Positions 1 through 35,414 of a DNA stretch of 35,414 nucleotides are shown here, one piece after another. Position 1 is the stretch's first letter, and every line of letters begins with the position of its first letter. Made by a program: the position numbers and the translations under genes. Source of the DNA: Prolixibacteraceae bacterium (lineage in GTDB: Bacteria > Bacteroidota > Bacteroidia > Bacteroidales > Prolixibacteraceae); contig CANJNY010000040.1 of assembly GCA_947475715.1 (NCBI GenBank), forward strand, positions 1-35,414. The letters are read 5' to 3'. The notes beneath the pieces were generated by a model. That model was not told where the DNA came from and searched no databases. It was given only the letters and a program-made list of their open reading frames with translations.

Positions 1-207
1 ATGAAATGCCGGGTAAACAAAACGAAATACAACCCCAATCCTGAAGGGATTGAACGTGAATAACCCGGTATAAAATGCCGGGGGTATGAAATGCCGGGGG
101 TATGAAATGCCAGGTAAACAAAGCGAAATACAACCCCAATCCTGCAAGGATTGAACGTGAATAACCCGGTATGAAATGCCGGGAATCCGAACCCTGAAGG
201 GGTTCAA
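1..207. repeat. Intergenic structured repeat, three hairpin units
   Basis: Two 69-nt units (1-69 and 102-170) differ at only four positions, and a third, shorter and more diverged unit follows (171-207). Each unit carries a small hairpin with a 6-bp stem and a 5-nt loop: CAATCC/GGATTG at 36-52 (loop TGAAG), the same stem at 137-153 (loop TGCAA), and GAACCC/GGGTTC at 189-205 (loop TGAAG). The third stem keeps its pairing by compensatory changes. Between units lies a second hairpin, CCCGGTATGAAATGCCGGG (165-183), an 8-bp stem with one G-T pair. Related CCGGG-rich copies lie at 77-100. It resembles the short intergenic repeats common in Bacteroidota genomes. The units could be read as 20-codon peptides, but all four differences change the amino acid, so coding is unlikely. 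Confidence 0.75.
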
Positions 208-243
208 CAAAAACATGAAATTATAAATAATTAAACTAAACCC

Positions 244-2454
244 ATGAACCAATCTCTCCGAATCCTTTCTGTAGCTTTGTTGCTTGCGCTTTGCCAGCAG
301 ATAATTGCTCAGGATAAACGCATTAACATTGGTCCCGGAAACTTCACATCCGGAATTACTTCTGAGCAAAATGTAACCCTCCAATCGGCTGAAACGAACC
401 AACAATCCATTCCTGTCAAAATCTTCACCTCACTGGAAGGTTGTGAAACAGAAGGAGCTATTACTTCTCAAAATCTTCCCGGCAAGGGCATCCAATACAG
501 CCGTTTATTAAAAAACAAATCCACAAATAACAGCTGCAGACTAACCGAGCGGTATACTCCTACAAAGAATGGTGTCCATTATGAAATGGAAATCTCAGGA
601 ACAGGTACTCCCTGGTCCACCAAAATAAAAACAAATATCGGGTATAATGCTCACGAAACATCCCGAATCTGGGCTGCGTGGGGTGACTCCAGGATCAGCA
701 AAAAATCAATCCCAACAGATGGATTGATCAACGGCGAGAAAACTACCTTTGAACAAAACTGGACCGATCCGCTTTCGCCAAGACCTTTTTTTAACGATAC
801 CCTCTTTTATGGCGCTCCGTACTTTAAATATGAGGATACTAAAATCGGCTTTTGCCCTTTCCAATGGAATCTGTTGTCCATTCCAATGTTCACTATTCTC
901 GAAAGTAAGAATGATGTCGGAATGAGTGTTGTCCTTAATCCTGGTGACGATATTTTGGATCTGACGCTCAATGTACAATCGGATGGCACCCTTGCTTTTG
1001 ACCGGTTATTCCACCGTATCTCCAATAAAAATATCCTGAAGTTTTCATTTGATATGATAAACCATGAAGCCGACTGGCGGGGCGGGCTGCGTTGGATGAG
1101 TTGTAATTATCCCGAATATTTTAATCCTGCAAATCCCCGGGCCGATGGCATGGCGGGGACAGGTGCTTACTCCGATTCGGATGTTGATTTCGATGTGGCA
1201 AAAATGAAGCAAATGGCTTTCAGCGTAAACTGGCGCGCAAGCTTTGATTTTCCATACATGGGGATGTTTATTCCCCCTGTTGGCAATAAGGAAGAGTGGA
1301 AACGCTTTGGCGGACGCATCACATCCATTGAGTCGATGGAACAATACGCAAAAAAGATGAAGAGCTCCGGCTTCCATGTGCTGAGCTACTTTAATGTTAC
1401 AGAATTTGGGGCAAAAATGGTTTACCCTTTAACGAAGCCAATAATCACCAAAGAACCGGAACTTTGGAAAAGTGCCAATGATTATCTTGCACTCAAATTG
1501 AATGATGCCTTACTGAAAGTTCCGTCATCAACCCACCCGGAAGCGCTTAAATTCTATCCGAAAACAAAACAGGGCGGGGCTTATTTCACCTGGGAAGACG
1601 GATTGATCCTGGATTGTGGCGAACCTGTTTACAAAGATTTTCTCCTTGAGCAGGCCAACAGGCATATCAAATTAATTCCTTCATCCGATGGTATTTGCAT
1701 CGACAGAATGGACTGGCTACGGATGTACAACGAAGATCGGGATGACGGAATTTCGTGGTATATCGACCGTCCTGCAAGGTCGTTACTCACCTCCTGGAAA
1801 AAACTCATGAATGATTTTGCCCCGTTAATGCATCAAAATGACAAGGTGATCTTCGTGAATAACCATGATAAACGGATTGATTTGCTCAAAAATATAGACG
1901 GGATTCTTGATGAGTTTACCTACGGAGGTTCCCCGTTGAATCTTACAGCCTTGCTATGTATCAACAAACCGGCGCTTGGATGGACAGCCGATAAGGAACC
2001 GATAAAAGCGGAAGGGGCAGACAATTTTTTTCAAAAATATCTCTACATGGGGGTCTATCCCATGGCCCCTTTCCCGGGGAATGACCATTCAATTCTTCCC
2101 GAACCATGGACCGACCAACAATACCTCGACTATGGACCATTGCTCAGTGCCATGCGCGGGAAAAAATGGGCATTGGAGCCTCATTGCATTGAAGTTCAAA
2201 ACGGATTGGCAAAAGCAAACCTGTTTAAGGTTCCGGATGGATTTATCGCTCCGGTTGTTTTTGGAACCGATGCCAAAAGTGTAACTTTGACGGTTCGGAA
2301 TATTCCGGGCCTGGAACATGCAAAATGTACAGTGATCTATCCGGGGAAAACAGTAGAATCGGGGTTGAAATCGGAATTCAAATCAGGTAAATTAACGATC
2401 AGGGTTCCCCTGGAGCGAAGTTGTGCAATGGTGAAGATAACAAAGGGGAAATAA
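244..2454 (+). CDS. Secreted TIM-barrel glycoside hydrolase-like protein
   Basis: 736 residues with an N-terminal signal peptide (hydrophobic stretch about 8-20, likely cleavage after an A-Q near residue 22), so it is exported. Residues 25-290 look like a beta-rich N-terminal domain. The middle (about 300-640) has features of a TIM-barrel hydrolase: strand-like stretches ending in acidic residues, notably D487 and D490 in the GICIDRMDW segment and D556/E557 in ILDEFTYGG, which could be nucleophile and acid/base. A small beta-rich domain (about 655-736) ends the protein, as in clan GH-D or GH31-like enzymes. I cannot name a family with certainty. No T9SS tail is evident. It is followed by a palindromic repeat and a PNGase F-like gene, so a glycoprotein or polysaccharide substrate fits the neighbourhood, but this is inference. 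The start is ATG shortly after the repeat block. Confidence 0.6.
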   Translation: MNQSLRILSVALLLALCQQIIAQDKRINIGPGNFTSGITSEQNVTLQSAETNQQSIPVKIFTSLEGCETEGAITSQNLPGKGIQYSRLLKNKSTNNSCRLTERYTPTKNGVHYEMEISGTGTPWSTKIKTNIGYNAHETSRIWAAWGDSRISKKSIPTDGLINGEKTTFEQNWTDPLSPRPFFNDTLFYGAPYFKYEDTKIGFCPFQWNLLSIPMFTILESKNDVGMSVVLNPGDDILDLTLNVQSDGTLAFDRLFHRISNKNILKFSFDMINHEADWRGGLRWMSCNYPEYFNPANPRADGMAGTGAYSDSDVDFDVAKMKQMAFSVNWRASFDFPYMGMFIPPVGNKEEWKRFGGRITSIESMEQYAKKMKSSGFHVLSYFNVTEFGAKMVYPLTKPIITKEPELWKSANDYLALKLNDALLKVPSSTHPEALKFYPKTKQGGAYFTWEDGLILDCGEPVYKDFLLEQANRHIKLIPSSDGICIDRMDWLRMYNEDRDDGISWYIDRPARSLLTSWKKLMNDFAPLMHQNDKVIFVNNHDKRIDLLKNIDGILDEFTYGGSPLNLTALLCINKPALGWTADKEPIKAEGADNFFQKYLYMGVYPMAPFPGNDHSILPEPWTDQQYLDYGPLLSAMRGKKWALEPHCIEVQNGLAKANLFKVPDGFIAPVVFGTDAKSVTLTVRNIPGLEHAKCTVIYPGKTVESGLKSEFKSGKLTIRVPLERSCAMVKITKGK

Positions 2455-2535
2455 ATCAGTGTTATAAGTTATAGGAGTGAAAAAATATTGTATTTTAGAT
2501 AATTACCTTTTTACCTAAAAAAAAATTAAAAAAAT

Positions 2536-2581
2536 GCCACCAAAGCACCATCCCGCATGTGCGGGATGGTGCTTTGGTGGC
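2536..2581. repeat. Perfect long palindrome between two secreted-protein genes
   Basis: A perfect 21-bp inverted repeat (arms 2536-2556 and 2561-2581, loop ATGT) of the form GCCACCAAAGCACC...GGTGCTTTGGTGGC. It sits 82 nt after the stop of the upstream gene and 40 nt before the next start. An A-rich run precedes it (2517-2534), so a U-tract would follow the stem only on minus-strand transcripts. It could still stop or protect the 3' end of the plus-strand transcript. The same outer sequence (AAAATGCC at the left, GGTGGCGAA at the right) recurs at 4613-4704, marking it as a dispersed repeat rather than a unique terminator. Confidence 0.75.
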
Positions 2582-2621
2582 GAAAAGTATTTATTAATTT
2601 GCTTATTTTTACTTAATTAAT

Positions 2622-4535
2622 ATGACCCGAATATTTTTTCTTTTCTTGATTTTGGTTTCGTCAGTTTCTTTTGCCCAAAAACCGGTAATCACCCATTTGA
2701 TTACCCATAACCGGAATACCATTGTTTGTAATTCGTCAAAGGGATCGGAACCATATGCTCGCTGGGGTGTTTTTCCTTCACCAGGCTATCCGGTCAGAAA
2801 GGTTATGATGAATGTTACGCTTGGCAGTCCCGATTCATTGTTTACCGCCCACTGGGATTATCTTGATCATATCTTCCTGCGCCGGCAAGGGGGATTAAAT
2901 GGCAAACCTGTTAATTTTGAGATCGGACGGATGCTTACCCCCTACGGAAGTATCTTTAATAAAGGGTGGAGCTGGAAGTGGCAGGTTGATGTAACCGACT
3001 TTTCTCCCTGGCTGCGCGACAGTGTCGAGATTGAATATATCCATTCGGGATATGAAGCCAAAACAGTTGGGTGGGCATTAACCATTGATTTTGAAATTGT
3101 ATCAGGTCCGCCGGTTGTAGTTCCGATGGGAATTACCCCGCTTTGGAATGGAGGATTTAAATATGGCGATCCCGCAAATAAGATAGAGAAGAGTTTACTG
3201 CCGGTAAATTTTGAGACAACCCCGGGCACTGCCATTAGCCGGATCCGGATTCAGCATACCGGACATGGAATGGATAAACCAAGAGGATGCAGTGAATTCT
3301 GTTCAAGGTGGCGCGACCTTAAAGTTGACAGCAAGCTCGTTGATCACCGCAATATGTGGAAGGATTGTGGGGCAAATCCACTCTATCCGCAGGGTGGAAC
3401 CTGGGTTTATGACCGTGCCTACTGGTGTCCCGGTGACCTGCAGGTTCCTGATGTTATTGATATGATGACAACTCCCGGAAAACACGAAGTCGCCCTGGAA
3501 ATGGAACCGTATACTGCAACGGAAAATATTCAGGCCAACGAAGAGATCTCTGCCTATTTATTCCATTATTCACTCCCCACACAAAGGGTCGACGTCGCAA
3601 TTGAAAAGATCATGGTGCCGACCGATGAACAGCAATACACCCGCCTCAATCCGGCATGTTTTAATCCTCGCTTTGTGATCCGGAACCTGGGATCGGAGAA
3701 CCTTCGATCTGTGAAGATCAGTTATGGAACAGTGGGATTCCCAAAACAGGTTTATCATTGGAAAGGAAATCTTAAATTCAACCAGACAGCCGGGATTGTG
3801 ATGCCCGGGGAGATTAATTCGAAACCGGGAATTAACAGCTTTTCCGTTTCGCTCTCAAAACCCAATGGAGGAAAGGATGGATGGAACGGAGATAATGAGG
3901 CTACAACAATTTTTATGGCGCCTGAGGTTTATCCGAATAATTTCGTCCTGCAGTTCCTAACCAATACTAAGCCCAAAGACAATACTGTTTTTCTGATTAA
4001 CGGGAATATGGATACACTTTTCAGCAAATCTCCTCTTAATCTCGAGGCCAATACATTATATTCAGATACAATCCATCTGAAAAATGGGAATTATGAATTA
4101 TGCCTCACTGACACAGCGGGAGATGGACTTGAATTCTGGGCTGAACCTCAGAACGGAGATGGTCACCTGCGGATATTCGATCTAAATGGAATCCTTATTC
4201 ATGCCTTTGAAAGCGATTGCGGAAACGGTGAGAAATTAAGCTTTACCGCTTCCTCCGAATTTGTTACGGACACCACGAAAGGGGTATATGCCTTTTCACT
4301 ATTTCCAAGGCTAGTAACTGATAAAACCGAATTAAGTCTGGTATCGAATAAAACCGGGAATATGGTTATCCAGATTACTGTGGATGGTATCATCTGGGAG
4401 AAGCATGAATATAAATCCATTAAAACAGGTTCGTTCAGCTATGATCTGAGTAATCTGCCTAAAGGGAGAATTGTGCTCGAAGCATTTATGGATGGGATAA
4501 GCCAATTTAAAGGGAGGTTAAATAAAAAGCGGTAG
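2622..4535 (+). CDS. PNGase F-type peptide:N-glycosidase with T9SS sorting domain
   Basis: Predicted secreted amidase that removes N-linked glycans from asparagine. 637 residues: signal peptide 1-18 (cut before QKP), then the two jelly-roll PNGase F domains (about 20-165 and 170-325). Recalled PNGase F landmarks are present: EIGRMLTPYG, VDVTDF, IDFEIV, GCSEFC and ANPLYPQGGTWVYDRAYWCPG. D79 in the AHWDY motif matches catalytic D60, and E225 in GCSEFC matches E206. The third residue (E118) is not clearly aligned; a Glu occurs one position off in SGYEAK. Residues about 326-550 form an extra beta-rich region not found in the 314-residue Elizabethkingia enzyme. From L560-F561-P562 to the end the pattern fits a type A T9SS C-terminal domain, so export and surface anchoring or release through T9SS is likely. 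Palindromic repeats flank the gene, so it is probably transcribed alone. Confidence 0.85.
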   Translation: MTRIFFLFLILVSSVSFAQKPVITHLITHNRNTIVCNSSKGSEPYARWGVFPSPGYPVRKVMMNVTLGSPDSLFTAHWDYLDHIFLRRQGGLNGKPVNFEIGRMLTPYGSIFNKGWSWKWQVDVTDFSPWLRDSVEIEYIHSGYEAKTVGWALTIDFEIVSGPPVVVPMGITPLWNGGFKYGDPANKIEKSLLPVNFETTPGTAISRIRIQHTGHGMDKPRGCSEFCSRWRDLKVDSKLVDHRNMWKDCGANPLYPQGGTWVYDRAYWCPGDLQVPDVIDMMTTPGKHEVALEMEPYTATENIQANEEISAYLFHYSLPTQRVDVAIEKIMVPTDEQQYTRLNPACFNPRFVIRNLGSENLRSVKISYGTVGFPKQVYHWKGNLKFNQTAGIVMPGEINSKPGINSFSVSLSKPNGGKDGWNGDNEATTIFMAPEVYPNNFVLQFLTNTKPKDNTVFLINGNMDTLFSKSPLNLEANTLYSDTIHLKNGNYELCLTDTAGDGLEFWAEPQNGDGHLRIFDLNGILIHAFESDCGNGEKLSFTASSEFVTDTTKGVYAFSLFPRLVTDKTELSLVSNKTGNMVIQITVDGIIWEKHEYKSIKTGSFSYDLSNLPKGRIVLEAFMDGISQFKGRLNKKR

Positions 4536-4612
4536 GAATTTGATTTAAATAATTAGAATAAAAGGATGTAGCCTTTCTATAAATTGAGAAATTGTTTGAA
4601 GGTCCAAATAAT

Positions 4613-4704
4613 AAAATGCCCCTAAAACACAAAGACACAAAAAAAGCACCAAACCAGCACGAATTTTTTGGTTAGATTTGGTGTTTTAGTATTTTGGTGG
4701 CGAA
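4613..4704. repeat. Degenerate palindromic repeat, relative of 2536-2581
   Basis: Left part reads AAAATGCCCCTAAAACACAA, right part TTTGGTGTTTTAG followed by TTTTGGTGGCGAA. The arms are imperfectly complementary (CACCAAAA/TTTTGGTG type), with a central AT-rich loop. It shares outer ends and composition with the perfect palindrome at 2536-2581, and again lies just after a secreted-protein gene. Probably a decayed copy of the same dispersed element. Confidence 0.6.
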
Positions 4705-4784
4705 TTTTTTAATTAGTCCAAAAATCGATCGTATATAACATTTCACTATTTTTAGGTCCTTTTTACTTTGAGCCTTTTAAAATT

Positions 4785-7016
4785 ATGATCTGTAAATTTC
4801 CGGGTATCACGTTCATCATATCTTTAATTTTTCTGACCGGAGTAGATGGCTCAGATCTTCCTTTAAAAGGGGTAAAAACAACACCTCATCTCCTGAAAAA
4901 AGAGAGTTCTGCATCATTAGGAACTATAAACCATGATTTTAAAATTCATGCAAAAAAAGCGATATTCCCGATTAAAATGGATGGAATCATCGACGAAGCT
5001 GATTGGCTTAAGGCTGAGGTGGCAGACAATTTTTACCAGGTTCTCCCTTACGATACCAGTCACAGCATAGCAAAATCCGAAGTGAGAATGCTTTATGACG
5101 ACAAGGCATTCTACCTGGCTATTATTTTTCACGATACGGTTCCCGGAAAGCGCCCGGTGGAATCGTTAAGAAAGGATTTTGTCTTTGCCAATAACGATAA
5201 TTTTCTGGTTTTCTTTGATACGTTCAACGATCAAACAACGGGTTACTCTTTTGGTGTCAATGCAGCAGGTGCCCCGTGGGATGGTACAATGGGGGGCGGA
5301 TCGGCTGTAAACCTGATCTGGGACTGTAAATGGGAGTTGAAAACCAAAAGCTATTCCGACAAATGGATCTCTGAAATGAGAATTCCTTTTAAATCGGTAC
5401 GTTATAAACCCGGTGTTGATCATTGGAATGTCCAGTTTTCGAGACAAGACCTAAAATTGAATGAGAAATCTGCATGGGCACCGGTTCCACGCCAATTCCC
5501 TACCGCTTCGCTTGCCTATACCGGGAAATTAGAATGGGAAACTCCGCCTCCAAAATCGGGTCTGCGGCTCGCCTTGATCCCTTATATATTCGGAGGTGCT
5601 TCGCGAAATTTCGATGCAGGGGAAGCAACGCATTATAAAAAAGATTTCGGATTTGATGCCAAACTGGGATTGTCCTCGGCATTAAACCTCGATCTGACCT
5701 ACAACCCCGATTTCTCGCAGGCTGAGGTGGACGATCAGGTTACCAATCTGGCACGCTTCGAACTTTACTTCCCGGAGAAACGACAATTCTTTCTTGAGAA
5801 TAACGACCTGTTTAGCAATTATGGAAATACAACGATAAACCCGTTTTTTTCACGTCGTATCGGCCTCGATGCTCCGGTGAATGCAGGTGCACGACTAAGT
5901 GGCAAGCTGGGTCATGACTGGAGACTAGGGTTGATGGATATGCAAACCGGACATGAGGGAGATTACCTGGCACGAAATTTCTTTGTCTCGTCGATTCAGA
6001 AAAAAGTCTTCTCCCGTTCGTATTTATCAGCAATCTTTGTGAACAAAGAGCAGCTTTATATGCCGGCTAACTGGCAGGGAAACAACTATAACCGGGTGGC
6101 AGGACTCGAATACAACCTTGCGGGAAGAAATAATTTTTTAACCGGTAAGCTCTTTACTCAAAAGTCGTTTACCCCGAAAGCAAATTCGGCCCAGGAGTTC
6201 TCCCAGGGATTGAGTCTGATCTATTCGCGCAAAACCTACCTCCTTGAATTTCTGCAACTCTACGTTGGAAAGGATTTCAATGCGGAGACAGGTTATGTAC
6301 CCCGCCGCGATTTTTTCCAGGTTAATCCGCGTGCCACTTTGAGGCACTATACCAAATCAGGCCCTTTAGTCTATCATGGGGTAACGACCGAAATCAGCAA
6401 TTTATACCGGCCATTAGATAAGGCCCTTACCGATATGTCGGTTGGATTCAATTATTTTTTCGTTTTTAAAAGCCGCGAAAGAATTGAATTTAAAGGATAT
6501 AACCGTTATGTTATGCTTTTGCAGAATTTCGATCCAACCAATAAAGGTTCCAACTATCTGATTTCCGGAACAAAATATAACTGGAACGAATATTCGGCGC
6601 TCTTTAATTCAGATAACCGGAAGAACTTTAAATTTGATTTTCAGGGGGGATATGGTGGCTTTTTCAATGGATCGCGATGGTTTGTACAGGGAGCATTGAA
6701 TTACCGGTTTCAACCCTATGGTTATATTTCGGTGGTTTACAGCTACAACGACCTTATCTTGCCAACACCCTGGCAACGCACAAAATTCTGGCTGGTCGGA
6801 CCCAAGCTGGACGTAACCTTTACAAATAAACTCTTTTTTACAACCTATGTTCAATACAACCAACAGGCTGACAATCTAAATATTAATGCGAGGTTGCAAT
6901 GGCGTTACAAGCCCGTTTCTGATCTGTTTCTGGTTTATACCGACAATTACTTTCCCGAAAGTATGAATGTAAAAAACCGGGCAGTAGTACTAAAGCTTTC
7001 CTATTGGTTTAACTGA
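4785..7016 (+). CDS. CBM9-like / DUF5916 outer-membrane protein
   Basis: 743 residues. A hydrophobic signal segment (about 5-22) is followed by a carbohydrate-binding family 9-like domain (about 55-230), with the usual DGIIDEADWLKA opening and the FDTFNDQTTGYSFGVNAAG core. The rest (about 255-743) is the DUF5916 region: NPDFSQAEVDDQVTNLARF and FPEKRQFFLENNDLF are typical, and alternating aromatic strands ending in LKLSYWFN suggest a beta-barrel closed at an aromatic C-terminus. The family is frequent in Bacteroidota; its function is not established, though sugar binding or transport at the outer membrane is often assumed. A TACTTTG element at 4764-4770, close to the Bacteroidota -7 consensus, lies 14 nt before the ATG. 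It follows the PNGase F-like gene but is separated from it by a 249-nt gap with a repeat, so co-transcription is doubtful. Confidence 0.85.
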   Translation: MICKFPGITFIISLIFLTGVDGSDLPLKGVKTTPHLLKKESSASLGTINHDFKIHAKKAIFPIKMDGIIDEADWLKAEVADNFYQVLPYDTSHSIAKSEVRMLYDDKAFYLAIIFHDTVPGKRPVESLRKDFVFANNDNFLVFFDTFNDQTTGYSFGVNAAGAPWDGTMGGGSAVNLIWDCKWELKTKSYSDKWISEMRIPFKSVRYKPGVDHWNVQFSRQDLKLNEKSAWAPVPRQFPTASLAYTGKLEWETPPPKSGLRLALIPYIFGGASRNFDAGEATHYKKDFGFDAKLGLSSALNLDLTYNPDFSQAEVDDQVTNLARFELYFPEKRQFFLENNDLFSNYGNTTINPFFSRRIGLDAPVNAGARLSGKLGHDWRLGLMDMQTGHEGDYLARNFFVSSIQKKVFSRSYLSAIFVNKEQLYMPANWQGNNYNRVAGLEYNLAGRNNFLTGKLFTQKSFTPKANSAQEFSQGLSLIYSRKTYLLEFLQLYVGKDFNAETGYVPRRDFFQVNPRATLRHYTKSGPLVYHGVTTEISNLYRPLDKALTDMSVGFNYFFVFKSRERIEFKGYNRYVMLLQNFDPTNKGSNYLISGTKYNWNEYSALFNSDNRKNFKFDFQGGYGGFFNGSRWFVQGALNYRFQPYGYISVVYSYNDLILPTPWQRTKFWLVGPKLDVTFTNKLFFTTYVQYNQQADNLNINARLQWRYKPVSDLFLVYTDNYFPESMNVKNRAVVLKLSYWFN

Positions 7017-7024
7017 GCGGGCGG

Positions 7025-7056
7025 CTGGCTACTGGGAACTGGCAGCTGGCTACTGG
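7025..7056. repeat. Short direct repeat CTGGCTACTGG
   Basis: CTGGCTACTGG occurs at 7025-7035 and again at 7046-7056, period 21. The rest of the 7017-7280 gap shows no gene; its downstream end carries the probable comEB promoter. Confidence 0.55.
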
Positions 7057-7240
7057 CATATAAAGAGGGTATGAGTTTGACATTTATTAAACATCCATTA
7101 GGTTAGATGGAGTCTGACATAAACACGGACTAGCTAGTCGCCAATCGCCAGAAGCCCTTCGCTTTTCTTAAATATCTTTAAATAGAACATATTATCTCAT
7201 TTCCAACCCTTTTCTATATCAAACCCTAAACATTTTCTGC

Positions 7241-7248
7241 TAATTTTG
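7241..7248 (+). promoter_or_regulatory. Candidate -7 element for comEB
   Basis: TAATTTTG matches the Bacteroidota -7 consensus TAnnTTTG and lies 33 nt before the dCMP deaminase ATG, giving a 5' leader of roughly 25 nt. No convincing -33 TTG at the right spacing was seen. Confidence 0.4.
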
Positions 7249-7280
7249 GCGGCAATATAATCAGGATAGAAATAGGCGCC

Positions 7281-7703
7281 ATGAATATCGATAAACAATT
7301 AAAGTTAGATGAGCGTTACCTTAGAATGGCGACAGTATGGGCGGAGAATTCCTATTGTATCCGGCGTCAGGTGGGGGCATTGCTGGTAAAGGATAAGATG
7401 ATTATTTCGGATGGTTATAATGGAACACCTTCTGGATTCGAGAATATTTGCGAGGACGAAAACAACAAAACAAAGCCATATGTCCTTCATGCAGAGGCAA
7501 ACGCGATTACCAAAATTGCCAAATCGAATAATAGCAGTGAAGGGGCAACATTGTATGTAACATCTTCCCCTTGCCTTGAATGTTCCAAGTTGATTATTCA
7601 GGCAGGGATCAAAAGGGTTGTTTTCTCTGAGGCATATCACATGAACGATGGAGTGGAACTACTCGAAAGAGCCAAGGTTGATGTTGTAAAGGTTGAGCTT
7701 TAA
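7281..7703 (+). CDS. comEB: dCMP deaminase
   Basis: Zinc-dependent deoxycytidylate deaminase converting dCMP to dUMP for dTTP synthesis in the cytoplasm. At 140 residues it has normal family length. The cytidine deaminase fold signature is complete: HAE with H70 as zinc ligand and E72 as proton shuttle, and PCLEC with C98 and C101 as the other ligands. The N-terminal RYLRMATVWAENSYCIRRQVGALLV stretch and DGYNGTPSGFENICED, typical of dCMP deaminases, separate it from tRNA adenosine deaminases. It is followed after 83 nt by the S41 protease gene, a pairing I recall as common in Bacteroidota, so a two-gene transcript is plausible. Confidence 0.92.
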   Translation: MNIDKQLKLDERYLRMATVWAENSYCIRRQVGALLVKDKMIISDGYNGTPSGFENICEDENNKTKPYVLHAEANAITKIAKSNNSSEGATLYVTSSPCLECSKLIIQAGIKRVVFSEAYHMNDGVELLERAKVDVVKVEL

Positions 7704-7786
7704 CTACCTAAACATCTGTAAGTATTATTTTTAAAGGCAATAATTTGCCTGAGGTTGAAAATTAAAAACTGATTTGAATAAATAAA

Positions 7787-9415
7787 ATGGATAACAGAAC
7801 CCGAAGAATAGCGATTTGGTTACCGGTAATCGTTGTTGCAGCAATTGCAGCCGGTATTTATCTTGGTGTGAAATTGCAAACAAAAAAACAGTTGCTCACC
7901 CGCACCATGTTTCTTAACAACGCGAACAAAATTGGTTCGATCCTCAATCTTGTTGAGAAGAATTATGTAGATACGGTCGATTCAAAAAAGATGATCGAGA
8001 CTGCCATACCCGAAATACTTAAACAGCTCGATCCGCATACTGTTTATATTCCCGCAAAGGATATGCAGGAAGTTGGCGAAGAGATGTCTGGTAATTTCAG
8101 CGGAATCGGGGTACAGTTCTCCATTCAGAATGATACAATAATGGTGATTGATGTTATTTCGGGAGGTCCATCACAGAAGCTGGGAATAAGGGCAGGCGAC
8201 CGTATTGTCAGGGTTAATGACTCTATAATGGCAGGCGTTAAGGTGACCAATGATAAGGTGCTTAAAAAACTTCGGGGGGAAAAGGGAACCCATGTAAAAG
8301 TGGGTATTGCCCGTAAGGGTTTTGGCGAACTGATCTCCTTTGACATTGTAAGGGGAGAGATTCCGCTATACAGTATTGATGTCAGCTATATGATCAATGC
8401 AAATACCGGGTTTATCAAGGTTGGCCGTTTCGCGGAGAAAACTTATGAGGAGTTTATGAGCGGAGTTGAAAAGCTGGATAAAGCAGGCGCAAAACAACTA
8501 ATCATCGACCTGAGAGGAAATCCGGGTGGTTATCTGGGGGCAGTGATAAAAATGGTAAGCGAATTTTTAAGTGTTGAAGAGCTGGTTGTTTATACCGAGG
8601 GAAGAACACAGCCTAAGCGGGTATTTAATGCAGAAAAAATAGGCGCTTTCTTTGGAAAGAAAGTTGTCGTACTGGTGGATGAATATTCCGCATCAGCGAG
8701 TGAGATTTTTGCAGGAGCTATTCAGGATAATGACAGAGGAACAATTATCGGTCGTCGTACCTTTGGCAAGGGGCTGGTTCAGGAGCAAGTCCCATTTTAT
8801 GATGGTTCGGCAATTCGTTTGACTGTCGCAAGATATTATACACCCGCTGGTCGTTGCATACAAAAGTCTTACAAAAACGGGCTTGACGACTATTACGGCG
8901 ATCTAAAGCGAAGATATGTACATGGTGAACTGGAACAAAAAGATAGTATTAAATATGCTGACACCCATAAATATTACACCCGCAACAAACGGGTAGTCTA
9001 TGGTGGGGGCGGAATTATGCCAGATATCTTTGTGGCTGCCGATACATCGGGAATGTCTCCCTATTATTCAAAGGTCGTCATGAAAGGACTTGTCTATCAA
9101 TATGCATTTGACTTTTCGGATAAAAACCGCACTGAGCTTGGTAAACTGAAGACAGGAAAAGAATTTGAGGATTATTTGTTAAAACATAAAATCCTCAGTT
9201 TATTTACCGAATACTCAGCAAAACAAGGTACTCCGGCAGATCCCAAATCGTTGGCACTTTCAGGCAAAATCATTGAGGCTCAGCTTATGGCTTATATTGC
9301 ACGAAATATTATCGGGGAAGTTGGTTTTTACTCGGTAATCAGTAAAATTGATGCCACCCTTCTGGAAGCAGTTAAGGCGTTGGATACTAAAAATAAACTT
9401 GTTGAATCGAATTGA
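7787..9415 (+). CDS. ctpA: C-terminal processing protease, S41A family (CtpA-like)
   Basis: Membrane-anchored periplasmic serine protease of the tail-specific/CtpA family. 542 residues: an N-terminal membrane helix (about 8-28, no evident cleavage site), a PDZ domain (about 95-180, with GIGVQFS and GIRAGDRIVRVNDS), and the S41 peptidase core (about 200-375). The catalytic dyad is visible: S303 in EYSASASE and K328 in TFGKGLVQ, 25 residues apart as in CtpB. A C-terminal extension of about 120 residues (420-542) is helical in character and common in Bacteroidota homologues. Such proteases trim C-termini of envelope proteins or activate signalling proteins; the substrate here cannot be read from sequence. 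The ORF ends 16 nt before a strong hairpin. Confidence 0.92.
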   Translation: MDNRTRRIAIWLPVIVVAAIAAGIYLGVKLQTKKQLLTRTMFLNNANKIGSILNLVEKNYVDTVDSKKMIETAIPEILKQLDPHTVYIPAKDMQEVGEEMSGNFSGIGVQFSIQNDTIMVIDVISGGPSQKLGIRAGDRIVRVNDSIMAGVKVTNDKVLKKLRGEKGTHVKVGIARKGFGELISFDIVRGEIPLYSIDVSYMINANTGFIKVGRFAEKTYEEFMSGVEKLDKAGAKQLIIDLRGNPGGYLGAVIKMVSEFLSVEELVVYTEGRTQPKRVFNAEKIGAFFGKKVVVLVDEYSASASEIFAGAIQDNDRGTIIGRRTFGKGLVQEQVPFYDGSAIRLTVARYYTPAGRCIQKSYKNGLDDYYGDLKRRYVHGELEQKDSIKYADTHKYYTRNKRVVYGGGGIMPDIFVAADTSGMSPYYSKVVMKGLVYQYAFDFSDKNRTELGKLKTGKEFEDYLLKHKILSLFTEYSAKQGTPADPKSLALSGKIIEAQLMAYIARNIIGEVGFYSVISKIDATLLEAVKALDTKNKLVESN

Positions 9416-9430
9416 TTGTTCACTAATTTA

Positions 9431-9474
9431 GTGACGGCCGGACTTGTTCATGTATTAACAAGTCCGGCCGTCAC
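9431..9474 (+). terminator. Perfect hairpin after ctpA, probable terminator
   Basis: An 18-bp perfect stem, GTGACGGCCGGACTTGTT (9431-9448) with its exact complement at 9457-9474, and an 8-nt loop. It begins 16 nt after the ctpA stop codon. Only a weak T-run follows (GTTTAA), so it may act as a terminator or as a 3'-end stabiliser. Confidence 0.65.
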
Positions 9475-9829
9475 GTTTAACCCCTTATATCCGATTATAA
9501 AGACTCCTTATAAAATCCAATTTTCCTAATTTCTGCATCCCTTAAAGGACTATTTAAAACTTAGGAGTGATCTTACTTTACTACCCATATTAAATCCCTA
9601 AAAAGCACTGATATTAAGATCAGGAAAAACGCTGCAGAAGTTTTCTGCAAATAAACTCATGTTTTAACCGAAGGAAAGGTGGGATATAGGCAATTTATAT
9701 TTGCCCCGTTAGGAGCTCCCTAACGGGAATTAACGCTAAATTGCTGTAAAACTTGTGTGGCACAAATACAAAATTTTTCGTACCTTTGCAAATCGGTAAT
9801 AGAACAAATCCCCTTAAATTATATATTGA
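9475..9829. other. 355-base gene-free stretch before the cold-shock gene
   Basis: No convincing ORF of useful length is present on either strand. It holds a hairpin at 9705-9727 (CCCGTTAGG/CCTAACGGG around AGCTC) and, at its end, the promoter of the cold-shock-domain gene. The hairpin lies upstream of that promoter and could be a regulatory site or a repeat. Confidence 0.5.
9753..9788 (+). promoter_or_regulatory. Bacteroidota-type promoter for the cold-shock gene
   Basis: TACCTTTG at 9781-9788 is an exact TAnnTTTG -7 element, with a possible TTG of the -33 element at 9753-9755 (25-nt spacing, slightly long). Transcription would start about 35 nt before the ATG at 9830. The sequence around it (TACCTTTGCAAA) is a familiar Bacteroidota promoter form. 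Confidence 0.55.
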
Positions 9830-10282
9830 ATGGCCAAATCACAAGATACCTTTAACAAGAAAGAAAAAGAGAAAAAACGTCTGAAAAAACGGCAGGATAA
9901 GAGTCAAAAAAAAGAAGAACGTAAAGGCAGCTCAACGGGAGGCGACTTTGAGAGCATGTTAGCTTATGTCGATGAAAACGGAAACCTTACCGATACCCCT
10001 CCGGATCCATCAAAGAAACGTAAAGTTAATGCCAGTTCAATTGAGATCAGTGTTCCCCGCAGAGAAGAAGAAGATCAGATTACCGAACGTATTGGACGAA
10101 TTGATTTCTTTAACGATTCCAAAGGATATGGCTTCATCAAAGAGCATGAAACCAACGAGAAATATTTCGTACACATCAATGGGTTAACAGAAGATGTGAA
10201 AGAGGGCGACGTTGTTACCTTCGAGCTTGAAAGAGGATTAAAAGGGTTAAATGCTATTGGAGTAAAAAAAGTAAAGCCTTAA
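9830..10282 (+). CDS. Cold-shock-domain protein with Lys-rich N-terminus
   Basis: 150 residues. The C-terminal 64 residues (about 87-150) form a cold-shock domain that binds single-stranded nucleic acid: RNP1 is KGYGFI (98-103), RNP2 is YFVHI (112-116), and the domain closes with VTFELERGLKGLNAIGVKKV. Residues 1-32 are extremely rich in Lys, Glu and Arg and likely helical, followed by a low-complexity linker (33-85). CspA itself is about 70 residues, so half of this protein is extension, a form seen in Bacteroidota. Probable RNA chaperone or translation modulator. Its stop codon overlaps that of the convergent gene on the minus strand by three bases. Confidence 0.85.
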   Translation: MAKSQDTFNKKEKEKKRLKKRQDKSQKKEERKGSSTGGDFESMLAYVDENGNLTDTPPDPSKKRKVNASSIEISVPRREEEDQITERIGRIDFFNDSKGYGFIKEHETNEKYFVHINGLTEDVKEGDVVTFELERGLKGLNAIGVKKVKP

Positions 10283-11481
10283 ACAATCAGGCTCTTACCG
10301 AAAACGCGGAATCGTTTATAAACCTGGCCACCAACCTTTTCCATTTCAGCACGTACCTTGGTGTTATTTTCCAGTTCGAGGTGTGAGTCCATGATACGTT
10401 TTCCCAGATTATAGGCCGATTCAAACATTTTTATACCCATCATCACATCGAGTCCTTTGCCACGGTAAGCGGGATCAACCCCTCCAAGCAACAGGTTTAT
10501 CTGATTTGATTTTCGCGCAGCTGCAAAGATCTTAAAAATACCGAACGGGAACAGATAACCTTTTGCTTTGATTATACCATCACCAATGTGTGACATCGCA
10601 ATCACAAATGAAACAACCTCATGTTTTTCGTTGACTACCACCTTAATAAAACGAGGATTAATCAGAAAAAGGTAACGATTAGCAAAATCGTCCATCTCTT
10701 TTTCTGAGAATGGGGTAAAACCAATGATATCACTAAAGGTGAGATTCAGCAGATGTAATACCGGATGAATATATGGTTTGACCTTTCTGCGCGAGGTAAA
10801 TTCCAATACCTGCAGCCCGGGGTTATTCCTCACAGTGCGTTCGTGAATCTTTAGGTAAAACGGAGGAACGGGATGAGGTATTTCAATTTTATAGGCCACA
10901 AGATCAAACTCCTTTGAAAATGAATTATTTTCAAGCAGCTCAACCTGATAGGGGTAGTTACAGTTTGATGAGATCACGGTTGGCTCGTCAAACCCTTCAA
11001 TAAGAAACCCTTGTGGATCCTTATCTGAAAAAGCCAGAGGTCCCACGAGTCTTTCCATCCCTTTTGATCTCCCCCAGTTCTCAATTGCCTGTAACAATGC
11101 TTTGGCAACCTGTTCATCATTCCACGTTTCAAAAAAGGCAAACCGGGCATTTTTCTCTTCATGTAATGCATTATATTTGCGGTGAATAATCCCCATAATC
11201 CTTCCAACCACCTTGCCTTCACAATAAGCCAGCAATAAGAGGGTATCGCATGATTCAAATGACTTATTAATCTTAGGATTAAAAAATTCCCAGTCGTCCA
11301 TGTAGATCGGGGGAACCCAATTAAAATGCCCCTTATGAATCATTGCTGGCAAATGAATAAACTTTCTTAGTTCACTCTTTGAGCTTACTTTCTTTATATT
11401 AATTTCTTTGCCGGAAAATGAAGGATTTCCTGACGATGTTCCGGCAGTGTCAACATGTTGAAGATCTGAAATTTTATCCAT
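10279..11481 (-). CDS. GNAT-fold acyltransferase-like protein, substrate unknown
   Basis: 400 residues, no signal peptide or membrane helix, so cytoplasmic. The first ~30 residues are low-complexity. Residues about 85-160 resemble a GNAT core (LLLAYCEGKVVGRIMGII followed by a helix and WGRSKGMERLVGPLAFSD), and a second GNAT-like segment may lie around 275-380 (VSFVIAMS, then GGVDPAYRGKGLDVMM with an R-G-K-G acetyl-CoA-loop-like sequence). Proteins of this type are widespread and uncharacterised in Bacteroidota. It is convergent with the cold-shock gene and preceded by the beta-helix gene on the same strand with a 71-nt gap, so it may be read from the latter's transcript. Confidence 0.65.
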   Translation of the reverse strand: MDKISDLQHVDTAGTSSGNPSFSGKEINIKKVSSKSELRKFIHLPAMIHKGHFNWVPPIYMDDWEFFNPKINKSFESCDTLLLLAYCEGKVVGRIMGIIHRKYNALHEEKNARFAFFETWNDEQVAKALLQAIENWGRSKGMERLVGPLAFSDKDPQGFLIEGFDEPTVISSNCNYPYQVELLENNSFSKEFDLVAYKIEIPHPVPPFYLKIHERTVRNNPGLQVLEFTSRRKVKPYIHPVLHLLNLTFSDIIGFTPFSEKEMDDFANRYLFLINPRFIKVVVNEKHEVVSFVIAMSHIGDGIIKAKGYLFPFGIFKIFAAARKSNQINLLLGGVDPAYRGKGLDVMMGIKMFESAYNLGKRIMDSHLELENNTKVRAEMEKVGGQVYKRFRVFGKSLIV

Positions 11482-11552
11482 TTACCTGACTTAAAAATGT
11501 GTTTGATATATTATCAGCGTGCAAGATATTTTTTTTTAGCATACCATGCAAA

Positions 11553-14252
11553 TTATTGAATGATCAATTTTTTAGTTGAGCTTCCCTTATTGGAAGTGAC
11601 TGTCATCAAATAGAATCCCTTTCCTTGACGGGTTAAATCAATATTGGTTAAGGTTTGTAAGTTCAGGATTGATGAAGTATATATTTTTTCTCCCAGCATA
11701 TTGGAGATAACCACCTTATATTCCGGAGAACTCCCGAGCAACAGGCTAAATGTACCATTACTTGGATTTGGGAAAACAGTAATCTCGCTTTCATCAAGGT
11801 AATTCTTAACAGGAGTTACCCCTTCGATACTAAAGGTTTGCGCAGCATTTGGACAGATGCTATTTGAAGCAGTAACGGTAATGGGATCAAAGTTCCCGAT
11901 ATTGGGGGGGATCCCGCTCAAAGTCGCACCATCAAAAGTCATCCATGCAGGAGTTCCGGTAACTTTCAGTGATGGCTCGGGTGATCCGGTTGCAACAATT
12001 GAATAGCTGTACAGGGTTCCGGGTTTGGCATAGGAGGCAGGGGTACTTGTAATCGCCGGAGCAGCTGTATGCGGATTCACATTTGAAGAGAGATGCATCT
12101 CATTAAAAATAGTTGCAGTACCCGTCGATGTGGTACCATTGTAACGCATCAGATTCATAATCTTTACACTATGGCTCCCGCAATCGACACGAAGCGAATA
12201 TTCTCCCACATTGTCAGTCCCAAAATTATACCCATTTACGGATCCCGACTTTACCCACATACCAACATTGGAGCCATACGAAAAACAGTTTAATACCTGT
12301 TCGTCGGAAGCTCCGTCAATAATAAGATGTTTCTCAAGAACCTTAGTTACCGGATCAATTAATTGAGTAAATACATTGCTTTCTGACAGCCATCCCGGGA
12401 CACCGTAACTGCAACGATCGGCCTTGGCAGGGTTGGTCAGACAATTCTCAATCCAACCATGAGAACTCGCTCCGACAACAATTCCCTTGTTATATATTGC
12501 CCCTGAAACATTCCGGATAAAATGGTTGTCGCATTGGCTGCTGCCGAAATCGACGGCATTATATATTCCGGTAAGACCAATATTAACCAGATAAAGGTTT
12601 GATCCCGATCCCCGGATCGTAAAGGGAAATGGTTTTACTCCATTTGCCGGATTATTATTCGGGTAGAAAAAGCGAACTCCGCTTATCCCTGCATTGTTCC
12701 CCTTTAAAGTGACCAAAGCAACATCAATTTCTGATTTTGAGGTATTCAGCCCTTCATAACCCAATAATGTAGTTCCAAAACTCAGATCATTCTGGTCGAG
12801 CTGTGGAACCGAGGATGCTCCCCGTAACTCCACATTTGCAGGGACCGAAAGATGGGAACTGATTTTATACCACCCTGCAGGGAGATAAACCACTCCGCCT
12901 CCATGACTGCCGGCATCATTAAGCGCAGCCTGAATTGCAGGCGTGGCATCATTAGCGGGAATAGCGGTTTGAGGAACCGAATATGGGGCGCTATATGGAG
13001 CCTTTGAAACATCGAAGATTTCATTTCGGGTAGTTCGCGGAATGGCCATGCATTCGGTATATGATTCAGCGGTAGTACCCGGTGAATATGTCTGGACACT
13101 TCCACTGGTGAGACCTTCGAGTGTACAGTCGGTTACCTTAATAAATCCGCCGGATAAGTTTTTAACTGAATTAATGCTTCCACTGAGCTTGCTCCGAAGG
13201 AATGAAGTCCCCCACCGATCATCCAGTGCATCAGCCTTTACGGCAATATTAGTGTTAATAATGTTTGCATATACAAACTCTCCGCTGAACTTAATCCGGG
13301 CCCCGTCAACAATATTGATTCCAATGTTATATTCAGAACATTTAATATCATAGAACTGATCCCATTCCAAATCACCTAAAATATAGGCAATGCCATTGGC
13401 ACGTGTCCAGGAATTAAGGGTTGCCAAGGGTGGCGCCTTGTATCTGGCTCCTGCATTAGCCCAATAGGAATTATTAAAATTAATATGCGACCAGGTATCC
13501 ACATCGGCACTATTAAATGCGACAACACCATTGAAAAGTACCGTACCCATTACATTTCTTACTGTTCCACACTCATGAACCTCGGCATGATCCAAAGCAC
13601 ACTTCCCGATACCCCTGTAAGAGTTCAGCATCGTGCAATTGATAACATTATTAGCCATATAGGTTCCCGGCTGACCCGGCCACCCCCCTAAATTAAAAGT
13701 AAAGTTATATGACAGAGGATTATCTGCGTTCTGTAAAGGATAATATACAGTAAGTCCCATGGCGGCAGCAGAACCTCCGATCTGAAAAAGAACCGGCCCA
13801 TTGTCACCAGACCGGACGATCGCACTTATAACTGTGCCATAATCAGAACCAAAACTATCCGGATTACGCCAGTCTCCCCGCAAGGTTACAAAGGACTTCA
13901 CAAAAATTGTGTTTGAGACGGTATAGGTTCCTGAGGGGATCCATACTGTACCACCACCCAAAGCATAACAGGCATCTATGGCGCGCTGTATAGCCAGAGT
14001 TGCATCAATCACCCCGTTACTGTCAGCTCCAAAATCGGTAACATCAAAGTCGGCAATAACAACATCTTCGGTGGGATATCGTGGAATTACAACCTTTGCC
14101 GATGAGGCGGCTAAGGTTTCGGCAAGAAACAGTAGTATAAAAAACACACCCATTATTACAGTTAAATTATTTAAGAATAACCTCCTGTAATTACTATTTT
14201 GTTTAGAAGGATTATCCAATCCTTCAATTAAATCAAGATGTTGCTTGTTCAC
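11553..14252 (-). CDS. Two-lobed beta-helix (pectate lyase-3-like) T9SS cargo protein
   Basis: 899 residues from a GTG at 14252; an ATG at 14153 (residue 34) gives a weak signal peptide without basic residues, so the longer form with RR before the hydrophobic stretch (about 24-46) seems more likely. Two similar lobes open with the pectate-lyase-3/GH55-type motif: VTDFGADSNGVIDATLAIQ...GGGTVWIPSGTY (about 50-100) and IPANDATPAIQAAL...GGGVVYLPAGWY (about 425-470). Each is followed by right-handed beta-helix sequence. A putative-Ig-like domain (about 745-810, TPAWMTFDGATLSGIP) precedes a clear T9SS type A sorting domain starting at F827-P-N-P and ending with KGFYLMTVTSNKGSSTKKLIIQ. It is thus secreted across the outer membrane. 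Catalytic residues and substrate (a polysaccharide is likely) cannot be assigned. Confidence 0.85.
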   Translation of the reverse strand: MNKQHLDLIEGLDNPSKQNSNYRRLFLNNLTVIMGVFFILLFLAETLAASSAKVVIPRYPTEDVVIADFDVTDFGADSNGVIDATLAIQRAIDACYALGGGTVWIPSGTYTVSNTIFVKSFVTLRGDWRNPDSFGSDYGTVISAIVRSGDNGPVLFQIGGSAAAMGLTVYYPLQNADNPLSYNFTFNLGGWPGQPGTYMANNVINCTMLNSYRGIGKCALDHAEVHECGTVRNVMGTVLFNGVVAFNSADVDTWSHINFNNSYWANAGARYKAPPLATLNSWTRANGIAYILGDLEWDQFYDIKCSEYNIGINIVDGARIKFSGEFVYANIINTNIAVKADALDDRWGTSFLRSKLSGSINSVKNLSGGFIKVTDCTLEGLTSGSVQTYSPGTTAESYTECMAIPRTTRNEIFDVSKAPYSAPYSVPQTAIPANDATPAIQAALNDAGSHGGGVVYLPAGWYKISSHLSVPANVELRGASSVPQLDQNDLSFGTTLLGYEGLNTSKSEIDVALVTLKGNNAGISGVRFFYPNNNPANGVKPFPFTIRGSGSNLYLVNIGLTGIYNAVDFGSSQCDNHFIRNVSGAIYNKGIVVGASSHGWIENCLTNPAKADRCSYGVPGWLSESNVFTQLIDPVTKVLEKHLIIDGASDEQVLNCFSYGSNVGMWVKSGSVNGYNFGTDNVGEYSLRVDCGSHSVKIMNLMRYNGTTSTGTATIFNEMHLSSNVNPHTAAPAITSTPASYAKPGTLYSYSIVATGSPEPSLKVTGTPAWMTFDGATLSGIPPNIGNFDPITVTASNSICPNAAQTFSIEGVTPVKNYLDESEITVFPNPSNGTFSLLLGSSPEYKVVISNMLGEKIYTSSILNLQTLTNIDLTRQGKGFYLMTVTSNKGSSTKKLIIQ

Positions 14253-14272
14253 CTGTAAATATTTTATGTTTG
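14245..14272 (+). promoter_or_regulatory. Candidate promoter of the superoxide dismutase gene
   Basis: TTG at 14245-14247, a 17-nt spacer, and TATGTTTG at 14265-14272 match the Bacteroidota TTG-N17-23-TAnnTTTG pattern. The implied leader to the ATG at 14415 is about 135 nt. The element overlaps the 5' end of the divergent beta-helix gene. Confidence 0.4.
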
Positions 14273-14414
14273 ATATAGTTTGGAGTGCCTGAAGAAGGTC
14301 GTAAATGTAACCAAGTTCTGTGAATCCTCAACAAAGAAAAAATAATTTCAATTTTAGGTAAACAATTTCGCCCTTTATCCGTTTATAGAGTTAAACAATT
14401 TAAAACAAAAGATT

Positions 14415-15014
14415 ATGAGTTTTACACTACCAACGCTGAAATACGATTACAAGGCTCTCGAGCCTTATATCGACGCGCAGACCATGGAGATTCATCACTC
14501 CAAGCATCATGCCGCCTATACCAATAACCTGAATGCGGCTATTGAGAATACCGAGCTTGCCGGGAAAGCTATTGAAGAGCTATTCTCCAATGTTTCAAAG
14601 CTTGCGCCGGTTCTTCGCAACAATGGAGGTGGATTTTATAATCATAACCTTTACTGGGATGTGATGACACCTGGAGGAGCTTCAGGTCCGGAAGGAAAAT
14701 TGCTGGAAACTATCAATGGTTCATTTGGTTCTTTTGATCTGTTCAAAGAGGCTTTCACCAAAGCAGCGGTTACCCGTTTTGGAAGTGGCTGGGCATGGTT
14801 GGTTCAGAAAGGTGATAACTTAGTCGTTTCTTCAACGCCTAACCAGGATAATCCATTAATGGATGTGGCTGAAATACAGGGATCTCCAATTTTGGGTATT
14901 GATGTTTGGGAACATGCCTATTACCTGAAATATCAGAACAGACGTCCTGAATATATTGAAGCATTTTTCAAGGTGATCAACTGGAATGAAGTTGCCAAGA
15001 GGTTTAAAGCATAA
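14415..15014 (+). CDS. sodA: Superoxide dismutase, Mn-type Fe/Mn family
   Basis: Converts superoxide to oxygen and hydrogen peroxide; cytoplasmic, no signal peptide. At 199 residues it is full length. Metal ligands are H27 (EIHHSKHH), H77 (YNHNLYW), D163 and H167 (DVWEHAYYLKYQNRR). Two positions favour manganese: Gly at 73, where iron enzymes usually carry the active-site Gln, and Gln at 144 in PNQDNPLM, where manganese enzymes carry theirs. Cambialistic behaviour, known in some Bacteroidota enzymes, cannot be excluded. Monocistronic: own candidate promoter upstream and a terminator hairpin downstream. Confidence 0.95.
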   Translation: MSFTLPTLKYDYKALEPYIDAQTMEIHHSKHHAAYTNNLNAAIENTELAGKAIEELFSNVSKLAPVLRNNGGGFYNHNLYWDVMTPGGASGPEGKLLETINGSFGSFDLFKEAFTKAAVTRFGSGWAWLVQKGDNLVVSSTPNQDNPLMDVAEIQGSPILGIDVWEHAYYLKYQNRRPEYIEAFFKVINWNEVAKRFKA

Positions 15015-15083
15015 CATCTTCATTTTTATCGTATATTGAAATAGCTGTAACAAGCTATTTTTCAACACTATAAATCAGAAAAG

Positions 15084-15137
15084 GCGGAAAGAACAGCAGA
15101 GTTTAAGCTCAGCTGCTCCTTCCGCTATTTTTGTTTT
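15084..15137 (+). terminator. Rho-independent terminator of sodA
   Basis: A GC-rich imperfect stem, GCGGAA (15084-15089) to TTCCGC (15120-15125), with CAGC/GCTG and GAG/CTC pairing inside. It is followed directly by a T-rich tract (TATTTTTGTTTTT), 70 nt after the sodA stop. Confidence 0.75.
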
Positions 15138-15143
15138 TATCCA

Positions 15144-15173
15144 CGCTAAGAATTAAAAATTTGCCTCTTAGCG
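15144..15173. repeat. Small inverted repeat between convergent sodA and yqeY
   Basis: CGCTAAGA (15144-15151) and TCTTAGCG (15166-15173), an 8-bp stem with a 14-nt loop, 12 nt after the 3' end of yqeY. There is no U-run on either strand, so it is only a weak candidate end signal for the dcw transcript. Confidence 0.4.
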
Positions 15174-15184
15174 CAAAAAGAAGT

Positions 15185-15634
15185 TTACGGCAATAAGCTT
15201 TTTACCTTCTCAGAGATCAATCGCCCATCGACTTTCCCGGCTAACTCTTTCGAAGCGATCCCCATTACTTTTCCCATCTCCTTAATAGAAGTTGCGCCTG
15301 TCTGTTCTATAATGGCAGTAATGGCAGCGGTGAGTTCTTCATCTCCCATTTGTTTCGGCAAATAGCCCTCGAGGATTTTCACCTGCGCTATCTCAGGATC
15401 GTAAAGATCCATGCGGCTTTGCTGTTTGTAGATCTCTGCTGAATCACGGCCTTGTTTAGCCAGCTTTGCAATCGCCTTAATAGCAGCGTCATCGCTCAGC
15501 TCTTCACCACCACTTTTTGCTGTTTTTGCCTCAAGCAATACTTTCTTTACATTACGAAGAGCTTCGAGTCGCTCCTTATCCCTGGACAGCATGGCCAATC
15601 GGATGTCTTCACTGATCTGATCGAATAGATTCAT
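15185..15634 (-). CDS. yqeY: YqeY/GatB-YqeY domain protein
   Basis: 149 residues, the usual size of the stand-alone YqeY family, related to the tail domain of the GatB amidotransferase subunit. The helical N-terminal half (MNLFDQISEDIRLAMLSRDKERLEALRN) and the C-terminal segment (LEGYLPKQM, then IKEMGKVMG and ELAGKVDGRLIS) are typical. The molecular role is not settled; binding to tRNA or a tRNA-dependent enzyme is often supposed. It closes the dcw cluster 84 nt after ftsZ, a position I recall for many Bacteroidota. Confidence 0.9.
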   Translation of the reverse strand: MNLFDQISEDIRLAMLSRDKERLEALRNVKKVLLEAKTAKSGGEELSDDAAIKAIAKLAKQGRDSAEIYKQQSRMDLYDPEIAQVKILEGYLPKQMGDEELTAAITAIIEQTGATSIKEMGKVMGIASKELAGKVDGRLISEKVKSLLP

Positions 15635-15718
15635 ATTTTCTGTCTTAAATTGATATTTATTAATCTGTTAACCCTCAATGAGGTTGTTGAAATAAAGAAA
15701 TTATCGAATTTTTCAAAA

Positions 15719-17128
15719 TCAATCCGCCTTATCGTGCAGAAACGAATTATTCTTCCTTAAGCGAGGCCCTTCATCTGCCTTGTCTGAGAGTGAATATCTT
15801 GAGATTTCGCGACCATTATCAAGCTGTTTACCGGCATTTTTGGCTTTCCTTCGTTCGTAGGCCGGGATCTTCGATAACTCATCGATATATTCTTCACTCT
15901 CATTGAAAAAATCAACCTGCATAACCCGTCTCCCTTCACCAGAAGAACCATCGCCGAATGGATCGATTCGGATGGGTGGATATAATTGTTTAATGATCTC
16001 ATCTTTCTTGTCAACGGGTGTTTCTGCAAAACCCGGGTATTTGGAAGCATGTATCGTTTCGCTGCCATAAAATCCGGTTGGAAAGGCATTTACATCATCA
16101 AGGAGTGGGATTTTTTCGCGTTGAATCTGACTTCCACTATTCATTTCAGGAATGGAACTCGATTTAAATCCGGTAGCAATCACCGTAACGCTAATCTCTT
16201 CGCCCATTTCAGGGTCAACGGCGACCCCATAAATAAGGTCTGCGTTATTCCCTGCCATCTCCTGTACATATTCGTTAACCAGATTCATCTCGTCCATCGT
16301 TACCTCCTTTATTTCGCCGGAGGTAATATTGACCAGTATATTTTTTGCGCCGCGGATATCATTATTATTCAGCAGTGGTGAATTAATGGCACCCTCGACC
16401 GCCTTTCTGGCGCGATTTTCACCCTGGGCTATAAATGATCCCATAATTGCTACACCGGAATTCTGCATTACCGTGCGGACATCTTCGAAGTCCACATTGA
16501 TAAATCCGGGGCAGGTAATGATCTCTGCGATTCCTTTTGCGGCAATTGCCAGAACATCATCTGCTTTTGAAAAGGCCTTGGAAATCGGAAAATCTCCATA
16601 AATTTCCCGGATCCTTTCATTGTTAATAATCAACAATGAGTCGACATGATTTTCAATCTCCCGAATCCCTTCAATAGCCTGTTGAATTCGTAAACGCCCC
16701 TCATTGCGAAAGGGGATAGAGACAATGCCAATGGTTAAGATCTTACGATCGCGCGCAGCCTTCGCAATCACGGGTGCTGCCCCTGTTCCGGTGCCTCCGC
16801 CCATCCCTGCGGTGATAAAAACCATTTTGGTATTTCCACCCAGAAGCTTCTCAATATCTTTAATATTCTCAATTGCCGAGTCGCGGCCCACATCGGGCTT
16901 ATTCCCTGCTCCCCGTCCCTCAGTCAGCTCAGAGCCAAGCTGAACTTTATACGGCACAGGACTATTCATTAATGCCTGCGCATCGGTATTGCAAACGGCA
17001 AAATCGACATCCTTAATCCCTTGCCGATACATGTGATTAACAGCATTTCCACCACCGCCGCCAACACCAATCACTTTTATAATTTTTTCGCCGTTAACCG
17101 GCAAATTGAAATCCATTAAATCAGACAT
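15719..17128 (-). CDS. ftsZ: Cell division protein FtsZ, canonical copy
   Basis: Tubulin-like GTPase forming the Z-ring. 469 residues from the ATG at 17128; the frame stays open for 34 codons upstream into the preceding ftsZ, but this ATG aligns the start with the paralogue (MSDLMDF against EDLMTF). GTP-binding glycines 21-27 (VGVGGGGGNAVNH in the pair), the tubulin signature GGGTGTG (110-116) and T7 catalytic residues N211, D213 and D216 (NVDFED) are intact. After a linker of about 90 residues comes the conserved C-terminal peptide IPAYERR (421-427), which binds FtsA and other partners. A further 42 residues end in NNSFLHDKAD, as in other Bacteroidota FtsZ. It lies 34 nt after the first ftsZ, surely on the same transcript. 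Confidence 0.96.
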   Translation of the reverse strand: MSDLMDFNLPVNGEKIIKVIGVGGGGGNAVNHMYRQGIKDVDFAVCNTDAQALMNSPVPYKVQLGSELTEGRGAGNKPDVGRDSAIENIKDIEKLLGGNTKMVFITAGMGGGTGTGAAPVIAKAARDRKILTIGIVSIPFRNEGRLRIQQAIEGIREIENHVDSLLIINNERIREIYGDFPISKAFSKADDVLAIAAKGIAEIITCPGFINVDFEDVRTVMQNSGVAIMGSFIAQGENRARKAVEGAINSPLLNNNDIRGAKNILVNITSGEIKEVTMDEMNLVNEYVQEMAGNNADLIYGVAVDPEMGEEISVTVIATGFKSSSIPEMNSGSQIQREKIPLLDDVNAFPTGFYGSETIHASKYPGFAETPVDKKDEIIKQLYPPIRIDPFGDGSSGEGRRVMQVDFFNESEEYIDELSKIPAYERRKAKNAGKQLDNGREISRYSLSDKADEGPRLRKNNSFLHDKAD

Positions 17129-17162
17129 AATATTTTTCTTTAAATTCAAGTTAATGGGGTAA

Positions 17163-18479
17163 TCATTTATCAATTTCCGCATCATCTTCGCTAAACAATC
17201 CGCCGAATTGTCTGTGAAACCAACTGCCAATTGGTTCTGCAGATTCGGATTGTTTTACATTAGGCTTTTTCACCGTTTTAGTAATCCGTTCCTGTCGGCT
17301 GGCGTCCCGTTTTTCTTCATCTTTGCGGATTGTAAAGGTTTCGTCCGGGGTGATCTCAAAATTCCGGAAGGTCTCTTCAGGCTCCAAAACTGTCTTACGC
17401 TGAGTAAACGACTCTGAGTTATCCGACTGACTTACGGGTTCATTGGCAGGTATAACCACGGTCTCCTTCAAGGGTTCAGGGCGCAGGATCCGGTTTGGAT
17501 TAATCTCGAATCCTGTTGCAATAACTGTCACACTAATTTTATTCCCAAGTTTAGGATCATAGCCATTACCCCAGATTATATTGGCATTATCACCGGCAGC
17601 ATCCTGCAAATAATCGATGATATCACCAATTTCACCCATTCGTACCTCATCTTCACCGGAGGTGATATTGAGGAGGATATTTTCTGTGCCATTAATATTA
17701 TTACTATCTAGAAGCGGTGACTTAAGCGCCTCTTCAGCCGCTCGGGTGGCACGATTCTCCCCTTCGGCGAAACCTGTTCCCATAATGAAAACCCCACTTT
17801 CGCGCAACACAGTATTGACATCTGCGAAGTCTATGTTGATATTTCCATGCAGGGTGATTATTTCGGCACATCCTTTTACCGCAGTTGCCACAATATTATC
17901 GGCCTGAGCAAATGCCTCACGCGCAGGGAGATCGCCATACACCTTATGAAGGTTTTCATTACTAATCACAAGGAGGCTATCTACGAAACGCTGAAGTTTT
18001 TTTATACCATCTATCGCCTGGTCATATCGGAGCCGACCCTCTTTGATTGAAGGGAGGGTCACCACAGCGATCGTGAGGATATCCATTTCGCGGGCCAGCT
18101 GGGCAATCACCGGTGCGGCACCTGTTCCAGTACCACCACCCATTCCGGCAGTAATAAAAACCATTTTGGTTCCTGTCTCCAGCACCGCTCTGATCTCTGC
18201 GAGGTTTTCTATGGCTGCCTGTTCTCCCCGTTTGGGTTTATTCCCTGCTCCACGCCCCTCTGTCAGGGAGACACCCAGTTGAACTTTGACCGGAACCGGA
18301 CTGTTTATGAGTGCCTGCGAATCGGTATTACAAACAAGAAAATCAACACCAGCTATTCCTTTTCGAAACATATGGTTCACCGCATTCCCACCACCACCAC
18401 CAACACCAACAACCTTGATGATGGATTGGTAATCGTGCTGAAACCCGAAGGTCATTAAATCTTCTGAAATGTTTTCCAT
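17163..18479 (-). CDS. ftsZ: Second FtsZ paralogue without the usual C-terminal peptide
   Basis: 438 residues, adjacent upstream paralogue of the canonical ftsZ. The GTPase core looks functional: GVGGGGGNAVNH (25-36), GGGTGTG (114-120) and T7 residues N215, D217, D220 (NIDFAD). Residues 22-92 differ from the other copy at only 16 of 71 positions. Differences fall in regions usually conserved, e.g. TLPSIKEG against SIPFRNEG, and ITLHGNIN against ITCPGFIN. The linker (about 325-415) is rich in Glu, Arg and Lys. There is no IPAYERR peptide; the protein ends in EPIGSWFHRQFGGLFSEDD plus AEIDK, an aromatic segment and acidic tail resembling the FtsA C-terminus (GLMSDEDSEIN). I infer possible direct membrane or divisome binding. 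It lies 18 nt after ftsA. Confidence 0.93.
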   Translation of the reverse strand: MENISEDLMTFGFQHDYQSIIKVVGVGGGGGNAVNHMFRKGIAGVDFLVCNTDSQALINSPVPVKVQLGVSLTEGRGAGNKPKRGEQAAIENLAEIRAVLETGTKMVFITAGMGGGTGTGAAPVIAQLAREMDILTIAVVTLPSIKEGRLRYDQAIDGIKKLQRFVDSLLVISNENLHKVYGDLPAREAFAQADNIVATAVKGCAEIITLHGNINIDFADVNTVLRESGVFIMGTGFAEGENRATRAAEEALKSPLLDSNNINGTENILLNITSGEDEVRMGEIGDIIDYLQDAAGDNANIIWGNGYDPKLGNKISVTVIATGFEINPNRILRPEPLKETVVIPANEPVSQSDNSESFTQRKTVLEPEETFRNFEITPDETFTIRKDEEKRDASRQERITKTVKKPNVKQSESAEPIGSWFHRQFGGLFSEDDAEIDK

Positions 18480-18497
18480 GTGATTAACTAATTGATT

Positions 18498-19820
18498 TTA
18501 ATTTATTTCGCTATCTTCATCCGACATTAAACCGTTTATTCCATCTTTTGCCTTGTCAAAAAATCCTGTGACCAACGTCTTTATTCCATGACGTTTTTCA
18601 GGCTCGACTTTTTTCACTTCCTCGGGAGTATTTGAGACAATCATTCCCTGGGGATAATTCTGACTTCGGGCCTGATAAAGTCCATGGATAAGCAATCCCA
18701 TAACATTTGCCGACTGCAAGTTCATAAACTGCTCATTCATTAAGTGTTCCTCAATCGGGACGATCGGTTTACCAAACCTGACATCCAGTCCGGTCATATA
18801 ACTAACCAGTTTATCAATTCCGCGCATATTGGAGCCTCCGCCGGCCAGCACAATCCCTGCACCCAATTTATTCCGCAGGTTGGTCGATTCAAGCTGATAA
18901 GCGACCCCTTCAATAATCTCTTCAAGCCGCGCCTGAATGATCCCTGAGAGGTTTCTGAAACTAATCTCTTTGGCATTCCACCCTTCGACTTCGGGAATCT
19001 GGGCAAACTTATTTTCCGGAACCAGCTCAGAAAAAGCATATCCGCACTGAATTTTTACTATTTCAGCATGACGTGGAATAATATTGCACCCTTCGCGGAT
19101 ATCGTTTGAGATCACATTTCCACCAAAAGGTAATTCAGCAGCTAAGCGTAATTTGTTTTCATAGAAGAGGGAAACGCCCGTTGTTCCGGCTCCAAAATCA
19201 AGCAAAATAACTCCGGCCTCTTTTTCATCTTTGGATAGAAAGGCTGCTCCCTGAACATAGGGATTTACGAATGCTCCGGCAAGTTCATATCCTCCCTTTT
19301 CGATACTCTTGCGAAGATTCTGTTCATACGATTCAGGAGCCGAGATAACCCTGAAGGTTCCTTCAACACGGCGTCCTGCCATTCCAACCGGATTATTGAC
19401 ACCACGCTCACCATCTACCGTAAATTCCTCTGCGGTAATATGATAAATTTTTTCCCCGGGGCCACCCGAATATCGTTGTACCTCTCCACTTAAGGAATTA
19501 ATGATTGCCTGTGTAACTTCCCCGTTATCGGTCATCCGGTAGGCCGAAACCTGTCGGTTATTGATTTTCTGTCCCGATATTCCTGCAAAAACTCTTTTAA
19601 CTCTCAGGTTAAGAGATCTTTCCAATGAACTGACAACGGTCTTGATTGATACGGATGCTTCGTCAATATTTACCACAACCCCGTTACGAACTCCCTGAGT
19701 AAGGGTTTCGCTAAATGCCACGATTTCGAGTTTACCGTCTGAGGTAAAACGCCCAACTGCCCCTCTGGTTCTAAAGGTTCCAATGTCAATTGCGGCAACC
19801 ATCTCTCTTGTCCGGTTCAT
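18498..19820 (-). CDS. ftsA: Cell division protein FtsA
   Basis: Actin-like ATPase that tethers FtsZ to the membrane and signals to the septal synthase. 440 residues with the actin-fold motifs: phosphate 1 AAIDIGTFRTRGAVGRF (9-25), phosphate 2 VILLDFGAGTTGVSLFY (about 205-220), and adenosine loop GIVLAGGGSNMRG (about 325-337). The C-terminus carries the expected amphipathic membrane-targeting segment (about 412-432, IKTLVTGFFDKAKDGINGLM), followed by acidic SDEDSEIN. That tail resembles the end of the adjacent non-canonical FtsZ. The gene lies 6 nt after ftsQ in the dcw transcript. Confidence 0.96.
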   Translation of the reverse strand: MNRTREMVAAIDIGTFRTRGAVGRFTSDGKLEIVAFSETLTQGVRNGVVVNIDEASVSIKTVVSSLERSLNLRVKRVFAGISGQKINNRQVSAYRMTDNGEVTQAIINSLSGEVQRYSGGPGEKIYHITAEEFTVDGERGVNNPVGMAGRRVEGTFRVISAPESYEQNLRKSIEKGGYELAGAFVNPYVQGAAFLSKDEKEAGVILLDFGAGTTGVSLFYENKLRLAAELPFGGNVISNDIREGCNIIPRHAEIVKIQCGYAFSELVPENKFAQIPEVEGWNAKEISFRNLSGIIQARLEEIIEGVAYQLESTNLRNKLGAGIVLAGGGSNMRGIDKLVSYMTGLDVRFGKPIVPIEEHLMNEQFMNLQSANVMGLLIHGLYQARSQNYPQGMIVSNTPEEVKKVEPEKRHGIKTLVTGFFDKAKDGINGLMSDEDSEIN

Positions 19821-19826
19821 AGTTAT

Positions 19827-20576
19827 TTATTTTTTTGTGCAAATAATCTGATTCTGAAATTCTAAATTGATGGATTTATAAATACTCCACCCTCCATCCT
19901 TAAAACCATCGGTATATAATGCCTTAAGATTACGAAATTTTGTCTGAAAATCACCAGGGGCTCCGAACAGGATAATTTGTTCACCAACCCTGGGAATCAT
20001 CGAAAGCTCCCCGACCGCATTGACATAAATCTGGTCAATCTGAGCACTTAAAAATTTATCGTCATTAATATAAGTAATCAAAGGGAGTAACTTTTTTCGG
20101 GCAAACTCCGCAGATACAAGACCGCCGACAATCATTACCCTGGGGGTATACCGGGGTGACCACTCAATAACCTTTCCAAGCTTGTCCATATAAAAAGCAC
20201 TCGACCCGACAACTCTGAAAACCGGCTCCCGCTGTTTTATTCTCACAACAAGGGACCCAAAGCTTTTAGGACCCTGCTCGTAAACATTGGTATAAACATC
20301 GACCTCCTCTATCGCGTGCAGTTTTCGTAACCCGTCTTCGATTTTCCGCAGATTAACATCCTGCAAAGGTAATCCAAATATTCCCTGATAATTTCGGTGT
20401 ACCCATTGCCTGATATCACTGTTTTCGATAAAATGCTGACTTGCAGAGTCTGCAATTTCCACCTTTACATTTGCACATTTTAATTGATGAGTTTGTTGTA
20501 TAGAGAATCCCAGTGACACAAATATCACGATCAGAGAGAGGCTCCAGAGCACACTATTTACAATTTTATTAAACAT
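19827..20576 (-). CDS. ftsQ: Cell division protein FtsQ
   Basis: Bitopic division protein linking early and late divisome components. The best start is the ATG at 20576 (249 residues), overlapping the end of murC by 8 nt; a TTG at 20591 in the same frame would add five residues. It has a short basic N-terminus, a membrane helix (about 9-27, VLWSLSLIVIFVSLGFS), a POTRA-like region (about 35-120; IRQWVHRNYQGIFGLPLQDVNLRKIEDGL and the RIKQREPVF strand) and the FtsQ beta domain with FYMDKLGKVIEWSPRYTPRVMIVGG. Sequence conservation in this family is low, but position between murC and ftsA supports it. Confidence 0.92.
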   Translation of the reverse strand: MFNKIVNSVLWSLSLIVIFVSLGFSIQQTHQLKCANVKVEIADSASQHFIENSDIRQWVHRNYQGIFGLPLQDVNLRKIEDGLRKLHAIEEVDVYTNVYEQGPKSFGSLVVRIKQREPVFRVVGSSAFYMDKLGKVIEWSPRYTPRVMIVGGLVSAEFARKKLLPLITYINDDKFLSAQIDQIYVNAVGELSMIPRVGEQIILFGAPGDFQTKFRNLKALYTDGFKDGGWSIYKSINLEFQNQIICTKK

Positions 20577-21957
20577 TCTCGTTTTCAACAAGATAATTTA
20601 TAATCGGTTCAATAAGACGGTCTATATCGCCTGCCCCCAGCGTGAGAAGGATTTCTGGCTGATAGTTTCCCAGTATGGCCGGGAAATCGCTGTTTTGGCA
20701 TCGTAATTTACTTACTGAGTTCATCTTATCCAGAATAATACCCGAGTTAACACCTTCCATCGGCAATTCACGCGCCGGATAGATCTCCATAACCAGTGCG
20801 TCATCAAGCAGATCCAGTGCGGCAGCAAAATCTGCGGCAAAGTCATTGGTCCGCGAAAAAAGGTGGGGTTGGAAAATTCCGGTCACTCTTTTCCCGGGAT
20901 AAAGATCGCGAACCGAACGAATAGTCGCTTCAAGCTCACGCGGGTGATGCGCATAGTCGTCGATATAAATGGTCTTCTTTCCCTTGTATCTCACATCAAA
21001 TCGACGTACAACACCACTATATTGGGCCAGAGCCAGCCTGATCTCGTCGGCAGTAACTCCGCTGAGCAGGGCCATTGCGCATGAGGCAACCGCATTCTCA
21101 ACATTCATTAATCCGGGATAGGTAAGGCAAAGATTTTCAATTACCCCTGTGGGGGTCTTCAAATCAAAATGATAAGCACCATCTACAATATGAATATCAA
21201 TGGCCTGATAATCGGATAATTCATTAATAGAATAAGAATAATATTGAATTTGTGTATTCCACTGACCGTCGATATTCAGACCATTACGGTATAATAATGT
21301 TCCATTTGGGTGGATTTGCGAAACGAAATCACCAAATGCTTTAACCATAGTTTGATGATCTCCATAAATATCAAGGTGATCAGCATCCATCCAGGTAATT
21401 ACAGCGAGTTCAGGGTGCAATTGAAGAAATGAACGGTCAAATTCATCTGCTTCAACAACGATAAACGGACTATTATTATCGGGCAGCAAGAGATTTGTCT
21501 CATAATTTTTCGAGATTCCCCCCATAAATGCAGAGCAGTCGATATGCGATTGTTTCAACAGATGGGCAGTCATGGTGGTAACCGAAGTTTTCCCATGTGT
21601 TCCGGCGATAGCTATACAACGTCGCCCGGCAGTGAGTAAACCAAGAACTGCCGATCTTTTATACATTGAAAATCCGTTTTCACGGAAATAGAGGAATTCA
21701 GCAAAGTTAACCGGAACAGCGGGAGTATAAATAACCACGGTGGTATCCTTCTCTTCAGGTTTCGGAACCTTGGTCAGGTCATCCTTATAATGGATTGGAA
21801 TCCCCTCTTTTTCAAGTGCGAGAGTAAGTGAAGTGGGTGTTTTGTCGTAACCACGAACCTGCTTTCCGATGAATTGGAAATACCGTGCCAATGCACTCAT
21901 ACCAATACCACCAATGCCCAGCAGGTAAATCTGTTTTATGTTTTTAATTTCAATCAT
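20569..21957 (-). CDS. murC: UDP-N-acetylmuramate--L-alanine ligase
   Basis: Adds L-alanine to UDP-MurNAc, the first peptide step of peptidoglycan precursor synthesis. 462 residues with the three Mur ligase domains: N-terminal UDP-binding Rossmann region with GIGGIGMSALA (about 14-24), ATP-binding loop GTHGKTSVT (about 119-127), and a C-terminal domain containing DDYAHHPRE and GIFQPHLFSRT, both MurC hallmarks. The start ATG overlaps the murG stop as TAATG, a sign of translational coupling, and the 3' end overlaps ftsQ. Confidence 0.97.
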   Translation of the reverse strand: MIEIKNIKQIYLLGIGGIGMSALARYFQFIGKQVRGYDKTPTSLTLALEKEGIPIHYKDDLTKVPKPEEKDTTVVIYTPAVPVNFAEFLYFRENGFSMYKRSAVLGLLTAGRRCIAIAGTHGKTSVTTMTAHLLKQSHIDCSAFMGGISKNYETNLLLPDNNSPFIVVEADEFDRSFLQLHPELAVITWMDADHLDIYGDHQTMVKAFGDFVSQIHPNGTLLYRNGLNIDGQWNTQIQYYSYSINELSDYQAIDIHIVDGAYHFDLKTPTGVIENLCLTYPGLMNVENAVASCAMALLSGVTADEIRLALAQYSGVVRRFDVRYKGKKTIYIDDYAHHPRELEATIRSVRDLYPGKRVTGIFQPHLFSRTNDFAADFAAALDLLDDALVMEIYPARELPMEGVNSGIILDKMNSVSKLRCQNSDFPAILGNYQPEILLTLGAGDIDRLIEPIINYLVENENV

Positions 21958-23063
21958 TATCCTTTATTTAGTAAAGCCGCAATGACCTCTACAATATCAT
22001 CAGTTGCATGGGGAGTGGCCAGCTTCTTAATGTTCTCTGAAAGTTTAAGGCATTTCTGACGTTCCCGCAGTAATTGGAGCGCCTCAGGAATTAACTCTTT
22101 AACCGCTACCGAATCTTTAACAAGTATAGCCGCTTCTTTCTCTACCAGCGACATCGCATTATAGGTCTGATGGTCTTCTGAAACATTTGGTGAAGGGACC
22201 AGTATAGCAGCTGCACCTACTGCACAGAGCTCTGAAATCGTCCCTGCCCCTGCCCTTGAGATCACAAGATCAGCAAGTGAATAGGCCAGATCCATGCGTG
22301 GAATAAACTCCATGAGCCGGATATTGGGCACAGAATTAATGTTTAACTGATCCTGAATATCTTTAAAATAATATTTTCCGGTCTGCCAGATTACCAGCAC
22401 CTCTGAGTGACGTATCAACTCCAGATTTGCCAGTACACTTTGATTAAGCACCTTTGCACCAAGGCTTCCCCCTATAATAAGTATTATCGGCTGATCAGAA
22501 GTGATTCCAAAAAAATCTTTTGCTTCGGATGTTTTTGGAGAGAGGGATTCCAGCCCCTTACGGATCGGGTTTCCTGTAAAGACAATTTTATTTTCAGGGA
22601 AGAACCGGCCCATCTTATCATAAGCCACACAGATTTTATTTGCCTTTTTCCCAAGTATCTTATTGGTAACTCCTGCAAACGAGTTTTGTTCCTGCAGCAC
22701 AGTTGGGATACCTAAACTTTCGGCGACCCTTAAAACTGGTCCACTGGCATAACCTCCAACGCCAATTACGACATCGGGATTAAAATTCTTCACCACTTTT
22801 TTGGCACTGAGCATCGAACGGATTAGTTTGGGGATAAATGCCATATTCCGCCATATTTCGCCGCGGTGAAAGCCAGCAACAGGAAGTCCGACGATAGTAT
22901 AGCCAGCAGCGGGAACTTTCTCCATTTCCATTTTTCCCTCTGCACCGACGAAGAGAATTTCGCAATCGGGAAAGCGGTTGCGTAACCCATCGGCAATTGA
23001 TAATGCCGGAAAGATATGTCCTCCCGTTCCACCACCACTCACGATAAATTTTGCTCTCTCCAT
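21957..23063 (-). CDS. murG: UDP-GlcNAc:lipid I GlcNAc transferase MurG
   Basis: Peripheral inner-membrane GT28 glycosyltransferase that completes lipid II. 368 residues, full length. The N-terminal glycine-rich loop SGGGTGGHIFPALSIAD (about 9-25), VGVGGYASGPVL and EQNSFAGVTNKIL match the acceptor half. The donor half has GGSLGAKVLNQ, SRAGAGTISELCAVG and PSPNVSEDHQTYNA, which form the UDP-GlcNAc site. The start lies 3 nt after the ftsW stop, and the stop overlaps the murC start by one base. Confidence 0.97.
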   Translation of the reverse strand: MERAKFIVSGGGTGGHIFPALSIADGLRNRFPDCEILFVGAEGKMEMEKVPAAGYTIVGLPVAGFHRGEIWRNMAFIPKLIRSMLSAKKVVKNFNPDVVIGVGGYASGPVLRVAESLGIPTVLQEQNSFAGVTNKILGKKANKICVAYDKMGRFFPENKIVFTGNPIRKGLESLSPKTSEAKDFFGITSDQPIILIIGGSLGAKVLNQSVLANLELIRHSEVLVIWQTGKYYFKDIQDQLNINSVPNIRLMEFIPRMDLAYSLADLVISRAGAGTISELCAVGAAAILVPSPNVSEDHQTYNAMSLVEKEAAILVKDSVAVKELIPEALQLLRERQKCLKLSENIKKLATPHATDDIVEVIAALLNKG

Positions 23064-23066
23064 CTT

Positions 23067-24293
23067 TTAATTTTTTGTCAATAATAGATCCTCATTGGGT
23101 AATATGTCATCGGGCCTTAAATTATTTTCAACCTGCTCCTGTTCTTCCTGTTCCGTTTCGGCACTTACACTCAGTAGCAGGCCGAAAGTAAAGGCAGTAA
23201 ACAACTGTGATGTCCCTCCCCAGCTGATCCAGGGTAATGGCTGTCCGGTAACCGGGATAATACCCGATGAAACTGACATATTAATTAATGCCTGTAATAT
23301 AATAACAGTGACTGCACCTGTTGCCAGGAAAATTGAAAAAGACCATTTACATTTTTGGATGATTACTCCTCCTCTTGTAAGAAAAATCAGGTACAACAGC
23401 GCCACAAAGGCCCCACCAATCAAGCCATATTCTTCTATTATAATTGAATAAATAAAATCGTTATATGCAGCAGGCATAAAATTACTGATCTTACTTTTCC
23501 CTGCACCAACGCCAGCAATACCTCCCCGATGAATTGCAATCATCGCAAAATCATCCTGGCTAAGCCCCTTCACGGCGGTTGCTGCCTTTTCTCCATGGAG
23601 ATGGCGATCAATACGGGCACGGATCGTGAGGAACCTTCCCAAACCAGCCTTCTGCGGCATGTAAGGTGCAGCAAAATAGATGACCACAACGATCATTGCA
23701 CCTGCCAAAATGGTTAATCCCAAGAATTTAAACGGAATTCTTCCCACAAACATCATGATAACGGCAGTCAGGAAAAGGAGGACCGCAGAGGAAAAATTGG
23801 CCATCATGATCAGCAGGCATAGGGCTCCCACCCCCATCATTGTTTTAAAAAACGCAATCCGAAGAAGACGCGGATCCTTCTGATTATTTGCCAGCAGACG
23901 CGCGACCCATAAAACAACCGCCACTTTAGCCATCTCAGCCGGCTGAAAACTGATAAAACCAAACCGTAACGTCCGGCCAGTAGCTTCACCCCCACGTCCG
24001 AATATAAGTCCAAGACATACGCCAACTAAAGCAATAAAAAGTGCCGCATTGGCATACCGGTTATATAATTTCACCGGGATATAATTTAGCATAATTAAAA
24101 TTGCTCCGTAACCCATCATTTGATATAACAGCTGACGAAAGATATAATGGGAAGTATCTCCTCCGTCCTGCCGATAAGCCAGTGCACCGGTGGAACTATA
24201 AACAACCAGCAGTGAAATGCATGTCAGCATGACAAGTATAACCCAGATAATCTTATCTCCCTTAATGTACTGTTTTAACTCTCCGGTATTCAT
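23067..24293 (-). CDS. ftsW: Septal peptidoglycan polymerase FtsW
   Basis: SEDS-family glycan polymerase acting with FtsI at the septum. 408 residues with about ten membrane helices. Family signatures are present: FQPAEMAKVAVVLWVARLL, GGIAGVGAGKSK, the AYNDFIYSIIIEEYGLIGG loop with the conserved acidic residues, and GIIPVTGQPLPWISWGGTSQL near the C-terminus. The short acidic C-terminal tail is cytoplasmic. It follows murD after an unusually long 129-nt gap filled with AT-rich repeats, and directly precedes murG. Confidence 0.95.
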   Translation of the reverse strand: MNTGELKQYIKGDKIIWVILVMLTCISLLVVYSSTGALAYRQDGGDTSHYIFRQLLYQMMGYGAILIMLNYIPVKLYNRYANAALFIALVGVCLGLIFGRGGEATGRTLRFGFISFQPAEMAKVAVVLWVARLLANNQKDPRLLRIAFFKTMMGVGALCLLIMMANFSSAVLLFLTAVIMMFVGRIPFKFLGLTILAGAMIVVVIYFAAPYMPQKAGLGRFLTIRARIDRHLHGEKAATAVKGLSQDDFAMIAIHRGGIAGVGAGKSKISNFMPAAYNDFIYSIIIEEYGLIGGAFVALLYLIFLTRGGVIIQKCKWSFSIFLATGAVTVIILQALINMSVSSGIIPVTGQPLPWISWGGTSQLFTAFTFGLLLSVSAETEQEEQEQVENNLRPDDILPNEDLLLTKN

Positions 24294-24327
24294 TTCAATT
24301 AGTTATTATTTTGAATTGGAAATAAAT

Positions 24328-24422
24328 AATTCTAAATGCTGCTATCAAAATATAAAATTCAATTTAGAATTCGCAGTATGGAGATTTTGAATTTTGACTT
24401 TGCATTTTTCATTTTGATTTCC
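24328..24422. repeat. AT-rich inverted/direct repeat inserted between murD and ftsW
   Basis: Inverted repeat AATTCTAAAT (24328-24337) and ATTTAGAATT (24362-24371), a 10-bp stem with a 24-nt loop. It is followed by a TTTTGA/TTTTGAC/TTTGCATTTTTCATTTTGA run, which on the coding strand reads AAAATGAAAAATGCAAAG and CAAAATTCAAAATC. This composition is typical of dispersed intergenic repeats in Bacteroidota. The surrounding dcw junctions are mostly under 20 nt, so this 129-nt spacer looks like an insertion tolerated within the operon. Confidence 0.6.
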
Positions 24423-25760
24423 TTATAAGTTTCGAACTGCATCTTTAAACTGGCGGCCACGCTCTTCGTAGTTTCTGAAAAGGTCAAAACTGGCGCAGGC
24501 GGGTGAAAGTAAAACGGTATCTCCCTTTTCAGAGAGGAAGTATGCACTTCGAACCGCCTCTTCCATACTTTTTGTATCAACGATCTCTTTTACCATACCC
24601 TCAAATGCAGCGATAATTTTGCTGTTATCTTTCCCCAGACAAATAATCGCCTTAACTTTTTGTTTCACCAAATCGTATAGCTCCGAATAATCATTTCCTT
24701 TGTCCACACCGCCAACAATCCACACAACCGGACTTTGCATACTCTCGAGTGCATACCAAACCGAGTTAATATTTGTCGCTTTGGAGTCATTGATAAATTC
24801 GATATTGTGTACGCGAAGGAACCGTTCAAGCCGGTGTTCTACCCCCTGAAAGTCGCTAAGGCACTCCCGGATACCCTCTTTTCTTAGATTCAGAATACTT
24901 CCGGATATACCGGCAGCCATCGAATTATAAAGATTATGTTTCCCTTGTAGTGCTAAATCATAAATATTCATATCGAAAGTATTATTGTTTACATTTAAAT
25001 TAAGTACCTCATTTTCAATCCAAGCTCCTGACTTCAATACCTTTGATATCGACAGTGGAAGTTTACCTGCGTTTATAGTCCGCTTTGACAGTTCTTCCAC
25101 GATGACCGGATCATCTGCACAATAGATAAACCAATCCTCAGGGCGCTGATTTTGAACAATTCTCATTTTAGAATCGATATAATTTTGCATCTGATAATCA
25201 TACCTGTCAAGATGATCAGGGGTGATATTCAGTAGTACAGCGATATCGGCTCTGAAATCAACCATTCCGTCCAGCTGGTAACTTGACAATTCAATTACAT
25301 AATAATCGAAATGCTCTTCAGCAACCTGTAAGGCAAAGCTTTTGCCTACATTACCCGCCAATCCCACATTTAATCCAGCTCTTTTCAGCATTTCATAGGT
25401 GAGCAGCGTTGTCGTTGTTTTCCCGTTACTTCCTGTAATGCAAATAGTTTTTGCAGTAGTATAGCGACCTGCAAATTCGATTTCAGAGATAACCGGGATA
25501 TTTTTCTCGCGTAATTTTAACATGATTGGAGCTTTATCCGGGATTCCAGGACTTTTCACAACCAGATCTGCATCCACGATCATCGCTTCGGTATGCTGTT
25601 GCTGTTCGAATTTTAATCCATGTTGGTTAAGTACAGACTGATATTGATCGGCAATTACGCCAAGGTCAGAAAGAAATACATCGTAACCCTTTTGAGCGCC
25701 CAGGACTGCCGCCCCGACACCGCTTTCGCCACCGCCTAATATGACCAGTTTCTGCTCCAT
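24423..25760 (-). CDS. murD: UDP-MurNAc-L-Ala--D-glutamate ligase
   Basis: Adds D-glutamate to UDP-MurNAc-L-Ala. 445 residues: N-terminal Rossmann-like domain (LVILGGGESGVGAA, residues 4-17), ATP loop ITGSNGKTTTTLL (about 110-122), central residues ELSSYQLDGM and NITPDHLDRY, and the C-terminal domain with FINDSKATN, VWIVGGVDKGNDY and LLSPACASFDLF, the usual MurD signatures. The start is 2 nt downstream of the mraY stop. The 3' spacer carries an AT-rich repeat. Confidence 0.97.
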   Translation of the reverse strand: MEQKLVILGGGESGVGAAVLGAQKGYDVFLSDLGVIADQYQSVLNQHGLKFEQQQHTEAMIVDADLVVKSPGIPDKAPIMLKLREKNIPVISEIEFAGRYTTAKTICITGSNGKTTTTLLTYEMLKRAGLNVGLAGNVGKSFALQVAEEHFDYYVIELSSYQLDGMVDFRADIAVLLNITPDHLDRYDYQMQNYIDSKMRIVQNQRPEDWFIYCADDPVIVEELSKRTINAGKLPLSISKVLKSGAWIENEVLNLNVNNNTFDMNIYDLALQGKHNLYNSMAAGISGSILNLRKEGIRECLSDFQGVEHRLERFLRVHNIEFINDSKATNINSVWYALESMQSPVVWIVGGVDKGNDYSELYDLVKQKVKAIICLGKDNSKIIAAFEGMVKEIVDTKSMEEAVRSAYFLSEKGDTVLLSPACASFDLFRNYEERGRQFKDAVRNL

Positions 25761-25762
25761 TC

Positions 25763-27013
25763 TTAACGCATCTTGAGTGTTGCAATAGTTAAAATAGCCA
25801 GGATAATGCCGACAATCCAGAACCGGGTAACGATCTTAGGTTCAGGAAATCCTTTTTTCTGAAAATGGTGGTGCAAAGGAGCCATCAGGAAGACTCTTCG
25901 ACCCTGACCATATTTACGCTTGGTATATTTAAACCAGGCGACCTGGATTATTACAGACACATTCTCAATCAGGAAAATTCCACAAAGAAGCGGGATTAAT
26001 ATCTCCTTACGAATAATTATCGCGAATACGGCCAGAATTCCACCCAGAGTAAGGCTTCCTGTATCTCCCATAAACACCTGTGCCGGATAGGAGTTATACC
26101 ATAAAAACCCAATCGAAGCGCCGATAAATGCCGACATAAAGACGGTTAATTCACCGCTATACGGGATATACATAATATCGAGATATCCCGAATAGATGAT
26201 GTTTCCCCCGAGATAAGCGAATACCCCAAGTGTTGCACCACTAATTGCGGAGGCGCCGGTAGCAAGTCCGTCAAGCCCATCGGTGAGGTTCGCGCCATTG
26301 GAGACTGCGGTTATTATAAATATTGAAATTAAGGCATAGAGTAGCCAGGCCCATTTTGAGGCACTTTCGCCAAGAAACCAAAGGAGCCATTTATAGTCAA
26401 ATTCATGGTTTTTGATGAATGGAATTGTGGTTTTTGTTGACTTCAACTCAATGGTCATCTGTCGGATCTCGCGCTTACCTGTTTCACTATTATAACCCAT
26501 TTCGGTTTTGGCCCTCCCTTTTGCGTCGTAAATCTTTTCCCGAATTGAAACCTCATCGCTGAAATATAGCGTAACAGCCACAATCACACCGAGGGAAATT
26601 TGTCCGATTATTTTAAATTTTCCGGCCAAACCTTCCTTATCTTTTTGAAATACTTTAATGTAATCATCGGCAAATCCAATAATTCCCAACCAAATGGTGG
26701 TGATAATCATTAGCAGAATATAGGTATTATCGAGTTTGGCAAACAGAAATGTGGGGAGAAGAATCGAGGAAATAATAATGATTCCTCCCATTGTTGGGGT
26801 CCCTTTTTTCTGCATCTGTCCTTCGAGTCCAAGATCCCGGATCTCTTCTCCAATCTGTTGCCTCTGAAGCATATAAATAACCTTTTTCCCTATTATTGTA
26901 GAAAAAAGCAGGGCTACTATTACAGCCATTGCAGAGCGGAACATGATGTAATTGAACATCTGTGCTCCGGGGAAGTCAATGGATTCAAGGTATTTAAATA
27001 GCGAAATCAGCAT
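25763..27013 (-). CDS. mraY: Phospho-MurNAc-pentapeptide transferase MraY
   Basis: Integral membrane enzyme joining the MurNAc-pentapeptide to undecaprenyl phosphate to make lipid I. 416 residues with about ten membrane helices. Catalytic motifs are present: [28 protein letters not shown] and the histidine-rich [15 protein letters not shown] hydrophilic insert of some 50-60 residues (about 165-220, [15 protein letters not shown] to KNHEFDYKW) makes it longer than the 360-residue Proteobacterial enzyme; I recall this as a Bacteroidota trait. It lies 5 nt after murE. Confidence 0.96.
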
Positions 27014-27018
27014 TGTTG

Positions 27019-28485
27019 TTAATTTTGATTGGTAACATTAAATATTTCGCGGATTATCTCCCGGTCATCAAAATGATATTTTACCCCTTTAATCTCCTGG
27101 TAATCTTCGTGTCCTTTTCCTGCAATGAGGATTATATCTCCAGGATGGGCCATCATGCAGGCGGTACGTATTGCCTCTTTACGGTTTGTGATTACAACTA
27201 CATTTGCAGCCTTATCGGCAGGCACCCCTTTAATCATATCGGAAATTATCATTTCGGGATCCTCCGATCGCGGATTATCAGAAGTAAGGATCACCTTATT
27301 GCTCCCTTTTGCAGCTTCAAAGGCCATCTCCGGACGTTTGGTCTTATCGCGGTCACCGCCGGCACCTATAATGGTAAATAAGGTCTCGTTTCCGGTTCTC
27401 ACCTCATTGATTGCCGAGAGGACATTTTTAATAGCATCGGGAGTATGGGCATAATCGACAACGGCAAAAATGCCGGTGGGGGATTTAAATGTTTCAAACC
27501 TGCCATCGACAGGTTTTAGCAGACTGATAATCCGCAGCACCTCATCTTTGTCTGCCCCAAGTGAAATGGCTGTACTATAAACGGCAAGCAGATTGGACGC
27601 ATTAAAATTCCCGACAAAATGAGTCCAAACCTCAGTGCCATCAATAGTAATCAGCATGCCGTCAAAATGACTCTCCATCACTTTAACTTTATAGTCAGCC
27701 AGCGTTTTCACAGCATAAGTGAGTTTACGGGCGGCACAATTCTGCAGCATATAAAGACCGTTTTTATCGTCCAGATTTGTGATTGCAAATGCTTTGTTCC
27801 CAAGTATATCAAAGAATTTTTTCTTGGCATTGCGGTATTCTGCAAATGTTTTGTGATAATCCAGATGGTCATGGGTAAGATTGGAGAATACCCCTCCGTC
27901 AAAGTCGATTCCTGCAATCCGATCCTGATCAATTGCATGGGAACTAACTTCCATAAAACAGTAAGTACAGCCTGCCGCAACCATTTCAGCCATTAAATGC
28001 TGAATCTGCAAAGGATCAGGTGTAGTATGAGTTGCAGCTATTTGCCGTTGATCTATATAATTACAGACCGTTGACAGTAAGCCTGCCTTATGTCCCAATT
28101 CCATGAAGAGCCTGTAAAGCAAGGTCGCAGTTGTTGTTTTGCCGTTAGTTCCTGTAATACCAACAACCTTCAACATAGCAGATGGATTATCGTAATAATT
28201 TGATGCGATTAATCCGAACGTATGTGTTATATGAGCCGATTTAATCCACGTAATTTGAGTGTCGGGATTCTCAGGGATTGTTTCACAAAGAATTGCCCGG
28301 GCCCCTTTTTGAATTGCAGCGGAAATAAAAGCATGCCCGTCAACGGCAGATCCTGGCAGGGCAGCAAACAGCATTCCCGGAAGAACTTTCCTGGAATCAA
28401 AGGCTAACCCTTTGATTGGACAACTTCTCTCTCCGATTAGCTGGACCACTTCAACACCGTTTAACAATTCAGATAAACTCTTCAT
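27019..28485 (-). CDS. murE: UDP-MurNAc-tripeptide ligase, meso-DAP adding
   Basis: Adds the third amino acid to the peptidoglycan precursor. 488 residues, three Mur ligase domains: ATP loop [15 protein letters not shown] (about 109-123), [12 protein letters not shown] and [12 protein letters not shown] for UDP-MurNAc-dipeptide binding with the carbamylated-lysine region, and the C-terminal [14 protein letters not shown]. The DNPR motif at 403-406 is the signature of meso-diaminopimelate specificity (lysine enzymes differ here), so the cell wall should be mDAP type. It lies 6 nt after ftsI. Confidence 0.97.
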
Positions 28486-28491
28486 CTATTT

Positions 28492-30627
28492 TTAACTTAA
28501 AACAAGTACAATATTTTGACCCCGTTGTATTTTTGATCCGGCTTTGACCGATTGTGATTTAACCTTCCCACGTCCACGCACTGAAACTCTTAATCCATTA
28601 TTTTCGAGCAGATAAACAGCATCCGTTGCCCCCATTCCCCTCACATTTGGAACGAGTCCCTTTTTAATTTCGCGGTTTGAGAGCTCTAGTCCATCCTCAT
28701 CAGGCTTAGCCTCAACATATTCAGACTTTGTAAACGCAAATCCATTCAGAATATCCAACTCATCCAATACCTTGGCTATGTCCTTCTTTCTTCCCGCCGT
28801 ACCACTGGGTATATCATTTTCAATTTTACGCCTTGGCAAATCGGCATCCTCACTAAGACCTAATTCATAAGCATATACATAGTCAGCGATCTGTTTGAAT
28901 ACGGGACCGGCCACAGAACTTCCATAATAGTCGCCCCCCTTTGGATCATTAATCACAACGATGCACGAATATTTGGGATCATCTGCAGGGAAATATCCGG
29001 CAAACGATGACTGGTAGATCTTTTGTCCCCCTTTGGAATAACCATCTTTGTTGTTGGCAACCTGCGCCGTGCCGCTTTTGCCTGCGATTTTATAAGCCCT
29101 GGTCTCGATCCCTTTGGCAGTTCCGTTGGTCACTACCCCTTCGAGCATTGCATGAGCCATTTGCAATGTTTTTGCTGAGCAGATCGACCATTTTAGTTTT
29201 TCGGTCCCAATCTTCTCCCGGACACTCCCATTTTCTGTAATCCCTTTAACAAGCCGGGGTTTCATCATGCATCCGCCATTAGCAACCGCATTATAAAAAG
29301 TGAGCGTCTGCATTGGAGTGACTTTTAATTCATACCCAAAAGAGAGCCATGCCAGTGAAATTCCAGACCATGTTTTATCGTCAGGTTGATTGATATACGG
29401 TATTGCTTCACCCTGAATCCCCAAATCGAGTTTTTCAAACATTCCCATCTTCCGAACGCGTGAAATAAAATCTTTCTCATGACCCGCATACCCTTGCGTA
29501 ATTAATTTGGCAACCCCTATGTTTGAAGAGAGTTCAAAAGCATGCTTTGCAGTAATCTTACCATGCCCCCCCTTTTTATAGTCACTGTCTTTAATTTCTA
29601 TTTTTTTATAATTCCATATTCCATTTCCGGTCTCTACCATCGTGGAGGTGTCGATTTTCCCATCTTCAAAAGCAGCCATTAACGAGGCCAATTTAAACGT
29701 TGAGCCCGGTTCGGAACAGCCGGCATTTCCAATAGCATAATTCTGATATCCGCCAATTAACTCCCCCTTCTTATTTTTTCCGAAATTGGCAATCGCCTTA
29801 ATATCTCCTGTTTTCACCTCCATAAGAATGGCCGTTCCATAACCGGCATTACTTTTCTCCATTTGAAGCTTAAGGGCATAAGTAACCTGATCCTGCATTC
29901 TTACATCGAGTGTGGTGATGATATTCTTGCCATCTTCAGGATCATCCTTACTAATTATAAACCAGCGACCCGACATATTCTGCTTCACTGCCATACCATC
30001 CTCACCCCGGAGTTCCTTCTCGAATGATTGCTCGAGACCAAAAGCACCGGCATTTCCGCTGGAACTCTCTCCGCCACCATCCCTGGTTAGCTTGCCTAAT
30101 GTTCTGTTTGCCAGGTCTCCCGAGGGATAAACCCGTTCATCAGATTGTTCGGGCATCAATCCACCTTTATTTCGTCCTCTTCTGAGGATCGGGAATTTCT
30201 TAATCTCCTGTAATTCACTATAAGAGACTTTACGCGGACCAATTTGGAAATAATGCTTTTCCTGACTGTACGCCCGCTTAAGTTCTGCTTTATACGCTCC
30301 TGCCGACTTATCCCTGAAGAATCTGGAAAGACAACCCGAGAGTGAATCTACCTTGCTGTTAAAATCTTTTGAGAGTCCCGGTGCACCCAGATCCATTCGC
30401 AGGATGTAAAATGGAACAGAGGTAGCAAGCGGACTCCCATCAGCAGCACAGATATCGCCACGTCTGCCGGAAAGCGCGAACTCCTTAATTTCCAATCTCT
30501 CAACTTCCTTATCCCATTTGGAGGTATGCTGAATAATGAAAACCTTTATAACAATGCACACACAGAAGGCTGCAATGAATACATACACCCCTCCGAATCG
30601 CGTTAATATTGTTTTCCTGATATCCAT
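28492..30627 (-). CDS. ftsI: Septal transpeptidase FtsI (class B PBP) with one PASTA domain
   Basis: Cross-links septal peptidoglycan. 711 residues: N-terminal membrane helix (about 10-32), PBP dimerisation domain (about 50-235, with GRRGDICAADGSPLA), transpeptidase domain with S309-T-F-K312, S367-S-N369 and K517-S-G-T520, and a C-terminal PASTA domain (about 652-711, VPNVRGMGATDAVYLLENNGL). One PASTA unit is the usual Bacteroidota form; it resembles SpoVD/PBP2x more than E. coli FtsI. A linker of about 60 residues (595-650) joins the last two domains. It follows ftsL after 2 nt. Confidence 0.96.
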   Translation of the reverse strand: MDIRKTILTRFGGVYVFIAAFCVCIVIKVFIIQHTSKWDKEVERLEIKEFALSGRRGDICAADGSPLATSVPFYILRMDLGAPGLSKDFNSKVDSLSGCLSRFFRDKSAGAYKAELKRAYSQEKHYFQIGPRKVSYSELQEIKKFPILRRGRNKGGLMPEQSDERVYPSGDLANRTLGKLTRDGGGESSSGNAGAFGLEQSFEKELRGEDGMAVKQNMSGRWFIISKDDPEDGKNIITTLDVRMQDQVTYALKLQMEKSNAGYGTAILMEVKTGDIKAIANFGKNKKGELIGGYQNYAIGNAGCSEPGSTFKLASLMAAFEDGKIDTSTMVETGNGIWNYKKIEIKDSDYKKGGHGKITAKHAFELSSNIGVAKLITQGYAGHEKDFISRVRKMGMFEKLDLGIQGEAIPYINQPDDKTWSGISLAWLSFGYELKVTPMQTLTFYNAVANGGCMMKPRLVKGITENGSVREKIGTEKLKWSICSAKTLQMAHAMLEGVVTNGTAKGIETRAYKIAGKSGTAQVANNKDGYSKGGQKIYQSSFAGYFPADDPKYSCIVVINDPKGGDYYGSSVAGPVFKQIADYVYAYELGLSEDADLPRRKIENDIPSGTAGRKKDIAKVLDELDILNGFAFTKSEYVEAKPDEDGLELSNREIKKGLVPNVRGMGATDAVYLLENNGLRVSVRGRGKVKSQSVKAGSKIQRGQNIVLVLS

Positions 30628-30629
30628 TC

Positions 30630-30971
30630 TTACTCCTTATCTACGTATATTTTCCGTGGAGGCTCCTTCGAGGTCTCCAGCTCTATGCCACTTTTCTTTA
30701 CCCTTTCAATAATTACCGACTGACGACTCAACTTGATAACGTCAGCGGCAATTGAAATCGACCGTGATCGCAATTCGATAAGACTATCCTCCAGGGCTGT
30801 CATCTCACGGATCACCTTCTCTGATCTGTATTTTACTGTTATATTGATGAATAACAAAAAAAAGATCATTACTAGTAAGATCCGGTTACGGCGAAACCAT
30901 TCACTCTCAAAGAATTTGCCATTAAGCACACCCCTAACCGTAACCCTTTTTTTTCGTTTTTCTGCAACCAT
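30630..30971 (-). CDS. ftsL: FtsL-like bitopic division protein
   Basis: 113 residues: a basic cytoplasmic N-terminus (about 1-29, KRKKRVTVRG), one membrane helix (about 30-47, ILLVMIFFLLFINITV) and a periplasmic heptad-like helix (about 50-95) that would form the coiled coil with a DivIC/FtsB partner. A short tail rich in Lys and Pro follows. Sequence conservation is poor in this family, so the call rests on topology, size and position between rsmH and ftsI. Its ATG overlaps the rsmH stop as TAATG. Confidence 0.88.
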   Translation of the reverse strand: MVAEKRKKRVTVRGVLNGKFFESEWFRRNRILLVMIFFLLFINITVKYRSEKVIREMTALEDSLIELRSRSISIAADVIKLSRQSVIIERVKKSGIELETSKEPPRKIYVDKE

Positions 30972-31870
30972 TATCGTTTTTCCGCAATTCTCAGTTTGGC
31001 ACTTCTGGCTCGTGGATTTTTGAAAATCTCCCCTTCCCCGGGGAGGATAATCTTCCGGTTTACCAATTCAAATGGCGAGGTGCGGTTTCCAAAGAAATCA
31101 TTCTCTTGTTTACCGTCAATTCTCCCTGAACGCATAAAGTTTTTGACCATTCTGTCCTCTAATGAATGGTATGACAAAACCACCAAGCGTCCCCCAGGTT
31201 TTAAGAGTTCTGTAGTGCTCTGCAAAAAATCGCTCAATACTCCGATCTCATCATTCACTTCGATCCGTAGCGCCTGAAAAACCATAGCGAGATATTTTTT
31301 CTCAATCTTAGCTGGCACACAAGGCTCTATAACCTTTAAAAACGCTCCTGTTGATGTGATTCTCTCTCTTGACCGGGCATCGGTAATGAGTGCAACCAGA
31401 TGTCTCCAGTTTTTGATCTCTCCATATTCCTGAAAAATAGTCCACAATTGCTCTTCACTATATTCATTGACCACCTTCGAGGCATCCAGGGATGAGGACT
31501 GATTCATCCTCATGTCGAGATGTCCTTCGAAACGAAAGGAGAAACCGCGATCAGGAACATCAAAATCGTGTGACGATACCCCCAGGTCTGCCAGAATACC
31601 ATCCACCTGATCAATCTGATAATAATGGAGAAAATGACGGAGGTATTTAAAATTATGACGGACAAAAATCAACCTCTCATCGGCAATAAGATTGTCAGTA
31701 GCATCAATATCCTGATCGAAAGCGATAAGTTTTCCCCCTTCGAGCTTCTCAAGAATCCTTGCAGAATGTCCTCCACCTCCATAAGTTACATCGACATAAG
31801 TACCGCCGGGCTGTATGTTTAACCCTTCAATACTCTCTGCGAGCAAAACAGGCACATGATATTGGTCCAT
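30971..31870 (-). CDS. rsmH: 16S rRNA (cytosine-1402-N4) methyltransferase RsmH
   Basis: Also called MraW; methylates N4 of C1402 in 16S rRNA using S-adenosylmethionine. 299 residues. The SAM site is YVDVTYGGGGHSARIL (about 21-36), with IAFDQD further on; GILADLGVSSHDFDVPDRGFSF and MRMNQ are strongly conserved family motifs. The C-terminal part has LVVLSYHSLEDRMVKNFM and ends in NPRARSAKLRIAEK. It is the second gene of the cluster, 18 nt after mraZ. Confidence 0.97.
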   Translation of the reverse strand: MDQYHVPVLLAESIEGLNIQPGGTYVDVTYGGGGHSARILEKLEGGKLIAFDQDIDATDNLIADERLIFVRHNFKYLRHFLHYYQIDQVDGILADLGVSSHDFDVPDRGFSFRFEGHLDMRMNQSSSLDASKVVNEYSEEQLWTIFQEYGEIKNWRHLVALITDARSRERITSTGAFLKVIEPCVPAKIEKKYLAMVFQALRIEVNDEIGVLSDFLQSTTELLKPGGRLVVLSYHSLEDRMVKNFMRSGRIDGKQENDFFGNRTSPFELVNRKIILPGEGEIFKNPRARSAKLRIAEKR

Positions 31871-31888
31871 TTAATCAAGGTTTAAATT

Positions 31889-32350
31889 TTAAAAACTGTC
31901 CATTGGTCCGCCAAGCAACTCTTTGTATAAGCGGGCGTAATCATCATCACTGAGACGCGATGCCTGGTGACGCGACGGCTCCCACAACCGCATACGTGTT
32001 CCCTGTCCTGTAAATACTGCCTCTTTTGTAATCCCTGCATATTCGAGCATCTCATCCGGAATATTCAACCTTCCGTTCTCAGCCATCGTGAGCTTGACAA
32101 TCTCTTCGTAATACCGGGAGAGCATCTGACTGTGAACGGGATTTTCCTGATTTAACCTGCGCCTTAACTGCTCAACTTTAATAAGCCAGGTTGCATGAGG
32201 ATATATATTCAGACACTTATCGTAAACATCCTTTTCGACCACAAACGTCACCTCAAGAGCATCCCCCATCTCCTTTTTAAAGGGAGAGGGCAACACCACG
32301 CGGCCTTTACCGTCCAGAGTGACTGGGTATATGTTCGAAAATGAAACCAT
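31889..32350 (-). CDS. mraZ: MraZ, transcriptional regulator of the dcw cluster
   Basis: 153 residues from the ATG at 32350; an in-frame TTG at 32368 is a less likely start. Two SpoVT-AbrB-like halves carry the family pattern: YPVTLDGKGRVVLPSPFK (residues about 8-25, DxxGR) and LTMAENGRLNIPDEMLEYAG (about 86-105). MraZ forms ring oligomers and represses its own operon in E. coli and some other bacteria by binding short direct repeats before mraZ. It is the first gene of the cluster. The 362-base upstream region is shared with the divergent glsA and contains candidate repeat boxes. Confidence 0.95.
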   Translation of the reverse strand: MVSFSNIYPVTLDGKGRVVLPSPFKKEMGDALEVTFVVEKDVYDKCLNIYPHATWLIKVEQLRRRLNQENPVHSQMLSRYYEEIVKLTMAENGRLNIPDEMLEYAGITKEAVFTGQGTRMRLWEPSRHQASRLSDDDYARLYKELLGGPMDSF

Positions 32351-32712
32351 CTGTATATAGCTTACCAATTGTATGTAAAAATACTCATTTTACACATCAT
32401 GACAAAATTTGACACTTTATTACACAAGGATTTTCTCAACATTTTGTTGATAAAGTGCAGAAAAAGTGTTAATAACCTATTCAAAGCGGTTAATAGCGAA
32501 GATGCTGATTGGATTAAGAGCGGGCTAAAATTGAGTAATTAATGAAAAATAACTCACAAGAATACTACTTTTCTGTTCATAATTCAAATGTAAACTAAAA
32601 TTGGATCGCGCCGGCATTTGGGGTAAAATTGGAGAATAAGAACCAAAAATTGCAGAAAATAAAATTTGATAATTATTTTTAATTTACTTTGGGGGAGGAA
32701 TAAATTGATCGA
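32351..32712. other. Divergent promoter region between mraZ and glsA
   Basis: A 362-base AT-rich stretch with no gene. On the minus strand TACATTTG (32592 down to 32585) matches TAnnTTTG and could start the dcw transcript with a leader of about 230 nt. AAAGTG occurs at 32452-32457 and 32463-32468 on plus (11-bp period) and at 32418-32413 on minus, 60-120 nt before mraZ. TACTTTG at 32685-32691 on plus, with a TTG at 32666-32668, is a weaker candidate for glsA. The elements are consensus matches only. Confidence 0.4.
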
Positions 32713-33555
32713 ATGGCTATGGAAATTACAGAAGAGACACCACATCTTAAGGAGATTGTTTTAAAAGAGCTTGTTGCGGAGAAGAATCCAAAGCTCGCTT
32801 CGCGGATCCCCGGATTTATTTATGGTTTTATGAACCGTTTACTACACATCAAAGAGATCAATGAAATCATCCGGAATTACGGGCACCTGAGGGGAATACC
32901 TTTCATTGAGGCGGTACTCAAATATTTTGATGTGAAGGTCATGCATAAGGGGGAAGAACACCTTCCTGCATCCGGAAAATATATTTTTGCATCTAACCAT
33001 CCGCTGGGTGGATTCGATGGGTTAATGCTTATCAAAATTGTGTCTGACTATATGGGGAATTCACTCTTTCTGGTCAGGGACGAACTTACGAAGATTCCTC
33101 CGCTGGCCAGTTTGTTTATTCCCATCAATAAGTTTGGAGATCAGCGCAGGTCAGCCGGGTTGATCAATGAAGCCTACGAATCGGAGAGCCAGATTCTGAT
33201 CTTTCCCTCTGGTCTTGCATCGCGTAAGGTTAAGGGTCAGATAATCGATCTGGAGTGGCAGAAACATTTTATTCAAAAATCGGTGGAGCACCACCGCGAT
33301 ATTGTCCCGGTTTTTATAAGTGGCCAAAATTCCCGTTTTTTTTACCTGGTCGCTAATTTCCGGAAGTGGGTCGGAATTCGAATAAATCTTGAAATGTTTT
33401 TGTTACCCGATGAGTTATTCAAAAACAGGGGGAAAACTTTTGTGATCAGTTTTGGAGAGCCCCTGCCCTGGAGTAGTTTCGACAGGTCTAAATCGCATAA
33501 TTCATGGGCCGCCGTGGTGAAAGAAAAAGTCTATGGCCTAAACCTTAAATCATAA
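32713..33555 (+). CDS. glsA: PlsC-type O-acyltransferase, probable glycine lipid synthase GlsA
   Basis: 280 residues. The acyltransferase motifs are clear: N95-H96-P-L-G-G-F-D102 (HxxxxD catalytic type, here with spacing H96 to D102), VRDELTKIPPLAS, and F164-P-S-G-L-A-S170, which binds the phosphate or head group in PlsC proteins. No strong membrane helix; probably peripheral on the inner membrane. The next gene is an OlsB-like N-acyltransferase. This pair matches the arrangement of glsA and glsB in Bacteroides, which make the N-acyl and O-acyl bonds of glycine lipids; ornithine or other aminolipids are alternatives. A GGAGGA sequence lies about 16 nt before the ATG. Confidence 0.8.
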   Translation: MAMEITEETPHLKEIVLKELVAEKNPKLASRIPGFIYGFMNRLLHIKEINEIIRNYGHLRGIPFIEAVLKYFDVKVMHKGEEHLPASGKYIFASNHPLGGFDGLMLIKIVSDYMGNSLFLVRDELTKIPPLASLFIPINKFGDQRRSAGLINEAYESESQILIFPSGLASRKVKGQIIDLEWQKHFIQKSVEHHRDIVPVFISGQNSRFFYLVANFRKWVGIRINLEMFLLPDELFKNRGKTFVISFGEPLPWSSFDRSKSHNSWAAVVKEKVYGLNLKS

Positions 33556-33566
33556 AAAAAAGCGAA

Positions 33567-33599
33567 TTGAAACATCAAAGCTATTTATTACTATTTTTG
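33567..33599 (+). promoter_or_regulatory. Candidate promoter in the glsA-glsB gap
   Basis: TTG at 33567-33569, a 22-nt spacer and TATTTTTG at 33592-33599 fit TTG-N17-23-TAnnTTTG. The implied leader to the glsB ATG at 33626 is about 20 nt, so glsB could be transcribed on its own as well as from upstream. Confidence 0.4.
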
Positions 33600-33625
33600 G
33601 ACTATCAACTCAACTGCTTGAAAAA

Positions 33626-34597
33626 ATGAAGGAACTAATTCCTCCCATAGCCAGGGAGCTTATCGAAGCCGAGCTAACAACCGATAAATTTCAACGGAAG
33701 ACAAACAAGGCCGAAAACGAAATATATATTCTTACTCATCACGACTCACCCAATATTATGCTGGAAATCGGGAGGTTAAGGGAGTTGACTTTTCGTGCTG
33801 CCGGAGGTGGAGTTGGTGAAGAAGTAGATATCGATCATTACGACACTACCGATCAATATCCTTATAAACAGTTAATTGTATGGGATCCCAGCCGTAGGGA
33901 GATATTAGGCGGTTACCGTTTTATCCATTGTGCAGGTCTGCCACGTGACAAAAACGGAGAAGTACCTCTTGCAACCTCTCATCTTTTCAATTTCTCGGAT
34001 GAGTTTATTGATGATTATCTGCCCTATGTAATAGAATTGGGCAGATCATTTGTCCAGCCCGACTATCAGTCCAGTAAGGCGGGAGCTAAGGCACTTTTTG
34101 CGCTCGACAACCTTTGGGACGGCCTGGGTGCATTGATGATTGATCATCCCGATATCCGTTATTTCTTTGGCAAGGTGACCATGTACACCCACTATAATGT
34201 GCATGCCCGGAACCTGATCCTCCATTTTTTTGAAAAATTCTTCCCCGATCTTAAGAAGCTGGTGTATCCTAAAAACCCGATGCCCCTCAACGCTGATTCA
34301 AAACATCTCGATGAACTATTTATGGACAAGGGATATGATGAGGCGTATAAAATTCTCTCTGCAGAAGTTCGGAAACACGGCGAAAATATCCCGCCATTGA
34401 TCAATGCTTATATGAGTCTTACCCCTTCAATGCGCACCTTTGGAACGGTAATCAGCGATGAGTTTGGCGATGTGGAAGAGACGGGAATTCTTCTCGATAT
34501 TGAAGATATGTACGACACAAAGATCGACCGACATGTCTCCACCTATCTCGAAGAGCTCGCCGATAAATTTGAAAATCCAAAAGTAAGATTTCAGTGA
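33626..34597 (+). CDS. glsB: OlsB-like N-acyltransferase, probable glycine lipid synthase GlsB
   Basis: 323 residues of the GNAT-related family that transfers 3-hydroxyacyl groups from acyl carrier protein to an amino acid. Family features: IMLEIGRLRELTFRAAGGGVGEEVDIDHYD (about 46-75), IVWDPSRREILGGYRFIH, VIELGRSFVQPDYQ, and LWDGLGALMIDHPDIRYFFGKVTMY. It would form the N-acyl amino acid that GlsA then O-acylates. The gene is 70 nt after glsA. In Bacteroides the product is N-acyl-3-hydroxyacyl glycine; the amino acid cannot be told from this sequence. The tandem repeat array begins about 20 nt after the stop codon. Confidence 0.8.
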   Translation: MKELIPPIARELIEAELTTDKFQRKTNKAENEIYILTHHDSPNIMLEIGRLRELTFRAAGGGVGEEVDIDHYDTTDQYPYKQLIVWDPSRREILGGYRFIHCAGLPRDKNGEVPLATSHLFNFSDEFIDDYLPYVIELGRSFVQPDYQSSKAGAKALFALDNLWDGLGALMIDHPDIRYFFGKVTMYTHYNVHARNLILHFFEKFFPDLKKLVYPKNPMPLNADSKHLDELFMDKGYDEAYKILSAEVRKHGENIPPLINAYMSLTPSMRTFGTVISDEFGDVEETGILLDIEDMYDTKIDRHVSTYLEELADKFENPKVRFQ

Positions 34598-34618
34598 TTT
34601 AATAGAAGTTGGAATAGT

Positions 34619-35414
34619 TTTCATTGCAGTCATTGCGTACTCCGTGCGAAAATTTTATCCTTATCTCACGCAAGGAACGCGAAGGACGCAAGGAAGAAAC
34701 ACCTTTTTTTTCTTTGCGGTCATTGCGTACTCCGCGCGAAAATTTTATCCTTTTCTCTCGCAAGGAACGCGAAGGACGCAAGGAAGAAACACCTTTTTTT
34801 ATTCTTTTCGGTCATTGCGTACTCCGCGCGAAAATTTTATCCTTTTCTCTCGCAAGGAACGCGAAGAACGCAAGGAAGAAACACCTTTTTTTCTTTGCAG
34901 TCATTGCGTACTCCGCGCGAAAATTTTATCCTTATCTCACGCAAGGAACGCGAAGGACGCAAGGAAGAAACACCTTTTTTTTTCTTTGCGGTCATTGCGT
35001 ACTCTGCGCGAAAATTTTATCCGTTTCTCACGCAAGGAACGCGAAGGACGCAAGGAAAAAACACCTTTTTTATTCTTTGCGGTCATTGCTTACTCTGCGC
35101 GAAAATTTTATCCTTTTCTCACGCAAGTAACGCTAAGGACGCAAGGAAGAAACACCTTTTTTTATTCTTTGCGGTCATTGCGTACTCCGTGCGAAAATTT
35201 TATCCTTTTCTCTCGCAAGGAACGCGAAGGACGCAAGGAAGAAACACCTTTTTTTTCTTTGCGGTCATTGCGTACTCCGTGCGAAAAGTTTATCCTTTTC
35301 TCTCGCAAGGAACGCGAAGGACGCAAGGAAGAAACACCTTTTTTTTCTTTGCGGTCATTGCGTACTCCGCGCGAAAATTTTATCCTTTTCTCTCGCAAGG
35401 AACGCGAAGGACGC
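34619..35414. repeat. Tandem array of a ~90-bp inverted-repeat unit, at least nine copies
   Basis: The core CATTGCGTACTC (or one-base variants) starts at 34631, 34721, 34813, 34902, 34993, 35084, 35176, 35266 and 35356, so the period is 89-92 bp. The array continues past the window end. Length differences lie mainly in the T-tract between copies. Each unit is itself an imperfect palindrome; in copy 2 the arms are 34710-34739 (TTCTTTGCGGTCATTGCG...) and 34758-34785 (...GAAGGACGCAAGGAA), with an 18-nt AT-rich loop. Open frames crossing it are repeat-driven and not genes. There are no unique spacers, so it is not a CRISPR array. Confidence 0.9.

Follow-up and report, generated by a model that had tools for sequence, protein, structure and literature searches.

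An FtsZ paralogue with an FtsA-like C-terminal tail beside ftsA in the Prolixibacteraceae

The division cluster and the C-terminus of FtsZ1

The stretch of DNA analysed here (the window; 35,414 nucleotides from a member of the Prolixibacteraceae, Bacteroidota) carries a division cluster with the gene order ftsA-ftsZ1-ftsZ2, all three genes lying on the reverse strand. The product of ftsA (18498..19820; 440 aa) scores 279.4 bits against TIGR01174 and contains the Pfam domains PF14450 and PF02491; upstream of it on the same strand is an ORF (19827..20591), seen as an ORF only, which from its position we take to be ftsQ. The product of ftsZ1 (17163..18479; ATG start, 438 aa) contains both PF00091 and PF12327 and reaches 352.8 bits against TIGR00065 (cut-off 295.2). 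An earlier note on this DNA had let the feature run to 18533, which is too far, as this covers the last 11 codons of ftsA (18501-18533). The second paralogue, ftsZ2 (15719..17128; 364 bits against TIGR00065), is of the usual Bacteroidota type, the ATG at 17128 being used as its start although the ORF list gives a TTG further upstream at 17230. A scan of the window for RNA families at the gathering threshold returned none.

FtsZ1 ends in GSWFHRQFGGLFSEDDAEIDK and the motif PA[YF]xRR is absent. That this copy has a non-canonical end and lacks the FtsZ C-terminal peptide (CTP), as the earlier note had it, can be read directly from the sequence; FtsZ2 keeps its CTP, IPAYERR (15848..15868, reverse strand), and ends in a conserved C-terminus, NNSFLHDKAD (15722..15751, reverse strand), with similar ends in most of 80 named loci. 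In FtsZ1 (all coordinates on the reverse strand) there is a variable and charged linker (residues 327-416; 17232..17501), which corresponds to unconserved columns in our alignment A1, has a pLDDT below 50 over residues 343-416 and shows a pN of 0.297 within the genus. Beyond it lies an amphipathic helix region, GSWFHRQFGGLF (residues 418-429; 17193..17228), supported by conservation, hydrophobic moment and an AlphaFold2 helix at residues 418-425. Among 35 chosen and aligned FtsZ1 sequences, W420 (17220-17222) and F429 (17193-17195) are invariant, and F421 and F425 are conserved in at least 90%. The acidic end, SEDDAEIDK (residues 430-438; 17166..17192), lies in the portion of the tail that matches the tail of FtsA.

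In the AlphaFold2 model of FtsZ1 the extension is disordered except for this helix, the sole one of at least four residues past the globular domain, and it is predicted with low confidence (mean pLDDT 56 over residues 421-430); at the N-terminus there is no helix before residue 21, residues 1-16 having a pLDDT below 50. Purifying selection acts more strongly on the tail than on the linker, with pN values in two genera of 0.158 and 0.078 versus 0.297 and 0.416 at similar pS. The median of the best 11-residue hydrophobic moment within the last 26 residues is 0.639 for FtsZ1, 0.594 for FtsA and 0.343 for FtsZ2, compared to 0.510 in 507 control C-termini of equal length, from which FtsZ1 is moderately separated (AUC 0.75). 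The amphipathicity that the earlier note had wanted checked is thus seen for FtsZ1 tails as a set, which exceed both FtsZ2 tails and controls, but individually only 11 of 28 are significant against shuffles. What is found past the linker is a conserved amphipathic terminal segment such as would mark a self-anchoring FtsZ, the window's own tail standing at p=0.097 when taken alone.

Tail and CTP across the family

From the family, 73 loci were fetched; counts refer to distinct sequences, and 14 incomplete copies were excluded from the count of tails and CTPs. One place was fetched twice (G074: L028 and L194), and the FtsZ1 of Prolixibacter (L034) is identical to that of L023. The distribution of tail and CTP is reciprocal: 69 of 70 distinct FtsZ1 have the tail and none has a true CTP (one regex hit, in L028, is false), while the CTP is found in 57 of 58 complete distinct FtsZ2 and the tail in none of them. 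The exception is L150, where the tail of FtsZ1 is aberrant and FtsZ2 lacks the CTP. Unrelated tails in orthologues were what the earlier note had named as refuting its reading; the tails found here are conserved instead. Among named loci with a single FtsZ, the W motif occurs in 0 of 75 FtsZ and the CTP in 74. A frame or assembly artefact is ruled out, as the pair was found in the 73 fetched family loci, including those of the isolates Maribellus luteus (L033) and Prolixibacter bellariivorans (L034); the sole reason why the gene-order test missed L154 is that its FtsZ1, read from stop to stop, extends upstream into ftsA.

Resemblance of the FtsZ1 and FtsA tails

In FtsA, the region TLVTGFFDKAKDGIN (residues 415-429; 18534..18578, reverse strand) is presumed to be the membrane-targeting helix, a position that we assign by analogy with C-terminal anchors of FtsA; the model has a short helix there (residues 425-428) with a pLDDT below 50. 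The protein ends in GLMSDEDSEIN (18501..18533, reverse strand), and the six identities with GLFSEDDAEID of FtsZ1 reported in the earlier note hold up, the best of 319 unrelated C-termini reaching 4 of 11. Over 20 residues the two tails give a BLOSUM62 local score of 35, attained by none of these 319 controls. The resemblance is real and beyond chance. At the DNA level 19 of 33 bases in the two blocks are identical, too short a stretch to separate descent from convergence; with identity this low, a recent conversion of one gene by the other is ruled out, as the earlier note had argued.

Anionic lipid should repel an acidic end, a point against a membrane anchor, yet FtsA has the same ending.

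When 862 C-termini were ranked by a profile of the FtsZ1 tail, the top 43 consisted of 33 FtsA, 7 tailed FtsZ from other families and 3 held-out FtsZ1, the first of the 507 controls appearing at rank 44, so that the FtsZ1 tail resembles FtsA C-termini above other C-termini. The AUC was 0.96 for FtsA of the family and 0.77 for FtsA from 75 named single-FtsZ loci; CTP-type FtsZ ends scored somewhat above controls (AUC 0.70), in a group that includes L194, L012 and L013, three mis-sorted FtsZ1 that for this reason had been kept out of the profile.

The tails of FtsA and FtsZ1 also match better within genomes than between them (p=0.004 for 28 lineages; p=0.015 for the 17 lineages of the family alone), and no such excess was seen in the negative controls, FtsA with FtsZ2 (p=0.21) and FtsA with the FtsZ1 linker (p=0.74). 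The own pair falls within the top 5% of controls in only 12 of the 28 lineages, that of the window being among the best matches. This test omitted L086, L129, L131-L133, L139, L150 and L181, as well as L012, L013, L025, L028 and L194, where a CTP pattern that was too loose, or masked sequence, had caused FtsZ1 to be mis-sorted or cut; pairing was possible only where ftsA was complete.

Of several possible explanations we favour, and consider probable, that FtsZ1 is a natural FtsZ-membrane-anchor chimera, self-anchoring and paired with an FtsA-dependent FtsZ2. Judged by its sequence, FtsZ1 would polymerise and be its own anchor to the inner membrane: the flexible linker leads into a short amphipathic helix with W, F and L on one face and R and K on the other, and then into the acidic end. 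Built like the C-terminus of FtsA in these bacteria, this tail would stand in place of the CTP, through which an ordinary FtsZ attaches to FtsA. FtsZ2, retaining the CTP, would depend on FtsA. The two paralogues might form joint polymers or lie next to each other within a single Z-ring, which would then be tethered in two independent ways, intrinsically through FtsZ1 and via an adaptor through FtsZ2 and FtsA. We infer membrane binding by FtsZ1, and by FtsA in these species, together with co-assembly and a division of labour. The earlier note had gone further, proposing that the tail binds the membrane or a shared partner and so bypasses FtsA. A candidate binding tail is supported by conservation, selection, amphipathicity, the predicted helix and the FtsA-tail profile; the bypass is not, because ftsA is retained in 73 of 73 loci, and nearly all complete FtsZ2 keep the CTP. 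As FtsA is always retained, an FtsZ1 tether would be no replacement for it.

Alternatively, the tail may be a protein-binding peptide, an aromatic helix and acidic end common to FtsA and FtsZ1 that docks not on lipid but on one shared partner, be it a divisome protein, a regulator or a protease adaptor. The lineage-by-lineage match of the two tails, which is not required of a generic lipid anchor, the acidic end common to both proteins, and the invariance of W and F, stricter than a lipid anchor would suggest, are consistent with it. However, the tailed FtsZ of other families have F, L, I, M or W at the hydrophobic positions, a variation also typical of lipid anchors. Nor is an acidic dock shared in every case: in f96, the acidic end is missing from FtsA but present in FtsZ1 of L173. 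We regard this explanation as unlikely, if quite plausible.

The resemblance might also be convergence of a simple composition: each protein would need a C-terminus that is short, amphipathic and acidic, and the window would match so closely by luck. This concerns the resemblance only and is compatible with a membrane anchor, so that its odds overlap with those of the self-anchoring explanation. In its favour, the own pair of 16 of 28 lineages lies outside the top 5% of controls, and FtsA from single-FtsZ loci already matches the FtsZ1 profile; the profile ranking against 507 controls and the same-genome excess with its two negative controls argue against it, and we consider it unlikely. It is extremely improbable that FtsZ1 simply lost its CTP as a duplicate in decay or with a regulatory role: it has evolved faster (stem length 0.55 versus 0.10 for FtsZ2), but decay is largely ruled out by intact GTPase motifs (GGGTGTG at 114-120 and the T7-loop residues N215, D217 and D220 are invariant in the 35 chosen FtsZ1), a core dN/dS of 0.012-0.014 at near-saturated pS and the constraint on the tail, and at least two FtsZ match rows occur in 94 of 100 family genomes.

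Other Bacteroidales and known systems

Helix-tailed FtsZ copies without a CTP adjoin ftsA in other Bacteroidales too, and some lineages (f28, f63) have two tailed copies and one with a CTP. Extra FtsZ copies do not always lose the CTP, as those fetched from 6 genomes of f125, which belongs to a different class of the phylum, carry CTP-like motifs at their ends. That tailed FtsZ arose independently several times was suggested by an FtsZ tree with five changes, in which Marinifilum FtsZ1 stands beside its own FtsZ2 (support 99/85); this tree omitted L172 (two rows), FtsZ1 of L151, L104 and both rows of L150. A single origin is compatible with the data as well: the place of Marinifilum FtsZ1 is unstable, another tree (97 rows, with L057 and L036 mis-labelled) putting it with f96 FtsZ1 (98/85), and neither a constraint uniting all 36 tailed rows (p=0.444) nor one uniting the family FtsZ1 with Marinifilum FtsZ1 (p=0.234) was rejected. 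It is possible, but rather doubtful, that Bacteroidales repeatedly evolved FtsZ-membrane-anchor fusions next to ftsA by separate ftsZ duplications, the CTP being swapped for an FtsA-type anchor, the last copy keeping its CTP, and the anchors of FtsA and FtsZ1 co-evolving via a shared membrane site or partner.

The closest parallels include the chloroplast pair. According to PMC11285052, the C-terminus of chloroplast FtsZ1 binds the membrane weakly and FtsZ2 binds ARC6; there too, one of two paralogues has an adaptor-binding and the other a short membrane-binding C-terminus, the latter being a prediction in our case. The chloroplast pair differs in its duplication, which occurred in the green lineage, in its adaptor, ARC6 rather than presumably FtsA, and in the RR/KLFF motif given for the very end of angiosperm FtsZ1 (PMC11285052); that motif is absent from the extreme C-terminus in the window, where W[FLI]xRQFxxLF is followed by the acidic end. 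In Odinarchaeota one paralogue is described as self-anchoring via an amphipathic helix and the other as using the adaptor SepF (PMC12583498), but the helix is N-terminal, the duplication archaeal, and SepF takes the place of FtsA. Mycoplasma FtsZ likewise has its own membrane anchor, with N- or C-terminal binding (Dutta et al. 2025, as cited in PMC12583498), and is not described there as a member of a tandem pair. The FtsA membrane-targeting sequence is similarly a short C-terminal amphipathic segment, with an acidic end too in Prolixibacteraceae, but is borne by an actin-like adaptor and not by FtsZ. Joined to E. coli FtsZ-YFP, it is described as conferring strong membrane binding and treadmilling rings (PMC7320174); this FtsZ-YFP-mts[FtsA] likewise combines an FtsZ core and linker with an FtsA-type anchor, but is a laboratory chimera, while FtsZ1 of Prolixibacteraceae occurs in nature, together with a second FtsZ that has the CTP.

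These observations bear on two questions, why FtsZ needs an adaptor and how a pair of FtsZ sharing a ring might serve one another. Both can be tested with an FtsZ that naturally bears a predicted FtsA-like anchor and stands beside an ordinary FtsZ and FtsA, and genera with cultured members are at hand (Prolixibacter, L034; Maribellus, L033; Marinifilum, L037). The family has a tandem ftsZ pair inside the dcw cluster, and the repeated evolution of such fusions, if true, would give bacteria their own version of the FtsZ1/FtsZ2 split of chloroplasts.

Two FtsZ copies behind ftsA

The division cluster of the window lies on the minus strand and consists of ftsA (18498–19820), ftsZ1 (17163–18479) and ftsZ2 (from an ATG at 17128 to 15719), with 18 bases between ftsA and ftsZ1 and 34 between ftsZ1 and ftsZ2. 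Above ftsA are an ORF which, from its position, we take to be ftsQ, and another that is presumably murC-like. Both FtsZ proteins possess both Pfam FtsZ domains and pass the NCBIfam FtsZ cut-off of 295.2 bits (FtsZ1 with 352.8, FtsZ2 with 364), and a search over 315 contigs found no further FtsZ in the genome. As the earlier note had stated, FtsZ1 is devoid of the C-terminal peptide (CTP), the PA[YF]xRR-like motif by which ordinary FtsZ docks on FtsA; it ends in GSWFHRQFGGLFSEDDAEIDK. FtsZ2 carries the CTP as IPAYERR and terminates in NNSFLHDKAD, and similar endings are common to most FtsZ of the 80 named loci. FtsA ends in GLMSDEDSEIN.

Elsewhere in the window, a YqeY-like gene (PF09424, 15185–15634) is found just downstream of ftsZ2, 11553–14252 encodes a pectate-lyase-like protein bearing a Por secretion tail, and a 736-aa ORF (244–2454) has no Pfam match at E 0.001.

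A conserved tail in place of the CTP

The nearest named matches are from Prolixibacter, Maribellus and a Draconibacterium MAG, which points to the family Prolixibacteraceae of Bacteroidota. FtsZ1 was matched in 96 of 100 Prolixibacteraceae genomes, with at least two match rows in 94, one in 2 and none in 4, where one row may cover just part of a gene. For the genomes without a match, the listed completeness is 84, 80, 95 and 71%. Among the 73 family loci with two FtsZ, the amphipathic tail that contains W420 (W[FLI]xRQFxxLF plus an acidic end), here called the W-tail, occurs in 69 of 70 distinct complete FtsZ1 and a true CTP in none, a pattern match in locus L028 being false as it falls in the linker. 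The 58 distinct complete FtsZ2 show the reverse (W-tail 0/58, CTP 57/58; 14 incomplete copies are excluded from these counts), as do the 75 complete FtsZ from single-FtsZ named loci (W motif 0/75, CTP 74/75). Locus L150 is the exception for both the FtsZ1 W-tail and the FtsZ2 CTP. Thus, in FtsZ1 of this family, a conserved tail replaces the CTP, and the tail is conserved in orthologues. L150 comes from genome G013, whose listed completeness is 84%; its FtsZ1 tail is of another kind, glycine-rich and hydrophobic, and its FtsZ2 has no recognisable CTP, so that both tethers have changed in one lineage.

When 35 chosen FtsZ1 are aligned, with the divergent L150 and L151 left aside, W420 and F429 are invariant, F421 and F425 are at least 90% conserved, and the linker is unconserved. 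In two genera, pN was 0.297 and 0.416 for the linker and 0.158 and 0.078 for the tail, with pS from 0.64 to 0.76. GGGTGTG and the T7-loop residues N215, D217 and D220 are likewise invariant, from which it is to be expected that FtsZ1 should polymerise and hydrolyse GTP.

Across 60 distinct W-anchored tails, positions 0, 1, 5, 8 and 9 are hydrophobic and position 3 is basic (R in 39, K in 17). The median best hydrophobic moment over the last 26 residues was 0.639 for FtsZ1 (n=28), 0.594 for FtsA (n=28) and 0.343 for FtsZ2 (n=23), versus 0.510 for 507 control C-termini of equal length (AUC 0.75, 0.69 and 0.18, respectively); p<0.05 against shuffles of the same tail was reached by 11/28, 8/28 and 0/23. 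As a group, FtsZ1 tails are more amphipathic than FtsZ2 tails and control C-termini; the window tail taken alone has p=0.097 against its own shuffles. AlphaFold2 predicts a single helix of at least four residues beyond the globular domain of FtsZ1 (418–425, low confidence), with a mean pLDDT of 56 for 421–430 and 31–45 for the blocks from 341 to 420; in the FtsA model, pLDDT is <50 from residue 400 and a short helix spans 425–428. The FtsZ1 tail looks like an amphipathic anchor.

Resemblance to the FtsA tail

The FtsZ1 tail resembles that of FtsA beyond chance. The window pair, whose likeness the earlier note had pointed out, scores 35, a value reached by none of 319 unrelated C-termini compared with the same FtsA tail. 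A profile of 61 distinct FtsZ1 tails was run over 862 C-termini including the 507 controls; we give ranks because related sequences inflate p-values. Ranks 1–43 go to 33 FtsA, 7 tailed FtsZ from outside the family and 3 FtsZ1 that had been held out of the profile, the best control being 44th. AUC versus controls was 0.96 for 71 family FtsA, 0.77 for 75 FtsA from single-FtsZ named loci and 0.73 for 14 FtsA that accompany tailed FtsZ in other families; for CTP-type FtsZ, among which three mis-sorted FtsZ1 are counted, it was 0.70. FtsA and FtsZ1 tails from the same genome match better than those from different genomes (21.3 vs 18.7; p=0.004; 28 lineages with core identity <80%), also within the family (17 lineages, p=0.015), and this excess was absent in the negative controls (23 lineages: FtsA/FtsZ2, p=0.21; FtsA/FtsZ1 linker, p=0.74). 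Against the likeness, however, the own pair falls in the top 5% of controls for only 12 of 28 lineages, and FtsA of family f96 has a bare KIFGI or KFFGI end with no acidic end. These f96 loci (L173 and L174, FtsA ending in GKIFGI or KKFFGI) both have FtsZ1 with the W-helix, with an acidic end in L173, and their last FtsZ stops right after the CTP.

Distribution and a probable division of labour

FtsZ was found in 290 of 295 genomes of the order. Most families have a single copy; two or three match rows occur in f19, f28, f63, f77, f96 and some further families. Twelve loci (L163–L174, from f19, f28, f63, f77, f13 and f96) share one layout, in which ftsA is followed by one or two CTP-less copies and then a CTP copy; in the CTP-less copies a hydrophobic helix lies close to the C-terminus, mostly accompanied by an acidic end. 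Three of the loci are less clear: the helix stands further from the C-terminal end in L171, L172 is very divergent, and the middle copy of L169 matches a loose CTP pattern and not the stricter one. In f28 (L167, L168, L170) and f63 (L169), three ftsZ lie in tandem after ftsA, two with different helix tails and then the CTP copy. Marinifilum (L037) has the pair; f74 has no such pair, its second match being short and distant.

In a phylum sample of 392 genomes, at least two match rows were found in 24, of which f125 contributes 17; in the six f125 genomes examined, the additional copies are located apart from ftsA and have CTP-like endings. This family belongs to another class; its extra copies (L207–L209, L211, L212, L214, L217, L218) carry motifs such as PAYLRR, PAFERR and PAFLRL, in some cases along with a second CTP-like motif.

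A tree of 91 FtsZ cores places family FtsZ1 in one clade (100/100) and family FtsZ2 in another (99/95). It requires five changes for the tailed copies, and a single clade of all 36 is not rejected (p=0.444), so that the tailed copies may go back either to one ancient origin followed by losses or to several gains.

Among the papers listed from a literature collection with few subscription papers, none describes a tailed/CTP FtsZ pair in Bacteroidota. A survey of FtsZ evolution places extra bacterial copies outside dcw (PMC9871819). Chloroplast FtsZ1/FtsZ2 (PMC11285052) and Odinarchaeota FtsZ1/FtsZ2 (PMC12583498) are the nearest biological parallels. An FtsZ-YFP engineered to carry the membrane anchor of E. 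coli FtsA bound membranes and formed treadmilling rings, with slower treadmilling than with weaker anchors (PMC7320174), so that such a molecule is capable of both. The suggestion that FtsZ1 bypasses FtsA lacks support, as ftsA is retained in all 73 family loci, and for this reason we favour a division of labour between the two copies, in which FtsZ1 would tether its own filaments directly and FtsZ2 would be tethered via its CTP to FtsA.
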